64,000 bases of DNA, from assembly GCF_026343295.1 (NCBI RefSeq), contig NZ_JAPELY010000001.1:1364001-1428000 (forward strand), read 5' to 3'. Under the pieces are notes generated by a model. That model ran no database searches and was not told where the DNA came from. It saw nothing but the letters and a program-made list of their open reading frames with translations. Position numbers and translations under genes: made by a program. Positions 1 through 64,000 of this stretch are shown here, piece by piece (within the stretch, counting starts at the first letter, position 1; every line of letters begins with the position of its first letter). The DNA comes from Streptomyces sp. NBC_00083 (GTDB lineage: Bacteria; Actinomycetota; Actinomycetes; Streptomycetales; Streptomycetaceae).

Positions 1-909
1 CTGCGCGCCGCCGTGCGCGCCGAGTGGGGCGACACCCTGCCGACCCGCTTCACCGTCATCGGCATGGGCCGCTTCGGCGGCCACGAGCTGGGCTACGGCT
101 CGGACGCGGACGTCCTGTTCGTGCACGAACCCCGCGAGGGCGTCGACGAGCAGGAGGCGGCGCGGGCCGCCAACCGGATCGTCTCCGAGATGCGCCGGCT
201 CCTCCAACTCCCCGCCGCCGACCCGCCGTTGCTGATCGACGCCGATCTGCGCCCGGAGGGCAAGTCCGGGCCGATGGTGCGCACGCTGAAGTCGTACGAG
301 GCGTACTACCGGCGCTGGTCGCTGGTGTGGGAGAGCCAGGCGCTGCTGCGCGCCGAGGTGATGGCCGGCGACGCGGAGCTCGGGGCCCGCTTCATCGAGC
401 TGATCGACCCGCTGCGGTATCCGATGGAGGGCCTGAACGACGACGCGGTGCGCGAGATCCGCCGCCTCAAGGCCCGGATGGAGTCCGAGCGGATGCCGCG
501 CGGCGCCGACCCCACGCTCCACGCCAAGCTGGGCCGCGGCGGCCTCTCCGACGTCGAGTGGACCGTGCAGCTGTTGCAGATGCGGCACGGCTGGGAGCTG
601 CCGGGGCTGCGCACCACCCGGACCCGTGAGGCGCTGGCCGCCGCGCATGCGGCGGGGCTCGTGGAGACCGAGGCCGCGGCGATACTGGACGAGGCGTGGG
701 TGCTGGCCACGCGGGTGCGCAACGGGGTCATGCTGGTCCGGGGGCGGGCCGGTGACACGTTCCCGTCCGACGGGCGGGAACTTGCGGCGGTGGGGCGTTA
801 CCTCGGGTACGAGCCGGGGCATGTCGGGGACATGCTGGAGGACTACCGCCGCCTGACGCGCAGGGCGCGGGGGGTCGTGGAGGAGCTGTTCTACGGGGCA
901 CACCTGTAG
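1..909 (+). CDS. glnE: GlnE, C-terminal part (truncated by window edge)
   Basis: This is the 3' end of the bifunctional glutamine synthetase adenylyltransferase/deadenylyltransferase. The frame is open from base 1, so the N-terminal half and the start codon lie outside the window; about 302 residues are present. The motif GMGRFGGHELGYGSDADV near the left edge is the nucleotidyltransferase signature (G-S-D-A-D, two metal-binding aspartates). It is followed by the helical region (KLGRGGLSDVEW) typical of the C-terminal adenylylating half. Its substrate is the type I glutamine synthetase, encoded at 47501-48910, which retains the target tyrosine. The protein closes down glutamine synthetase when nitrogen becomes plentiful. 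Confidence 0.95.
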   Translation: MRAAVRAEWGDTLPTRFTVIGMGRFGGHELGYGSDADVLFVHEPREGVDEQEAARAANRIVSEMRRLLQLPAADPPLLIDADLRPEGKSGPMVRTLKSYEAYYRRWSLVWESQALLRAEVMAGDAELGARFIELIDPLRYPMEGLNDDAVREIRRLKARMESERMPRGADPTLHAKLGRGGLSDVEWTVQLLQMRHGWELPGLRTTRTREALAAAHAAGLVETEAAAILDEAWVLATRVRNGVMLVRGRAGDTFPSDGRELAAVGRYLGYEPGHVGDMLEDYRRLTRRARGVVEELFYGAHL

Positions 910-968
910 CCCCGGCCCGCCGGGCTGGACGCGGGTAACCTGGCGCGCCGGTCGACCCATACCGCGCT

Positions 969-990
969 CAGGGGCGCGGGGAACTGCGCG
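969..990 (+). repeat. Intergenic repeat, copy 1 (22 bp)
   Basis: A GC-rich element beginning CAGGGGCGCGGGG lies between glnE and the PAP2 gene. The exact reverse complement of all 22 bases occurs at 56347-56368, also in a non-coding gap. Short elements of this kind are scattered between Streptomyces genes; their function is unknown to me. Confidence 0.7.
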
Positions 991-1073
991 AGAAGCGGGC
1001 ACGGTCCGCACCCGTAAACCGGGTCGGGGGGAAGCGGGCGCGGTTCGCAGGCGAAGGCGGGCCCCGGGTGGGT

Positions 1074-1955
1074 TTACGCCCCGGACTGGCTGGGGGCGCG
1101 GCGGCGCGGGGCCGGTTCGCGTACGCGCTTCGGGAGCCGGTGCGGCAGGGCGCCGTACCACGTGCGCGAGACCAGGAGGCCGAAGGTGAGGCAGAGCAGG
1201 CCGCCCACCGCGTCCAGCCAGAAGTGGTTCGCCGTGGAGACGATCACCACCAGCGTGGCCATCGGATAGAGCAGGCCCAGGATCTTCGCCCAGGGCGCGG
1301 AGGCCAGCGCGAAGATCGTCAGGCCGCACCAGGTCGACCACCCGATGTGCATGGACGGCATCGCCGCGTACTGGTTCGACATGTTCTTCAGGTCGCCCGA
1401 CGCCATCGAGCCCCAGGTGTGGTGCACCAGGACCGTGTCGACGAAGCCGCCGCCGTTCATCAGGCGGGGCGGCGCGAGCGGGGCGAAGAAGTAGCCGACC
1501 AGGGCCACGCCCGTCGTCGCGAAGAGCACGAGGCGTGACGCCGCGTAACGGCCGGGGTGACTACGGAACAGCCACACCAGGACACCGATGGTGACGATGA
1601 AGTGCAGTGTCGCGTAGTAGTAGTTCATGCCGACGATGAGCCATGTCACCGAATTCACGGCGTGGTTGACCGACTGCTCCACCGCGATGCCCAGATGGTG
1701 CTCGACGCTCCAGATCCAGTCGGCGTTCCGCAGCGCCTGTGCCTTCTGCTCCGGCACGGCGTTGCGGATCAGCGAGTACACCCAGTAACTCACCGCGATC
1801 AGAAGGATTTCGAACCAGATGCGTGGCCGGCGCGGACGGCGCAGACTGCGCACCCGGGCGGTAAATCCATTTCGTCCGGGTTCGTTGGTCGTGGGTGAGG
1901 CCGACGGTTCCTTGGTTGGAGCGGCCGTCCGGCCTTCCAGAGTCTTCACGGTCAT
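1074..1955 (-). CDS. PAP2-superfamily membrane phosphatase
   Basis: A predicted integral membrane protein of about 293 residues related to the PAP2/inositol-phosphorylceramide-synthase-like phosphatases. Several hydrophobic segments follow a charged N-terminus. The phosphatase signature is visible as AAMPSMHIGW (the P-S-x-H block) and STANHFWLDAVGG (the H-x3-D block), placing the active site at the membrane surface. A lipid phosphate or pyrophosphate is the likely substrate, but the sequence does not say which. The start is uncertain: ATG at 1955 is used because the hydrophilic N-terminus MTVKTLEG looks natural, and an ATG at 1964 is equally possible. It converges with glnE. Confidence 0.8.
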   Translation of the reverse strand: MTVKTLEGRTAAPTKEPSASPTTNEPGRNGFTARVRSLRRPRRPRIWFEILLIAVSYWVYSLIRNAVPEQKAQALRNADWIWSVEHHLGIAVEQSVNHAVNSVTWLIVGMNYYYATLHFIVTIGVLVWLFRSHPGRYAASRLVLFATTGVALVGYFFAPLAPPRLMNGGGFVDTVLVHHTWGSMASGDLKNMSNQYAAMPSMHIGWSTWCGLTIFALASAPWAKILGLLYPMATLVVIVSTANHFWLDAVGGLLCLTFGLLVSRTWYGALPHRLPKRVREPAPRRRAPSQSGA

Positions 1956-2073
1956 GTCACCCATGGGAAGAGAGTCTGCCAGATGCACATACCCCCCGCC
2001 GATCATCCTCCGGTCGGGTTCGGTCCGCACCCGGTACTCCCAGAGGACGAGGCGACCCCGACGGGGCCCGGGG

Positions 2074-3126
2074 TCACGGGGCGGTGAGCGGGCGGGCGCC
2101 GGAGGTCGAACCGCGTACGACCAGCTCGGGCATGAACACGAACTCGCTGTGCGGCGCGGGGGTGCCGCCGACCTCTTCGAGCAGGGCGCGCACGGCCGCC
2201 TGGCCCATCGCCGTCACCGGCTTGCGGATCGTGGTGAGCGGTGGGTCGGTGAACGCTATCAACGGAGAGTCGTCGAACCCCACCACAGAGACGTCGCGCG
2301 GTACGTCGAGCCCCGCCTGGCGGGCGGCCCTGATCGCGCCGAGCGCCATCATGTCGCTGGCGCACACGACCGCGGTGCAGCCCTGGGCGATCAGCGCGGA
2401 GGCGGCCGCCTGGCCGCCCTCCAGGGTGTAGAGCGAGTGCTGGATCAGGGACTCCGCCTCGGCGAGGCTGAGGCCGAGCCGGTCCATCATCCCCGCGGTG
2501 AAGCCCTCGATCTTGCGCAGGACCGGCACGAAGCGCTTGGGCCCCACGGCCAGGCCGATCCTGGTGTGACCGAGCGCCGCGAGATGCGTGACGGCCAGCC
2601 GCATCGCGGCCCGGTCGTCGGGCGAGATGAAGGGCGCCTGCACCTTCGGCGAGAAGCCGTCCACCAGGACGTACGGGACTCCCTGGGCGCGCAGCTGCTC
2701 GTACCGCTCCATGTCGGCGGTGGTGTCCGCGTGCAGCCCGGAGACGAAGATGATCCCCGAGACGCCCCGGTCCACCAGCATCTCGGTGAGCTCGTCCTCG
2801 GTGGAGCCGCCCGGGGTCTGCGTCGCGAGCACCGGGGTGTAGCCCTGCCGGGTCAGCGACTGCCCGATGACCTGGGCGAGGGCGGGGAAGATCGGGTTCT
2901 CCAGCTCCGGCGTTATCAGGCCGACGAGCCCCGCGCTGCGGCGGCGCAGTCGTACGGGCCGCTCGTACCCCAGCACGTCGAGTGCGGCGAGAACGGATTC
3001 ACGGGTGCCCGCGGCCACGCCGGGCTTGCCGTTGAGCACGCGGCTGACTGTGGCTTCGCTGACCCCCGCCTGGGCTGCGATGTCGGCGAGCCGTGCGGTC
3101 ACGGGATTGGACTGTACCGGTCGCAC
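2074..3126 (-). CDS. malR: LacI-family repressor of maltose/maltodextrin genes
   Basis: A 350-residue LacI/GalR regulator. The N-terminal helix-turn-helix with hinge (ADIAAQAGVSEATVSRVLNG) starts about residue 14, and the periplasmic-binding-protein-like effector domain fills the rest. It begins with GTG one base after the stop of the upstream glucosidase gene, so the two are co-translated. A second, clearly homologous regulator lies at 9951-10991. By position (on the far side of the malE divergent promoter) this one best matches MalR of S. coelicolor, which represses malEFG until maltose is present. Which of the two regulators controls which promoter cannot be read from sequence. Confidence 0.88.
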   Translation of the reverse strand: MRPVQSNPVTARLADIAAQAGVSEATVSRVLNGKPGVAAGTRESVLAALDVLGYERPVRLRRRSAGLVGLITPELENPIFPALAQVIGQSLTRQGYTPVLATQTPGGSTEDELTEMLVDRGVSGIIFVSGLHADTTADMERYEQLRAQGVPYVLVDGFSPKVQAPFISPDDRAAMRLAVTHLAALGHTRIGLAVGPKRFVPVLRKIEGFTAGMMDRLGLSLAEAESLIQHSLYTLEGGQAAASALIAQGCTAVVCASDMMALGAIRAARQAGLDVPRDVSVVGFDDSPLIAFTDPPLTTIRKPVTAMGQAAVRALLEEVGGTPAPHSEFVFMPELVVRGSTSGARPLTAP

Positions 3127-3127
3127 G

Positions 3128-4732
<1,605 letters not shown>

Positions 4733-4803
4733 GTGTGGTCCCCTTCGCCTGTGTCTGCGGGATCAGCGGGATCAACGCCGATGGCCCCTCGAAAGTAACA
4801 GTC

Positions 4804-4944
4804 CTGCAAGGTCTTGCGGAAGCCTTGCAGCGCCCCGACGGGTGCGTGTGAACCAGGCGCACCCCCCTTGACAAGGCGCACAACGGCAACCGTGCGGACA
4901 CGCTGATGTAACGATCGACCGCCCTTGCAGAAATTCTTCGCAAG
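4804..4944. promoter_or_regulatory. MalR/LacI operator cluster in divergent malE promoter region
   Basis: The gap between the divergent glucosidase and malE holds repeated CTTGCAG-like elements: CTGCAAG at 4804-4810, CTTGCGG at 4813-4819, CTTGCAG at 4824-4830, CTTGCAG at 4924-4930, and a reversed CGCAAG at 4939-4944. CTTGCAG direct and inverted repeats are the known binding motif of the Streptomyces MalR/Reg1 repressors of mal and amylase genes. A TTGACA at 4868-4873 lies between the two groups, but no convincing -10 follows at the usual distance. Placing one group near each promoter would let one regulator control both directions. Confidence 0.75.
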
Positions 4945-5026
4945 GTCTTTCGGTCGCCTTTCATCCTTGTTACGTTCCTGGCGATCCGGCGCCGTGATTG
5001 GAACGGCACCCAGTGAAGGAGTTCTC

Positions 5027-6301
5027 ATGCGACGTGGCATAGCGGCCACCGCGATCGCGGCGACCCTCGCTCTCGCGGCGACGGCCTGCGGTGGCAGCGA
5101 CAGTGACGGCGGCAAGGCGGACGGCCCCGTCACCATCACCTGGTGGGACACCTCGAACGCCACGAACGAGGCGCCCACGTACCAGGCGCTGGTCACGGAG
5201 TTCGAGAAGGCGAACCCGAAGATCAAGGTCAAGTACGTCAACGTGCCCTTCGACCAGGCGCAGAACAAGTTCGACACCGCCGCCGGCGCCAAGGGCGCCC
5301 CGGACGTGCTGCGCGCCGAGGTCGGCTGGACGCCCGCCTTCGCGAAGAAGGGCTACTTCGTGCCGCTCGACGGCACCGAGGCCCTCGCGGACCAGGCCAA
5401 GTTCCGGCCCAACCTGATCAAGCAGGCCCAGTTCCAGGGGAAGACCTACGGCGTGCCGCTGGTCACCGACACCCTGGCGCTCGTCTACAACAAGGCCCTC
5501 TTCGCCAAGGCCGGCATCACCAAGGCCCCGGCCACCTGGGACGAGCTGAAGGCGGACGCCGCGCTCGTCAAGGAGAAGGCCGGCGTCGACGGCTACTGGG
5601 GCTCCACCGCCGGGTACTACGCCCAGCCGTTCCTGTACGGCGAGGGCACCGACACGGTGGACGCCGCCGGCAAGAAGGTCACCATCGCGAGTGCCCCCGC
5701 CAACAAGGGCCTGGAGACCTGGAAGGGCCTGTTCGACGGCCCCGGCCTGCACAAGGCGGACGTCACCGCCGACGCGTACGCCCACATCCAGGACGCCTTC
5801 GTGAACGGCAAGGTCGCCGCGATCGTGCAGGGCCCGTGGGAGATCACCAACTTCTACAAGGGCTCCGCGTTCCAGGACAAGGCCAACCTCGGCATCGCCA
5901 CCGTCCCGGCCGGCTCCGCGGGCAAGGCCGGCGCCCCGACCGGCGGCCACAACCTGTCCGTGTACGCGGGCTCCGACAAGACGCACGCCGACGCCGCCCT
6001 GAAGTTCGTCAACTTCATGACGTCGGCCAAGAGCCAGGAGACCATCGCCCTCAAGAACTCCACGCTGCCGACCCGCGACGACGCCTACACCGCGCAGGTC
6101 AAGGCCGACCCGGGCATCGCCGGCTTCCAGGGCGTGCTGCCCGCCGCCCAGCCGCGCCCGGAGCTGCCCGAGTACAGCTCGCTGTGGACGCCGATGGACA
6201 CCGAGCTGCCGAAGGTCGCCGACGGCAAGGAGTCCGTCGCCGACGCCACGAAGAGCCTTGAGCGGGACATGGCCAAGCTGGTCCCCGACTTCTCCAAGTG
6301 A
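5027..6301 (+). CDS. malE: Maltose/maltodextrin ABC transporter solute-binding lipoprotein
   Basis: A 424-residue extracytoplasmic sugar-binding protein. A short signal peptide (RRGIAATAIAATLALAATAC) ends at a lipobox-like cysteine followed by a Gly/Ser/Asp-rich linker, so the protein is lipid-anchored outside the membrane. The rest reads as a family 1 extracellular solute-binding protein (ITWWDTSN near the mature start). The ATG at 5027 is preceded by GAAGGAG at 5015-5021; a longer in-frame reading from 4925 runs through the operator region and is rejected. It is first in a malEFG-glucosidase-LacI operon. No ATPase gene is nearby, as expected for systems energised by MsiK. Confidence 0.95.
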   Translation: MRRGIAATAIAATLALAATACGGSDSDGGKADGPVTITWWDTSNATNEAPTYQALVTEFEKANPKIKVKYVNVPFDQAQNKFDTAAGAKGAPDVLRAEVGWTPAFAKKGYFVPLDGTEALADQAKFRPNLIKQAQFQGKTYGVPLVTDTLALVYNKALFAKAGITKAPATWDELKADAALVKEKAGVDGYWGSTAGYYAQPFLYGEGTDTVDAAGKKVTIASAPANKGLETWKGLFDGPGLHKADVTADAYAHIQDAFVNGKVAAIVQGPWEITNFYKGSAFQDKANLGIATVPAGSAGKAGAPTGGHNLSVYAGSDKTHADAALKFVNFMTSAKSQETIALKNSTLPTRDDAYTAQVKADPGIAGFQGVLPAAQPRPELPEYSSLWTPMDTELPKVADGKESVADATKSLERDMAKLVPDFSK

Positions 6302-6381
6302 GCCCCGCCGCCGGGCCGTTCCCCACGGGGGACGGCCCGGCGGTACGCACGTCCGCCGAACTTCCCGGAAAAGGTGTCGAG

Positions 6382-7374
6382 ATGACCGTTGCCGTCGATG
6401 GCGCGGCCCCCACGAGCGCGGCCACGGCGCGCCCGGGGCCGCGGGAGCGCCTCAGGCGGTCCTGGCAGAAGCACTGGTACGCGTACGCGATGGTCGCGCC
6501 GATCGTCGTCGTGCTCGGCGTCCTCGTGCTCTATCCGCTCGTCCAGGGCGTCTACTACACGCTCACCGACGCCAACAGCCTCAACTCGGCGCGCACCATC
6601 GGCGCCAACCACATCGCCGGCACCTACGAGTTCGTCGGGCTGCACAACTACGCGGACATCCTGTGGGGGCCGACCGCCTGGGACCGGTTCTGGTCGCACT
6701 TCATCTGGACGGTGGTGTGGACCGTCGCCTGTGTGACCCTGCACTACACCATCGGCCTGGTGCTGGCCCTGCTGCTCAACCAGAAGCTCCGCGGCCGCAC
6801 CTTCTACCGGATGATGCTGATCCTGCCGTGGGCGGTGCCCACCTTCGTCACCGTCTTCTCCTGGCGCCTGATGCTCAGCGACTCCGGCGTCGTCAACACG
6901 ATGCTCGGCACGCTCCACCTGCCCCAGCCCCAATGGCTTGAGCAGCCGCACTTCCAGCAGCTCGCCGCGATCCTCGTCAACACCTGGGTCGGCGTGCCCT
7001 TCATGATGGTCTCGCTCCTCGGCGGCCTCCAGACGATCCCCGCCGAGCTGTACGAGGCCGCCGAGATGGACGGCGCGACCCCCTGGCAGCGCTTCCGCCA
7101 CGTCACCCTGCCGGGCCTGCGGCCGGTCAGCGCCACCGTCGTGCTGCTCGGCATCATCTGGACCTTCAACCAGTTCGTGATCATCTTCCTGCTGTTCGGC
7201 AACGGCGGCGCCCCCGACGCCCAGATCCTCGTCACCTGGGCCTACCGGCTCGGCTTCGGACAGCAGCCACGCGACTTCGCGCAGTCGGCCACCTACGGCG
7301 TGCTGCTGCTCTCCATCCTGATCGTCTTCTCCTCCTTCTACCGTCGCTGGCTGGCCCGCAATGAACAGGTCTGA
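6382..7374 (+). CDS. malF: Maltose ABC transporter permease MalF
   Basis: A 330-residue inner-membrane permease with several hydrophobic segments and the binding-protein-dependent transport (EAA) loop around EAAEMDGATPWQRFRHVTLP. This loop docks the ATPase. The start is ATG 6382, with a purine-rich GGAAAAGG upstream. The gene follows malE after 80 bases and overlaps or abuts malG, forming a heterodimeric channel with it. Confidence 0.93.
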   Translation: MTVAVDGAAPTSAATARPGPRERLRRSWQKHWYAYAMVAPIVVVLGVLVLYPLVQGVYYTLTDANSLNSARTIGANHIAGTYEFVGLHNYADILWGPTAWDRFWSHFIWTVVWTVACVTLHYTIGLVLALLLNQKLRGRTFYRMMLILPWAVPTFVTVFSWRLMLSDSGVVNTMLGTLHLPQPQWLEQPHFQQLAAILVNTWVGVPFMMVSLLGGLQTIPAELYEAAEMDGATPWQRFRHVTLPGLRPVSATVVLLGIIWTFNQFVIIFLLFGNGGAPDAQILVTWAYRLGFGQQPRDFAQSATYGVLLLSILIVFSSFYRRWLARNEQV

Positions 7375-7381
7375 TGCCCCC

Positions 7382-8239
7382 ATGACCAGGACCACCAAGG
7401 TCGTTTCCCGGGACCACGGCCGGCGCCGCACCGCCGTCCTGTCGCACCTCGCGCTGAGTTTCGCCGCCCTCGTCGCGCTCTTCCCGATCGCGTGGCTCGT
7501 CTTCGTCTCGCTCGGGCCCGACAAGGACGACTACCTCCACCCGGGCCGCATCTGGTCCAAGCTGTCCTTCTCCAACTACGCCTTCGTCACCGAGCACACC
7601 AAGTTCTTCACCTGGCTCGGCAACACCGCCCTGATCGCCGTCCTGACCTGCGTCATCGGCGTGATGTTCGCGGCGACCACCGGCTACGCGGTCTCCCGGA
7701 TGCGCTTCCCCGGCTACAAGAAGCTGATGTGGGTGCTGCTCGTCACCCAGATGTTCCCGATCGCCGTCCTGATCGTGCCGATGTACCAGATCCTCGGCGA
7801 CATGGGTCTCATCGACACCTACGGCGGCCTGATCCTCGTGTACTGCTCCACCGCGGTGCCGTACTGCGCGTGGATGCTCAAGGGGTACTTCGACACCATC
7901 CCGGTCGAGATCGACGAGGCGGGCCGCGTCGACGGACTCAGCCCGTTCGGCACCTTCTTCCGCCTGATCCTGCCGCTCGCCCGGCCCGGCCTCGCCGTCG
8001 CCGCGTTCTACACCTGCCTCACCGCGTGGGGCGAGGTGGCGTTCGCGTCCACCTTCATGCTCGACGACAGCAAGTACACGCTCGCCGTGGGCCTTTCCAG
8101 CTTCGTCAGCCAGCACGACGCCCAGTGGAACTACATGGCCGCGACCGCCGTGCTCATCGCGATCCCGGTCTCCGCGATCTTCTATCTGGTCCAGAAGCAC
8201 CTCGTGACCGGCATGACCGCAGGCGCCACCAAGGGCTGA
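7382..8239 (+). CDS. malG: Maltose ABC transporter permease MalG
   Basis: A 285-residue permease, the second half of the maltodextrin channel. It has a hydrophobic N-terminal segment (LSHLALSFAALVALFPIAWL), further membrane segments, and an EAA-type loop (EIDEAGRVDGLSPFGTFFRLILP) for ATPase contact. Two starts are possible: ATG 7382, eight bases after the malF stop, or ATG 7361, which would overlap malF by 14 bases and add MNRSDAP. I report the shorter form. Confidence 0.93.
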   Translation: MTRTTKVVSRDHGRRRTAVLSHLALSFAALVALFPIAWLVFVSLGPDKDDYLHPGRIWSKLSFSNYAFVTEHTKFFTWLGNTALIAVLTCVIGVMFAATTGYAVSRMRFPGYKKLMWVLLVTQMFPIAVLIVPMYQILGDMGLIDTYGGLILVYCSTAVPYCAWMLKGYFDTIPVEIDEAGRVDGLSPFGTFFRLILPLARPGLAVAAFYTCLTAWGEVAFASTFMLDDSKYTLAVGLSSFVSQHDAQWNYMAATAVLIAIPVSAIFYLVQKHLVTGMTAGATKG

Positions 8240-8310
8240 GCCGGACTCCGCTCCGGCTCCGCAAGCACCAGGTACCCAGGGGGCCCGCCCCCGGACCCCG
8301 TTAGGACGAC

Positions 8311-9954
8311 ATGACCCAGCACATCGCTGCCCCCCGCCCCCAGACCACCAGCACCCAGTGGTGGCGGGACGCCGTGATCTACCAGGTCTATCCGCGCAGC
8401 TTCGCCGACGGCAACGGCGACGGCATGGGCGACCTCGACGGCGTACGCAGCCGCCTTCCGTACCTGCGCGACCTCGGCGTCGACGCCGTCTGGCTCTCGC
8501 CGTTCTACGCCTCCCCGCAGGCCGACGCCGGCTACGACGTCGCCGACTACCGGGCCATCGACCCGATGTTCGGCACCCTGCTCGACGCCGACGCGCTGAT
8601 CCGCGACGCCCACGAGCTGGGCCTGCGCGTCATCACCGACCTGGTGCCCAACCACTCGTCCGACCAGCACGAGTGGTTCAGGCGCGCCATCGAGGAGGGG
8701 CCCGGCTCGCCGCTGCGCGCCCGCTACCACTTCCGCCCCGGCAAGGGCGAGGACGGTCAACTCCCGCCCAACGACTGGGAGTCCATCTTCGGCGGTCCCG
8801 CCTGGACCCGTACCGAGGACGGCCAGTGGTACCTCCACCTGTTCGCCCCCGAGCAGCCCGACCTCAACTGGGACCACCCGGCGGTCGCCGACGAGTTCCG
8901 CTCGATCCTGCGCTTCTGGCTCGACATGGGCGTCGACGGCTTCCGCATCGATGTCGCCCACGGCCTGGTCAAGGCGCCGGGCCTGCCCGACATCGGGGGC
9001 CACGACCAGCTCAAGCTGCTCGGCAACGACGTCATGCCGTTCTTCGACCAGGAGGGCGTGCACGAGATCTACCGGTCCTGGCGGACCATCCTGGACGAGT
9101 ACGACGGCGAGCGCATCGCGGTCGCCGAGGCCTGGACCCCCACGGTCGAGCGGACCGCCCTGTACGTACGCCCCGACGAACTGCACCAGGCCTTCAACTT
9201 CCAGTATCTTGGCGCCCCTTGGGAGGCGGCGGCGCTGCGCGAGGTCATCGACACCTCCCTCGCCGCGATGCGCCCGGTCGGCGCCCCCGCCACCTGGGTC
9301 CTGTCCAACCACGACGTCACCCGGCACGCCACCCGCTTCGCCAACCCGCCCGGCCTGGGCACCCAGCTGCGCACCCCGGGCGACCGGGAACTCGGCCTGC
9401 GCCGGGCCCGCGCGGCCACCCTCCTGATGCTGGCCCTGCCCGGCTCGGCCTACGTCTACCAGGGCGAGGAGCTCGGCCTGCCCGACGTCACCGACCTGCC
9501 CGACGAGGTGCGCCAGGACCCGTCGTTCTTCCGCGCGGCGGGCCAGGACGGCTTCCGCGACGGCTGCCGCGTCCCGATCCCGTGGACCGTCGAGGGCAGC
9601 TCGTACGGCTTCGGCAGCGGCGGCAGCTGGCTTCCGCAGCCCGACACGTGGGGCGGGCTCAGCGTCGAGGCGCAGACCGGCGACGCCGACTCCACCCTTG
9701 AGCTGTACCGCGCGGCCATCGCGGCCCGCCGCGCCCACCCGGGCCTCGGTGCCGGCGACGACCTGCGGTGGCTGGACGCCCCCGAGGGCGTCCTCGCCTT
9801 CGCCCGCGAGGGCTTCGTGTGCACGGTGAACCTGACGGGACGCCTGGTGTCGCTGCCGGTGCCCGGCCGCGTCGTCCTGGCCAGCGGGCCCTTCGCCGTC
9901 GACGGCGACCGGTGCGAACTGCCGGGCGACACGACGGTGTGGTGGACGGTGTGA
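8311..9954 (+). CDS. aglA: GH13 alpha-glucosidase, copy 2
   Basis: A cytoplasmic 547-residue GH13 alpha-glucosidase. Conserved regions are LVPNHSSDQ near residue 115, GVDGFRIDVAHG with nucleophile D214, AVAEAW with acid/base E273, and SNHD with D335. The ATG is preceded by AGGACG. It lies 71 bases after malG and shares its last bases with the next gene (GTGA overlap), so it belongs to the mal operon. It corresponds by position to AglA of S. coelicolor. It is strongly similar along its whole length to the glucosidase at 3128-4732, but has a short extra insertion after SNHDVTRHATR and lacks the other's longer N-terminal leader. Confidence 0.93.
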   Translation: MTQHIAAPRPQTTSTQWWRDAVIYQVYPRSFADGNGDGMGDLDGVRSRLPYLRDLGVDAVWLSPFYASPQADAGYDVADYRAIDPMFGTLLDADALIRDAHELGLRVITDLVPNHSSDQHEWFRRAIEEGPGSPLRARYHFRPGKGEDGQLPPNDWESIFGGPAWTRTEDGQWYLHLFAPEQPDLNWDHPAVADEFRSILRFWLDMGVDGFRIDVAHGLVKAPGLPDIGGHDQLKLLGNDVMPFFDQEGVHEIYRSWRTILDEYDGERIAVAEAWTPTVERTALYVRPDELHQAFNFQYLGAPWEAAALREVIDTSLAAMRPVGAPATWVLSNHDVTRHATRFANPPGLGTQLRTPGDRELGLRRARAATLLMLALPGSAYVYQGEELGLPDVTDLPDEVRQDPSFFRAAGQDGFRDGCRVPIPWTVEGSSYGFGSGGSWLPQPDTWGGLSVEAQTGDADSTLELYRAAIAARRAHPGLGAGDDLRWLDAPEGVLAFAREGFVCTVNLTGRLVSLPVPGRVVLASGPFAVDGDRCELPGDTTVWWTV

Positions 9955-10991
9955 GCCATGCCGCGCAGCCGGGCGGGCCGCGCCTCGCCGAGATAGCGGC
10001 CCAGGCCGCCGTCAGCGAGGCCACCGTCAGCCGCGTGCTCAACGGGAAGCCCGGCGTCGCCGACCCCACCCGGCAGCGGGTGCTCGCCGCCCTCGACGTC
10101 CTGGGCCGCGAGCGCCCGGCCCGGCTGCGCCGGCGCAGCGCCGGGCTGGTCGGCCTGGTCACCCCCGAGCTGACCAACCCCATCTTCCCCGCGTTCGCCC
10201 AGGCCGTGGAGCAGGTCCTCGCGGGCCACGGCTACACCCCGGTCCTGTGCACCCAACTCCCGGGCGGGGCAACGGAGGACGAGCTGGTGGAGCAGTTGGA
10301 GGAGCGCGGCGTCAGCGGCATCGTGTTCCTGTCGGGGCTGCACGCCGACACCTCCGCCGACCCGGCCCGCTATCTGGCGCTCGCCGAGCGGGGCGTCCCG
10401 TACGTCCTGGTCAACGGGTACAACGAGGCGCTGCGCGGCCCCTTCGTCTCACCCGACGACCATGCGGCGATGCGCATGGCGGTGGGCCACCTCACCGACC
10501 TCGGGCACACCCGGATCGGCCTGGCGATCGGACCGCTGCGGTACGTGCCCTCGCGCCGCAAGACCGAGGGGTTCACGGCGGCGCTCGGCGAGCGGCTCGG
10601 GCTGCGCGCCGAGGAGGCCGCCGCCTATGTGCGGCCGACGCTCTACAGCGTCGAGGGCGGCCAGGTCGCCGCGGGCGCCCTGCTCGACCAGGGCTGCACG
10701 GGCATCGTCTGCGGCAGCGACATGATGGCGCTCGGTGTGGTGCGCGCCGCGCGGGAACGGGGACTGCACGTGCCGCGCGACGTCTCGGTGGTGGGCTTCG
10801 ACGACTCCCAGCTCATAGCCTTCACCGACCCGCCCCTGACCACGGTGCGCCAGCCGGTGCAGGCGATGGCGACCGCCGCCGTCTCGGCACTCCTGGAGGA
10901 GATCGCCGGAACCCCCGTGCAGCGCACGGAGTTCGTCTTCCAGCCGGAGCTGGTGGTGCGCGCGTCGACGGCGGGCGCACGCAGGCTCTAG
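9951..10991 (+). CDS. LacI-family regulator, paralogue of MalR
   Basis: A 346-residue LacI/GalR regulator with the same helix-turn-helix sequence (AVSEATVSRVLNGKPGV) as the one at 2074-3126 and well over half of the aligned residues identical by eye. Effector-domain blocks such as VVGFDDS and IAFTDPPLTT are shared. The start is GTG 9951, overlapping the glucosidase stop as GTGA, so translation is coupled. Near-identical recognition helices suggest both regulators see the same CTTGCAG-type operators. The effector pocket may have diverged. It stops seven bases before the convergent SnoaL-like gene. Confidence 0.9.
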   Translation: MSHAAQPGGPRLAEIAAQAAVSEATVSRVLNGKPGVADPTRQRVLAALDVLGRERPARLRRRSAGLVGLVTPELTNPIFPAFAQAVEQVLAGHGYTPVLCTQLPGGATEDELVEQLEERGVSGIVFLSGLHADTSADPARYLALAERGVPYVLVNGYNEALRGPFVSPDDHAAMRMAVGHLTDLGHTRIGLAIGPLRYVPSRRKTEGFTAALGERLGLRAEEAAAYVRPTLYSVEGGQVAAGALLDQGCTGIVCGSDMMALGVVRAARERGLHVPRDVSVVGFDDSQLIAFTDPPLTTVRQPVQAMATAAVSALLEEIAGTPVQRTEFVFQPELVVRASTAGARRL

Positions 10992-10998
10992 GCAGGCC

Positions 10999-11484
10999 TC
11001 AGGCAGGGCCTGCGGAGAACGCTTCCTGGGTGTCCTCGCCGTCGCTCCACCAGACGGCGAGCCGCTGGCGGGTGAGGAGCCAGCCGTCCGGGCCCCGGCG
11101 GAACTCCCAGTCGTAGGGGCCGCCCATCGAGTACGGAGTGGAGGCGCCGCCGGGGTGGGTGACCGCGACGAACCACATGTAGCCGATGCCCGTCGCGCGG
11201 TCGCCCGCCACCTCGACGTGCATGTTGAGGATGTGGTGCTGCAGGCTCGCGTACGCCGCCTCCGCCTCCTCGACGGCCGCCCGGACCGCCGCCCTCCCCT
11301 CCAGGGTTCCCCACGGCCCGAATTCGAGCACCGCGTCCTCGTCCCAGCACTCGATCCAGCTCTGCCAGTCCTTGCGGTCGAGGGCCCGCCAGCCGCGGAT
11401 CATGAGGGCGCGCAGAGCCTCCCTGTCCTCAAGGGCGCGCAGCCTGCGGGCCAGGTCGTCATGGGCGGCACAGGTGCCGGGCAC
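10999..11484 (-). CDS. SnoaL/NTF2-like protein
   Basis: A 161-residue protein of the NTF2/SnoaL-like fold. It shows the typical pattern of an N-terminal helix (LARRLRALEDREALRALMIRGWRALDRKD in part), WIECWDEDAVLEFGPWG, a histidine in the central strand (QHHILNMHVEV) and a C-terminal WLLTRQRLAVWW. Such proteins act as small-molecule isomerases, hydratases or dehydratases or as binding proteins; no specific reaction can be assigned. Start GTG 11484 is chosen for its strong GGAGGAGG site. A GTG at 11505 overlapping the SDR stop is the alternative. It is probably co-transcribed with the SDR. Confidence 0.75.
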   Translation of the reverse strand: MPGTCAAHDDLARRLRALEDREALRALMIRGWRALDRKDWQSWIECWDEDAVLEFGPWGTLEGRAAVRAAVEEAEAAYASLQHHILNMHVEVAGDRATGIGYMWFVAVTHPGGASTPYSMGGPYDWEFRRGPDGWLLTRQRLAVWWSDGEDTQEAFSAGPA

Positions 11485-11501
11485 GCGGCCTCCTCCGGTG
11501 G

Positions 11502-12266
11502 TCACTGGGCGCTCGCGGCGGGTCGTACGACGATCTCGTTGACGTCCACCTCGGGCGGCTGCGCCACGGCATAGGCGATCGCGCCGGCGATGGCGGAGGC
11601 CGGCAGCGCCACGGCGCGGTAGGCCTTCATGGCGTCCCTGGCCGCGGGATCGGCGATGCCGTCGGCGAGTTCGGACTCGGTCACGCCGGGCGAGACCAGG
11701 GTGACGCGGAGGTCGCCGGCCGACTCCTGGCGCAGCCCCTCGGAGATCGCGCGCACCGCGAACTTGGTGGCGCAGTACACGGCGGCGGTGGGGGAGACCT
11801 CGTACGCGCCGACGGACGCGATGTTCACGATGTGGCCGCCGCCCTGGGCGCGCATCGCGGGCAGGGCGGCGGCGATGCCGTGCAGCACCCCGCGCACATT
11901 GACGTCGATCATCCGGTCCCACTCGTCGGTCCTGAGCGCGGCCAGCGGCGCGAGCGGCATCACACCGGCGTTGTTGACGAGCACGTCGAGCCGGCCGTAG
12001 CGCTCACGGGCGGCGTCGACGAACGCCCGCACATCGCCGGCGTCCGTGACGTCGAGCCGCCGGAACACCGCGGTTCCGCCCGCGGCGCCGATCTCCTCGG
12101 CCAGGACGGCGAGCCGGTCGGTGCGCCGCGCCCCGAGCAGCAGCCGGTGGCCGTCGGCGGCGAGCCTGCGGGCGGTCGCCTCCCCGATCCCGCTGCTCGC
12201 CCCGGTGACGGCCACGACCTTGGCGGCGTCGCCCGCGCCGCGGGTGGGTGCAGCTGTTCCTGTCAT
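11502..12266 (-). CDS. Short-chain dehydrogenase/reductase (SDR)
   Basis: A 254-residue classical SDR. The cofactor-binding TGASSGIGEATARRL motif lies near residue 17, NNAG follows, and the catalytic serine with YCATK (Tyr-x3-Lys) is present around residues 145-165. An NADP(H) preference is plausible from the arginines after the Rossmann motif. ATG 12266 follows a GGGGGAG site. It is divergent from an MmyB-type regulator (12406-13263). Pairs of this kind are common in Streptomyces and the regulator usually controls the reductase through palindromes in the gap, which are present here. The substrate is unknown. Confidence 0.88.
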   Translation of the reverse strand: MTGTAAPTRGAGDAAKVVAVTGASSGIGEATARRLAADGHRLLLGARRTDRLAVLAEEIGAAGGTAVFRRLDVTDAGDVRAFVDAARERYGRLDVLVNNAGVMPLAPLAALRTDEWDRMIDVNVRGVLHGIAAALPAMRAQGGGHIVNIASVGAYEVSPTAAVYCATKFAVRAISEGLRQESAGDLRVTLVSPGVTESELADGIADPAARDAMKAYRAVALPASAIAGAIAYAVAQPPEVDVNEIVVRPAASAQ

Positions 12267-12279
12267 GAGTGGGTCTCCC

Positions 12280-12373
12280 CCTGGGTGTGGAGTGGCTCTG
12301 TCCGCGGCCGAGTCTGGGCGGGCCCCACCGCTGCGACCAGGGCGGACGCAGCCTGGGTGCGCCACACCCAGGC
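12280..12373. promoter_or_regulatory. Palindromic operator between SDR and MmyB-type regulator
   Basis: The 139-bp gap contains a perfect inverted repeat with 9-base arms GCCTGGGTG (12351-12359) and CACCCAGGC (12365-12373) around five bases. A half site CCTGGGTG lies at 12280-12287 next to the SDR start. The palindrome ends about 30 bases before the regulator ATG. A TAGCCT at 12394-12399 could be the -10 of a leaderless transcript of the regulator. This arrangement suits autoregulation plus control of the SDR. Confidence 0.7.
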
Positions 12374-12405
12374 GGCCCGCCGCCCGCGCGGCCTAGCCTG
12401 GGCAC

Positions 12406-13263
12406 ATGAGCGTTCCCCCCATGACCGACAATCCGTTGGGCGAGTTCCTGCGCGCGCGCAGGTCGGGCGTACGGCCGCAGGACGTCGGCGTGGTGAGCCA
12501 CGGCGTGCGCCGGGTCGCGGGGCTGCGCCGCGAGGAGGTCGCGGTGCTCGCCGGGGTGAACGTGGACTACTACACCCGCCTGGAACAGGGCCGCGAGCGC
12601 CATCCCTCGGCCGCCGTACTCGATGCCGTCGCCGACGCCTTCCGCCTGGACACCGACGCCCGTACGCATCTGCACCGGCTGGCCGGGACCACCTCGGGCC
12701 GGCGGGCCGCCTCCACCACGGATCCCGTCGGCCCGGCCCTGCGCCGGCTGATGGACGCGTATCGGGGCGCCCCCGCGTTCGTCATCGACGGGGCCCTCGA
12801 CATCCTGGCGGGCAACGCCCTCGCCGACGCGCTGCACGCGCCCTTCGCGCCCGCCGACAACCTCGCCCGCATGGCCTTCCTCGACCCGGCGGGCCGGTCG
12901 TTCTACACCGACTGGGACCGCACGGCGCAGGCCGTCGTGGGCCATCTGCGGCTGACGGCAGGACTCGACCCGGACAGCCCCCGGCTGCGCGAGGTGGTCG
13001 GCGAACTGACCGCGCACAGCGCGGACTTCACCCGCTGGTGGCACGCGCACGAGGTGCGGGGCAAGACCCAGGAAGCCAAGCGGCTGCTCCACCCGGAGGC
13101 CGGCCCGCTCACCCTCGCCTACCAGGCCTTCGACGTACGGGACGCGCCCGGCCGACAGCTCATCGTCTACCAGGCCGAACCCGGCAGCCCCAGCGCCGAG
13201 GCGCTCGGCCTGCTGGGCTCCCTGCACGCGCCGTCGGCACCCGGGCTCAGAACGGCTTGGTAG
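12406..13263 (+). CDS. XRE-family regulator with MmyB-like ligand domain
   Basis: A 285-residue regulator. An N-terminal helix-turn-helix ([49 protein letters not shown]) is followed by a PAS-like MmyB ligand-binding domain from about residue 110 to the end. Such proteins are thought to bind fatty acids and to activate the adjacent SDR gene; that is family knowledge, not visible here. Start ATG 12406 has no clear ribosome-binding site, consistent with a leaderless message; a second ATG lies at 12421. The 3' end overlaps the convergent cynS gene by 17 bases. Confidence 0.88.
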
Positions 13264-13717
13264 GGAGGTACTTGCCGTCCAGGGTGATCACGGCGCGCTC
13301 GCCGCCCTCGGGGTCAGCGACCTTCCGCACGTCGAGCCTGAAGTTGATCGCGCTGATGATGCCGTCCCCGAACTGCTCGTGCACCAGCGCCTTCAGGGTG
13401 GTGCCGTACACCTGGAGCATCTCGTAGAAGCGGTAGACCGTCGGGTCGGTGGGGATGCCGCCCGGGATCGAGCCGCGGCTCGGGACGGTCGTCAGGAGCA
13501 GCGCGGCGTCGTCGTCGAGCCCGAGCAGGGCGGCGACGGCGCGCGCGGAGTCTGCGGGCAGCGCGTGCTGGCCGAGCACGGCAGCCGTGACGAAGGCGAC
13601 CGAGAGGCCGGCCGCGTCGGCGATCTGCTGCCACGACAGGTCCGCGCGGAGCTTCGCCTCGACGGCGGCGACGGCGAGGTCCTGACGGGCGGTGGTGTCG
13701 AACTGGGCCTGGATCAC
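13247..13717 (-). CDS. cynS: Cyanate hydratase (cyanase)
   Basis: A 156-residue cyanase, which converts cyanate and bicarbonate to carbamate (and so ammonia) plus carbon dioxide. The catalytic residues fall at the same numbers as in the E. coli enzyme: R96 and E99 in YRFYEML, and S122 in GIISAINF. The N-terminal part is the helical domain of the decameric enzyme. It lies 48 bases downstream of the carbonic anhydrase gene on the same strand, the usual cynT-cynS order. Confidence 0.96.
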
Positions 13718-13765
13718 GAGGTAACTCCCGTGGTGTGTTGGGGTGGTGATGCGAGAAGGGCGTGG

Positions 13766-14353
13766 TCAGACGAGGGCGGCGGGGCGCTCGGCGGCGGTGA
13801 GGTGCTCGACCGCGCCGGTGGGGATGGAGTAGACCCAGCCGTGCAGCGTGAGCCGGTCCTCGCTCAGGGCCCGCGCCACCGAGGGGTGCGTCCTGAGGTT
13901 GGCGAGCTGGGCCAGGACGTTGCCCCGCACCAGGGCGGCGGTGTCCGTGCCGTCCGCGTGGGCCGGTGCCGCGTCGGCGTGCCGCAGCCAGTCGGCGACG
14001 GCGGGCACGGCGCCGAGGTCGTGGTGCTCGGCGAGCGCGGTCATCGCGCCGCAGGAGGAGTGTCCGCACACCACGACGGAGGTGACGCCGAGGACGGCTA
14101 CGGCGTACTCGATGCCCGCGGCGACACCGTCCGCGCCCGGTGTGTACGCGGGCACCAGGTTCCCCGCCGTGCGGATGACGAACAGGTCGCCCGGCTCGCT
14201 CTGGGTGATCAGCTCGGGCACCACGCGGGCGTCCGAGCAGCTGATGAACAGGGTGGCCGGGTGGTGGGCCGTGGCGAGACGGGCGAAGAGGTCCGCCTTC
14301 GCGGGCAGGACATCGCGCCGGAATCGGGCGACGCCCTCGGCGAGGTCGTGCAT
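13766..14353 (-). CDS. cynT: Beta-class carbonic anhydrase
   Basis: A 195-residue beta-carbonic anhydrase. Zinc ligands are C39, H98 and C101 (CSDARVVPE and CGHSSCGAM), with the D41-R43 dyad intact. ATG 14353 follows GGGAGC. In cyanate operons this enzyme turns released carbon dioxide back to bicarbonate so that cyanase does not run out of co-substrate. It is divergent from the LysR gene cynR. Confidence 0.95.
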   Translation of the reverse strand: MHDLAEGVARFRRDVLPAKADLFARLATAHHPATLFISCSDARVVPELITQSEPGDLFVIRTAGNLVPAYTPGADGVAAGIEYAVAVLGVTSVVVCGHSSCGAMTALAEHHDLGAVPAVADWLRHADAAPAHADGTDTAALVRGNVLAQLANLRTHPSVARALSEDRLTLHGWVYSIPTGAVEHLTAAERPAALV

Positions 14354-14417
14354 GGTCGCTCCCTTCGGTGGCTGCCGACCGTGGGGGCCGACGAGATCCA
14401 CCATGCATGAGCTGCAC

Positions 14418-14468
14418 CTATAGCGTCCAAGACGTAGTTTCCATCCCTGCCATTGGTTTCATCTATAG
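14418..14468. promoter_or_regulatory. CTATAG pair in the cynT-cynR divergent promoter
   Basis: The 134-bp gap between cynT and cynR is unusually AT-rich for this genome and contains two copies of the palindrome CTATAG at 14418-14423 and 14463-14468, with centres 45 bases apart. Paired sites at this spacing would fit a LysR-type tetramer, but no canonical T-N11-A assignment is certain. Confidence 0.45.
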
Positions 14469-14487
14469 GGGGTCTACAGTGGGTCCC

Positions 14488-15384
14488 ATGGCTCCGGAAC
14501 TGCGTCATCTGCGCTATCTGCTCGCCGTCGCCGAGCGCGGTGGCTTCACCCGTGCCGCCGAGGAGCTGCGGATCTCCCAGCCCACGCTGTCCCAGCAGGT
14601 CAAGCAGTTGGAGCGGGCCGTCGGCGCCCAGCTCCTCGACCGCACCGGGCGCTCGGTGCGGCTCACGGACGCCGGCGAGACCTACGCGCACTACGCGCGG
14701 CGCGCCCTGCGGGAGCTGGCCGCCGCCGAGCGCGCGGTCCTGGACGTCGCCGACCTCGCGCGCGGCAGCCTGCGCCTCGCGGTGACCCCGACCTTCACCG
14801 CCTACCTGGTCGGGCCGCTCGTCGCCGAGCTGCACACCCGCCACCCCGGCATCACCGTGGACGTACGGGAGTTGGCGCAGGACCGGATCGAGGCGGAGCT
14901 GCTCGCCGACCGGCTCGACCTCGGCATCGCCTTCCACGGCCCGCACCTGCCGGGCGTCGCCGCGACCGCCCTCTACACCGAGACCCTCACCCTCGTCACG
15001 CGCGCCCCCGCGCCGCACCCCGGCACCCTGACCGCGCGTGACCTTGGGGAGCGCCAACTGGCCCTGCTCAGCGGGGACTTCGCCACCCGGGGGCACATCG
15101 ACGACTATCTCGCGCGGCACCGCGTCACCCCGCGCATCGCCGTCGAGGCCACCTCGCTCCAGGCCCTCACCGAGATCGTCCGCCGCACCCCGCTGGCCAC
15201 CGTGCTGCCGGACGCCGTCACGCACGAGCACCCCGGCCTCGCGCCCGTCGCGCTCGATCCGCCGCTGCCCGCCCGCACCGTGGTGCTGCTGCGGCGCGAG
15301 AGCGGCTACCGCAGCGCCGCCGCCCGGGAGTTCGCCCGGCTCGCGCAGGAGGCCGTCCGCTCCCGCGGCTACGCCCCGGCCTGA
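14488..15384 (+). CDS. cynR: LysR-family regulator of the cyanate genes
   Basis: A 298-residue LysR-type regulator. The N-terminal winged helix-turn-helix ([36 protein letters not shown]) is followed by a two-subdomain effector region. It is transcribed divergently from cynT-cynS, as in E. coli where CynR activates cynTS in response to cyanate. Start ATG 14488 gives the normal [10 protein letters not shown] beginning. The assignment rests on family plus context. Confidence 0.88.
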
Positions 15385-15441
15385 GCCCGGCCCGCGGGGC
15401 GCGCCGTCCGGCACCCTGCCCGGCCCCTCGACTGTGCAACT

Positions 15442-15549
15442 CTTTGCAGAATTCCCTTCCCATTCCCCGGATTCTGCCCAAACCGTTGACTGATTCTTTC
15501 CTCCCTCCTACGGTCACCTGCTCAGAAGCCCTTTCAGTCTTGCAGCAAG
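15442..15549 (+). promoter_or_regulatory. Alpha-amylase promoter with MalR/Reg1-type operators
   Basis: A strong candidate promoter is TTGACT at 15486-15491, a 17-base spacer, and TACGGT at 15509-15514, putting the transcription start near 15521. CTTGCAGCAAG at 15539-15549 lies just downstream of that start, and CTTTGCAG at 15442-15449 with GTGCAA at 15434-15439 lies upstream. CTTGCAG-type motifs are the known operators of Streptomyces amylase genes, so glucose or maltose control through the LacI regulators at 2074 or 9951 is likely. Confidence 0.8.
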
Positions 15550-15602
15550 AACATGCAATCCCCACTGAGAGACCTCCCCGAGCCGCAGGAGGATCCGCCC
15601 CC

Positions 15603-17339
15603 ATGCAACCCCCCAGCAGGAACCGCAGAACCGCGTCGGCAGTCGCCCTCGTCACGGCCGCCGCCGCGGCCCTCCTGGTCGCGCCCGGCGCCCCCACCGC
15701 CGCCGCGTCCGCCCCCGGTGACCGGGACGTCACCGCCGAACTCTTCGAGTGGCGCTACGACTCGGTCGCCCAGGAATGCACCTCCACCCTGGGCCCGGCC
15801 GGGTACGGCTACGTCGAGGTGTCACCCGCCACCGAGCACATCCAGGGCAGCCAGTGGTGGACCTCGTACCAGCCCGTCAGCTACAAGATCGCCGGCCGCC
15901 TCGGTGACCGCGCGTCCTTCAAGCACATGGTCGACACCTGCCACGCGGCCGGCGTGAAGGTCGTCGCCGACGCCGTCATCAACCACATGGCCGCCGGCTC
16001 CGGCACCGGCACCGGCGGCTCCCCGTACACGAAGTACAACTACCCCGGCCTCTACCAGTCCGCCGACATGGACGACTGCACCAGCCAGATCAACAACTAC
16101 GCCGACCGCTGGAACGTGCAGCACTGCGAGCTGGTCGGGCTCGCCGACCTCGACACCAACGAGCCGAACGTCCGCACCAGGATCGCCCAGTACCTGGACG
16201 ACCTGCTCGGCCTCGGCGTCGACGGGCTGCGCATCGACGCCGCCAAGCACATCGCCGCCGAGGACATCGCGGCCATCAAGTCCCAGCTCACCAACCCCGG
16301 CGTCTACCTCAAGCAGGAGGTCATCTACGGCGCGGGCGAGGCGGTGCAGCCCTCCGAGTACCTGGGCAACGGCGACGTCCAGGAGTTCCGGTTCGGGCGC
16401 GACCTCAAGCGGGTCTTCACCGGCGAGAAGCTCGCCGAGCTGAAGAACTTCGGCGAGGCCTGGGGGTACGTGCCGAGCGCCCAGGCCGGGGTGTTCGTCG
16501 ACAACTGGGACACCGAGCGCAACGGCTCCACCCTCACCTACAAGGACGGCGCGGACTACACCCTCGCCAACGTCTTCATGCTGGCCTGGCCCTACGGCTC
16601 GCCCGACGTCCACTCGGGGTACGAGTTCTCCGACAACGACGCGGGCCCGCCCAACGGCGGTACGGTGAACGCCTGTTACACCGACGGCTGGAAATGTCAG
16701 CACCGGTGGCCGCAGATCCAGAGCATGGTCGGCCTCCACAACACCGCGCGCGGCGAGTCCGTCACCAACTGGTGGGACAACGGCGCCAACCAGATCGCGT
16801 TCGGTCGCGGCGGCAAGGCGTACGTCGCCATCAACCACGAGGCCTCCGCGCTGACCCGGACCTTCCAGACCGCGCTGCCCGCCGGTGACTACTGCGACGT
16901 GCAGAGCGGAAAGGGGGTGACGGTCGACTCCGCCGGCCGGTTCACCGCCACCCTCGCGCCCGACACCGCCCTCGCCCTCCAGGTCAACGCCCGTACCTGC
17001 GGCGGCAGTTCAGCCACCGGCGGCAGCGGTGGCGGCAGCACCACCGCTTCCGGCGCCTCGTTCTCCGTCAACGCCACCACCGTCGTCGGCCAGAACATCT
17101 ACGTCACCGGCGACCAGGGCGCGCTCGGCAGCTGGAACACCGCCGCCGCCCTCAAACTCGACCCCGCGAGCTACCCCGTGTGGAAGCTCGACGTCGCGCT
17201 GCCCGCCGGCACGTCGTTCGCGTACAAGTACCTCCGCAAGGACGCGAACGGCCAGGTCACCTGGGAGAGCGGCGCCAACCGCACCGCCACCGTGCCCGCC
17301 GACGGCAAGGTCGCGCTGAGCGACACCTGGCGCACCTGA
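15603..17339 (+). CDS. Secreted alpha-amylase with C-terminal starch-binding domain
   Basis: A 578-residue exported GH13 alpha-amylase. The signal peptide spans about residues 1-37, with an arginine pair, a long Ala/Leu core and a TAAASA cleavage region. Catalytic residues are D212 (GLRIDAAKH), E239 (LKQEVIYG) and the aspartate in [11 protein letters not shown] Gly/Ser/Thr linker at about 461-479 leads to a CBM20-type domain ([27 protein letters not shown]) that grips raw starch. ATG 15603 follows GCAGGAGG. It cuts internal alpha-1,4 bonds outside the cell; the products feed the mal transporter. CTTGCAG operators precede it. Confidence 0.95.
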
Positions 17340-17522
17340 CCGGCGCTCCCTTCGAACCGGGCCGCCCCGCGCCCCCGCGCCCCGCCGGGCGCCGGGCGGC
17401 CCCCAGCCCCGTATCCGCCCAGCCCAGACCACCCCGACCAACCCCGATCCGGCCCGGCCCGATTCGTTCCGACTCCGCCCCACCTCCCGTGCCGAGAACC
17501 CCGTACGACCGAGGAGCACCCG

Positions 17523-22823
<5,301 letters not shown>

Positions 22824-22895
22824 ACCGATCATTCCAGGTCGCTCGACGAGTGATTTCGGTTGTTCCCCGCCTCGGGTTCCGTCAAAGGCCGCACC

Positions 22896-24959
22896 GTGGT
22901 TCAGACTGTGCCCGTGGTGGGGAATCTTCCTGCGGAGAGCACGAGTTTCATCGGGCGGTCGGGCGAACTGGCCACCCTGGACGGCCTCCTCGAACGGCAT
23001 CGGCTGGTCACCGTCACGGGACCCGGCGGCGTCGGCAAGTCCCGGGTCGCGCTGCGGGCCGCCCGGCGGACCCAGGACCGCTATCCCGACGGCGTCTGGT
23101 GGGTGGAGCTGTCCCCGCTGCGGGACCGCGACTTACTCGCCGCCACCGTCGCCGACGCCTTCGACGTCACCGACCAGAGCCTGCGCACCGCCTGCGAGGC
23201 GCTCTGCGGGCGGCTCGCCGACAAACACTCCCTCCTGGTGCTCGACACCTGCGAGCACCTGATCAGCGCCTGCGGTCACCTCATCGGCGAACTGCTCCAG
23301 GCCTCACCCGGGCTCACCGTCCTCGCCACCAGCCGCCAGCCGCTCGGCCGGCCGCAGGAGCGCGTCTTCCCCCTGGAGCCGCTGCCCGTCGCGGGCGAGG
23401 CGCTGAGCCTGTTCAAGGAACGTGCCGTCGAGGCCGCGCCCCACCTCAGCTTCGACGATCCCGCCAGGGCCGCCGCTGCCACCGACGTCTGTCAGCGCCT
23501 CGACGGCATCCCGCTCGCCCTCGAACTCGCCTGCGCCCGGCTGAAGCTGTGGTCGGTCGAGCAGCTGGCCGCCCGACTCGGCTCCCGCTTCGAGGTGCTC
23601 ACTGGCACCGGCACCCGTAACGGCGTCGCCGCGCTCCCGCGCCACCAGGCCATGCGCACCGCCATCGGCTGGAGCCACGAGCTGTGCGAGCCCCTGGAGC
23701 GGCTCCTGTGGGCCCGGCTCTCCGTCTTCGCCGGCGGCTTCGACCTCGCCGCCGCCCAGGCCATCGGAGCCGGCGGCCCGCTGCCCGCCCGCTCCGTCGA
23801 GCAGGTCCTCGCCGGGCTCGTCGACAAGTCGGTGGTCCGCACCCGTCTCGAACCCTCGGGCCGGCTCGGCCACCGCATGCTGGACACCATCCGCGAGTAC
23901 GGGCTGCGCTGGCTCGACGAACTCGGCGAGACCCACGAGGTGGCCGACCGGCACGCCCGCCGCTTCCGCCACATCGCCCACGAGGCGGAGGCCGCCTGGA
24001 TGGGCCCCGGCCAGCTCGACTGGTACGCACGTCTGGAAGCCGAACACGCCGACCTGCGCACCGCGCTCGAACACCTCCTGGCCACCGACCCCGAGGCCGC
24101 CCTCGACATGGCGGGCTCCCTCTGGTTCGTCTGGTTCGGCTGTGGCCGCCAGCGCGAGGGCCGGGCCTATCTGCAGCGCGCCCTCGACGGCTGCCCCGGG
24201 CCCGGACCGCACCGCGCGGCCGCCGTCTGGGCGCTCGGCATGTGCGCCTTCCTCCAAGGCGACTTCGTGATGGCGCACCGGCTCGGCGAGGAGAGCTCCC
24301 GCGCCGCCCGCGACCCCGAACAGCGGCTGCGCGCCGCCTACTTGTACGGCGGCAGCGTCCTGATGCCCGGCGACCCCGAGCGCGCCCTCGCCATCCTGGA
24401 CGACGCCCTCGCCCAGGACACCGGCTTCTCGCCGGGCCGCGCCCTGTGCGCGCTCGCCCGGATCTACGCCCTCAACAACCTGGCCCGCTACGACGAGGCG
24501 TCCGCCGAGGCCGTCCGGCTGCGCGACGAGTGCGCCGCGCGCGGCGAACGCTGGATGCGGGCGTACGCCGACTACATGCTGGCGGCCGGCGCCCTCGCCG
24601 TCGGCCGGCCGGCCGAGGCCGCCGCCCACGCCCGCGCCATGCTCGCCGGCAAACGGCTCCTGCACGACAGCTTCGGCATCGCGATGGGCCTCGACATGCT
24701 GGCCTGCGCGGTCGCCTCGCAGGGCGACGGCGAGGACGGGGCGCTGCTCCTCGGCGTCGGCCAGGAATGCTGGCGCACGGTCGGCAAGGCCCAGATGGGC
24801 GCCCCCGAACTGACCGCCGTCCGCGAGGAGTGCGAGCGCCGGGCACGGGCGGCGCTCGGCGACGGCGCGTACGACTCGGCCTTCGGCCGCGGGGTGGCCG
24901 CCGGCCTGGACGACGGCCTGGTGCTGGCGCTCAAGGGGCGCCACGGAAAGGGGAGTTGA
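22896..24959 (+). CDS. STAND/NB-ARC-type ATPase regulator with a TTA codon
   Basis: A 687-residue AfsR/LuxR-like signal ATPase. The Walker A GPGGVGKS is at about residues 42-49 and a Walker B-like LLVLDTCEHL near 105-115. A winged-helix region follows (YGLRWLDELGETHEVADRHA near its end), then a helical repeat region of TPR type to the C-terminus. No SARP, LuxR or other DNA-binding domain is visible at either end, so it may act on a partner protein. GTG 22896 follows AAAGG. Leucine 80 is encoded by TTA (23133-23135), in frame, which in Streptomyces requires the developmentally expressed bldA tRNA. It begins 72 bases after the pullulanase gene. Confidence 0.82.
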   Translation: MVQTVPVVGNLPAESTSFIGRSGELATLDGLLERHRLVTVTGPGGVGKSRVALRAARRTQDRYPDGVWWVELSPLRDRDLLAATVADAFDVTDQSLRTACEALCGRLADKHSLLVLDTCEHLISACGHLIGELLQASPGLTVLATSRQPLGRPQERVFPLEPLPVAGEALSLFKERAVEAAPHLSFDDPARAAAATDVCQRLDGIPLALELACARLKLWSVEQLAARLGSRFEVLTGTGTRNGVAALPRHQAMRTAIGWSHELCEPLERLLWARLSVFAGGFDLAAAQAIGAGGPLPARSVEQVLAGLVDKSVVRTRLEPSGRLGHRMLDTIREYGLRWLDELGETHEVADRHARRFRHIAHEAEAAWMGPGQLDWYARLEAEHADLRTALEHLLATDPEAALDMAGSLWFVWFGCGRQREGRAYLQRALDGCPGPGPHRAAAVWALGMCAFLQGDFVMAHRLGEESSRAARDPEQRLRAAYLYGGSVLMPGDPERALAILDDALAQDTGFSPGRALCALARIYALNNLARYDEASAEAVRLRDECAARGERWMRAYADYMLAAGALAVGRPAEAAAHARAMLAGKRLLHDSFGIAMGLDMLACAVASQGDGEDGALLLGVGQECWRTVGKAQMGAPELTAVREECERRARAALGDGAYDSAFGRGVAAGLDDGLVLALKGRHGKGS

Positions 24960-24996
24960 GGGAAGCCGGCGGGGTGCGGGCCGCGGGCGCCCCGGA

Positions 24997-25539
24997 TCAG
25001 CGCGCGGGGAGCGCCCGCTCCATCAGGGTGACCGCGTAGGGGCTGCCCCCGCCGTCCGTCTTCGCCTTGAGCTCGCCGACGACCGCGTACCCCAGGCCCT
25101 CGTAGTAGCGGAGCAGGACCGGGTTGTCCGAGCGGCAGTCGAGACGGCACAGGGCCAGGCCCGCCCCGGCGATCCGTCCCTCGGCGTGGGCGAGCAGCGC
25201 CCGCCCGGTGCCGCGCGGCGCGGTCGCCCGGTCCACCATCAGCCGGTGGACGTAACCGGCGACCGGCGGCCGTGCTCCCCAGGCCTGCTCGTCCCGCCAC
25301 CACAGTTCGTACGCGCCGACGACGACGGCCCCGATGCGGGCGAGCCACACCTCGCCCTCCTCCATCCGCAGCCGGAAGTGGGCGGCGTCCTTGCCGCCCG
25401 GCTGCCACTGGTCGATGCCGTGCTCCCGCATCCAGCGGGCGGCGCCGTCGTACAGGGCGGTCAGTGCGGCCAGGTCGCGTTCGCCGGCGCGGTCCAGTGC
25501 GAGGCCGTCTGCGAGATCGCGTGCGAGGTCGTGCGTCAT
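24997..25539 (-). CDS. GNAT-family N-acetyltransferase
   Basis: A 180-residue acetyl-CoA-dependent acetyltransferase of the GNAT fold. Visible elements are VWLARIGAVVVGAYEL (strands 2-3), YVHRLMVDRATAPRGTGRALLAHAE (acetyl-CoA pyrophosphate loop, here R-G-T-G-R), and LRYYEGLGYAVVGE at the end. The acceptor substrate is unknown. It converges with the STAND ATPase gene (37-base gap) and lies just upstream on the same strand of nothing obviously related. Confidence 0.85.
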   Translation of the reverse strand: MTHDLARDLADGLALDRAGERDLAALTALYDGAARWMREHGIDQWQPGGKDAAHFRLRMEEGEVWLARIGAVVVGAYELWWRDEQAWGARPPVAGYVHRLMVDRATAPRGTGRALLAHAEGRIAGAGLALCRLDCRSDNPVLLRYYEGLGYAVVGELKAKTDGGGSPYAVTLMERALPAR

Positions 25540-25560
25540 GCGCCGATCATGCCGCAGGGG

Positions 25561-26274
25561 TCAGCCGACGCGCGGCGCGGGCAGCTGGGGGACCAGTGCG
25601 GTCAGGCGGTCCACCAGCTCGCCGAACGGGCCGTCCGCCGGCTCGTTCGCCAGCATGCGCAGCATGATCCCCGCCATCTCCGCGTCGTACGCCGCGCTCA
25701 CCGCCGCCAGCGCAGCGAAGTCGTGCACCAGCTGCAACTCCAGCTCACCGCGGGCGATCCGCCGCCCGTCCAGCCAGATCAGCGCCGTCGACTCGGCGAG
25801 CGACACCCAGGAGCGGACGACCAACTCCAACCGTGCGGGCGGTTGTTGGACGTCCAGGTGCGACAGGATCTGGAGGTAGGCGGCGTTGCGCACCTCGTCG
25901 ATCATGGCGTTCGCCGTGGACGAGCCGACGGCGGGGCCGCCGCGCATCAGCGCCGAGAAGCCGGGCCCGTGGTCGTCGACGAAGTCGAAGAACCGGCCCA
26001 TGACGCGCAGCAGCCGGGCGCCGAGCGGGCCCTCGTGCGGCTCCATGAAGCGGGCCGCCAGCTCGTCCGCGGCCCGGCGCAGCGCCGCCTCGTACAGGCT
26101 CTGCTTGCCGGGGAAGTAGTGGTACACCAGCGGCCGTGAGATCCCCGCGGCCGCCGCTATCTCGTCGACGGACACGTCGTCGGGCGAGCGGTGGCTGAAC
26201 AGATCGAGGGCGACCCCGATCAACTGCTGCCTGCGCTCGTCGACGCCCATCCTGCGCCGTACCCCGGTCGTCAT
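25561..26274 (-). CDS. TetR-family repressor of the diiron/reductase operon
   Basis: A 237-residue TetR-type regulator. The helix-turn-helix (VDEIAAAAGISRPLVYHYFPGKQSLYE in part) lies near residues 38-62 and a helical ligand domain follows. It is the third gene of a minus-strand unit after a ferritin-like protein and a 2Fe-2S reductase, 44 bases from the latter. Autoregulation of that unit through the palindrome at 28275-28290 is likely. The ligand is unknown; the partners suggest a lipid or hydrocarbon-like molecule. Confidence 0.88.
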   Translation of the reverse strand: MTTGVRRRMGVDERRQQLIGVALDLFSHRSPDDVSVDEIAAAAGISRPLVYHYFPGKQSLYEAALRRAADELAARFMEPHEGPLGARLLRVMGRFFDFVDDHGPGFSALMRGGPAVGSSTANAMIDEVRNAAYLQILSHLDVQQPPARLELVVRSWVSLAESTALIWLDGRRIARGELELQLVHDFAALAAVSAAYDAEMAGIMLRMLANEPADGPFGELVDRLTALVPQLPAPRVG

Positions 26275-26318
26275 GCGAACAGAGTACCTATAGACGGTGT
26301 ATCCCGAGGTCGAGGTGG

Positions 26319-27383
26319 CTAGAGGTCGAGCACCAGCTTCGGGCCGAGACACCTCGATACACAGATCAGCATCGAGTCGTCGCGCTCCGCGTCCGTGAGC
26401 AGCTCGTCCCGGTGGTCGATCTCGCCCTCCAGGACCCGCTGTTGGCAGGTTCCGCAGAAGCCCTGCTCGCAGGAGTAGGAGACGCCGGGCACCTCGGCGC
26501 GCAGCACCGAGAGCAGCGACCGCTCCGCGGGAACGGCGAGGGTACGCCCGGAACGGCGCAGCTCGACCTCGAACCCGGAGCCCGCCGTGGCCGCGCCGGG
26601 CGCGAACCGCTCCAGGTGCGGGGGCCGCCCCGGGCCGAGCGCGGCGGTGACCGCGTCCATCAGGGGATCGGGGCCGCAGCAGTAAACGGCTGCGGAAGCG
26701 GGGGAGTTGGCGAGGAACGCGGCGAGGTCCGGAAGGCCGTGCTCGTCCTCGGGGACGACGGTGGCCTTCGCGCCGAACCCCGCGAGCTCGTCGAGGAACG
26801 GCATGGTGGCCCGCGAACGCCCCCCGTACAGCAGCCGCCAGTCGGCGCCCGCCGCCTCGGCCGCCCTGATCATGGGGAGGATCGGGGTGATCCCGATGCC
26901 GCCCGCGACGAACACGTACGGCCCGTCCGCCACCAGCGGGAAGCGGTTGCGGGGGCCGCGCACGGCGAGTTCGACCGCCTCCTGGAGCTGCTCGTGCACC
27001 TCGCGCGAGCCGCCCCTGCCGTCCTCGATGAGGCGGGTGGCGACGGTGTACGACGTGCGGTCGGCCGGGTCCCCGCAGAGCGAGTACTGGCGCACCAGGC
27101 CCGAGGGCAGCACCAGGTCGAGATGGGCGCCGGGCCCCCAGGCGGGCAGTTCGGCCCCGTCGAGCGCTTCGAGGCGCAGCGCCACGACGCCTTCGGCGGG
27201 CTCGGTCCGCTCGGTGACGGTCAGCTTCAGGACGACGGTGGAGCGACGGCTGCCGCGTCCCGATACGGGCTCTTCGAGGGCGGGCATCGGCCACAGCGGG
27301 GAGGTCGCGATGCGGCGGCGCAGGGCGCGCCGCGCGAGCAGCGCGGTCCCTGCGGCCAGGGCGAGGGCGGTGGCACGGCGCAT
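26319..27383 (-). CDS. Ferredoxin-NADP reductase-like protein with C-terminal 2Fe-2S domain
   Basis: A 354-residue electron-transfer protein. A short N-terminal hydrophobic/arginine-rich stretch (ATALALAAGTALLARRALRRR) may tether it to the membrane. The FAD-binding barrel includes RQYSLCGD, the NAD(P) domain includes VAGGIGITPILPM and YCCGPDPLM, and the C-terminal plant-type ferredoxin has the cluster motif YSCEQGFCGTCQQ plus a later CVSRC. The order FAD-NAD-2Fe2S is that of phthalate-dioxygenase-reductase-like enzymes that feed oxygenases. It starts one base after the stop of the ferritin-like gene and probably reduces that protein. Confidence 0.9.
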   Translation of the reverse strand: MRRATALALAAGTALLARRALRRRIATSPLWPMPALEEPVSGRGSRRSTVVLKLTVTERTEPAEGVVALRLEALDGAELPAWGPGAHLDLVLPSGLVRQYSLCGDPADRTSYTVATRLIEDGRGGSREVHEQLQEAVELAVRGPRNRFPLVADGPYVFVAGGIGITPILPMIRAAEAAGADWRLLYGGRSRATMPFLDELAGFGAKATVVPEDEHGLPDLAAFLANSPASAAVYCCGPDPLMDAVTAALGPGRPPHLERFAPGAATAGSGFEVELRRSGRTLAVPAERSLLSVLRAEVPGVSYSCEQGFCGTCQQRVLEGEIDHRDELLTDAERDDSMLICVSRCLGPKLVLDL

Positions 27384-27384
27384 G

Positions 27385-28272
27385 TCAGCGGCCTCCGTTG
27401 GCGCCGGGCGAGGCGGCGAGATAGGCGACGGCCTGCGCCGTGCTGCCCTCCTGCGAGGGGTGGTAGGCGCGGCTCAGATAACGCGGGATGGACTTCAGCA
27501 TGGCGGGCGTCGAGGGCAGCATGCCCTTCCGGCCGGCCCGGTAGAAGGCCCCGAGGCCGGCCTTGCCGACCCCGGGCGACGGGTCGTTGTCCATGAAGAA
27601 CCGGGCCCCGCGCTGCCACAGGAAGGCGAGGGCGGTGAACGCGGTGGCCCAGGTGCGCACCCGGCGCCGGTAGCCGCCGTCGACGTGCATGAACAGCTCG
27701 AAGGCGACCGAGCGGTGCTCGACCTCCTCGGCGCCGTGCCAGCGCAGCAGGTCCAGCATGGTCGGGTCGGCGCCGCGCTCGTCCAGGGTCTCGGCGTTGA
27801 GGATCCAGTTGCCGAGGAAGGCGGTGTAGTGCTCGATCGCCGCGATCGTGGCGACCCGCTCCATCAGCCACCACCTGCGCGCCCGGCCCGGCGGCAGCGT
27901 GCGGTCCCCGAGCAGCTTCTCGAACAGCCAGTCCACCTGCGCGGTGTACGGCGTCGGGTCGAGACCGAGCTTCTTCAGATGGGGGAGCACGTCGTCGTGG
28001 GCGGCGGAGTGCATCGCCTCCTGGCCGATGAAGCCGATGACGTCCTCGCGCAGCCGGTCGTCCGTGATGTACGGCAGGACCTGCTTGTAGACGTGGACGA
28101 ACCACCGCTCCCCGGCGGGCAGGAGCAGGTGCAGCACATTGATGGTGTGGCCGGTGAACGGGTCGCCGGGTATCCAGTGCAGGGGCGTCTCGTCCCAGGC
28201 GAACGACACGTTCCGGGCCTTGAGCTCGATGCGCTCCTCCGCGACCGGAGCGGGCTGCGGCGTATTAGACAT
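27385..28272 (-). CDS. Ferritin-like 'metal-dependent hydrolase' family protein (putative diiron oxygenase)
   Basis: A 295-residue all-helical protein of the family usually named predicted metal-dependent hydrolase. It carries two E-x2-H motifs, E85-A-M-H88 and E183-V-E-H186, with E147-H148 between them, the pattern of a carboxylate-bridged diiron site. Together with the immediately downstream FAD/2Fe-2S reductase this looks more like an oxygenase or desaturase than a hydrolase; that is inference. The start ATG 28272 lies about seven bases after a TACATT -10 candidate, suggesting a leaderless message. Confidence 0.8.
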   Translation of the reverse strand: MSNTPQPAPVAEERIELKARNVSFAWDETPLHWIPGDPFTGHTINVLHLLLPAGERWFVHVYKQVLPYITDDRLREDVIGFIGQEAMHSAAHDDVLPHLKKLGLDPTPYTAQVDWLFEKLLGDRTLPPGRARRWWLMERVATIAAIEHYTAFLGNWILNAETLDERGADPTMLDLLRWHGAEEVEHRSVAFELFMHVDGGYRRRVRTWATAFTALAFLWQRGARFFMDNDPSPGVGKAGLGAFYRAGRKGMLPSTPAMLKSIPRYLSRAYHPSQEGSTAQAVAYLAASPGANGGR

Positions 28273-28274
28273 GG

Positions 28275-28290
28275 CGTCAATGTACTGACG
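28275..28290 (-). promoter_or_regulatory. Candidate TetR operator overlapping leaderless promoter
   Basis: The inverted repeat CGTCA (28275-28279) and TGACG (28286-28290), spaced by six bases, sits directly in front of the ATG at 28272. On the minus strand TACATT (28284-28279) inside it is a plausible -10 element. A TetR dimer bound here would block RNA polymerase directly. No convincing -35 is visible. Confidence 0.55.
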
Positions 28291-28578
28291 GGTACGCCCG
28301 AGCGACAGGGGTCTGCGCGGGATTGTTGAACGGGGCCGGGCGTTTGCGACGGGCGGGGGTGGGGGCCCGGCGGGGGTGGGCGCTAACCCGGCGGGGTGGG
28401 TGCCGGCCCAGCGGGGTGGCCGATGGCCGAGCAAGGGTGGCCGACGGTCGAGCGATGCCCGAGCGGTGGCCGGCATCGGCCGGCATCGGCCGGACCGGCC
28501 CTCGAATGCGGCCCAGCCGGGCCCACCGGAGACGGAAGCCCCGGGCCTTCCCCCCCCAGCGGGCCCGACCGGCGACGA

Positions 28579-28606
28579 GGCCCCGGTCCTTCGGCCGGCC
28601 GGGGCC
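28579..28606 (-). terminator. GC hairpin after the sigma-like membrane gene
   Basis: Eight-base arms GGCCCCGG (28579-28586) and CCGGGGCC (28599-28606) lie about 35 bases after the stop of the gene at 28642-30582. There is no T run, as is common in Streptomyces terminators. Confidence 0.45.
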
Positions 28607-28641
28607 CCGGTCGTGCGGGTGGGGGAGGGGCGGGCCGGGGG

Positions 28642-30582
28642 TCAGCGCAGGGTGGCGATCGGGGAGCCGTCGGTGAGGCGGCCGTTGAGTTCGGCGCGGG
28701 CTCCTTCCTTCGCGGGGACGGCCAGGAGGTTGCCCCGCTCGGTGGCGCTCATCCCGCCGGACAGCGTCACCGAGGCCACCTGCTCGCTGCCCGCCGCCAG
28801 GACGAACCAGGTGCCGCCGCGCGACTTCCACAACACCCCGGCGAGCACCCGCGCCTCGCGCGGCCCGCAGGACGCCGAGTTCTCGGCGCGGGCCGCGATG
28901 GCGCCCGGCGCGTGCCGGGTGGAGGGCGCCTGGAACTGGGCGAACGCCCTGCTGCCGGCGCCCCGCCACGTTTCGGCGCGGGTGCAGATCCAGGCGGCGG
29001 TGCCGTTGTTCTCGGGCATCGCCTGCTGGGCGAACTGCCAGTCGTTCACGGAGCGCACCCCGTGCGAGCGGACCGTCGGCAGCAGACAGGCGGTCCGCGC
29101 CCAGCCCTCCCGGGCGGCACGGTCGCCGACATCGCGCGGCGCCGACGGAGGACCCCAGGTCAGCCGGGCCGGGGCGAGCTCCCCGAGATCGGTCATGAGC
29201 CGCACCCCGCTGTCGTCGCGGAACTCCAGCGCGTCCCACGAGGTGCACTGGCCGGCCTGCGCGGGCGAGATGACCGGGTCGGTCACCCCGTCCTTGTCCC
29301 GGTGCAGCGGGCGCGGCGCGGCGTCCGGCGTGAGCAGATCGCGTACGGAGGCCTCGCGCACCCAGGGCGCCGTCAGATAGCGCACGTTGCCGTCGGTCCT
29401 GCCCACCACGAGCGCGCCCGCGGAGGCCGTGTCCGCCGCGTCCACCCGGGCGAAGTCGAGCGCCGCGCCCGCCGTGCCGTCGCGCGGCTCGGCATAGCGG
29501 GCCACCCGCAGCCCGTCGTACAGGAGCACCACCCGGGCCCGGTCCACATCGCCCGCGAACAGCAGTTGGGGCGCGCCCATGGGCGGCCCGGACGGGGTGC
29601 CCGGCGTCGCCGACACCTGGACCTTCTCGCCCGGCCGCGCCCACACGGCGAGCGCCCGCCGCAACAGCCCCGCGTCGCCGGTGAGACCGCCCCGGGCCGG
29701 CCAGACCGAGAAGTCCGTACGCGTCGCCGTCGTCCACGCGGTGGGCTCGACCCGCAGCAGATGGCCGGGGTCGAGCGCCGCCTGCGCCGCCGGGTTCTGC
29801 GCGTAGGACGGCGCGGCCGCGCCGTCGGGGCCCCAGCCGTCGCCCGGCAGCCCGATGAGCGCCCCGCACACCACGAGCGCGGCGACCGCGGCGAGCGCGG
29901 CCCGCCCGTGCTGGCGCCGCCGCATCAGATCGGTGGGACGCGCCTGGAGCGAGCAGGGATCGAACTCGGCGGATTCGAGGAGTCCCGGCTGCGGCTCCAC
30001 CGCGTCCGCGTCCACGAGCGCCTGCCGCGCCCCGGTGGCGCCCGCCGCGTTCAGCTCGGCGACCACCTCGTCGTCGCTCAGACGCTCCAGGGCGCGCAGG
30101 ACGCAGGCCGCGCGCGCGGGCCCCGACAGAGCGGACAGGCGCTGGTCGAGGGCGAGTTCGTCGGCGCCGCCCGAGCGGGGGAACAGCCTCAGCCCCCAGA
30201 CCTGGGGCAGCAGCGGCGGGAACTGCGCCCGCTTGGGCCAGGCCCTGCGGCGCAGGGGAAGCCCCGCTTCGAGTGCCTGGCGCACCACGCGCCGCCGCAC
30301 GTACACGTACCCCGGGCCGGCCCCGGCCTCGGACCGCCGGGCCGCCGGGATCAGCGCCTCGTCGCCGTCGCCGGGGCCGCCACGCCCGCGTGGCAGCGAG
30401 CGCTGCACGATGGCGTGCGCGGTCACCACCCGGCGGTTGCGCCCGAGGGACGGCGGGAGGACGAGGTAGGCGAGCCGCACCAGCCGCGGATAGTGCTCGA
30501 CGAGCGCGGCCTCGGCCTGCTCGACGCCGACGGAGGGGGCGGGTGGGTTGAGGATGTCCTGCTCTGGGGCCACGTTCAGCAA
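28642..30582 (-). CDS. Sigma-factor-like N-terminus fused to a membrane-anchored extracytoplasmic domain
   Basis: A 646-residue protein I do not recognise by name. The first 200 residues resemble ECF sigma-factor regions: EAALVEHYPRLVRLAYLVLP looks like region 2, and LSGPARAACVLRALERLSDDEVVAEL like region 4. One transmembrane helix follows (AALAAVAALVVCGALIGL, about residues 233-250). The remaining 390 or so residues should lie outside the cell and have a mixed alpha/beta composition with several tryptophans and cysteines. DNA-binding competence is doubtful, because the linker regions are rearranged. It could pass an envelope signal inward. It is a single gene on the minus strand. Confidence 0.6.
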   Translation of the reverse strand: MLNVAPEQDILNPPAPSVGVEQAEAALVEHYPRLVRLAYLVLPPSLGRNRRVVTAHAIVQRSLPRGRGGPGDGDEALIPAARRSEAGAGPGYVYVRRRVVRQALEAGLPLRRRAWPKRAQFPPLLPQVWGLRLFPRSGGADELALDQRLSALSGPARAACVLRALERLSDDEVVAELNAAGATGARQALVDADAVEPQPGLLESAEFDPCSLQARPTDLMRRRQHGRAALAAVAALVVCGALIGLPGDGWGPDGAAAPSYAQNPAAQAALDPGHLLRVEPTAWTTATRTDFSVWPARGGLTGDAGLLRRALAVWARPGEKVQVSATPGTPSGPPMGAPQLLFAGDVDRARVVLLYDGLRVARYAEPRDGTAGAALDFARVDAADTASAGALVVGRTDGNVRYLTAPWVREASVRDLLTPDAAPRPLHRDKDGVTDPVISPAQAGQCTSWDALEFRDDSGVRLMTDLGELAPARLTWGPPSAPRDVGDRAAREGWARTACLLPTVRSHGVRSVNDWQFAQQAMPENNGTAAWICTRAETWRGAGSRAFAQFQAPSTRHAPGAIAARAENSASCGPREARVLAGVLWKSRGGTWFVLAAGSEQVASVTLSGGMSATERGNLLAVPAKEGARAELNGRLTDGSPIATLR

Positions 30583-30658
30583 AACGAGCGAATGTGGAGA
30601 TGGTCACCCCCGCCCAACCGGCGCACTCATCAGGCGAGTTGACGGCCCCGCGAGGCGA

Positions 30659-31453
30659 TCACGCGATGAGCCGGTCGCGCAGCCGGGCGATCGCGTCGTC
30701 CGGCACCCCGAGCCCCTCGCGCGCGTACTTCTCCATCGAGCCGTACGCCGTGGCGACCTCGTCGAGGGCCGCCGCCAGGTACTCGGGCACCACGCCGATG
30801 ACGGCGAGCGCGATCTCGGGGTCGCCGCCCTGGGCGACGAACCCCTCGATGAGCGGCGCGAAGGCCTGGCGCACCGCCGGGTTGACCGACAGGTACTCCC
30901 GCTCGATCGTCGCCTCGTCGGCGCCGAGCAGCGACAGGATCACCGTGGCGCCCCAGCCGGTGCGGTCCTTGCCCGCCGTGCAGTGGAAGAGCAGCGGGCC
31001 CGCGTCGTCGGCGGCCAGCTCCGTCAGGAGGGTGCGGTAGGCGGCGCGGGCCGAGCCGGAGGAGACCAGCGAGCGGTAGGTGTCGGCGAACAGGGCCTGC
31101 GCCCTGCCGCCGCCCAGGTGCTCCTCGGCGACGGCCGGGTCGGCCAGGATGTGCTTGAGCTGGGCGGCCGCGGGAGCGCCCGCCGCGGTCATCTTGTCCG
31201 CGAGCGCGTCGGCGATCAGGAGGCGGGCCCCGGCCGGCACCCGGTCCGGGTGGTCGGCGCGCTCTGCGGCGGTGCGGAAGTCCACGATCGTGGCCAGCCC
31301 GAGCCCGGCCACCGCCGGGTCGGCGACCGCGTCCATGCGGTCCAGCTGGCCGGCCCGGAAGACCAGGCCCGAGCGGACGGTGTGGCCGCCCGCGAGCGGG
31401 GTGGAGCCGAGGTCACGCAGGTTGGCGACGGAGGTGGCGGGGATCGCGATCAT
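30659..31453 (-). CDS. Protein tyrosine phosphatase
   Basis: A 264-residue phosphatase of the bacterial tyrosine/serine phosphatase (PtpB-like, Y_phosphatase3) family. The P-loop HCTAGKDRTG contains the catalytic C158 and R164. An N-terminal NLRDLGSTPLAGG and VFRAGQL block and a general-acid region (DFRTAAER) are typical. It has no signal peptide, so it should act in the cytoplasm on phosphoproteins or phosphoinositides; the target is unknown. It lies 76 bases upstream of the next gene on the left. Confidence 0.92.
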   Translation of the reverse strand: MIAIPATSVANLRDLGSTPLAGGHTVRSGLVFRAGQLDRMDAVADPAVAGLGLATIVDFRTAAERADHPDRVPAGARLLIADALADKMTAAGAPAAAQLKHILADPAVAEEHLGGGRAQALFADTYRSLVSSGSARAAYRTLLTELAADDAGPLLFHCTAGKDRTGWGATVILSLLGADEATIEREYLSVNPAVRQAFAPLIEGFVAQGGDPEIALAVIGVVPEYLAAALDEVATAYGSMEKYAREGLGVPDDAIARLRDRLIA

Positions 31454-31481
31454 GGGCGGGCGGCTCCTGAGCAGGTGAAAT

Positions 31482-32081
31482 CTACCGGTTTCGAACCGAA
31501 CGGTAGTCCACGGCCGCCGCCGCCCCGAGGCCGAGTCCCAGTGCCGTGCCGTGCCCCGCGTCGGTGAAGGTGCGCCCGGCCCGCAGCAGGGGCGCCACCG
31601 CGAGCGCGAGCAGCCCCATTCGGGCCGCGCCGCGCACCGGGCCGTGCGGCAGCGAGGAGGTCAGCGCGCCGAGCACGGCGTAGAAGCCGTAGCTGGGGCC
31701 CACGTCCACGGCGGAGCGGGTGGCGGGCGGCGCATGGGCCGCCCGGAGCCCCCCGTACACCAGGAGCGTCGCCCCGACGTGGCCCAGTAGGAAGACCCCG
31801 GCCGCCCACCAGGCGCCGTACGCGAGTTCCGCGCAGCCGAGCACCGCGAGCAGGAGCAGCGCGTACGGCAGCTCCATGGGCTCCTCCACGAGCAGGGCGC
31901 TGGTGGCGAGCGTCGCCCAGCGCCCCGCGCGGAGGTTGTCGACGTTGGTGGAGCAGGAGCGCAGCAGCTCCCGGCGGGCCGTGCCGCCGAGCAGCCGCCG
32001 GCCGGCGTACGCGAGGAGCTGGACGCCGCCCACGTACCCGGGCGCGAGGAGGGGTGCACGCATGCGCCCATGATCGGGCAT
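31482..32081 (-). CDS. Rhomboid-like integral membrane protein
   Basis: A membrane protein of about 199 residues with six or so hydrophobic segments (for example LPYALLLLAVLGCAELAYGAWW in part, GVFLLGHVGATLLVYGGL, GLLALAVAPLL). The pattern HVGATL, then VDVGPSYGFYAVLGAL, then DAGHGTALGLGLG resembles the rhomboid fold. The usual catalytic GxSG is replaced by GPSYG with serine in place, and a late histidine (GHG) is present, so protease activity is possible but unproven. The start is uncertain: ATG 32081 is reported, ATG 32063 is also possible. It is divergent from the small lipoprotein gene. Confidence 0.65.
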   Translation of the reverse strand: MPDHGRMRAPLLAPGYVGGVQLLAYAGRRLLGGTARRELLRSCSTNVDNLRAGRWATLATSALLVEEPMELPYALLLLAVLGCAELAYGAWWAAGVFLLGHVGATLLVYGGLRAAHAPPATRSAVDVGPSYGFYAVLGALTSSLPHGPVRGAARMGLLALAVAPLLRAGRTFTDAGHGTALGLGLGAAAAVDYRSVRNR

Positions 32082-32161
32082 CGCGGTCAGGCCCGCCCGT
32101 CGGATCTCCTTCAATCTCCAACTCCCCTTGTTTTCCCGTGAGTTGAGTGCAGGATGGGGTG

Positions 32162-32551
32162 ATGCGCACTGAAGCACGAGTGGCCCTTGGGGCAGCCGTG
32201 GCCGCTGTTCTCCTGACCGGCTGCGGTACGTCGTCGTCGCCGCACGAGCCGGCGACCGCGAGCGGCACACTGGAGCAGCTCGCCGCGCGGGCCGCCTGCC
32301 ACCCCGTCCTCTCCACCGATTCGGCGGAGCTGAGACAGGCCAACTGCACCACCGGTGACGGGCGTTACGTCCTCGCCACGTTCGCCACCGACCGGGGCCA
32401 GCGCGAGTGGATCAACGAGGCGGAGGACTACGGCGGCGTCTATCTGGTCGGCCGCAAGTGGGTCGCGGTCGGCAGCGAGCCGGTGGTCACGGCACTGCAC
32501 GGCCGGCTCGGTGGCAGTGTCGAGACCGGGACCATGCATTCCGGACACTGA
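32162..32551 (+). CDS. Small predicted lipoprotein
   Basis: A 129-residue exported protein. An N-terminal signal (VALGAAVAAVLLTGC) ends in the lipobox LTGC at about residues 14-17, followed by a Ser/Thr/Pro linker and a compact domain of about 100 residues with two further cysteines (AACHPV and QANCTT), which may form a disulphide. No family is recognised. Start ATG 32162 is preceded by AGGATGGGG. Confidence 0.75.
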   Translation: MRTEARVALGAAVAAVLLTGCGTSSSPHEPATASGTLEQLAARAACHPVLSTDSAELRQANCTTGDGRYVLATFATDRGQREWINEAEDYGGVYLVGRKWVAVGSEPVVTALHGRLGGSVETGTMHSGH

Positions 32552-32605
32552 CCGGGCCGGCCGCGCAGCGGCAGGTGCCTCTTCGCGCTCACGCGCGCGG
32601 GGAAG

Positions 32606-34096
32606 TCAGGCGCAGGAGCGCCCCGTATTGATGCAGTTCACCACCTTCCCCATCAGCTGATCGCTGAAGACGTCGATGAAGTCACCGTGATCGGTGACCG
32701 GCTTGTGGAGCTGCTCGGGGAACGAGTCCACGGCGAAGGCGCCGGCCTTGGCGGGCACGTCGTAGACGATGCGTTGCACGAGCTGCGGGATCGCCTTGAA
32801 ACCGGCGGGGCAGGCGCCCCGTTTGTCGGCGAAGGCGACATGGGTGCGGTGGTTGGCGCTGTCGGTGTTCCGGCCGTCCCAGCAGCTCTGGAACATGAAG
32901 GTGCGGACCACCTTGCTGCCGCGCGGGCAGAGCGGATACTTGTCCTTGAGCTGGCGGTTCTCGAATCCGGTGCAGCTCCAGGAGGCATTGGCATTGGCGT
33001 TGCCATTGGTGAACGCCTTGGCGTCACCCGTGATGATCCGCAGGAAGCGCGGCATGGCGGTCACCTTGCCCACCGGGGATCCGACGAAGGTGATCGTCGC
33101 CTGGACGGGCGTCTGGATCTTGCCGACGTTGCGGTCCTTGCCGCCGCCGTCGGCCCCTGCGTCGGTGTCGTCGCCCTGGTTCAGGACCCGCACCACCGGC
33201 CAGTAGTACGTGGATTTGTCGCCCTGGTTGCGGCAGCTGGTGGCGCCCCTGGCGAGGTCGGCGTCGCCGGCGAACGCGTCCGTCGCCTGGTTCCCCACGT
33301 AGTCGTGCATGTGGTGGGCGCCATTGCTCACGCCGGGCGCCACGATGACGTTGTCGGGGTTGCGCTTGCCGTTCTGGTTGCGCCCGCAGTCGCTGGTGAA
33401 GCTGCCGGTGGAGGCGGTGCGCCGGGGGGCGGGTGCGGCGGCGCCGGGCCGCACGGTCCGGATGTCGACGAAGTCGCCGCGGGCGGGCCCGGATGCGGCA
33501 CCCGAGCCGCCGCGGCCCGCGGCGACGGCCTGGCCCTGCGCGTCGCCGCCCTGCGCGTCGGAGCCCGGTGCGCCGCCGTCCGCCCCGGCGCCGTCCTGGC
33601 CCGCGCCGTCCGGCGGGGTGTCGGCCGCGCGCATGGTGCACGCGGCGAGCCCCCGGTTCTTCAGGTCCGGCTGCCCGGTGGCGTCGGCGATCCGCCCGAT
33701 GGAATCGGTCCGCCGGGCCTTGAGCGGATCGAGCACCATGCTGTCCGCGAGCCGGGGGTCGCGCTGGATCCGGTCCTTGTTGTCCGCGAACTTCGTATAC
33801 GCGTCGGTGATCTGCGTATCGAGATCGGCGAGCCTGCGGTCGACGGCCGGCCGAGCCGAATCGGGCACGGTGGACAGCAAGTTGCCCACGTCGGGGCAGT
33901 CGATGGTCGACACCATCCGCATCTGCGCCATGCCGTGCCCGGACCCGCCCGAGCCCGGCGGGCCGCCCTCGCTCGCGGAGGCGTAGACATTGACCGCGGC
34001 GAGCCCGCCGCCGCCGAGGACGAGGGCGGCCGCCGCCAGCATCATGCGGCGGGGCAGGGCCGGCCGTTTTCGGGGAGAGCGTGCGATGCGTCCCAT
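32606..34096 (-). CDS. DUF1996-type secreted protein
   Basis: A 496-residue exported protein. An arginine-rich N-terminus and hydrophobic segment (MMLAAAALVLGGGGLAAVNVYASA) give a signal peptide or membrane anchor. A helical region (about 60-150), a low-complexity Gly/Ala/Asp/Gln linker (about 160-205) and a C-terminal DUF1996-like domain with HHMHDYVGN, STYYWPV and PDNVIVAPGVSNGAHH-type blocks follow. Its histidine and cysteine content suggests metal binding or disulphides. DUF1996 proteins occur in fungi and actinomycetes, and their function is unknown to me. Confidence 0.85.
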   Translation of the reverse strand: MGRIARSPRKRPALPRRMMLAAAALVLGGGGLAAVNVYASASEGGPPGSGGSGHGMAQMRMVSTIDCPDVGNLLSTVPDSARPAVDRRLADLDTQITDAYTKFADNKDRIQRDPRLADSMVLDPLKARRTDSIGRIADATGQPDLKNRGLAACTMRAADTPPDGAGQDGAGADGGAPGSDAQGGDAQGQAVAAGRGGSGAASGPARGDFVDIRTVRPGAAAPAPRRTASTGSFTSDCGRNQNGKRNPDNVIVAPGVSNGAHHMHDYVGNQATDAFAGDADLARGATSCRNQGDKSTYYWPVVRVLNQGDDTDAGADGGGKDRNVGKIQTPVQATITFVGSPVGKVTAMPRFLRIITGDAKAFTNGNANANASWSCTGFENRQLKDKYPLCPRGSKVVRTFMFQSCWDGRNTDSANHRTHVAFADKRGACPAGFKAIPQLVQRIVYDVPAKAGAFAVDSFPEQLHKPVTDHGDFIDVFSDQLMGKVVNCINTGRSCA

Positions 34097-34243
34097 GGAA
34101 CTCCTTCGCTCGAAGCGCGCCGTTCCATACGGCTGGGAGTCCTGGGGCGTTCAACGGCTCAAGGGATTCAGGGGAGTTGGGGCACGGAAAGGGCGCCGGG
34201 GCACGCATCCGCGCCCCGGCGCCCGATTCCGGACCGTGCGCGG

Positions 34244-35398
34244 CTAGCGCGCCCGCTTCACCGCGCGCAGCACCACGAACTTCGGGTCCGACGCCACCAC
34301 GTCGCACGCGCCGAACATGCGCCGCAGCTTCTCGTGGTAGCCCAGGTGCCGGTTGCCGACGACCCACAGCTCGCCGCCGTCGCGCAGCGCGGCGCGGGCG
34401 TCCGCGAACATGCGCGAGGAGGTGCGGTCCGTCGTGGTCTGGTGGGTGTGGAACGGCGGGTTGTTGAGGACCAGGTCGGCCGTGCCGGGCGGGAACGCGG
34501 CGAGCCCGTCGCCGAGGTGGAAGTCGGCGCGCCGCACGGGGCCCGCGCACATCCGGAAGGTGGCCTCGGCCGACGCCATCGCCGGATGCGACTCGTCGGC
34601 GAACGTGATGCGCGCCTCGGGGTTGGCGAGCGCCGCCGCCGTGCCGACGATGCCGTTGCCGCAGCCCAGGTCGACCACGTGGTCGGGGCCGGTGCGCTCG
34701 GGCAGGTGCTGGAGCAGGAAGCGGGTGCCGATGTCGAGCCGGTCCGCGCAGAACACCCCGGCGTGGTTGGTCACCGCGAGCCCGGACGCGGGGCCGATGC
34801 CCAGCTCCAGGGAGTACGTCAGGGGCCAGGGGTTGCGGGGCCTGGTCAGCTCCGGGTCCGGGGTGGTGAAGATCAGCCGGGCCTTCTTCTCGGCGAGCGA
34901 CGTCTTCGTCGGGCCGAGGATCCGCTCGAACAGGGTCAGCGTGGAGGTGTGGATCTCCTTGACCATGCCGGTGCCGACGACCACCGTGCCCGCGTGCACC
35001 GAGGGCGCGATGCGGTGCAGCTGGTCCTCCAGGAGACCGAGGCTCTTGGGCACCCGCACCAGCAGCACGTCGACGCGCTCGGGCACCTCGTCGCGGGTCG
35101 AGAGGAGCCGTACGGAACCCGGCGCGAAGCCGGCCCGCGTCAGATTGGCCCGGGTCGCCTCCTGGGCCAGGAACGAGTCGCTGATCTGCGCGGGCCCGTG
35201 CTCGGCGAGCGCCGTCGTGAGCGCGCCCCAGCGGTCGCCGGTCACGACGACGGTTCCCGACAGGTCGAGGCCCCCGGTCGCGGCGAGGTGACGCAGCAGG
35301 TATTCGTCGGCGGCGTCCCAGGCCCGCAGCGGGTCGCGGGGGTCTTCCGGGAATCGGGTCAGGTCGTGCTCGCCCCAGGGCGTGATCATGCGGTTCAT
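34244..35398 (-). CDS. Class I SAM-dependent rRNA methyltransferase (RsmC/RlmG type)
   Basis: A 384-residue methyltransferase with the two-domain layout of RsmC/RlmG enzymes, which methylate guanine N2 in ribosomal RNA. The C-terminal catalytic domain shows the SAM-binding VVDLGCGNGIVGTAAAL and the N-P-P-F active-site motif in LVLNNPPFHTHQ. The N-terminal domain (RWGALTTALAEHGP, VLLVRVPKSLGLLEDQL) is a degenerate copy used for substrate binding. Which rRNA position is modified cannot be read from the sequence. The start ATG gives MNRMITPWGEHDL. Confidence 0.85.
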   Translation of the reverse strand: MNRMITPWGEHDLTRFPEDPRDPLRAWDAADEYLLRHLAATGGLDLSGTVVVTGDRWGALTTALAEHGPAQISDSFLAQEATRANLTRAGFAPGSVRLLSTRDEVPERVDVLLVRVPKSLGLLEDQLHRIAPSVHAGTVVVGTGMVKEIHTSTLTLFERILGPTKTSLAEKKARLIFTTPDPELTRPRNPWPLTYSLELGIGPASGLAVTNHAGVFCADRLDIGTRFLLQHLPERTGPDHVVDLGCGNGIVGTAAALANPEARITFADESHPAMASAEATFRMCAGPVRRADFHLGDGLAAFPPGTADLVLNNPPFHTHQTTTDRTSSRMFADARAALRDGGELWVVGNRHLGYHEKLRRMFGACDVVASDPKFVVLRAVKRAR

Positions 35399-35506
35399 TG
35401 TGTGCCAGGCTAACCCGAAACGGCGTCCCGGCCCCGCCGCGGCCGCCCGGGGCCCGGTCCCCGGCCCGCCCCGCCCGGCCCTCTCCGCCGGGCTCAGCCG
35501 CCTCGC

Positions 35507-36154
35507 TCAGCCCCGGTCGAGGTAGGCGAGGACCGCGAGGACCCGGCGGTTGTCGTCGTCCGAGACCGGCAGGCCCAGCTTCGCGAAGATGTTGGACGTG
35601 TGCTTGGCGATGGCCCGCTCCGTCACCACCAGACGCTCGGCTATCGCCGCGTTGGAGCGGCCCTGCGCCATCAGCTCCATCACCTCCAGCTCGCGCGGGG
35701 TGAGCCCGCCGAGCGGCTCGTCCCGCGCCTTGCGGGAGAGCAGCTGCTGGATCACCTGGGGGTCCATCGCGGTGCCGCCGCCCGCCACCCGGCGTACCGC
35801 GTCGATGAACTGCTCCGCGTCGAAGACCCGGTCCTTGAGGAGGTAGCCGACCCCGCCGTCACCGTCCGCGAGGAGCTCGCGCGCGTACAACTGCTCCACG
35901 TGCTGGGACAGGACGAGGACCGGCAGGCCGGGCCGGGCGCGGCGGGCGGCCAGCGCGCACTGGAGCCCCTCGTCGGTGTGTGACGGCGGGAGCCGGACGT
36001 CGACGATCGCGACGTCCGGCTCCAGGTCGGCGAAGGCCCGGGTCAGCTCGGGCCCGCTCTCCACGGCGGCGAGGATCTCGAAGTCGAACGCCTCCAACAT
36101 CCTGACCAGGCCGTCGCGGAGCAGGAACAGGTCTTCGGCTAGGACAACGCGCAA
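35507..36154 (-). CDS. LuxR/NarL-family response regulator
   Basis: A 215-residue response regulator. The receiver has the acidic pair near residues 7-8, phospho-acceptor D52 (VAIVDVRLPP) and a conserved lysine (YLLKDRV). The C-terminal LuxR helix-turn-helix reads LTPRELEVMELMAQGRSNAAIAERL. Start TTG 36154 is chosen because GGAG lies five bases upstream and it gives the family-typical beginning M-R-V-V-L-A-E-D. This makes a 16-base overlap with the kinase gene, hence coupled translation. Confidence 0.92.
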   Translation of the reverse strand: MRVVLAEDLFLLRDGLVRMLEAFDFEILAAVESGPELTRAFADLEPDVAIVDVRLPPSHTDEGLQCALAARRARPGLPVLVLSQHVEQLYARELLADGDGGVGYLLKDRVFDAEQFIDAVRRVAGGGTAMDPQVIQQLLSRKARDEPLGGLTPRELEVMELMAQGRSNAAIAERLVVTERAIAKHTSNIFAKLGLPVSDDDNRRVLAVLAYLDRG

Positions 36155-37401
36155 GGGATCTCCATCGTCACCAACGTGGGACCGCCTACGGGGCTGCTGA
36201 CGGCCAGGACACCGTCGAATGTACCGAGCCGCCGCTCGACCCCGCTCAGGCCGCCGCCCGCACCGGTCCGCGCTCCGCCCCTGCCGTTGTCGCCGACCGA
36301 GACGCGCAACGCGCCCGCCCCGTACGACAGGTCGACCCAGATGCTGTCCGCCGCCGCGTGCTTGACGGCGTTGGTGAGCAGCTCGCTGACCGCGAAGTAG
36401 GCCGCCGACTCGACCGGCGCCTGCGCACGGGCCCGGTCCGGCAGCTCCACCGTCACCTCGGTCGGCACCGGCGTGCGCAGCGCCAACGCCCGCACGGCGT
36501 CCGCGAGTCCACGCTCGGCGAGGACCGGCGGATGGATGCCGCGCACCAGGTCGCGCAGCTCGGTCAGGGCCTCCGCGGAGGACGCGCGGGCCAGCGCGAG
36601 GAGCTCCTTGGCCTGCGCCGGATCCTTCTCGACGAGCGCCTCGATGGTGCCGAGGTTCATGCCCATGGCGACGAGCCGGGCCTGCGCCCCGTCGTGCAAG
36701 TCCCGCTCGATGCGGCGCAGTTCGGCCGCCGAGGTGTCCACGGCGTCGTGCCGCGTCTCGGTCAGGCGGTCCACGCGCTGCTCCAGCTGGGCCTCGCGCG
36801 AGGGGGCGAGCAGGGCGCGGGCGAGCGTGAAGTGGCCGCGCAGCAGGGCCGGGTTGACGAACAGGCCGAGCACGCAGATCGCGGTGCCGAGCGCGGCGGC
36901 GGCGTACGCGCTCGCCTGGCTCGTGACGTGGATGAAGAGGAACCAGACGCCCGCGTCGGCGACGGCCCGCCACACACCGAGCGCGAGCACCCAGCCGTAC
37001 GCGAGGTACAGGAGCAGCGCGGCCGGCAGCAGCGCGGTGATGAACCCGCCCGTCATGTCGGCGAGCAGCCAGCGCAGGTCGTGCCAGGTGGCCGGGGAGC
37101 GCAGCACGCCGGTGCACCGCTCGACCAGGCCGGCGAGACCCGGCCGGTTCGGGGGCGGCGGGTACGCCGACGCGATCCGCACCCCGGACCAGCGGGCCGC
37201 GAGCTCGCGCCGGAAGTCGGCGTGGGCCCGCAGCCGCCCGACGACGAGCGGGGTGGTGAGCACGCCGACGCCGATGGGTATGAGGCCGATCGAGACGACG
37301 GTCAGGGTGAACAGGACGATCGACCCCGCCAGCGCGAGCGGGGCCAGCGCCAGGCCCCGCACCCCTGCCAGGAGCGCGTCCCGTGCCTTGGTCGCAGTCA
37401 T
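36139..37401 (-). CDS. NarL-type sensor histidine kinase
   Basis: A 420-residue membrane histidine kinase. Hydrophobic segments at about 17-55 and 120-185 form a membrane sensor with no large extracytoplasmic loop, of the type that senses within the bilayer. The HisKA_3 box RRIERDLHDGAQARL carries H236. The ATPase domain has the N box (SELLTNAVKHA) and the G box (VGDNGRGGA). It pairs with the overlapping response regulator downstream. The signal is unknown. Confidence 0.92.
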   Translation of the reverse strand: MTATKARDALLAGVRGLALAPLALAGSIVLFTLTVVSIGLIPIGVGVLTTPLVVGRLRAHADFRRELAARWSGVRIASAYPPPPNRPGLAGLVERCTGVLRSPATWHDLRWLLADMTGGFITALLPAALLLYLAYGWVLALGVWRAVADAGVWFLFIHVTSQASAYAAAALGTAICVLGLFVNPALLRGHFTLARALLAPSREAQLEQRVDRLTETRHDAVDTSAAELRRIERDLHDGAQARLVAMGMNLGTIEALVEKDPAQAKELLALARASSAEALTELRDLVRGIHPPVLAERGLADAVRALALRTPVPTEVTVELPDRARAQAPVESAAYFAVSELLTNAVKHAAADSIWVDLSYGAGALRVSVGDNGRGGARTGAGGGLSGVERRLGTFDGVLAVSSPVGGPTLVTMEIPCALS

Positions 37402-37521
37402 CGCTTCCCCGTTTCGCCGGTGCCGGTGGTGAGGTCACCAGTCTCGCCGAGCGCCCCGGCGCAGGTCACGGGGTTTCGCCCCCGGCCCGGGGTGGTGCTG
37501 CCACCACCCCGGCGCCGGGGG

Positions 37522-38115
37522 TCAGGGCGCGTACTTGTAGCCCACGCGCCGTACGGTCTGGATGGCGGCGCGGTGCTCGGCGCCGAGCTTTCGGCGCAGC
37601 CGGGCCACGTGGACGTCCACGGTGCGGCCGTCGCCCACGTGCCCGTACCCCCACACGGTGCTCACCAGCTGGTCGCGGGTGTGCACCCGGTGCGGATGGG
37701 CCACCAGGTGGGCGAGCAGCTCGAACTCCAGGTAGGTGAGGTCGAGTTGTGCGCCGTCCACCTCTGCGGTCCGGCGCACGGTGTCGATCCGTACGCGCGC
37801 GTCGCCGCCCGTCGCGGCGGCCTCGACCGGCACCGGCGTCAGCGGCTCGGGCGCCGCGGCGAGCACCGGGGGCTGCTGGTCGGCGGGGACGAGCACGAGG
37901 TAGCCGACCATCGGCGGACGGCCCGGCAGCGCGGGCAGGGTGTGCTGCGGGGCGGGGAGCCAGGTGGCGCCCGGCGGAAGGAAGTCGAGGACCTGGGCGG
38001 CGGCCGGACGGGCCGTCTCGTCGCGGTCCACGGCCCGCAGGCGGTGGCGGCCGAGCGGCAGGGCGGCGGGGGCCGCGGGGGCCGCGGGGGCGGGGAGGGT
38101 ACGGGTGTTCGCCAT
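37522..38115 (-). CDS. OmpR-type winged-helix regulator without a normal receiver
   Basis: A 197-residue DNA-binding protein. The C-terminal 95 residues are a trans_reg_C winged helix (LTYLEFELLAHLVAHPHRVHTRDQLVSTVWG, then DVHVARLRRKLG and TVRRVGYKY; quoted in parts). The first 100 residues are Ala/Pro-rich and lack a phosphorylatable receiver, so control is not by classical phosphotransfer. No kinase is adjacent on its 5' side. A 39-codon ORF lies 86 bases upstream on the same strand. Confidence 0.8.
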   Translation of the reverse strand: MANTRTLPAPAAPAAPAALPLGRHRLRAVDRDETARPAAAQVLDFLPPGATWLPAPQHTLPALPGRPPMVGYLVLVPADQQPPVLAAAPEPLTPVPVEAAATGGDARVRIDTVRRTAEVDGAQLDLTYLEFELLAHLVAHPHRVHTRDQLVSTVWGYGHVGDGRTVDVHVARLRRKLGAEHRAAIQTVRRVGYKYAP

Positions 38116-38201
38116 GAGAGGTCAGCTCTTTCGCGCGGAGAGTCGTCGGCAGGGACGTACGTCGGTGCGCGCGGGCCGAAGGCCTGGAGGGGATCGAGGC
38201 G

Positions 38202-38321
38202 TTAGAGGGCCGGCGCGTTCGTCGCGCGGCAACACACCCGGTCGAAGTCGTGGTCCTGGCGGGACGGCCAGAACGGTTCGAGGTCGCTGCGACCCGTCAC
38301 GGAGTTCTGGATGCTGGACAT
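38202..38321 (-). CDS. Micro-ORF, 39-residue Cys-Cys peptide
   Basis: A 39-residue reading frame beginning MSSIQNSVTGRSDLEPFWPS and ending VCCRATNAPAL. Nearly every third position is G or C, as in true genes here, and the composition (Trp, Phe, two adjacent cysteines) is unlike random high-GC translation. No clear ribosome-binding site precedes ATG 38321, so a leaderless start or a longer form is possible. It lies upstream of, and on the same strand as, the winged-helix regulator. It might be a conserved small protein, a leader peptide or a peptide precursor. Confidence 0.45.
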   Translation of the reverse strand: MSSIQNSVTGRSDLEPFWPSRQDHDFDRVCCRATNAPAL

Positions 38322-38531
38322 GCGCCCATTCAACCAGACGATCCGCCCCGAGCAGCAGTCCCCTCCCACGGACTGGTACGGATTCCTGGCACAGCGTGAC
38401 CGGAACCTGTGCCTCCGCGCGGGACTGCGCGGAGCCACGCGCGGCAGCCCGCGGGTACGCCGAAGGGCGCCCACCGCCGAGGCGGGGACGCCCAGTTGAC
38501 GCCGTGCCCGGTACGCACCGGGCCGGACGGC

Positions 38532-39572
38532 TCAGACCTGGCCGGCCTTTTCGAGCCCGGTGCAGCAGGTGTCGACGATGAGCCGGGTCACGACGTACGG
38601 GTCGACGTTGGCGTTGGGGCGGCGGTCCTCGATGTAGCCCTTCTTGTCCACCTCGACCTGCCACGGGATGCGGACCGAGGCGCCGCGGTCCGAGACGCCG
38701 TACTTGTACTGGTCCCACGGGGCGGTCTCGTGCAGACCGGTGAGGCGGTCGTCGATGCCGGCGCCGTAGTTCTTGACGTGGTCCATCGGCTTGGAGCCCT
38801 CGCCGAGCGCCTCGCACGCGGTGATGATCGCGTCGTAGCCCTCACGCATGGCCCTGGTGGAGAAGTTGGTGTGCGCGCCCGCACCGTTCCAGTCGCCCTT
38901 GACCGGCTTCGGGTCGAGGGTCGCCGACACGTCGAAGTCCTCGGCGGTGCGGTACAGCAGCCAGCGGGCGATCCACAGCTGGTCGGAGACCTCCAGCGGG
39001 CCGACGGGGCCGACCTGGAACTCCCACTGGCCGGGCATGACCTCGGCGTTGATGCCGGAGATGCTCAGACCCGCGGCGAGGCAGTGGTCGAGGTGCTGCT
39101 CGACGATGTCACGGCCGAAGATCTCGTCGGAGCCGACACCGCAGTAGTAACCGCCCTGCGCGGCCGGGAAGCCGTTCACGGGGAAGCCGAGCGGGCGGGC
39201 GCCGTCGAAGAAGGTGTACTCCTGCTCGATGCCGAAGATCGCCTCCTGGTCGGCGAACCGCTCGGCCACGGGGCGCAGCAGCGCACGGGTGTTGGACGCG
39301 TGCGGCGTCCCGTCGATGTCGAAGACCTCGCACAGGACGAGGATGTTCTCGCCGCCGCGGATCGGGTCCTGGCAGGAGAAGACGGGCTTGAGCACCCGGT
39401 CCGACGCGTGGCCCTCGGCCTGGTTGGTGCTGGACCCGTCGAAGCCCCACAGCGGCAGCTCGGCGACGCCGGCCGGCGAACCGGCCATGATCTTCGTCTT
39501 GGAGCGGAGCTTGGCGGTCGGCTCGGTGCCGTCGATCCAGATGTACTCGGCCTTGAACGTCACGAAAGCCAT
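38532..39572 (-). CDS. glnII: Glutamine synthetase type II
   Basis: A 346-residue eukaryote-like glutamine synthetase that joins glutamate and ammonia using ATP. Recognisable blocks are WGFDGSSTNQAEG (catalytic loop), AEVMPGQWEFQVGP, NGAGAHTNFSTRAMR and ENILVLCEVFDIDG. Unlike GlnA it lacks the tyrosine target of GlnE and is expected to be controlled mainly by transcription. A GlnR box lies 79-116 bases upstream of the ATG. The upstream neighbours on the same strand are the vWA/ARPP-2-like pair. Confidence 0.97.
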   Translation of the reverse strand: MAFVTFKAEYIWIDGTEPTAKLRSKTKIMAGSPAGVAELPLWGFDGSSTNQAEGHASDRVLKPVFSCQDPIRGGENILVLCEVFDIDGTPHASNTRALLRPVAERFADQEAIFGIEQEYTFFDGARPLGFPVNGFPAAQGGYYCGVGSDEIFGRDIVEQHLDHCLAAGLSISGINAEVMPGQWEFQVGPVGPLEVSDQLWIARWLLYRTAEDFDVSATLDPKPVKGDWNGAGAHTNFSTRAMREGYDAIITACEALGEGSKPMDHVKNYGAGIDDRLTGLHETAPWDQYKYGVSDRGASVRIPWQVEVDKKGYIEDRRPNANVDPYVVTRLIVDTCCTGLEKAGQV

Positions 39573-39650
39573 CCTCTGCGGGAGCTGCGGGGTGTCTGCG
39601 CGCTGCCACGCTGCGGCGCTGCGGTACGCCCGGCAGCCTCACACCCCGAA

Positions 39651-39688
39651 ATTTCCCGCCCGTTGCCCGTTTGTGAACCCGGTGTTAC
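39651..39688 (-). promoter_or_regulatory. GlnR box of glnII
   Basis: Read on the minus strand, the four five-base blocks GTAAC, TTCAC, GCAAC and GAAAT are separated by exactly six bases each. This matches the GlnR pattern gTnAc-n6-GaAAc repeated twice, with the second block poor. It overlaps the last codons of the preceding ARPP-2-like gene. GlnR activates nitrogen genes under nitrogen limitation in Streptomyces. Confidence 0.8.
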
Positions 39689-40785
39689 CTGGAGGGCTTC
39701 AGGAGGGCGGAAAAGCCCGCGTGGCGCATCCGCCTCGTCAGTTCCTCCGGCGTGGTCCCGAGCGCCTCGGCACATCGTCCGAGATGCCAGTCGTGAGCGG
39801 CGAGACTCTGCAGCAGATGGCCGCGCCGCACCTGGTTCTCGGAGAGGCGGAACGTCTTCAGGTACGCCACCCTGCCCTTGCGGTCGGTGATCGCCTCACC
39901 GATGTGCTGGGCCCGGCCGCTCCGCAGGAACGGCGGCAGGAAGCGCCACAGGTCGAAGCCGCCCATCCGGTACACCCGGCTGAAGGCGTAGGAGGCGTCG
40001 TACAGCTCGGCGGCCAGCACCGAGTCATGGGCCTCGCGCCAGGCCCGCTCCTGGGCGCGGGCCGCCGCCCGCAGGTCGGCGACGCCGCGCACGTGACGGT
40101 CGTCGATGCGGGCGGCGAACTCCTCGACGGGGCGTCCGTACCGCGCGTACTGGTGGATCAGTTCGCCGAACAGGTCCTGGAGCAGCGTGGCGTGCAGCGC
40201 CCGGTAGTCGTCCGGGTGCGGCACCGCGAAGGCGCCGCCCAGCGCGTCCGCCGCGTACACGAGGACACCGCACTGACCGGGGTGGATCTCGAACACCCGC
40301 AGCGCGTCGGCGAGGCCGGGCACCCGGGTCCCGAGGTAGGCGCTCTCGACGCGCGGCGAGAGCCCGGAGCGCACCGCCTCGCGCGACCAGGTGTCCCACA
40401 GCACGGACGGCCCGCCGAAGTGCAGCGCCAGATAGCCCTCCAGCGCCAGGTGAAGCGGCAGGAACCGCAGCCGGTCGCCCGGCCGCCGCTTCGCCATCCG
40501 GTGCAGCGGCACCCGGCTCGGCGGCCCCTCGCCCAGGCTCGTGCCGTACGCGGCGCCGGTGCCCTCGCCCGACCAGTCCGCGACGAAGCCGTGCGGGATG
40601 TAGGAGGTGTAGTGGCCGCCGTCGTTCAGGCGCATGAGCGAGGTCTCGTGCTCCTCGGTGCCGTACGCCTCCCGGTGCAGCCGCAGCCCCGCCACCGGCT
40701 CGGCGCGCAGCAGCGGCACCAGCCGGATGCCGCCCCACACCTGGGCGGGTCCGGCGGTGAGGCCGGTCAGGTCGAGCGAGGTCAT
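39685..40785 (-). CDS. Putative ARPP-2-like protein with C-terminal Fis-type helix-turn-helix
   Basis: A 366-residue protein. Its main part (about 1-300) has blocks such as ETSLMRLNDGGHYTSYIPHGFVADW and LHFGGPSVLWDTWSREAV (quoted in parts). I associate these, with limited certainty, with the ARPP-2 domain described in RNA-repair or conflict operons. The last 55 residues (LSENQVRRGHLLQSLAAHDWHLGRCAEALG) read as a Fis-like helix-turn-helix, so it may bind nucleic acid. Its ATG 40785 overlaps the vWA gene stop as ATGA, with GGAGG upstream. The tight coupling indicates a joint function. Confidence 0.65.
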   Translation of the reverse strand: MTSLDLTGLTAGPAQVWGGIRLVPLLRAEPVAGLRLHREAYGTEEHETSLMRLNDGGHYTSYIPHGFVADWSGEGTGAAYGTSLGEGPPSRVPLHRMAKRRPGDRLRFLPLHLALEGYLALHFGGPSVLWDTWSREAVRSGLSPRVESAYLGTRVPGLADALRVFEIHPGQCGVLVYAADALGGAFAVPHPDDYRALHATLLQDLFGELIHQYARYGRPVEEFAARIDDRHVRGVADLRAAARAQERAWREAHDSVLAAELYDASYAFSRVYRMGGFDLWRFLPPFLRSGRAQHIGEAITDRKGRVAYLKTFRLSENQVRRGHLLQSLAAHDWHLGRCAEALGTTPEELTRRMRHAGFSALLKPSR

Positions 40786-42203
40786 CGGCGGCCCTCCGTG
40801 AAGACGGCCGTACGGCGGTCCAGATACGCGTAGAGCTCGGCCAGGCCCGAACGTCCCTCGGCGAACTCGGCGATCTCCACCAGCGCGGGCAGGTCCTCCG
40901 CGTCCCGGATGCCGGCCGTCGGCACCGAGGGCGCGAGGCGGCGCACGTCGAAGCCGTCCGCGTCGTATACGGGATTGAGGTGCACGGCACGGGTACGCCG
41001 GTCCGGATCGAGCCGGGCGCGCCACACCCGCAGCACCTCGCCAGCCAGGCCCGGCGGCGCGTTGTCCCAGCCGTCGGAGACCACGACGAGGCGGTCCGGA
41101 CCGTCCTCCAGGGCGTCCAGGAGGCAGGAGCCGAGCGGGGTCGCGCCGCGGGGCCGCACGAGCAGCGGGTCCGTGCCGCCCGACGTCCAGCGTCCCCGGT
41201 ACGCCCCGGCGCCGGCCAGCGCCTCCAGGAGGAAGTGGCAGGCCAGCGCGACCGCGAGGGGGCGGCGGCGCTTCTCGCCCGAGCCGGACGAGGAGTAGCT
41301 GTCGTCGAGCACCGCCGAGACGCGGCCCCAGCTCCCCGCGTGCGGCCCGGCCGCCCGCGCCGCCGCGGCCCGCAGCGCGCCCGTCAGCTCGGCCCGGCGC
41401 GCGGAGCGTTCGTCGAGGCCGAGCGAGAGGACGAACAGGGCGAGCCGGGTCAGCCCCATGGAGGCCAGGTCGACGCCGGCCGCCCCCGGCCGTGCCTGGA
41501 CGCGCAGCCGCTCCAGCCGGGTGGCGCGGGGCGCGATCCCCTTCAGGAACACCGTGCGGTCCACCCCGTGCTTCGCCGCGAACCCCTCGGCGACCGTGAA
41601 CGGCAGCTCGTACAGGGCGGCCTGCTCGTAGTGGGCGCGGCGGTGGGCGTCGAGCAGCGGGTGCTCGTACCGCGCCCGGTGCCCCGGCCGGAACAGGAAG
41701 TCCCCCAACTCGCCCTCCGCGGACGGCAGATGGGCATGGCGGACCGCGGCCTTCAGGCCGGGCCGGTACTTCACCGCGTCGAACGCCGGGTCGGGGCGGG
41801 CCGCGAGCCAGTCGCGGAAGATCGCGCGGGTACGCCGGTTGTTGACCTTCGCGGTACGCAGCGCGCGCAGCAGCCGGTACACCCGCTGCGGAGGCAGCAC
41901 GGCGAGCCGTGCCGCGATCAGCCGCCCCTCGACGCGCTTGTCGTCGGCGCTCGCCTCGCCCGCGCTCTCCAGGAGGTGGCGCACGACGAGCGCGGCGTTG
42001 TGGTCGTTGATGTCCAGGGCGAGCACCGCGGCGTACACCCTGCGGTAGTTGATCCGTACGTACGCGTGGAGGAAGGCGAGGGAGAGCCGCTGCTCGTCCG
42101 CCGCCGAGTGGAACTCGCGCTGTCCGGTGGCGGTGACGGCGGCGTTCACGAAGAGGAGCACGTCCTCGGCCGCCACCAGGTCGGCGCGGCTCTCCTGAGC
42201 CAT
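40782..42203 (-). CDS. Ro60/TROVE-like protein with C-terminal vWA domain
   Basis: A 473-residue protein. Residues 1-290 are almost entirely helical (FLHAYVRINYRRVYAAVLAL, VYRLLRALRTAKVNNRRTR), the layout of the HEAT-like ring in Ro60/Rsr RNA-binding proteins. Residues 293-460 are a von Willebrand A domain with an intact metal-ion-dependent adhesion site: D300-x-S302-x-S304, T355 and D377-G (VVSDGWDN). By analogy it could form a ring that binds misfolded or Y-like RNA. The alternative is another vWA adaptor with a helical platform. ATG 42203 follows GGGAG. It is coupled to the ARPP-2-like gene. Confidence 0.65.
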   Translation of the reverse strand: MAQESRADLVAAEDVLLFVNAAVTATGQREFHSAADEQRLSLAFLHAYVRINYRRVYAAVLALDINDHNAALVVRHLLESAGEASADDKRVEGRLIAARLAVLPPQRVYRLLRALRTAKVNNRRTRAIFRDWLAARPDPAFDAVKYRPGLKAAVRHAHLPSAEGELGDFLFRPGHRARYEHPLLDAHRRAHYEQAALYELPFTVAEGFAAKHGVDRTVFLKGIAPRATRLERLRVQARPGAAGVDLASMGLTRLALFVLSLGLDERSARRAELTGALRAAAARAAGPHAGSWGRVSAVLDDSYSSSGSGEKRRRPLAVALACHFLLEALAGAGAYRGRWTSGGTDPLLVRPRGATPLGSCLLDALEDGPDRLVVVSDGWDNAPPGLAGEVLRVWRARLDPDRRTRAVHLNPVYDADGFDVRRLAPSVPTAGIRDAEDLPALVEIAEFAEGRSGLAELYAYLDRRTAVFTEGRR

Positions 42204-42383
42204 GGGGATCTCCCGTGCGTGGATGCGGAAGCCGGCCGGGGAATGGGGGCGCGAGCAGCGAAATGTTTGCTTCAGAGGCAAGTCCCGGAAGTCGCGCCGG
42301 AGTCCCGCGGCCGGCGTCGGAAACGTAGCATTCCGCCCCCCGGGGGCCGCCACCGGAATTCCGCCCGGGGCAGACTGGTCCCC

Positions 42384-43289
42384 ATGAACCACATCGCCAC
42401 AACCCCCCGCATCGGCCTCCTCGGCACCGGTCCCTGGGCCGTCGCCACGCACGCGCCCGCGCTCGCCGCGCATCCCGGTGTCGACTTCGCGGGGGTGTGG
42501 GGGCGGCGGCCCGAGGCTGCCGCCGCCCTCGCCGAGGAGCACGGGGTCGCGGTGTACGAGGACCCCGACGCGCTGTTCGCGGCGTGTGACGCCGTCGCCT
42601 TCGCGCTGCCGCCGGACGTGCAGGCGCCGCTCGCGGTGCGGGCCGCCGCCGCGGGCTGCCATCTGCTCCTGGACAAGCCGGTCGCCACCGATGTGGCCGG
42701 GGCCCGCGCCGTGGCGGACGCGGCCGGGCGGGCCGGGGTCGCCTCCGTCGTGTTCTTCACGCTGCGCTTCGCGCGGGAGACCGCGACCTGGGTCGCCCGA
42801 CAGGCCGCCGCGCAGGGGTGGTTCACCGGGCGGGCGCGGTGGTACGGGGCGCTGTTCACGCCGGGCGCCGAGCGCAGCCCCTACGCCGCCTCGCCCTGGC
42901 GGGGCGAGAAGGGCGCGCTCTGGGACGTCGGCCCGCACGCGCTGGCCGTGCTGGCCGGGGTGTTCGGCGAGATCACACAGGTCACGGCGGCAGGCGGCCC
43001 CGGCGACACCGCGCATCTGATCCTGCGGCACGCCTCGGGTGCCTCCAGCACCGCCGACCTCAGCTTCACCGCGCCGCCGGCCGCCGCGGGCGTCGAGGTG
43101 GAGCTGCTCGGCGAGGCCGGCGCCGACACGATGCCGGACTGGGACGGCGCGCTCGGCGCGTTCGGCGCCGCGATCGACGCGCTCCTCGAAGCGGCCCGCA
43201 CCGGCGTACCGCACCCGTGCGACGCCCGGTTCGGGGCGCGGATCACCGAGCTGCTCGCCGACGCCGAGGCCCAGCTCGGCCGGGCCTGA
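42384..43289 (+). CDS. Gfo/Idh/MocA-family oxidoreductase
   Basis: A 301-residue NAD(P)-dependent oxidoreductase. The N-terminal Rossmann fold starts IGLLGTGPWAVATHAPAL, the signature LLLDKPVATD carries the catalytic lysine of the E-K-P-type motif (here D-K-P), and a C-terminal alpha/beta domain follows (WDVGPHALAVLAGVFG). These enzymes act on sugars or sugar-like alcohols; the substrate is unknown. It is divergent from the vWA gene across a 180-bp gap that contains an AT-richer patch (about 42255-42290), likely promoters. Confidence 0.88.
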   Translation: MNHIATTPRIGLLGTGPWAVATHAPALAAHPGVDFAGVWGRRPEAAAALAEEHGVAVYEDPDALFAACDAVAFALPPDVQAPLAVRAAAAGCHLLLDKPVATDVAGARAVADAAGRAGVASVVFFTLRFARETATWVARQAAAQGWFTGRARWYGALFTPGAERSPYAASPWRGEKGALWDVGPHALAVLAGVFGEITQVTAAGGPGDTAHLILRHASGASSTADLSFTAPPAAAGVEVELLGEAGADTMPDWDGALGAFGAAIDALLEAARTGVPHPCDARFGARITELLADAEAQLGRA

Positions 43290-43295
43290 CGCGGG

Positions 43296-43658
43296 TCACC
43301 CGCGCGTCAGGGCGTCCCGTACGGCGTCGTCGGTGCGGCCCACCACGGCCGTGCCGTCGTCCGCCGTGATGATCGGGCGCTGGATCAGCCGGGGGTGCTC
43401 GGCGAGCGCGGTCACCCAGCGCTCGCGGGCCTCCGCGTCGCGCGGCCAGTCCTTCAGGCCGAGCTCCTTGGCGTCGGCCTCCTGGGTGCGCGTGATGTCC
43501 CACGGTTCGAGGCCGAGCCGGTCGAGGACGGCCCGGATCTCCTCGGGGGACGGGACGTCTTCGAGGTAGCGGCGCACCGTGTAGTCGGCGCCCTCCGCGT
43601 CCAGCAGGGTCACCGCGCTGCGGCACTTCGAACAGGCCGGGTTGATCCAGATCTCCAT
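43296..43658 (-). CDS. ArsC/YfgD-like arsenate reductase family protein
   Basis: A 120-residue thioredoxin-fold protein. The N-terminal INPACSKCRSA has the catalytic cysteine in a C-x2-C setting (C9, C12), and RPIITADDGTAVVGR is the typical C-terminal ArsC block. No arsenic genes are nearby, so it may be a general thiol oxidoreductase or Spx-like protein. It converges with the Gfo/Idh gene, with six bases between the stops. Confidence 0.88.
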   Translation of the reverse strand: MEIWINPACSKCRSAVTLLDAEGADYTVRRYLEDVPSPEEIRAVLDRLGLEPWDITRTQEADAKELGLKDWPRDAEARERWVTALAEHPRLIQRPIITADDGTAVVGRTDDAVRDALTRG

Positions 43659-43776
43659 GCCGGCCAGGCTACCCGCGCGGCCCCCTCAAAGCCCTTCCGG
43701 CCAGGGGCGATTGTCAGTGCCGCCCAGTAAAATTGGGGCAGTTAGTGAGGGTTCCCGACCGCCCAGGAGGATGCCC

Positions 43777-44058
43777 ATGACCGCTGCCGTACTGACCTCG
43801 CACGCCCCGAAACAGCTGTCCCTCCAGCCCCTGCGCAAGGTGCCGCTGCCCGCCGGGCGCCCGCGGGCGTGGTACGAGTCCCACAACCGGCGTCTGAAGG
43901 CCATGCGCCTGGCCATCGCCCTGCTCGACACGGGTGTGTACCGGCCCGAGCAGGCACCCGACCGCACCATACGCACCGTCGCCGCGCTCATCGGCGTCCA
44001 CCAGCCGTCGGAGGCGACCTGCCGGATGGTGCGTGCGCTCATCTACGACGGGCGCTGA
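43777..44058 (+). CDS. Small conserved-looking basic protein
   Basis: A 93-residue protein of unknown function, rich in Arg, Leu and Pro, with a helical C-terminal half (RRLKAMRLAIALLDTGVYR, TVAALIGVHQPSEATCRMVRALI). It has no signal peptide or membrane segment. Start ATG 43777 is six bases after a perfect AGGAGG (43765-43770); ATG 43771 is too close to it. The strong ribosome-binding site argues that the gene is real. The C-terminal half could be a helix-turn-helix, but this is weak. Confidence 0.75.
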   Translation: MTAAVLTSHAPKQLSLQPLRKVPLPAGRPRAWYESHNRRLKAMRLAIALLDTGVYRPEQAPDRTIRTVAALIGVHQPSEATCRMVRALIYDGR

Positions 44059-44149
44059 GCCGGCCCGTCGCGCTGCCCGGTCCCGGTCGTGCCGTCGAGG
44101 CGTGGCCGGGGCCGGGTCCCCGTCCCGGCGGGTCCCCGTCCGGCCGCGC

Positions 44150-44512
44150 TCACCCCGCGGCCGGCACCGCGTACTGGTCGAGGAGGCGCGCGGTCGCCTC
44201 GTCCACCAACCGGTAGCGCACCACCCGTCCCTCCTTCTCCCCGGCGACCGCCCCGGCGGCCCGCAGCAGTCGCAGGGCCTGCGAGACGGCCGGGTCGCGC
44301 ATGCCCGTCGCGGCCGCCAGGTCGGAGACGGCGAGCGGGCCCGTCCGGTGCAGGGCGAGCAGCAGCGCGAGCCGGTTGGGGTCGGCGAGCAGCGAGAACC
44401 GCTCGGCCCAGGCGCGCACGCGCGCGGGGTCGCCGATCGCGGCGATGGCGTCGCAGACCCGGTGGCCGTCGATGGTGCGGTGGCCGGCGCGCTCGGCGGG
44501 AACGAGATGCAT
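44150..44512 (-). CDS. ArsR-family (possibly nickel/cobalt) repressor
   Basis: A 120-residue ArsR/SmtB-type winged-helix regulator. The recognition region reads LADPNRLALLLALHRTGPL, VSDLAAATGMRDPAVSQALRLL, ending in the wing GEKEGRVVRYRL. The N-terminus is histidine-rich for its size (MHLVPAERAGHRTIDGHRVC), reminiscent of the N-terminal metal ligands of nickel/cobalt sensors NmtR and KmtR. It is divergent from a nickel/cobalt permease gene, with a perfect palindrome between them. GGGAGG precedes ATG 44512. Confidence 0.85.
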   Translation of the reverse strand: MHLVPAERAGHRTIDGHRVCDAIAAIGDPARVRAWAERFSLLADPNRLALLLALHRTGPLAVSDLAAATGMRDPAVSQALRLLRAAGAVAGEKEGRVVRYRLVDEATARLLDQYAVPAAG

Positions 44513-44563
44513 ACGCGCATCCTCCCAGGGTCCGGCCGGAGCGCTCTGTGTGATCTTCGATAC

Positions 44564-44579
44564 CTGCACAGCTGTGCAG
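44564..44579. promoter_or_regulatory. 16-bp perfect palindrome, candidate ArsR operator
   Basis: CTGCACAG followed directly by CTGTGCAG forms a perfect 16-bp palindrome in the arsR-permease gap; a further CTGTGC follows at 44580-44585. It lies immediately upstream of or over the expected -35 region of a promoter whose -10 is TAGGGT at 44604-44609, so a bound repressor would block permease transcription. Confidence 0.65.
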
Positions 44580-44603
44580 CTGTGCGGGCAACTCGCCAGC
44601 GTC

Positions 44604-44609
44604 TAGGGT
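44604..44609 (+). promoter_or_regulatory. Candidate -10 element of the riboswitch-permease transcript
   Basis: TAGGGT fits the Streptomyces vegetative -10 pattern and lies a few bases before the start of the riboswitch structure. No good -35 is visible 17-18 bases upstream. Confidence 0.5.
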
Positions 44610-44611
44610 GA

Positions 44612-44800
44612 CCTGGCCGTGGTGTTCGGGAAGACCGGTGCGAAACCGGAGCGGCCCTCGCCACTGTGATCGGGTTCCCCCGTCGAGCTTTTCGGGGGAG
44701 CGGTCGTCACCCACGACGCCACTGGCCAGGATCCACCTGGCTGGGAAGGCCGGGCGACCGCACCCACCCGTCAGCCAGGAGACCGGCCGCGGCATCTCAC
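44612..44800 (+). promoter_or_regulatory. Cobalamin (B12) riboswitch
   Basis: The leader of the permease gene contains the conserved landmarks of the adenosylcobalamin riboswitch in order: GGGAAGACCGGTGCGAAACC at 44628-44647, CGCCACTGTGATCGGG around 44660-44675, CCACTGG near 44720, GGCTGGGAAGGCC around 44740-44755, and the B12 box GCCAGGAGACCGGCC at 44774-44788. When cobalamin is sufficient it should shut off expression of the cobalt/nickel transporter. The gene starts about 35 bases downstream. Confidence 0.93.
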
Positions 44801-44833
44801 GAAGTGATCCACGAGGTGCTGGAGCGTGACCGC

Positions 44834-45940
44834 ATGACCCTGTCCACCCGTCCGCCGTCCGAGGCGGGCGCCGCCTCGCCGACCTTCCGCTGGCGCCGCG
44901 AGGACACCGTCCGCACCGGCGCCCTGCTCGCGGTCATAGCCGCCCTGCACGTCGTCGCCTTCGGCATCCTGTTCCTCCTGGTGGCCCCCGCCCACTACGC
45001 CGTCGGCACCAAGACGTACGGCATCGGCCTCGGCATCACCGCGTACACCCTCGGCATGCGGCACGCCTTCGACGCCGACCACATCGCCGCCATCGACAAC
45101 ACCACCCGCAAGCTGATGTCCGACGGCAAGCGGCCGGTCTCCGTGGGCTTCTGGTTCGCGCTCGGCCACTCCAGCGTCGTCGTCGTCATGGCGGCCCTCG
45201 TGGCCGGCGGCGCCCAGCTCGCGGGCACCCTCATGAACGAGGACTCCAGTGCCCACCAGGTGCTCGGCGTCGTCGGAACCACCGCTTCCGGCTCGTTCCT
45301 CTACTTGATCGCCGCGCTCAACCTCGTGGCCCTGTTCGGCATTCTGAAGGTGTTCCGCGCGATGCGGGCGGGCGCGTACGACGAGAAGGAACTCGAAGCG
45401 CACCTGGACTCGCGGGGGTTCATGAACCGTCTCCTGGGCCGCTTCACCAAGTCCATATCGCGGCCCGGCCAGATGTTCCCGCTCGGCTTCCTCTTCGGCC
45501 TCGGCTTCGACACCGCCACCGAGGTCACCCTGATGGTGATGGCCGGCACGGGCGCCGCGGCCGGGCTGCCCTGGTACGCGGTCCTGTGCCTGCCGCTGCT
45601 GTTCGCCGCCGGGATGAGCCTGTTCGACACGCTCGACGGCACCTTCATGAACTTCGCCTATCAGTGGGCGTTCTCCAACCCCGTGCGCAAGGTCTACTAC
45701 AACCTCACCATCACCGGACTCTCGATCGCCGTCGCCTTCTTCATCGGCACCATCGAACTCGTCGGCGTCCTGCACGAGAAGTTCGACCTCACCGACCCGG
45801 TCAGCGGCTGGATCGCCGACCTCGACCTGGACAACGTCGGCTTCGTCATCGTCGGCCTGTTCGTGGTGGTGTGGGCGGCGGCGCTCGCGTACTGGCGGCT
45901 GGGGAAGGTGGAGCAGAAATGGGCGGCCTCGGGGGCATGA
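44834..45940 (+). CDS. Nickel/cobalt permease (NiCoT/HoxN family)
   Basis: A 368-residue integral membrane transporter of the HoxN/NixA family. The family signatures are present: RHAFDADHIAAIDN in the second membrane segment, FWFALGHSSVV, LGFDTATEVTL and FDTLDGTFMNFAY. The cobalamin riboswitch in front of it suggests cobalt supply for vitamin B12 is the main role; nickel is also possible. Start ATG 44834 has GGAG upstream; GTG 44804 is an alternative. The last 95 bases overlap the 3' end of the convergent LysR reading frame. Confidence 0.94.
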   Translation: MTLSTRPPSEAGAASPTFRWRREDTVRTGALLAVIAALHVVAFGILFLLVAPAHYAVGTKTYGIGLGITAYTLGMRHAFDADHIAAIDNTTRKLMSDGKRPVSVGFWFALGHSSVVVVMAALVAGGAQLAGTLMNEDSSAHQVLGVVGTTASGSFLYLIAALNLVALFGILKVFRAMRAGAYDEKELEAHLDSRGFMNRLLGRFTKSISRPGQMFPLGFLFGLGFDTATEVTLMVMAGTGAAAGLPWYAVLCLPLLFAAGMSLFDTLDGTFMNFAYQWAFSNPVRKVYYNLTITGLSIAVAFFIGTIELVGVLHEKFDLTDPVSGWIADLDLDNVGFVIVGLFVVVWAAALAYWRLGKVEQKWAASGA

Positions 45941-46937
45941 GCCTTCCGCGGGAGCCGGCACCGGGGGAGCGCTCAGCGCGCTGAGCGTCCCGCGCCCGCC
46001 CGGCCCGCCCCGCCCGGCCCGCCCCGACCGGATCCGCCCCGGGCTCCCGCTCCGGTACGCCCATGCCGAACGCCCGCCGTCCATGCGCGAGCAACTCCCG
46101 TACCGCGGGGCCCGCGTCGGGCTTCCGGACGAGGGAGAGGAAGGCGGGCGCGTCCATGTCGTCGATGGCGCGGGCGGTGAGCCGGTCGGTGTAGCGCTCT
46201 GCCATCGAGTCGCTGAGCACCGCGACGCCGAGCCCCCGCGCCGCGAGGTCGGCGATGGCGTCGGCGGCGCTCGCCTGGAGGGCGATCGCGGGTTCGACGC
46301 CGCGCGCCGCACAGGCCCGGTCGAAGACCGTACGCAGTCCCGTACCCGGAGGCATGCACACGATCGGGTACGCGCCGAGGTCGCCCAGGGTGACACGGCG
46401 GCGCTTCGCCAGGGGGTGGCCGGCCGGCACCGCCGCGACCAGCCCCTCCTCGATGATCGTCAGCGTGTCGAGGCCCTCGTGGGTGGCGGCCGACGTCCCG
46501 ATGAGGGCGAGGTCGAGGGTGCCCGCGCGGACCCCGTCGACCAGCCGGTCGGAGTTGTCCTCGACCAGTGAGATCTCCACACCGGGGTGGGCCCGGTGGA
46601 ACGCGGCGAGGGCGTCGAACAGCGGGGTGACGGTGCAGCCGATGACCATCCCGATGTTCAGGCGGCCCCGGATCAGACCGGTCACCTCGCCCACCGACTG
46701 ACCGACCGCGGCGGCGGCCAGGAGCGCGGCGCGGGCGTGGCCGAGAGCGGCCCGCCCCGCGACCGTGAGCGTGGTGGTGCGTGCCGAGCGGTCGAAGAGC
46801 TCGGCGCCGAGCTCCCGTTCCAGCTGGCGGATCTGCGCGCTGACACCGGACTGGCTGATGTGCACCCGCTCAGCCGCCCGGGTGAAGTTCCGCTCCTCGG
46901 CGACCGCGACGAAGTATTCGAGCTGCCTCAGGTCCAT
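45846..46937 (-). CDS. LysR-family regulator with run-on C-terminus
   Basis: A LysR-type regulator of 363 residues as read. The N-terminal helix-turn-helix (RQLEYFVAVAEERNF, AAERVHISQSGVSAQIRQLE) and the effector domain end near residue 300 (LLAHGRRAFGMG). The last 60 or so residues are low-complexity Gly/Ala/Arg/Pro and run antisense into the permease gene, so they may be translated but are unlikely to be a functional domain. It is divergent from the SnoaL-like gene at 47054 and probably controls it. Confidence 0.83.
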   Translation of the reverse strand: MDLRQLEYFVAVAEERNFTRAAERVHISQSGVSAQIRQLERELGAELFDRSARTTTLTVAGRAALGHARAALLAAAAVGQSVGEVTGLIRGRLNIGMVIGCTVTPLFDALAAFHRAHPGVEISLVEDNSDRLVDGVRAGTLDLALIGTSAATHEGLDTLTIIEEGLVAAVPAGHPLAKRRRVTLGDLGAYPIVCMPPGTGLRTVFDRACAARGVEPAIALQASAADAIADLAARGLGVAVLSDSMAERYTDRLTARAIDDMDAPAFLSLVRKPDAGPAVRELLAHGRRAFGMGVPEREPGADPVGAGRAGRAGRARDAQRAERSPGAGSRGRLMPPRPPISAPPSPAASTRAPPPTPPRTGRR

Positions 46938-47053
46938 GACTGTGGATTCTAGCTCCGATCCGATCCATCTGTTGGAGTTCTGATCGGGACCGGACCAGAC
47001 TGGACAGTGCCGGAACACGGAGCGGCCACGACCGAGAACGCCAGGAGGAACCC

Positions 47054-47431
47054 ATGCCGGAGCACGAGGCGGAGTACGAGAAGGCCATGCGGCCCGAGGA
47101 CATCACCCGCCTGTTCGTCGAGCGCTCCAACGCCGGGGACGCGGCCGGGGTCGCCGCCCTCTACGAGGAGGACGCCGTCCTCGCCTACCCGCCGGGCAGC
47201 CGGACGGAGGGCCGGGAGGCGATCCGCGAGCTGTGGGCGAAGGTGCTCGCCAACCGCCCCCACTTCGAACCGGAGCAGCCGCTGCCGACACTGATCAGCG
47301 GCGACATCGCCCTGACCTCGACCCCGCCGAAGGACGGCACGGGCGCCCGCGCCCAAGTGGTCCGCCGCCAGCCCGACGGCAGCTGGCTCCGCCTCCTGGA
47401 CCAGCCGGAGTTCGCACCGGCCCGGGGGTGA
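47054..47431 (+). CDS. SnoaL/DUF4440-like NTF2-fold protein
   Basis: A 125-residue NTF2-fold protein. The N-terminal helices (EDITRLFVERSNAGDAAGVAALYEEDAVLAYPPG in parts), EGREAIRELWAKVL and the C-terminal VVRRQPDGSWLRLLDQPEF are typical of this family. The function is unassigned; binding or isomerising a small molecule is likely. ATG follows AGGAGG at the ideal distance. Divergent from a LysR gene across 116 bases that contain GATCCGATCC and GATCGGGACC, possible operator elements. Confidence 0.8.
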   Translation: MPEHEAEYEKAMRPEDITRLFVERSNAGDAAGVAALYEEDAVLAYPPGSRTEGREAIRELWAKVLANRPHFEPEQPLPTLISGDIALTSTPPKDGTGARAQVVRRQPDGSWLRLLDQPEFAPARG

Positions 47432-47442
47432 GCGCGCACGCG

Positions 47443-47480
47443 CCGAGCCCCGCCGCCCGGGGTCGGGTGGCGGGGCTCGG
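47443..47480. terminator. Bidirectional terminator between SnoaL-like gene and glnA
   Basis: A perfect 12-base stem (47443-47454 with 47469-47480, core GAGCCCCGCC / GGCGGGGCTC) encloses 14 bases, placed between two convergent genes. It has no T run. Confidence 0.75.
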
Positions 47481-47500
47481 GTGGTGCGGTGCCGCGGGGC

Positions 47501-48910
47501 TTAGAGGTCGAAGTACAGCTCGAACTCGTGCGGGTGCGGGCGGAGCTGGATCGGGGCGATCTCGTGGGTGCGCTTGTAGTCGATCCACGTCTCGATCAGG
47601 TCGGAGGTGAAGACACCGCCGGCCTGGAGGTACTCGTTGTCGGCCTCGAGGGCGTCGAGGACGGCCGGGAGCGAGGTCGGGACCTGCTGGACGTTGGCGT
47701 GCTCCTCGGGAGCCAGCTCGTAGAGGTCCTTGTCGATCGGCTCGGCCGGCTCGATCTTGTTCTTGATGCCGTCGAGACCCGCGAGCAGCAGCGCGGAGAA
47801 CGCCAGGTACGGGTTGGACGACGGGTCCGGGGCGCGGAACTCGACGCGCTTGGCCTTCGGGTTGGAGCCCGTGATCGGGATGCGCATCGCGGCGGAGCGG
47901 TTGCGCTGCGAGTACACCATGTTGACCGGGGCCTCGAAGCCGGGGACCAGGCGGTGGTAGGAGTTCACCGTCGGGTTGGTGAAGGCGAGCAGCGACGGGG
48001 CGTGCTTGAGGATGCCGCCGATGTAGTAGCGCGCCATGTCCGAGAGGCCCGCGTAGCCCTGCTCGTCGTAGAACAGCGGGTCGCCGCCGGCCCACAGGGA
48101 CTGGTGGACGTGCATGCCCGAGCCGTTGTCGCCGAAGATCGGCTTCGGCATGAAGGTCGCGGTCTTGCCGTTGCGCCAGGCGACGTTCTTCACGATGTAC
48201 TTGAAGAGCATCAGGTCGTCGGCCGCGGCGAGCAGCGTGTTGAACTTGTAGTTGATCTCCGCCTGGCCGGCCGTGCCGACCTCGTGGTGCTGGCGCTCGA
48301 CCTGGAGCCCGGAGTTCTCCAGCTCCAGGGAGATCTCGGCACGCAGGTCGGCGAAGTGGTCGACCGGCGGGGCCGGGAAGTAACCGCCCTTGTAGCGGAC
48401 CTTGTAGCCGCGGTTGTTCTCCTCGGACCCGGTGTTCCAGGCGCCGGCCTCGGAGTCGATGTGGTAGAAGGACTGGTTCGCGGCGGTCTCGAACCGGACC
48501 GAGTCGAAGACGTAGAACTCGGCCTCGGGGCCGAAGTACGCGGTGTCCGCGATGCCGGTGGAGGCGAGGTAGGCCTCGGCCTTCTTGGCGATGTTGCGCG
48601 GGTCGCGGCTGTACTGCTCACCCGTGATCGGGTCGTGGATGAAGAAGTTGATGTTGACCGTCTTGTCCCGGCGGAACGGGTCGACGCGCGCCGTCGACAG
48701 GTCCGCGCGGAGCGCCATGTCGGACTCGTGGATGGCCTGGAAGCCGCGGATCGACGAACCGTCGAAGGCGAGCTCCTCGGTGGGGTCGAACGCCTTCGCG
48801 GGGATCGTGAAGTGCTGCATCACGCCCGGCAGGTCGCAGAACCGGACGTCGACGAACTTCACGTCGTTGTCCGCGATGAACTTCTTCGCGTCGTCGGCGT
48901 TCTGGAACAT
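47501..48910 (-). CDS. glnA: Glutamine synthetase type I
   Basis: A 469-residue dodecameric glutamine synthetase, the main ammonium-assimilating enzyme. Landmarks are the latch [17 protein letters not shown], the ATP site [16 protein letters not shown], and the adenylylation loop [11 protein letters not shown] with the modified tyrosine at Y397. Y397 is the target of GlnE, whose gene ends at 909 in this window. ATG 48910 follows GGAGGAG. A GlnR box lies about 100-135 bases upstream. This enzyme is therefore controlled both in transcription and after translation. Confidence 0.98.
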
Positions 48911-49007
48911 CCAACTCCTCCTACTCCCACCCGGGAGGGGCGGGGTTGCAGCTCGGTCGTGCGGCCAGTGCGGTGGCACACGCTGGACCCGACCATAGGC
49001 AGACGGG

Positions 49008-49045
49008 ATTTCTCCGGCGTGACCCGTTTGTTTCACCCAAGTTAA
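49008..49045 (-). promoter_or_regulatory. GlnR box of glnA
   Basis: On the minus strand the blocks TTAAC, GAAAC, GTCAC and GAAAT follow one another with exactly six bases between each. This is a near-consensus pair of GlnR half-sites and sits 98-135 bases before the glnA start. Confidence 0.85.
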
Positions 49046-49118
49046 CCGGCCTGGTGGCACGGGCGCCAAGGCCGACCCGGGCGGAAGTGATCGAAAACGG
49101 GCGCAGTACCGTGGAGCC

Positions 49119-49586
49119 GTGGACAACAGGCAAGCAATGGGATCGTGGCTCTCGGGGCCCCGCGCGGCCGCCGAAGACATGGGCGTCGACTTCGGTTACC
49201 GGGGCGAACGGCTCGGACTGCCCAAGGACGGGCCCGGCTCGGTGGCCCCGCTCGGCCGGCGCTTCGGCGCCATCTTCGTCGACTGGGCCCTGTGCGCCCT
49301 GATCGCCTACCAACTGATCGCGCACGGCAACACGCACGCCGCGAACAACTGGGCGCTCCTCGTCTTCTTCCTGCTCGGCGTGCTGACGGTCGGGACCGTC
49401 GGGTTCACCCCCGGCAAGCGGCTGCTCGGGCTGCGTGTCGTCGCCGAGGAGGGCGGCCGGCTGGGCATCGTCCGGGTCGTGGTGCGCACCGTGCTGCTGT
49501 GCCTGGCGATCCCGGCGCTGATCTGGGACCGCGACGGCCGCGGCCTGCACGACCGTCTCGCCCGCGCGGTCCAGGTCAGGATCTGA
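49119..49586 (+). CDS. RDD-family membrane protein
   Basis: A 155-residue membrane protein. After a hydrophilic N-terminus the RDD motif region ([20 protein letters not shown]) gives the first helix, then [29 protein letters not shown] and a last helix [20 protein letters not shown] proteins are of unclear role, sometimes ion antiporters. GTG 49119 is probably leaderless, with TACCGT six bases upstream; ATG 49137 is an alternative. It is divergent from glnA. Confidence 0.87.
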
Positions 49587-49666
49587 GCCCAGCGCCCAGC
49601 GGAAGCCGCGCACACCGCAAGCCGCGCACACCGCAAGCCGCGGGCGCCGGACACCCCACACGTCAG

Positions 49667-49703
49667 AAGGCGGCCCGGACCAGTTCGGTCCGGGCCGCCT
49701 TTT
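49667..49703. terminator. Strong bidirectional terminator
   Basis: A perfect 15-base stem (49667-49681 with 49687-49701, core GGCGGCCCGGACC) closes a five-base loop AGTTC, with AA before and TTTT after. It lies between the convergent RDD and DUF4191 genes and should work in both directions. Confidence 0.92.
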
Positions 49704-49743
49704 GGTGCCTACGAGGATGTCGTACGTATACGAGGTGAGGGGG

Positions 49744-50451
49744 TCAGCGCATCTTTCCGCCGCGCGGCATCCGCGTGCCCTTGGGCATCGGACCCTTCGG
49801 CAGCGGCATGTTGCTCATCAGGTCGCCCATGGCGCGCAGCCGGTCGTTGGCCGCGGTGACCTGCGGACCCGACAGCACGCGGGGCAGCTTCAGGAGCGTG
49901 GTGCGCACCTTCTTCAGCGGCACCTGCCCCTCGCCGTCGCCGACGATCACGTCGTGGACGGGAACGTCCACCACGATGCGGGCCATCTTCTTCTTCTCGG
50001 CGGCCAGCAGGGACTTCACCCGGTTCGGGTTGCCCTCCGCCACGAGCACGACGCCGGCCCGGCCGACGGCCCGGTGGACGACGTCCTGGCTGCGGTTCAT
50101 CGCCACGGCCGGGGTGGTGGTCCAGCCGCGCCCGATGTTCTGGAGCACGGCCGCGGCCGCGCCCGGCTGGCCCTCCATCTGACCGAAGGCCGCCCGCTCG
50201 GCACGCCGCCCGAAGACGATCGCCATCGCGAGCACGGCCATGAGCAGGCCGAGAATGCCCAGGTAGATCGGGTGCCCGAGAAGGAAACCGATCGCGAGGA
50301 AGACGCCGATGACGACGATTCCCACGCCGGCGATGACAAGCCCGATCTTGGAATCGGCCTTCCGGGTCATCTTGTAGGTCAGGGCGATCTGCTTCAGTCG
50401 CCCCGCATTCGCATCGTTCGCAGCGCTCTCTGCGGTTGCCTTCCTCGCCAT
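49744..50451 (-). CDS. DUF4191 membrane protein
   Basis: A 235-residue actinobacterial protein of the DUF4191 family. Two adjacent transmembrane helices (IGLVIAGVGIVVIGVFLAIGF and YLGILGLLMAVLAMAIVFG, each quoted in part) near residues 40-80 are followed by a soluble domain with GRAGVVLVAEGNP and a basic, Met/Pro-rich tail. The function is unknown. It is regularly found next to lipA in actinomycetes, as here, so a link with lipoate or membrane biology is possible. Confidence 0.88.
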   Translation of the reverse strand: MARKATAESAANDANAGRLKQIALTYKMTRKADSKIGLVIAGVGIVVIGVFLAIGFLLGHPIYLGILGLLMAVLAMAIVFGRRAERAAFGQMEGQPGAAAAVLQNIGRGWTTTPAVAMNRSQDVVHRAVGRAGVVLVAEGNPNRVKSLLAAEKKKMARIVVDVPVHDVIVGDGEGQVPLKKVRTTLLKLPRVLSGPQVTAANDRLRAMGDLMSNMPLPKGPMPKGTRMPRGGKMR

Positions 50452-50470
50452 AGCAGGAAGTTTACGTGGC

Positions 50471-50683
50471 CTACGGGCGACGGGTGGCCACGGCCTCCAG
50501 TACGTGCTGCGCCTCGACCCGGTCCTTGGCCCGGCGCCGGTCCTCCAGGACCGCCGTCCAGGCGTTGCGGCGGGCGGTGCGCTGGCCGGAACCCATGAGC
50601 AGCGACTCCATGGCGCGCAGGGCGCCGGTCACGGACGGAAGCGTGGTGGCCCGCACGGTCTGCGGAGCGGTAGCGGCCTGCAT
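50471..50683 (-). CDS. Small conserved-looking protein between DUF4191 and lipA
   Basis: A 70-residue basic protein (TLPSVTGALRAMESLLMGSGQ, RRNAWTAVLEDRRRAKDRVEAQHVLEAV) that is largely helical in its second half. Start ATG 50683 is preceded by GAGGGGGGACC. A longer form from 50758 adds 25 residues and is less likely. No function is recognised. It lies 20 bases upstream of the DUF4191 gene and is probably co-transcribed with it. Confidence 0.72.
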   Translation of the reverse strand: MQAATAPQTVRATTLPSVTGALRAMESLLMGSGQRTARRNAWTAVLEDRRRAKDRVEAQHVLEAVATRRP

Positions 50684-50829
50684 CGTCGAGGTCCCCCCTC
50701 GGGACGGGATCGGAACGGGTGGTGTGGGGGCATGCGCGGTGCGTAAAGCCATCGTCACTGATTGGTGTTACCAGGGCGTGTCCAAGCGGTCAAACCCCAA
50801 TGAAACATTGACGCGGACCCGGAAAACGC

Positions 50830-50882
50830 TGACGCGGCCCGTACGCGTGCCCCGACCTGCGGGGACGGTGCGAGCCGCGTCA
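50830..50882. terminator. Nested hairpin after lipA
   Basis: Nine-base arms TGACGCGGC (50830-50838) and GCCGCGTCA (50874-50882) enclose an inner hairpin CCCCG-ACCTG-CGGGG (50850-50864). It lies about 60 bases beyond the lipA stop on the minus strand and before the 70-residue gene. It may be a terminator or attenuator. Confidence 0.5.
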
Positions 50883-50941
50883 TCGAGGCCATTACCGATC
50901 AGTAGCTGCTTGTGAGCGGGTTCACGCGCCCGCCGCCCGGG

Positions 50942-51898
50942 TCAGGCGGTGGCGGCGGCGCTCCGCGCTTCCATCGCCTGCTGGAAGAGACGGCCGGCGC
51001 GGTAGGAGGAGCGGACCAGCGGTCCCGACATCACACCGGAGAAGCCGATCTCGTCGGCCTCCTCCTTCAGCTCCACGAACTCCTGCGGCTTCACCCAGCG
51101 CTCCACGGGGTGGTGGCGCACGGAGGGCCGCAGGTACTGCGTGATCGTGATGAGTTCGCAACCCGCGTCGTGCAGGTGCTGGAGCGCCTCGCTGACCTCC
51201 CCACGGGTCTCGCCCATGCCGAGGATCAGGTTCGACTTGGTGATCAGGCCGTAGTCGCGGGCCTTGGTGATCACGTCGAGGGAGCGCTCGTAGCGGAAGC
51301 CGGGGCGGATCCGCTTGAAGATCCGCGGCACCGTCTCGACGTTGTGCGCGAAGACCTCGGGGCGGGAGGAGAAGACCTCCGCCAGCTGCTCGGGGACCGC
51401 GTTGAAGTCGGGGGCCAGCAGCTCGACCTTGGTGCGGCCCTCGGCGCGGCCCTCGGTCTGCGCGTGGATCTGGCGCACCGTCTCCGCGTACAGCCAGGCG
51501 CCGCCGTCGGCCAGGTCGTCGCGGGCGACGCCGGTGATGGTGGCGTAGTTCAGATCCATCGTGACGACGGACTCGCCGACGCGGCGGGGCTCGTCACGGT
51601 CGAGCGCCTCGGGCTTGCCCGTGTCGATCTGGCAGAAGTCGCAGCGCCGGGTGCACTGGTCGCCGCCGATGAGGAAGGTGGCCTCGCGGTCCTCCCAGCA
51701 TTCGAAGATGTTGGGGCAGCCCGCCTCCTGGCAGACCGTGTGCAGCCCCTCGCTCTTCACCAGTTTCTGCAGCTGGTTGTATTCGGGGCCCATCTTCGCC
51801 CGGGTCTTGATCCACTCGGGCTTGCGCTCGATGGGGGTCTGGCTGTTCCGGACCTCCAGGCGCAGCATCTTGCGTCCGTCGGGTGCGACTGCGGACAC
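50942..51898 (-). CDS. lipA: Lipoyl synthase
   Basis: A 318-residue radical-SAM enzyme that inserts two sulphur atoms into octanoyl-protein to make lipoyl groups of the 2-oxoacid dehydrogenases. The auxiliary cluster cysteines are C56, C61 and C67 ([13 protein letters not shown]). The radical-SAM cluster is C82-x3-C86-x2-C89. The C-terminal RSSYRAG includes the conserved serine cluster ligand. Start GTG 51898 has GGAG six bases upstream; longer readings from 52009 run into the lipB gap and are rejected. Confidence 0.97.
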
Positions 51899-52021
51899 GT
51901 CCGGCTCCCTGTGACTTCGATTCTTCGGCGAACCCAAGGGTACGCCCGTTGTTTGCTGGGGTGAGGTGCGGCTTCCCCGCGGGGGCAACCCCGGGGTGCG
52001 GGGCGGCATTCCCGGGCGGGG

Positions 52022-52819
52022 CTACGCCGACGCCGGTTCGATCTCCCGCGGGGCCAGTTCCGCGTGCTCGATGACGGCGCGCAGGTGCTTCTCGACCACC
52101 GGCAGGACCTCCTCGATCGTGACCTCGCGGCCCAGTTCGTACGAGAGCGACGTCACACCCGCGTCGCGGATCCCGCACGGCACGATCCGGTCGAACCAGG
52201 TGTTGTCCGGGTTCACGTTGAACGAGAAGCCGTGCATCGTGACGCCCTTGGCGACGCGGATGCCGATCGCCGCCAGCTTGCGGTCCTCGCGGCGCTGGCC
52301 GGCGTTGGAGGGTGCGTACTCCGGACCGTTGAGGCGGGCGTCGAACTCGTCGTCGGTCAGGCGCGGGTCGAAGTCGAGCGAGAGACCGCCGAGCCTGGGA
52401 CGCTGCTCGACCGGGTCGCCGAGCACCCACACCCCGCTGCGGCCCTCGACGCGGGTGGTCTCCAGGCCGAAATCGGCCGCGGTGCGGATCAGGGCCTCTT
52501 CGAGCCGGCGTACGTGGGCGACGACGTCGACCGGGCGCGGCAGCTTCTGGATCGGGTAGCCGACGAGCTGGCCGGGGCCGTGCCAGGTGATCTTGCCGCC
52601 GCGGTCGACGTCGATGACCGGGGTGCCGTCCAGGGGGCGCTCGCTGTCCTCGGTGCGGCGGCCCGCCGTGTAGACCGGCTGGTGCTCCAGGAGCAGACAG
52701 GTGTCGGTGATCTCGTCGGCGAAGCGGGCCGCGTGCACCCGGCGCTGCTCGTCCCAGGCCTCCTGGTACTCGACCGCGTCCTCGCCGAAACCCAGCCGGA
52801 CAAATCGCAGCTCGTTCAC
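52022..52819 (-). CDS. lipB: Octanoyl-[ACP]:protein N-octanoyltransferase
   Basis: A 265-residue LipB enzyme that transfers octanoate from acyl carrier protein to lipoyl domains, the step before LipA. Signatures are [17 protein letters not shown], catalytic K181 (RKLAAIGIR) and C215 ([10 protein letters not shown]). An insertion at about 133-178 makes it longer than the E. coli enzyme. Start GTG 52819 follows GGGGAG. It is 123 bases upstream of lipA in the same direction. Confidence 0.96.
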
Positions 52820-52832
52820 GCCAGCTCCCCTG

Positions 52833-52859
52833 CCGAACCTCTCGGAACCTCTCGGAACC
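52833..52859. repeat. Short tandem repeat upstream of lipB
   Basis: About two and a half copies of a ten-base unit GGAACCTCTC lie 14-40 bases before the lipB start codon, within the 261-bp divergent gap to the NsdA-like regulator. They could affect the lipB leader. Confidence 0.5.
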
Positions 52860-53080
52860 GCCTGGACCCTCTTGGATGCGATCGATGCGCGCCCTCATTC
52901 ACTGTACGACCGTGTTCGACACCCCTCGCACGCCCCCTGGAGCCGGCAGAAACGGCACGTCACCACACGATCGGATGAATGCGGGGCGAAGGTGGCGGCA
53001 TTGGCCGTATTGACCGCTAAATTCTCGCCGTTCCATGAGGGCTGCACGCTTGGCCCGGAAGGCAGGAGAACGCAGAGCTG

Positions 53081-54529
53081 ATGACGGAACGACCCTCGCA
53101 GCGCACCCCCAACCGCCAGCTCGCCGCACTCATCGCAGAAGCCGGGTTCTCCAATGCCGGGCTCGCCCGCCGCGTTGACCAGCTCGGACTTGAGCACGGC
53201 CTGGACCTGCGCTACGACAAGACCTCGGTCACGCGGTGGCTGCGCGGCCAGCAACCGCGCGGCACCACACCCGCGCTGATTGCCGAGGTGTTCACCCGGC
53301 GGCTCGGCCGCCGGCTCTCCGCCCAGGATCTCGGGCTCGACGCCTGCGCGCCGGTCTACGCGGGCCTGGAGTTCGCGGCGACCCCGGAGGAGGCCGTCGA
53401 CATCGTCAGCGGGCTCTGGCGCAAGGACTCGGGCAGCCACGCCGAGCTCCGCAAGATCGCCTTCACCCCGGCGGGGCTGGTGGTCCCGAGCAGAGACTGG
53501 CTCATCGGGCGGGCCGACGACCGGGTGGGGCGGGGTGAACCCGGCCCGCCGTCCCAGGTGACCCGCATCCCCGTCCAGGGCCGCCCCTCCGTGCCCCGCC
53601 AGCGCACCACCGACCGGGGCCCGGGACAGCGGGTGACCAGCGGGGACATCGCGGCGCTCCGCTCCGTCGGCGAACTGTTCCGCACCCTCGACCACGCCTA
53701 CGGCGGCGGGCACGCCCGCCAGGCCCTGGTGCGGTACCTGGAGCACGAGGCCGAGCCGATGCTGCGCGGCACCTACGGCGAGAACGTGGGGCGGCGGCTG
53801 TTCGCCGCCGCCGCCGACCTGACCAGACTGGCCGGCTGGACCTCGTACGACATCGCCGCGCACGGGCTCGCCCAGCGGTACTTCGTGCAGGCGCTCCGGC
53901 TCTCGCAGGCCGCGGGGGACCGGGCGTACGGCTCGTACGTGCTGGTCACGATGAGCCGCCAGGCCGTCTACCTCGGGCACGGCCGCGAGGCGGTCCAGCT
54001 GGCCCGGGTCGCCCAGCAGGGCGTCGGGTCCGCGGCGCCGCCCGTCGTGCAGTCGCTGCTCAACGCGGTGGAGGCGCGCGGCCACGGAGTGCTCGGCGAG
54101 GTACGGGCGTGCACCGCCTCGCTGGTACGGGCCGAGCGGGCCCTGGAGAGCGCGCGGCCCGGCGACGACGTGCCGCACTGGGCGCGCTTCTTCGACGAGG
54201 CGCAGCTCGCCGACGAGTTCGGCCACTGCCACCGCGACCTCCAGCAGTACCGGGCCTGCGCCCAGCACGCGGAGCGCTCGCTGCAACTGCGCGCCCCCGG
54301 ATACGCCCGCTCGCGCCTGTTCTGCCGCGTCGTGCTCGCCACGGCCCGGCTCGGCCTCGGCGAACTCGACCAGGCGTGCGCGCTCGGCGCGGAGGCGGCC
54401 CAGCAGGCGAGCGAGATGCGCTCGGCCCGCGCGGTGGAGTACGTCCGCGACTTCGAGCGCCGTCTCGAGCCCTACCGGGACGCCGCCGCGGTACGCACCT
54501 ACCGGGACCGGGTGGCCGCGCTGGGGTGA
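53081..54529 (+). CDS. NsdA-like regulator with N-terminal HTH and TPR-like region
   Basis: A 482-residue protein resembling the Streptomyces NsdA family of negative developmental/antibiotic regulators. The first 60 residues form a helix-turn-helix-like region (AALIAEAGFSNAGLARRVDQ, TSVTRWLRGQQPRG). A Pro/Arg-rich linker spans about 160-190. A long helical repeat region (about 195-480) follows, including QALVRYLEHEAEPMLRGTYG and AQRYFVQALRLSQAAGDRAYG. Assignment to the family is from memory of its layout. ATG 53081 follows GGAGAACGCAGAGC. It is divergent from lipB and converges on an FAD oxidoreductase. Confidence 0.75.
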   Translation: MTERPSQRTPNRQLAALIAEAGFSNAGLARRVDQLGLEHGLDLRYDKTSVTRWLRGQQPRGTTPALIAEVFTRRLGRRLSAQDLGLDACAPVYAGLEFAATPEEAVDIVSGLWRKDSGSHAELRKIAFTPAGLVVPSRDWLIGRADDRVGRGEPGPPSQVTRIPVQGRPSVPRQRTTDRGPGQRVTSGDIAALRSVGELFRTLDHAYGGGHARQALVRYLEHEAEPMLRGTYGENVGRRLFAAAADLTRLAGWTSYDIAAHGLAQRYFVQALRLSQAAGDRAYGSYVLVTMSRQAVYLGHGREAVQLARVAQQGVGSAAPPVVQSLLNAVEARGHGVLGEVRACTASLVRAERALESARPGDDVPHWARFFDEAQLADEFGHCHRDLQQYRACAQHAERSLQLRAPGYARSRLFCRVVLATARLGLGELDQACALGAEAAQQASEMRSARAVEYVRDFERRLEPYRDAAAVRTYRDRVAALG

Positions 54530-54535
54530 CGCGGG

Positions 54536-54576
54536 GGCCGGCGTCCACGACGACGCCTTCGTCGTGGACGCCGGCC
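54536..54576. terminator. 18-bp perfect hairpin between convergent genes
   Basis: An uninterrupted 18-base stem (54536-54553 with 54559-54576, core GGCGTCCACGACGA) closes a five-base loop CGCCT. It starts seven bases after the regulator stop and ends before the convergent oxidoreductase stop. This is an ideal bidirectional terminator despite having no T tract. Confidence 0.88.
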
Positions 54577-54602
54577 TGCTGAAGGCCCCGGGGCATCGCG
54601 GT

Positions 54603-55919
54603 TCAGGCGGCCCGGTGGATCACCTCCGCCGTCGCCTGCCAGGGGCGGACGCCCAGGTCTGCGAGGATCGCGTGGGCGGCGCGGCGGCCCGAGTAGAGGG
54701 CGCCCTGGACGGTGCTGGTGTCGCGGTGGTCGCCGCAGACGTACAGGCCGGCCAGGAGCCGGACCGGGCGGCGCAGATCGTGCGGGGCGGGCATCGACGG
54801 CACGGCCTGCGGGGTGTGGTGCAGGGCCAGCAGTTCCCAGTCGGCGGTGGACGTGGCGTACAGGGACGCCAGTTGGCGGCGTACGGCGCGCTCCACGTCG
54901 TCGGGCGGGGCGCCGAGCACGGCCGAGGTGATCAGGGTCCGGCCGTGCGGCGCACGGCTCGGGTCGACCTCGCTCATCACCGAGGTGTACGCCACGGGCC
55001 CGCTGCGGTCCGCGTCCAGGAGCAGCGCGGGGTCGGCGAGGGGGGAGTGCGGCGCGGTGTGGTGCAGCACGGTCAGCGGGTGGAAGCCGGGGACCCTGAG
55101 GCCCGGCAGGAGTTCGGCGGCGGCGGGGGCGTCGGTGGCCAGGAGCACGGAGCGGCAGCCGAACACGCCGTGCTCCGCTGTGGTGACCGAGGTCGTGGCG
55201 ACGGAGGTCACCTTCACGTCCGTACGCACCGTGCCCGGCGGCAGGGCCGCGGCGAGCAGCTCCGGCAGGGTGGCCGCGCCGCCCGCCGGCACACAGAGCC
55301 TGCCGCGCGCGAAGCCGCGCAGGGCGAGGTCGGCGCAGCGGCTCGACGTGGTCAGGCCGGGGTCGCAGAGCAGGGCGGAGAGCAGCGGGCGTACGAAACC
55401 GTCCAGGGTGCGGGCGGGCAGGCCCCGGCTCGACAGGGCCTCGCCGATGGGGAGTTCGGGGCGGGCCGTGATCCGCGCCAGGGGAGTGGCGGCGAGCTTG
55501 GCGAGCGCCTTGCCGAGCCGGGCCTGGTCGAGCGCGCCGCCGAGGGGGGTGGGGGTGCCGCGAGGGGCGCTCGCTCGGGCGCGTGCGGCGGCCAGTGCGC
55601 CCCTCGCGCTCCCGGTCGCACCGGCCCGGTGGTGGCGGCCCTCACTGTGCACGAGGACCCCGGGCGAGAAGGGGCGCAGCGGCAGCTCTTCGAGGCCGGG
55701 GGTGCGGGTCAGTTCCGGGTACGACGTCGAAAGGAGCTGCCCGATCCGGTCGAGCCGGAAGCCGTCGATCTGCTGCGTCGACATGCGGCCGCCCACACCG
55801 GGGGCTGCCTCCAGGACGCTGACCGTGACTCCCGCGCCGGTCAGCCGATGGGCGGCTGACAGGCCCGCGAGCCCGGCTCCCACGATGAGTACGTCCGCAT
55901 GGTGTGCGGTGCTGAGCAC
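54603..55919 (-). CDS. FAD-dependent amine-oxidase/phytoene-desaturase-like oxidoreductase
   Basis: A 438-residue flavoprotein. The N-terminal dinucleotide motif VLIVGAGLAGLSAAHRL and EAAPGVGGRMST (residues about 8-45) are those of the amine oxidase/phytoene desaturase superfamily. The C-terminal YVCGDHRDTSTVQGALYSGRRAA completes the FAD site (quoted in parts). The substrate is unknown and no carotenoid genes are adjacent. Start GTG 55919 has GGGGAGG five bases upstream; readings extended to 56066 are rejected. Confidence 0.87.
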   Translation of the reverse strand: MLSTAHHADVLIVGAGLAGLSAAHRLTGAGVTVSVLEAAPGVGGRMSTQQIDGFRLDRIGQLLSTSYPELTRTPGLEELPLRPFSPGVLVHSEGRHHRAGATGSARGALAAARARASAPRGTPTPLGGALDQARLGKALAKLAATPLARITARPELPIGEALSSRGLPARTLDGFVRPLLSALLCDPGLTTSSRCADLALRGFARGRLCVPAGGAATLPELLAAALPPGTVRTDVKVTSVATTSVTTAEHGVFGCRSVLLATDAPAAAELLPGLRVPGFHPLTVLHHTAPHSPLADPALLLDADRSGPVAYTSVMSEVDPSRAPHGRTLITSAVLGAPPDDVERAVRRQLASLYATSTADWELLALHHTPQAVPSMPAPHDLRRPVRLLAGLYVCGDHRDTSTVQGALYSGRRAAHAILADLGVRPWQATAEVIHRAA

Positions 55920-56240
55920 GTGGTCCTCCCCGAGGTGGGCGCGGTAGGTGGAGGCCTCATGCCCCCAACTGGCCGACGGAATGCCGTAGTTCGGAGAGAG
56001 AGTAGGGATGTTCCGGGGGGTGGCCCCGCGCGCAGGGGGGTGGACGTCGAGGCACACCGGGCGCACGGGGTCCCTCCGGGGGAGGCGGGGTGGGGCATCC
56101 CGGGCCCGCGGGGGTCTTTGCGTCCGGACCCCGCCGGCACCTGCGGACCGTGCTCGCTCCTCGCGCGCTGACTACTCGGTGCCGGCCGGCATGCGGACCC
56201 TCAGCCCGTCCGGCTGCTCGACCTCGGCCTGTGCGGCCAC

Positions 56241-56310
56241 CTCAGCCCGTCCGGCGTTTGAGGACGAGCGCCCTTGAGGCGCGAACCGGGGTCTGGGGCG
56301 GAGCCCCAGG
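56241..56310 (+). repeat. 30-bp intergenic repeat, copy A, with hairpin
   Basis: The element starts CTCAGCCCGTCCGGCGTTTG at 56241 and its 30 bases recur exactly at 56477-56506. It is followed by a hairpin CTGGGGC-GGA-GCCCCAG around 56293-56309. A partial copy precedes it at about 56199-56214. Such elements are scattered through Streptomyces intergenic regions, often near gene ends. Confidence 0.75.
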
Positions 56311-56346
56311 GGCCCGTCTCCAGGGTGCGGACCGTGCGTGGCTTGG

Positions 56347-56368
56347 CGCGCAGTTCCCCGCGCCCCTG
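56347..56368 (-). repeat. Intergenic repeat, copy 2 (22 bp, inverted)
   Basis: This is the exact reverse complement of the element at 969-990, some 55 kb away. Both copies are outside genes. Confidence 0.7.
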
Positions 56369-56476
56369 TAAGGCACCCGGTGCCGAGTGGTCGCGCTCCC
56401 CGCGGCGGAGCCGTGCAGAAGGGGCAGGCCCGCGCCCCTAGTAGGGCACCCGGTGTCGTGTGCCGGCATGCACGTC

Positions 56477-56545
56477 CTCAGCCCGTCCGGCGTTTGAGGA
56501 CGAGCGGCCTTCAGGCGCGAACGGGGTCTGGGGCGGAGCCCCGGG
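56477..56545 (+). repeat. 30-bp intergenic repeat, copy B, with hairpin
   Basis: This is the second exact copy of the 30-base element (56477-56506), again followed after a short variable part by GGGGTCTGGGGCGGAGCCCC (about 56523-56542), a small hairpin. It lies just after the stop of the minus-strand epimerase gene, where it could end transcription. Confidence 0.75.
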
Positions 56546-56554
56546 GGGCAGCGC

Positions 56555-57439
56555 CTACGCTGCCCGGAGCGCGGCCTCCACGCTCGGGAAGGCGTACCGG
56601 AACCCCGCCGCCAGCAGCGCCGCAGGCACAACGCGCTGACCCGCCAGCACATCCCCCGCCGCCTCCCCGAGAGCGACCCGCAGCGCCGCCCCCGGCACCG
56701 GCAGCAGGGCCGGGCGGTGCAGTACCCGGGACATCGCCTCCGTCACCTCCCGGTTCGTCACCGGCTCCGGCGCCGTCAGGTTCACCGGCCCGGACAGCGA
56801 CTCCGTGTCCAGCAGGAACCGCAGCGCCGCCACCTCGTCGTGCAGTGCGATGAACGACATGTACTGGCGCCCGCTGCCGAGCCGCCCCCCGAGCCCCGCC
56901 CGGAACAGCGGGATGAGCTTCGCCCAGGCGCCGCCCCGGCGGGACACCACAAGACCCGTACGGGCGAACACCGTACGGATGCCCGCCTCCTCGGCCGGCC
57001 CCGCCGCCTCCTCCCACTCCACGCACACCGAGGGCAGGAAACCGTCGCCCGGTGGCGCCGACTCGTCCACCGCGCGCGACCCCGTGTCGCCGTAGTAGCC
57101 GACCGCCGACCCGCTCACCAGCACCTTCGGCGGGGTGTCCAGAGAGGCGAGGGCCTCGGCGAGCGCCGCCGTGCCGAGCACCCTGCTGTCCCGGATCTGC
57201 TTCTTGTACGCGTCCGTCCACCGGTGGTCGGCGACCCCCGCCCCGGCCAGATGCACCACCGCCTCGCACCCGGTGAGCCCCGCCGCGTCCACGTACTGGC
57301 GCGCCGGATCCCACGCGACCTCGTCCGGCGCGTCCGCGCCGCGCCGCACCAGGCGCAGCACCTCGTGCCCGTCCGCCCGGAGCGAGCGGACCAGCTCCGT
57401 ACCGATCAGTCCTGTCGAACCCGTCACCGCGATCTTCAT
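56555..57439 (-). CDS. TIGR01777-type NAD-dependent epimerase (SulA-like)
   Basis: A 294-residue atypical SDR. It has the Rossmann start KIAVTGSTGLIGTELVRSL, the family block WDPARQYVDAAGL with EAVVHLAGAGVADHRW, the active-site region SAVGYYGD, and a C-terminal DUF1731-like segment (VPGAALRVALGEAAGDVLAGQRVVPAALLAAGFRY in parts). This family is widespread with unclear substrate. Start ATG 57439 has GAGG nine bases upstream; ATG 57448 is too close to it. It is divergent from the GNAT gene with 45 bases between. Confidence 0.9.
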   Translation of the reverse strand: MKIAVTGSTGLIGTELVRSLRADGHEVLRLVRRGADAPDEVAWDPARQYVDAAGLTGCEAVVHLAGAGVADHRWTDAYKKQIRDSRVLGTAALAEALASLDTPPKVLVSGSAVGYYGDTGSRAVDESAPPGDGFLPSVCVEWEEAAGPAEEAGIRTVFARTGLVVSRRGGAWAKLIPLFRAGLGGRLGSGRQYMSFIALHDEVAALRFLLDTESLSGPVNLTAPEPVTNREVTEAMSRVLHRPALLPVPGAALRVALGEAAGDVLAGQRVVPAALLAAGFRYAFPSVEAALRAA

Positions 57440-57484
57440 GGAGCTCATCCTCGCTCGGTCCGTCCCACGTGGCACAGTGGCCGC

Positions 57485-58048
57485 ATGGACGAGTCGTACC
57501 CCACGCCCCGTACTTCCGCGCCCCCGCTGATACGGGCCGCCCGGCGCTCCGACGGCGACCGGCTCGCCGTGCTCACCCGTGAGGCGTGGTCCACGCTGCA
57601 CGCCGTCGGGCCGCGCCCCACCGCGCCGTACGAGCCCTTCTTCGACGACCTGCACCTGCCCTCGCACTTCCTCGTCGCCGAGCTGGACGGCGAGGTGGTG
57701 GGGTTCATCCGGCTGGTGCCGGCCACCTCGCTCGCCAGCAACCGGCACGTCCGGCAGATCCAGGGGCTCGAAATCGCCGCCTCCGCACAGCGCCGCGGGG
57801 TGGGCCGCGCCCTGCTGCGCGGCGCGTACGAGGCGGCCCGCCGGCAGGGCGCCACCCGGATCACCCTGCACGTCCTCGGCCACAACGCGCCGGCCCGCGC
57901 GCTGTACGAGGCCGAGGGCTTCGCCGTCGAGGGCGTACTGCCGGGCGAGTTCCTCCTGGACGGCGCGTACGTGGACGACATCCTCATGGGCCGCTCCCTC
58001 ACCGACAGCCGACCACCCGCACCCCCGAGAGCAGGGCAGGCACCGTGA
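57485..58048 (+). CDS. GNAT-family N-acetyltransferase
   Basis: A 187-residue acetyltransferase. The core reads HFLVAELDGEVVGFIRLVP, then LEIAASAQRRGVGRALLRGAYEAAR (acetyl-CoA binding R-x2-G-x-G), then LHVLGHNAPARALYEAEGF. The substrate is unknown. The stop overlaps the next start as GTGA, so it is translationally coupled to an M20 amidohydrolase. The pair may acetylate and deacetylate the same class of amines, which is inference. Confidence 0.88.
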   Translation: MDESYPTPRTSAPPLIRAARRSDGDRLAVLTREAWSTLHAVGPRPTAPYEPFFDDLHLPSHFLVAELDGEVVGFIRLVPATSLASNRHVRQIQGLEIAASAQRRGVGRALLRGAYEAARRQGATRITLHVLGHNAPARALYEAEGFAVEGVLPGEFLLDGAYVDDILMGRSLTDSRPPAPPRAGQAP

Positions 58049-59310
58049 CCCCTTCCACCCCCTCCGCCCGGAGCGCGGCCGGCGCCGCCCCCACCGTCCT
58101 GCGCGGGCTCGACGCGATCCACGCCGACCTCGCCGGGCTCTACCGCGACCTGCACGCCCACCCCGAGCTGTCCTTCGCCGAGCACCGCACCGCCGCCGAG
58201 GCCGCCCGCAGGGCGCGGGAGTACGGGTACGAGGTGACGACCGGGGTCGGGCGCACCGGAGTCGTCGCCGTCCTGCACAACGGCCCCGGGCCCACCGTGC
58301 TGCTGCGGGCCGACATCGACGCGCTCCCGGTGACCGAGCGGACCGGCCTCGCGCACGCCTCCACCGTCGAGGGCGTCATGCACGCCTGCGGCCACGACAT
58401 GCACACCACGTGCCTGCTCGGCACCCTCAAGCTGCTCGCCGACGCCCGCGCGCTGTGGAGCGGCACCGTGCTCGGCGTCTTCCAGCCGGCCGAGGAGATC
58501 GGCCGGGGCGCGCGGGCCATGCTCGACGACGGGCTCTACGAGCGGTTCGGCACGCCCGACGTCGTGCTCGGCCAGCACGTGGGGCCGTTCCCCGCCGGGA
58601 TGATCGGCGCGCACCCGGGGCCCGCCTTCGCGGGCGCCGACTCGCTCAGGGTCGTCCTGTACGGCAAGGGCGCGCACGGTTCGCGGCCCGAGGCGTCCGT
58701 CGACCCCGTGGTGATGGCCGCCTCCACCGTGCTGCGGCTCCAGACCATCGTGTCCCGCGAGATCCCGGGCAGCGAGACGGCCGTCGTCACCGTCGGCGCC
58801 CTGAACGCCGGGACCAAGGACAACATCATCCCGGACGAGGCCGAGCTGAAGCTCAACATCCGCACGTACAAGCCGGACGTGCGGGACAAGGTGCTCGCCG
58901 CCGTCGAGCGGATCGTGCGCGGTGAGGCGGCCGTCGCCGGCGCCGTGCGCGAACCCGACATCGAGACGGTCGACACCTTCCCGGTGCTCGTCAACGACGA
59001 GGGCGCGGTGGCGCGGACCATGGCCGCCGTCGGCGCGGTCATCGGCGCCGACAAGGTGCTCGACCCGGGCGCCGTCACCGGCAGCGAGGACGTCGGCCTG
59101 TTCGGCACGGACGCCCAAGTGCCGCTCTGCTACTGGCTGTTCGGGGGAGCGGATCCGGCGGCGTACGGCGCCGCGTTCGCCGCCGGCACCCTCGACAAGG
59201 ACATCCCCTCCAACCACTCGCCGTTCTTCGCGCCGGTCGTCGACCCGACGCTGACCACCGGCGTCACCGCCCTCACCGCCGCCGCGCTCGGCTGGCTCGA
59301 CGCCCGGTAG
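58045..59310 (+). CDS. M20-family amidohydrolase/peptidase
   Basis: A 421-residue metal-dependent amidohydrolase of the M20D type (N-acyl amino acid or hippurate-like hydrolase). Metal ligands are visible in MHACGHDMH (C115, H117) and PAEEIGRG (the glutamate pair near 151), with GQHVGPFPAG and a late NHSPFF. The dimerisation domain carries GKGAHGSRPE. GTG 58045 follows GGGCAGG and overlaps the GNAT stop. It converges with a TetR gene, 12 bases between the stops. Confidence 0.92.
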   Translation: MTPSTPSARSAAGAAPTVLRGLDAIHADLAGLYRDLHAHPELSFAEHRTAAEAARRAREYGYEVTTGVGRTGVVAVLHNGPGPTVLLRADIDALPVTERTGLAHASTVEGVMHACGHDMHTTCLLGTLKLLADARALWSGTVLGVFQPAEEIGRGARAMLDDGLYERFGTPDVVLGQHVGPFPAGMIGAHPGPAFAGADSLRVVLYGKGAHGSRPEASVDPVVMAASTVLRLQTIVSREIPGSETAVVTVGALNAGTKDNIIPDEAELKLNIRTYKPDVRDKVLAAVERIVRGEAAVAGAVREPDIETVDTFPVLVNDEGAVARTMAAVGAVIGADKVLDPGAVTGSEDVGLFGTDAQVPLCYWLFGGADPAAYGAAFAAGTLDKDIPSNHSPFFAPVVDPTLTTGVTALTAAALGWLDAR

Positions 59311-59322
59311 CGGTACGGCGGT

Positions 59323-59973
59323 TCAGCGGCCCAACAGGCGCATTCCGCCGGTGAGTTCGCGCAGACAGCGCACGGCGAGTTCGGCGGGGGAGCCGGGGCC
59401 GGAGGCCGGTGCGTCGGTGGCGGCCCACGCCTCCAGGGCGACCCGGATCGCGTCGGTGGCCGCGGCCGCCGCGAGGCGCACCTCCAGGGCGTCCGCCCCC
59501 GGCCCCGCCAGGCGGGCGAGCACGGGCAGTAGCCGCTCCTCGGAGTCCTGGTTGACCCGGTACCAGACCGCGCGCAGCGCCGCGTCGTGCTCCGCCGCGC
59601 GCAGTAGCCCCCTGGTCCACCGCAGTTGTTCCGCGGCGGGTGCGTCGGGCACCGCGAGGGCCTCGCGCACGGCCGCCTCCAAAGTCCTGGCGAGCGGGCC
59701 GGGCTCGGCGGCTTCGAGCAGCGCCCGCCAGCGTTCGGCGCCGCCCGAGAGGAGCGGGCCGACCGCGTCCTGCTTGGAGCGGAAGTAGCGGTAGAAGGTG
59801 CGCAGGGCGACGCCGGCGTGCCGGGCGATGGCCTCCGCGGTGGTGCCGTCGGGGCCGTGCTCGGCGAAGAGCGCGGCCGCGGCGCGGGCGATGTCGAGCT
59901 GGGTCGCGGCCTTGCGGCGCTCCGTCAGGGAGGGCTTGGGCGGCGGGGCGGGCTGCGCGGCGGGCTGGATCAC
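59323..59973 (-). CDS. TetR-family repressor
   Basis: A 216-residue TetR regulator. The N-terminal helix-turn-helix (IARAAAALFAEHGPDGTTAEA, IARHAGVALRTFYRYFRSKQD) is followed by a helical ligand domain with a Pro/Gly/Ala-rich loop near 190. Start GTG 59973. It is divergent from an SDR gene, with a palindrome at 60022-60036 between them, and probably represses both. The ligand is unknown. Confidence 0.9.
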   Translation of the reverse strand: MIQPAAQPAPPPKPSLTERRKAATQLDIARAAAALFAEHGPDGTTAEAIARHAGVALRTFYRYFRSKQDAVGPLLSGGAERWRALLEAAEPGPLARTLEAAVREALAVPDAPAAEQLRWTRGLLRAAEHDAALRAVWYRVNQDSEERLLPVLARLAGPGADALEVRLAAAAATDAIRVALEAWAATDAPASGPGSPAELAVRCLRELTGGMRLLGR

Positions 59974-60021
59974 CGCCCAAGCCTACGCCCGCACCTCTCC
60001 CGCCTGCACGGATTGACGTCA

Positions 60022-60036
60022 TGGCAAAACGTGCCA
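60022..60036. promoter_or_regulatory. Candidate TetR operator
   Basis: TGGCA and TGCCA, spaced by five bases (AAACG), form a 15-bp inverted repeat in the TetR-SDR gap. A TTGACG at 60013-60018 just upstream could be a -35 hexamer, so repression by blocking the promoter is plausible. Confidence 0.65.
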
Positions 60037-60142
60037 CCTAGGCGTACGGTGGTGTCGAATCCTCCTGGACCCACGACGAGCCGACGACGGACCCCGGGCC
60101 CTGTCGGCCCCCGGGTCCCGATCTTGAGAAAGCTGGACCGCG

Positions 60143-60946
60143 ATGAGCGTGCACACCGTCACCGACCGCTACGAAGGACGCCGGGCCCTGGTCACCGGCG
60201 GTGGCTCCGGCATCGGGCAGGCCACCGTGCTGCGCCTGCTCGCCGAGGGCGGGCATGTCGTCGCCGCCGACGTCAGCGAGGCCGGCCTGAAGGACACCGC
60301 CGACAAGGCGGGCGCCGGCATCGGACGGCTGACCACCCTCGTCGTCGACATAGCCGACGAGGCCTCGGTGCGCGAGGGCGTCGCCGCCGCGGTCTCCGCG
60401 CTCGGCGGCCTCGACGTGCTCGTCAACGCGGCCGGGATCCTGCGCTCCTCGCACACCCACGAGACGAGCCTCGCCGAGTTCAACCAGGTCGTCGCGGTCA
60501 ACCTGACCGGCACCTTCCTGATGATCCGCGAGGCGATCCCGGCGCTGCTCGAAGGCGACGGCGCGGCCGTGGTCAACTTCAGCTCCACCTCGGCGGTGTT
60601 CGCCCACCCCTACATGGCGGCGTACGCGGCCAGCAAGGGCGGCATCCAGTCGATGACCCACGCGCTCGCCGCCGAGTACGCGAAGCGGGGCATCCGCTTC
60701 ACCGCCGTGCAGCCCGGCTCGATCTCCTCCGGCATGACCGACGGAAGCGGCGCCTCCCGCGCCAGCGTGGGCCCCGGCCTGCCCGCCGACGCCGACCTGT
60801 CGCTGTTCGTGAAGCTGGCCCCGGCCATCGGCGCGGGCTTCGCGGGACCGGAGACGGTGGCCTCGGTGGTCGCGATGCTCGCCAGCGACGACGGCCGCTT
60901 CATCACCGGCACCGAGGTACGGGTGGATGGCGGCACGCACTTCTGA
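60143..60946 (+). CDS. Short-chain dehydrogenase/reductase
   Basis: A 267-residue classical SDR. Cofactor motif VTGGGSGIGQATVLRL is near residue 14, D36 (AADVSEAG) suggests NAD(H) preference, and NAAG plus the catalytic Ser with YAASKGG (Tyr-x3-Lys) follow near 145-165. The C-terminal EVRVDGGTHF is typical. The substrate is unknown. It is probably repressed by the divergent TetR protein. Confidence 0.92.
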   Translation: MSVHTVTDRYEGRRALVTGGGSGIGQATVLRLLAEGGHVVAADVSEAGLKDTADKAGAGIGRLTTLVVDIADEASVREGVAAAVSALGGLDVLVNAAGILRSSHTHETSLAEFNQVVAVNLTGTFLMIREAIPALLEGDGAAVVNFSSTSAVFAHPYMAAYAASKGGIQSMTHALAAEYAKRGIRFTAVQPGSISSGMTDGSGASRASVGPGLPADADLSLFVKLAPAIGAGFAGPETVASVVAMLASDDGRFITGTEVRVDGGTHF

Positions 60947-60968
60947 GTTCCGGGCGGGGGAGCGCCTG

Positions 60969-61005
60969 GAGCGGGCCGGGACCGGCCTGGCGCCGGGGCC
61001 CGCTC
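60969..61005. terminator. Hairpin between convergent SDR and DUF4240 genes
   Basis: Arms GAGCGGGCC (60969-60977) and GGCCCGCTC (60997-61005) with an inner GC-rich pairing lie between the two stops and touch the DUF4240 stop codon. Confidence 0.6.
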
Positions 61006-61525
61006 AGGCGGTGCCGAACCGCTCCCACAGCCGGGGATAGCGGTCCGCGAGCGCCGACTCGTCCTCGAAGTCCAGCGCGGTGCCCTCCGGCTCCTCGGGC
61101 TGCGGCGGGATGCCGAGGTCGGGCGCGACGACGCCGGTGAGCTGCTCGTACGCCTCGTCGGCCGCGTAGCCGAGCTCCTCGCCGTCGCCGTCGACCTCCT
61201 CGTCGAACTCGCCGAGGAGGTCGGCGAGCGCGTCGGGGTCGTGCACCGCGCCCTCGAAGACCTCGCGGCCCTGGCCGATGAGCCAGCAGCGGAAGTAGTC
61301 GAAGGCGTCGTCGCTCGCCCCGTCGAGCAGCACGGCGGCGGCGCCCCACAGGTCCCAGCGGTAGGCGCGGTTGTAGCGTGCCTCGAAGTGCCGGGCGAAG
61401 TCGAGCACGGAGTCGGGGTCCAACTGCAGCAGCCGGTCCACGAGCAGGTCGGCCTGTTCCTCGGGGTCGCCGTCGGCGGCCTCGCGGGTACGGTCGACGA
61501 TCTCCCAGAACTCCGTCTCGTCCAT
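61004..61525 (-). CDS. DUF4240-domain protein
   Basis: A 173-residue acidic, helical protein of the DUF4240 family, recognised from MDETEFWEIVDRTRE at the start, RAYRWDLWGAAAVLLDGASDD with FRCWLIGQGREVFEGA in the middle, and YEQLTGVV. The function is unknown to me. Start ATG 61525 is used; an in-frame GTG lies three bases earlier and a longer form runs to 61624. Confidence 0.87.
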   Translation of the reverse strand: MDETEFWEIVDRTREAADGDPEEQADLLVDRLLQLDPDSVLDFARHFEARYNRAYRWDLWGAAAVLLDGASDDAFDYFRCWLIGQGREVFEGAVHDPDALADLLGEFDEEVDGDGEELGYAADEAYEQLTGVVAPDLGIPPQPEEPEGTALDFEDESALADRYPRLWERFGTA

Positions 61526-61655
61526 CACGGAACCAGCATCGTGGGTAGGGGGTTGCGGCGCACGCGGAGCGGCGCTTTTCGTCCGGTTGCCGCCGATCGC
61601 CACCCCTGGCACATCTGTCGCCATAGGGCCCGGTGGCCCGTCGCGGCGGGCCCGG

Positions 61656-62528
61656 TCACTCGTCGAGCGGCCGCAGTGGCGTGGCGACCATCTCCCAGCG
61701 CGAGTCGAACCAGGCCTGCACCTGCTGGAACTCGGCCCGCTCCAGGGAGCGCGCGCCGTTGCCCTCCGCCGTGGCCGGGAACAGGGTGTCGCTGTGCAGT
61801 TCGAGGACCTCTATCGACGCGGCGTCGACCAGGATGCGGGTCTTGCGCAGGAAGTAGTAGCCGGTCAGCATCTGGCTGCCGTTGATGAGGTAGCGCTTCT
61901 CGCCGGGCACCGTGGGCAGGCTCCGGATCTCCACGGACACCGAGCCCACCGTGCCTTCCTCGGCCAGCTGGGTGAGCGAGTGGTGCAGCGCCTCCGCGTA
62001 CATCCGGATGACGCGCCGCAGCCGGCGAAGCGGGCGCAGGTCCTCGGGGTCGTCGACGTGGCGCGGGTAGGGGTGGTGGGTGTCGAGATCCGGCACCAGG
62101 ACCCGCACCCGGACCGAACGCGGCGCCGCGCGGTCGCCGAGCCTGATCAGTTCGGCCTGTTGCTGGACGGCCCGGGACAGCTCCTCGGTGTGCAGCGACC
62201 AGACGTCGAGCGAGACATGGGGGGCGTCGAAGGCGCGGGAGATGTAATGGCCCAATGGCCGTCCGATGGCAGCCTGCCGGGCCACCCGGGCGCCCCGGCC
62301 CGACACCCCCGCCTCCAGGAGCTGCTCCTCGCGCAGCAGGTGCAGCGCCTTCTGTACGGTGCCGCGCCCGCAGCCGAAACGCCGCATGAGCTGCTCCTGC
62401 TTGGGCAGCGCCTCGCCGGGCGCCGGGGCGCCGTTCTGGATCTCCTGGCGCAGCGCGTCGGCCACCACGCGGTAGCGGGGGGTCTCCCCGGCGTCGTCCC
62501 GGCCGGCCCCTGAGGTGTGGGTCGTCAC
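61656..62528 (-). CDS. GntR-family regulator, copy 1
   Basis: A 290-residue GntR-type regulator. The winged helix spans residues about 15-80 (YRVVADALRQEIQNG, LMRRFGCGRGTVQKALHLLRE). The C-terminal domain is not a standard UTRA or FadR domain: it ends QVQAWFDSRWEMVATPLRPLD, which closely matches the end of the regulator at 63033-63965. Start GTG 62528 may be leaderless (TAGCCT six bases before it). The ligand is unknown. Confidence 0.85.
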   Translation of the reverse strand: MTTHTSGAGRDDAGETPRYRVVADALRQEIQNGAPAPGEALPKQEQLMRRFGCGRGTVQKALHLLREEQLLEAGVSGRGARVARQAAIGRPLGHYISRAFDAPHVSLDVWSLHTEELSRAVQQQAELIRLGDRAAPRSVRVRVLVPDLDTHHPYPRHVDDPEDLRPLRRLRRVIRMYAEALHHSLTQLAEEGTVGSVSVEIRSLPTVPGEKRYLINGSQMLTGYYFLRKTRILVDAASIEVLELHSDTLFPATAEGNGARSLERAEFQQVQAWFDSRWEMVATPLRPLDE

Positions 62529-62547
62529 CCAGCGAGGCTACAACTCG

Positions 62548-62601
62548 CGGTCAAGACAGGACAGATGCCTGTGGCAAGCGGTCAATTCCCTTGCTTGACC
62601 G
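62548..62601. promoter_or_regulatory. CGGTCAA inverted/direct repeats upstream of GntR copy 1
   Basis: CGGTCAA occurs at 62548-62554 and 62579-62585 on the plus strand and, as TTGACCG, at 62595-62601. The last two form an inverted repeat around nine bases. This gap also serves the divergent small membrane gene, so both could be controlled by the GntR proteins. Confidence 0.5.
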
Positions 62602-62623
62602 TCTGGTTGCCCTCCTTGGCCGC

Positions 62624-62640
62624 GCAACTCGCCATTGGCA
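62624..62640 (+). promoter_or_regulatory. Shared upstream element, copy before the membrane gene
   Basis: GCAACTCGCC at 62624-62633 followed by ATTGGCA closely matches GCAACTCGCC...AATGGCA read on the minus strand upstream of the second GntR gene (63990-63971). A CAACTCGC also occurs at 62541-62548. Confidence 0.5.
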
Positions 62641-62793
62641 TAGTCGTGTTGCCCAATATGCAGTCGGTTGGCCATAGATGGCAGCCATTCACGAAGGGTA
62701 GGAGGAGGGCACACGATCGCCGGCCGACGAGGGCACCGGACGTCCCTACGTCGGGGTGCGGTCCGCGGCGGCGACTACCGGAGGAGGTGTTCC

Positions 62794-63021
62794 ATGGGAC
62801 TGGAGACGCGGGTGCAGATCGTCCTCGAACTGCTGTCGAACGCGGGTGTGGTGTCCCTGTTCGGCCCGTCGGGCCTGCTGGTGCTCGCCGTGTGCGTGCT
62901 GCTCACGAAGGGCGGCCGCGCGGAGTCCCGTGAGCCGGGGCCCCTTCCGGCCGGGCCGCGCACCAACCTGGTCTGCGTGGCGGCCGTGCTCGTGGTGCTG
63001 CTGCTGATCGCCGCGGTGTGA
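62794..63021 (+). CDS. Small two-helix membrane protein
   Basis: A 75-residue membrane protein. Two hydrophobic segments (VVSLFGPSGLLVLAVCVLL and NLVCVAAVLVVLLLIAAV) are joined by a charged Gly/Arg/Pro loop. ATG 62794 has an excellent GAGGAGG site. No family is recognised. It is bracketed by two paralogous GntR regulators. Confidence 0.82.
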   Translation: MGLETRVQIVLELLSNAGVVSLFGPSGLLVLAVCVLLTKGGRAESREPGPLPAGPRTNLVCVAAVLVVLLLIAAV

Positions 63022-63032
63022 GCGGGGCGGGC

Positions 63033-63950
63033 TCAGTCCGCGTTCGGGTCCAGGGGGCGGGCGATGGTGTTCCAGAGCGAGTCGAACCACTGCTGGGTCT
63101 GCTCGACGTAGCCGCGGGTCACCTGGTCGTCGTCGACCACGGTGTGCCGGAAGAGCATGCCCTCCACGCCGAGCATGTCGTAGATCTCGATCGGGGTCCG
63201 GTCGAGATCCACCGTGCGTTCCGTCACCTGGTAGTGGCCGGCCAGGACCTCGCGGCCGTTGAGGATGTACACCTTCTGCGTCGGGGTGATCGCCACCTTG
63301 CGCGCCTCGACGCTCACCTCCTGCACCAGGTCGCGGACCTTGAGCATCCGCAGCGAGTGGCGCAGCGAGCCGTAGATGTGGTTGCTGGTGATCCGCAGCC
63401 GCTCGCGGGGCCGGAGGTTGCCCAGGTCGCCGACGACCTGGGGGAGGGCGAGCGGGGCCTCGGCGTCCGGCAGCAGGATGCGGACGGTGACGCTGCGCGG
63501 GCCCGAGCCCTCGGCCTGGACGGCGACGAGCGGGCCTGCGAGCGCGGAGGCCAGGGTCTCGCCATTGAGGCAGTACGCGTCGATGGTGACCTCGTCCTCG
63601 CGGAAGCACTGCGCCACCCGCTCGCCGAGGAAGACCCCTGCGGGCCGGGGCGCATGCCGGCGGGGTCCGGGCACGTCGCGCCGGTGCGCGGTCGCCGGGG
63701 CGCCCGCGGGGCGGGCGACGGTCGGCGGTGTGCCCTGCTGGGCCCGCCTGATCAGCCCTTCCCGCTCAAGAAGCTCGACGGCGCCGCGAACAGCCCCGCG
63801 CGGCACGGCGAACCGCGCGCTCAGCTCGGCCTGCGTGGGCAGCCGCTCCCCGACCCGCAGCTCGCCCTCGCGGATCAGGGCACGCAGACCATCGGCGACC
63901 ACATCCCGCGGACGACGCTGTCCCCCGGCCGAAGCGCTGCTACCAGACAC
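63033..63950 (-). CDS. GntR-family regulator, copy 2
   Basis: A GntR-type regulator of about 305 residues, paralogous to the one at 61656-62528. The winged helix reads DVVADGLRALIREGELRVGE, LSARFAVPRGAVRGAVELLE. After a Pro/Arg/Ala-rich linker the C-terminal domain matches copy 1 in LRPRERLRITSNHIYGSLRHSL, VYILNGREVLAGHY and the final WFDSLWNTIARPLDP. GTG 63950 is reported; TTG 63965 is also possible. It converges with the small membrane gene, stops 11 bases apart. Confidence 0.83.
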   Translation of the reverse strand: MSGSSASAGGQRRPRDVVADGLRALIREGELRVGERLPTQAELSARFAVPRGAVRGAVELLEREGLIRRAQQGTPPTVARPAGAPATAHRRDVPGPRRHAPRPAGVFLGERVAQCFREDEVTIDAYCLNGETLASALAGPLVAVQAEGSGPRSVTVRILLPDAEAPLALPQVVGDLGNLRPRERLRITSNHIYGSLRHSLRMLKVRDLVQEVSVEARKVAITPTQKVYILNGREVLAGHYQVTERTVDLDRTPIEIYDMLGVEGMLFRHTVVDDDQVTRGYVEQTQQWFDSLWNTIARPLDPNAD

Positions 63951-63970
63951 GGGCCCATGGTACAACGCCC

Positions 63971-63990
63971 TGCCATTGAGGGCGAGTTGC
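63971..63990 (-). promoter_or_regulatory. Shared upstream element, copy before GntR copy 2
   Basis: Read on the minus strand, GCAACTCGCC (63990-63981) followed by AATGGCA (63977-63971) repeats the element at 62624-62640. It lies about 20-40 bases before the regulator start, so it could be an operator or part of a common promoter. Confidence 0.5.
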
Positions 63991-64000
63991 TCGTCACAGT

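Follow-up and report, generated by a model that had tools for sequence, protein, structure and literature searches.

Ro60 is an RNA-caretaker protein of animals that binds the lower stem of Y RNAs as well as misfolded RNA. In humans, Ro60 and the Y RNAs are autoantigens, and what they do is still debated. As described in two reports (PMC4726728, PMC11277228), Y RNAs are small RNAs with a lower stem that forms between the two ends and carries a single bulged C, and nucleotide 9 of the animal Y RNAs is called critical. The bacterial precedents given in the available text of PMC7790460 are the rsr-yrlBA-rtcBA operon of Salmonella and the Rsr–Y RNA–PNPase complex of Deinococcus; according to the same text, the functions of bacterial Ro60 and Y RNA had, as of 2020, been studied in Deinococcus radiodurans only. 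TROVE proteins are also listed among the RNA repair genes of jumbo phages (PMC7824862, in part). ARPP proteins are described in conflict systems, with a proposed activity (PMC9503650, in part). Here we describe a Streptomyces locus that resembles Ro60/Rsr with Y RNA in its predicted ring-plus-vWA fold, the metal-site motif and a small structured RNA encoded alongside. Unlike the Rsr systems, its protein P1 has an ARPP-2/helix-turn-helix partner rather than RtcB or RtcA and no detectable sequence similarity to TROVE.

Organization of the P1–P2 locus

We analysed a 64,000-nt window of the Streptomyces sp. NBC_00083 genome (GCF_026343295.1, NZ_JAPELY010000001.1, positions 1,364,001–1,428,000), and all coordinates below follow window numbering. 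Two genes with ATG starts occupy the minus strand: P1 (40782..42203), encoding a 473-aa protein with a predicted Ro60-like fold and a vWA metal site, and P2 (39685..40785), encoding a 366-aa protein with an ARPP-2 domain at residues 4–275 and a Fis-like helix-turn-helix near the C-terminus. An earlier note on this DNA had described the two as overlapping by an ATGA, and the open reading frame coordinates confirmed both genes and their coupling, with the P1 stop and the P2 start overlapping at 40782..40785 on the minus strand. Among 80 actinobacterial loci, which ranked best of the 314 relatives found, the exact 4-nt overlap is kept in 73 and the gene order P1–P2 is constant in all, as it is on three of three Nostoc plasmids; the coupling exceeds chance by far. 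The region is free of RtcB, as the note had said, and the genome's one RtcB match lies on another contig (G000:C2:45072-46178). In this the P1–P2 pair differs from the RNA repair (Rtc) operon, which contains the RtcB ligase.

The gene glnII (38532–39572) lies on the same strand as P2 and starts 112 nt after it. This adjacency, to which attention had been drawn before, is real in the window but means little, because glnII adjoins 55 of the 80 loci and is missing beside the other 25. We therefore discarded a link to glnII or nitrogen and regard the neighbour as incidental. An open reading frame comparison of the 25 loci lacking glnII found little in common besides P1 and P2 (at most three loci), although this comparison was insensitive, picking P1 in 18 and P2 in 11. 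The divergent neighbour in the window is an oxidoreductase-like open reading frame, as judged by eye.

Predicted fold of P1 and domains of P2

P1 gave no sequence match at E ≤ 1 in Pfam, NCBIfam, PADLOC or PDB. The TROVE profile matched neither P1 nor any of its 46 aligned members, nor the phage and Alkaliphilus relatives described below; hhalign of P1 against TROVE returned a probability of 3% (E 0.015). Four pairwise comparisons of P1 with 9kop yielded z of 0.5–1.8, with scores inside the shuffled range. Matches to a WCX domain (4 of 46 members, best E 0.0061) and of the P1 profile to IWS1 (E 0.76) were taken as chance. By sequence profiles, then, P1 is not a TROVE member.

Structure comparison gave a different picture. 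All ten best PDB matches of the AlphaFold2 model of P1 in Foldseek were Ro60/Rsr/TROVE chains (best E 7e-6), nine at E ≤ 0.001 and the tenth at 0.0013, while the eleventh was unrelated (0.12). With a second aligner, VIA-align, the best matches were 9kop (Z 16.8) and 9l5y (Z 16.6), with about 400 residues aligned. Eight of the ten Ro60-family rows led this ranking, and the other two (12.6 and 12.5) fell under vWA-only domains (13.0 and 12.8). These two best matches are the Ro60/TROVE protein of Thermus phage phiLo, yet their identity to P1 is 13%, and the canonical Streptomyces TROVE profile matches the phiLo protein but not P1. The Ro60-like architecture and helical platform proposed in the note are thus upheld by the predicted fold and by both aligners, but not by sequence profiles. 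The intact vWA metal site proposed with them stood on conservation as well. The motif DxSxS...T...D, given as the Ro60-type vWA metal site in the available text of PMC11277228, is present in P1. Across the 46 aligned sequences (45 of the 80 loci plus the window), D300, S302, S304 and D377 never vary and T355 is almost invariant, and all five residues are invariant once the Nostoc, phage and Alkaliphilus relatives join the alignment. The model is a prediction from a shallow input of 46 sequences that are 69–88% identical, and it supports a Ro60-like ring-plus-vWA fold over the full length of P1.

P2 was confirmed as ARPP-2-like by a match to PF22549 over the whole profile (1–278 of 278; E 8.9e-118), with 392.8 bits where the Pfam gathering score is 27. 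The Nostoc P2 scored 384.8 bits against ARPP-2 and also matched ARPP-1 weakly (E 0.0073), and three further genomes gave weak ARPP-2-like matches under the cut-off. Q171 of P2 is invariant and C172 is Val in three of three Nostoc proteins, where the equation of Q171/C172 with the published ARPP Cys/Gln is our assumption. The suggested Fis-like helix-turn-helix fared less clearly: the HTH_8 (Fis-type) match at residues 323–354 (E 0.0026) fell short of the Pfam cut-off, but the model has three predicted helices in this region, with block pLDDT of 84–95 except for the last residues. A weak match of the C-terminus to NtrC-type DNA-binding domains (E 0.07–0.085) agrees with a helix-turn-helix. A fold search with P2 returned no solved structure at E ≤ 0.001 and was uninformative, the model having a pLDDT of 69.8. 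None of the ARPP contexts named in the available text of PMC9503650 (ADP-ribosylglycohydrolase, REase, HIRAN, WYL, deacetylase) includes a Ro60-like protein or RNA.

A structured RNA in front of P1

The search for a Y-like RNA in 42204–42383, suggested in the earlier note, yielded an 85-nt element on the minus strand (42231..42315, 5′ end at 42315) that stops 27 nt before P1 and is defined by conservation, fold z, covariation and our model R1. Its ends form a closing helix, whose 5′ arm (42303..42315, minus strand) contains the bulged C9 at 42307 and pairs with the 3′ arm (42231..42242, minus strand). The RNA precedes P1 in each of the 80 named loci from actinobacteria (again the best 80 of 314 relatives). 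Element lengths are 83–87 nt. Beyond actinobacteria it is known from the three Nostoc plasmids alone; absent from the input of model R1, the Nostoc copies were found by it at E 2e-9 to 6e-9, each as the sole match of its plasmid stretch and immediately before P1. From 122 element hits we dropped two before alignment (L014, half an element, and L016, a cut flank), leaving 120 elements, 105 unique and 89 unique after trimming, where the trimming pattern lost none; one alignment took 70 of the 105 unique elements and another 48 chosen sources.

The 93-nt stretch around the RNA had a fold z of -4.32. In the 48-sequence alignment, the 12-bp closing helix was paired in 576 of 576 cells despite two-sided changes. 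Before Nostoc was added, two-sided changes occurred in 7 of 26 pairs of the RNA (25 cells versus 2.9 in shuffles), and paired cells reached 99.0%, compared with 34–54% for slid partners. With Nostoc included, two-sided changes rose to 9 pairs and 32 cells versus 5.6 in shuffles. The lengths together with the covariation contradict chance or coding conservation of this block. C9 is bulged throughout and does not vary in either the set of 89 or that of 48 sequences; the closing helix shares this lone bulged C at position 9 with animal Y RNAs. Unlike vertebrate Y RNAs, the element has no 3-nt bulge opposite C9, where the consensus leaves no base unpaired, and unlike bacterial YrlA-type Y RNA it has no tRNA-like gene call (ARAGORN, 42000–42500). 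Rfam gave four sub-threshold matches around the RNA (E 2–6.4) and no known RNA family at four further loci (L126, L074, L013 and L086) or around the phage genes, so assignment to a known family was rejected. The same RNA at canonical Streptomyces TROVE genes was likewise rejected, the top match in 12 such stretches, each about 3.2 kb long, having E 0.057 (19.4 bits). The RNA is conserved, structured and new to the RNA catalogues searched. The window's only known RNA family is a cobalamin riboswitch at 44603–44805.

These data bear on the idea of a protein-only module, in which P1 is a vWA scaffold modelling near Ro60 by chance and the conserved block before it works as DNA, either an operator or a promoter. 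In its favour, vWA-only proteins, aligned within their domain, reach Z 13.0 and outrank two Ro60 rows, and promoter-like boxes stand in front of the block: a -10-like TACGTT (42322..42327, minus strand), conserved in the upstream-DNA consensus, ends 6 nt before the RNA and may serve as a promoter; a standard sigma-70 scan called none. We nevertheless consider this account very improbable. The Foldseek top ten are all of the Ro60 family, eight such rows head VIA-align over about 400 residues, long-range pairs covary as an operator does not need, the 83–87 nt lengths argue against a coding block, and the neighbours of the pair in the window, glnII and the oxidoreductase-like frame, include no MoxR ATPase.

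It is also unlikely that the RNA is only a cis-regulatory element in the 5′ untranslated region of the P1–P2 mRNA, serving P1 autoregulation or ligand sensing with no free particle. Consistent with such a leader, it lies on the same strand just before P1, and in 61 of the 66 loci that were measured its distance to the start codon picked by script is 10–61 nt; no terminator-like site was found in the region. It also tracks P1: of 392 Streptomyces genomes, 69 have the RNA, 71 have P1 and 67 have both, in scans that filtered strictly, took a small number of candidates from each genome and may have missed weak members. However, the RNA closes on itself by pairing its ends and stops 27 nt short of the start codon in the window, no Rfam leader or riboswitch fits, and an intact RNA is found in four decayed loci (G427, G575, G474 and G650), though the decay may be recent. 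The RNA was not kept in G025 (where half remains), G372, G425 and G630; given this mixed retention and the P2 scraps adjoining the RNA in G427 and G575, we draw no conclusion from the RNA outliving the proteins.

Distribution and possible role of the module

The RNA, P1 and P2 are linked in two phyla, and the pairing of P1 with an ARPP protein extends by computation to a third phylum and a phage. An uncultured jumbo phage encodes a distant P1 relative (23% identity, E 2e-21) followed by an ARPP-1 protein (6e-25), and an Alkaliphilus plasmid (Clostridia), reached via the phage protein, encodes another followed by ARPP-1 (1e-22); both partners give a strong match to ARPP-1 and a weak one to ARPP-2. 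No copy of the 85-nt RNA was detectable beside either relative, and the 574-nt stretch before the phage gene did not fold better than 8 of 100 shuffles. A canonical TROVE protein is encoded elsewhere in the NBC_00083 genome, separate from P1. TROVE is present in 68 of 121 Streptomyces genomes, and at least six of these, NBC_00083 included, are also on the P1 list, which speaks against P1 as a replacement for TROVE.

This distribution raises the possibility of a conflict system (anti-phage, inter-plasmid or a phage counter-measure) with a Ro60-like sensor and an ARPP effector, a role compatible with a ribonucleoprotein. The reported presence of ARPP in conflict systems points this way, as do the patchy occurrence with remnants, the plasmid-borne Nostoc copies (two of three plasmids typed conjugative), the P1–ARPP-1 pairs in the jumbo phage and the Alkaliphilus plasmid, and the ADP-ribosylglycohydrolase following P2 in one Kitasatospora locus. 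Yet there was no PADLOC match, glnII adjoins 55 of 80 loci as for a settled chromosomal gene, neither P1 nor P2 had a close relative in viral contigs, nor P2 in phage records, and the 69–88% identity of P1 among 46 actinobacterial sequences reads as slow for a conflict sensor, leaving this role improbable.

The reading we prefer is that P1, the Y-like RNA and the ARPP partner probably form a divergent Ro60-like ribonucleoprotein. The trio resembles a compact RNA-handling machine, since a small RNA stands in front and P1 has a Ro60-like predicted fold, and the data support its standing as a candidate RNA-handling system in which the binding of the RNA by P1, its existence in free form, the substrate and the activity of P2 are inferred. 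The RNA would be transcribed first, as a processed leader of the P1–P2 mRNA or as a separate transcript. By analogy with Ro60 on the Y RNA lower stem, the closing helix with its C9 bulge may be where P1 binds, and the P1 ring would take up the ends of RNA that is damaged or misfolded. P2 would be the partner or effector, its ARPP domain probably acting on a ribose-containing substrate and its helix-turn-helix binding nucleic acid. The most likely role of such a module is RNA quality control or repair.

More tentatively, and with doubt prevailing, the module might represent a second, independently evolving Ro60-type ribonucleoprotein system of bacteria and phages, in which every Ro60-fold ring has an ARPP enzyme as partner: ARPP-2 for actinobacteria and Nostoc, ARPP-1 for the jumbo phage and the Clostridia plasmid. 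Systems of the ARPP-2 branch would have a new family of Y-like RNAs that joins ring and enzyme and directs the ribose-acting enzyme to damaged RNA ends, rather than tethering PNPase. With no Rfam link between the RNA and Y RNAs, its helix with a bulged C9 would point either to very deep descent or to convergence on one recognition feature. The module also gives an RNA-side lead to the ARPP proteins, and as a minimal three-part system with a strongly conserved RNA, in Streptomyces that are easily grown, it would allow the roles of a Ro60-type ring and of its RNA to be tested cleanly by genetics.

A coupled gene pair and its distribution

In the window, which spans 1364001-1428000 of contig C3 of the source genome, two minus-strand genes, P1 (40782-42203, 473 aa) and P2 (39685-40785, 366 aa), are joined by an ATGA overlap, and glnII lies 112 nt beyond P2. 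The earlier note had described a coupled pair whose second protein is ARPP-2-like and ends in a Fis-like helix-turn-helix (HTH). The coupling is borne out by the overlap in the window and by its conservation, the exact 4 nt being kept in 73 of 80 related loci (in one of the seven exceptions the gap consists of N). Profile search assigned P2 to ARPP-2 (E 8.9e-118), with a sub-threshold match to a Fis-type HTH at its end. P1 found no match in Pfam, NCBIfam or PADLOC up to E 1, nor in a sequence search of the PDB. Elsewhere in the window, a cobalamin riboswitch at 44603-44805 (plus strand, 70.3 bits) overlaps the first part of a mechanically called ORF (44666-45940), which we take from its sequence to be a likely nickel/cobalt transporter.

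P1 was scanned against 84,980 species genomes; 314 relatives were found, and the best 80 of these were examined. Among these 80, the closest named relatives belong to Streptomyces, and further members come from Saccharopolyspora, Kitasatospora and Streptacidiphilus; P2 adjoins P1 in unchanged order in all 80 loci, and glnII adjoins the pair in 55. P1 and P2 form one unit. Within Streptomyces, P1 was matched in 71 of 392 genomes, several times merely as fragments, and ARPP-2 in 43 of 281, the 35 near-complete ARPP-2 matches all falling within the P1 list. Sampling across the phylum found P1 in 2 of 376 genomes, both from the window's genus. Weak ARPP-2-like matches under the Pfam cut-off (E 2e-5 to 2e-4) occur in other actinobacterial families (loci L017, L018 and L019, from genomes G259, G350 and G319, respectively).

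Three Nostoc plasmids likewise carry P1 and P2 in the same order, with 48% and 40% identity. In two of the three, both typed conjugative, an XisH-XisI pair lies between P1 and P2 and splits the operon (plasmid loci L126, 13451-14190, and L128, 13472-14211), and one of these two has a stop inside the P1 frame; such XisH-XisI pairs may travel as a cassette. Among 50,697 phage records there was one distant P1 relative (23% identity over 88%, E 2e-21), in the 462-kb uncultured phage LR756500.1, where it is followed 9 nt on by an ARPP-1 gene (E 6.3e-25; ARPP-2, 4.3e-5; locus L157, 5926-8537). With the phage protein as query, a further relative (28% identity, E 1e-31) was found on the Alkaliphilus (Bacillota) plasmid pB6464, again followed by ARPP-1 (E 1.2e-22; ARPP-2, 2e-8; locus L159, 4971-7543). 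The metal-site residues, the NNxR motif and the KYR...H motif are invariant across P1 and these two relatives. The pairs in the phage and in Alkaliphilus widen the partnership of P1 with ARPP, and the succession of a P1-type gene and an ARPP gene is therefore seen in three bacterial phyla and one phage.

Predicted fold of P1

The earlier note had read the first protein as having Ro60/Rsr architecture and proposed a TROVE profile search; comparison of the predicted fold bears out this reading, while sequence methods do not. An AlphaFold2 model of P1 (pLDDT 81.4, pTM 0.80), built from a 46-sequence alignment, had nine PDB matches at E <= 0.001 in Foldseek, all of them Ro60, Rsr or TROVE proteins; the tenth match was also Ro60 (E 0.0013), and the eleventh, at 0.12, was unrelated. 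A second aligner placed the TROVE protein of Thermus phage phiLo (PDB 9kop) first, with Z 16.8 over 400 residues, at the head of eight leading Ro60-family rows (Z 14.6-16.8), values that by themselves are near the level helical proteins attain by common arrangement. Two further Ro60-family rows, RNA-free human Ro60 (12.6) and Deinococcus Rsr (12.5), rank under vWA-only domains, which reach Z 13.0 over about 180 residues. The case for a Ro60-like fold of P1 lies in both programs picking this one family with full-length coverage. When P1 was compared with a library of viral models, the named matches included a phage TROVE protein and, from a Gordonia phage, a 'Ro-like RNA binding protein'.

The TROVE profile matched no P1-type protein, whether from the window, its relatives, Nostoc, the phage or Alkaliphilus, and profile-profile comparison of shallow alignments gave no link to TROVE (hhalign probability 3%, E 0.015). 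The scores of four pairwise alignments to 9kop were within the range of shuffled sequences (z 0.5-1.8), 25 to 150 of 500 shuffles doing equally well. To the eye, one alignment (P0001-9kop) seems to extend from end to end, the KY motif and some of the metal site falling into register, an impression rather than a test. Canonical TROVE proteins, separate from P1, occur in 68 of 121 Streptomyces genomes, including the source genome (contig C3, 1767423-1767605; see also loci L129-L140).

A conserved RNA element upstream of P1

The Y-like RNA sought upstream of P1 was found as a conserved, covarying element with a bulged-C closing helix, at 42231-42315 (minus strand, 85 nt), 27 nt before P1. When the 300 nt upstream of P1 from 81 sequences were aligned, one very strongly conserved block stood out with little conservation around it. 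Blastn detected it in 122 sequences, comprising the window copy, 13 P1 loci from the first set of relatives, a half-element remnant, a cut locus, 26 additional loci of the genus and every one of the 80 named loci (best 80 of 314). The sequence of one locus (L015) starts at P1, and its genome contains the RNA. The element measures 83-87 nt across loci and ends 10-61 nt before P1 in 61 of 66 measured loci, with script-chosen start codons; the other five gave -67, -36, 96, 99 and 237, the negative values arising from a chosen start inside the element.

The 93-nt stretch holding the window's RNA folds at -45.5 kcal/mol (z -4.32, 0 of 200 shuffles as good). The consensus of 89 unique sequences has 26 pairs in four helices, with 99.0% of cells paired against 34-54% in slid controls, and two-sided changes occur at 7 pairs (25 cells against 2.9 in shuffles). 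Pair 5 changes from G-C to A-U in both Saccharopolyspora loci, and pair 6 from C-G to U-A in loci of a second family of the same order. The covariance model R1, built without Nostoc sequences and run with filters off, gave a single match in the stretch from each Nostoc plasmid, at E 1.9e-9 to 6e-9; the match lies 20-31 nt ahead of P1, according to which start codon is taken. The outer eight pairs there read ACUGUUUG/CGAACAGU against GCCGGCCG/CGGCCGGC, with pairing kept. In 48 chosen sequences, which include Nostoc and four decayed loci and whose alignment was fitted to R1 and is hence biased towards it, the closing helix is paired in 576 of 576 cells and two-sided changes occur at 9 pairs.

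RNA and protein occur together. Streptomyces was searched twice, over 392 genomes each time, with the same request and the same genome handles in the lists; the RNA was found in 69, P1 in 71 and both in 67 (Fisher p 6e-68, kinship ignored), with one RNA copy in each of the 69 under strict filters. The four P1-only genomes hold P1 fragments of 42-90 residues, and P2 scraps remain in the two RNA-only genomes. Among 61 relatives, the 13 with the RNA are identical to the 13 with full-length P1. At four loci (L151-L154, from genomes G427, G575, G474 and G650, respectively) P1 and P2 are scraps or gone and the RNA still scores 94-104 bits, which would be explained either by a loss of the genes in the recent past or by the RNA having a role separate from theirs. 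No R1-type RNA was found beside the phage gene (best E 4.6) or the Alkaliphilus gene (no match at all); a different small RNA possibly precedes these two relatives. Beside canonical Streptomyces TROVE genes, R1 reached at best E 0.057 (19.4 bits) in 12 stretches of DNA.

A single bulged base, C at position 9, interrupts the closing helix in all 89 and all 48 sequences of the two alignments. The Ro60 site of vertebrate Y RNAs is described as a short helix in which a single C bulges out across from a bulge of three nucleotides, the ninth nucleotide being termed critical (PMC4726728, PMC11277228). The upstream RNA has the bulged C9 but lacks the opposite bulge; ARAGORN called no tRNA-like gene at it, and no Rfam family fits it. 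The RNA is therefore Y-like in architecture and at most a candidate member of a Y RNA family. A -10-like box common to the actinobacterial loci ends about 6 nt before the RNA, so transcription probably starts at the RNA 5' end; a standard scan of the region found neither promoter nor terminator. A weaker box lies further upstream, roughly 30-45 nt from the RNA (GAAAT-like, then GTGGC in many loci), and matches no common sigma consensus recognised; it may be a regulator's site, with the HTH of P2 among the candidates.

A possible ribonucleoprotein with an ARPP partner

Literature searches on ARPP/ARPP-2, Ro60/TROVE and Y RNA in bacteria, Streptomyces, cyanobacteria and phages gave no mention of this system among the matches listed, and an earlier mention is possible; matches for Ro60 with Streptomyces were clinical or pharmacological by title. 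The coupled partner differs from those of described systems: Deinococcus links Rsr to PNPase through a Y RNA, and the Salmonella operon that holds rsr also encodes Y RNAs and RtcBA (PMC7790460); here the partner is an ARPP. TROVE proteins of jumbo phages are counted among RNA repair genes (PMC7824862). ARPP proteins of ADP-ribose conflict systems have been proposed to act on ribose moieties (PMC9503650). At one Kitasatospora indigofera locus (L106, 8709-9821) P2 is followed by an ADP-ribosylglycohydrolase gene (PF03747, E 2.7e-70), which brings to mind the connection to ARG that the name ARPP carries.

The outer surface of Ro proteins binds the stem of a Y RNA, and the ring binds single-stranded RNA (PMC4726728, PMC11277228); therefore P1 should, by analogy, grip the 85-nt RNA through its C9 helix. 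P2 would act as the effector, with an HTH that may bind nucleic acid; this assignment of P2 is the weakest step of the scheme. We consider an activity of the ARPP protein on ribose doubtful and a role of the system in RNA quality or repair an even proposition, while P1 and the RNA quite likely form a ribonucleoprotein.
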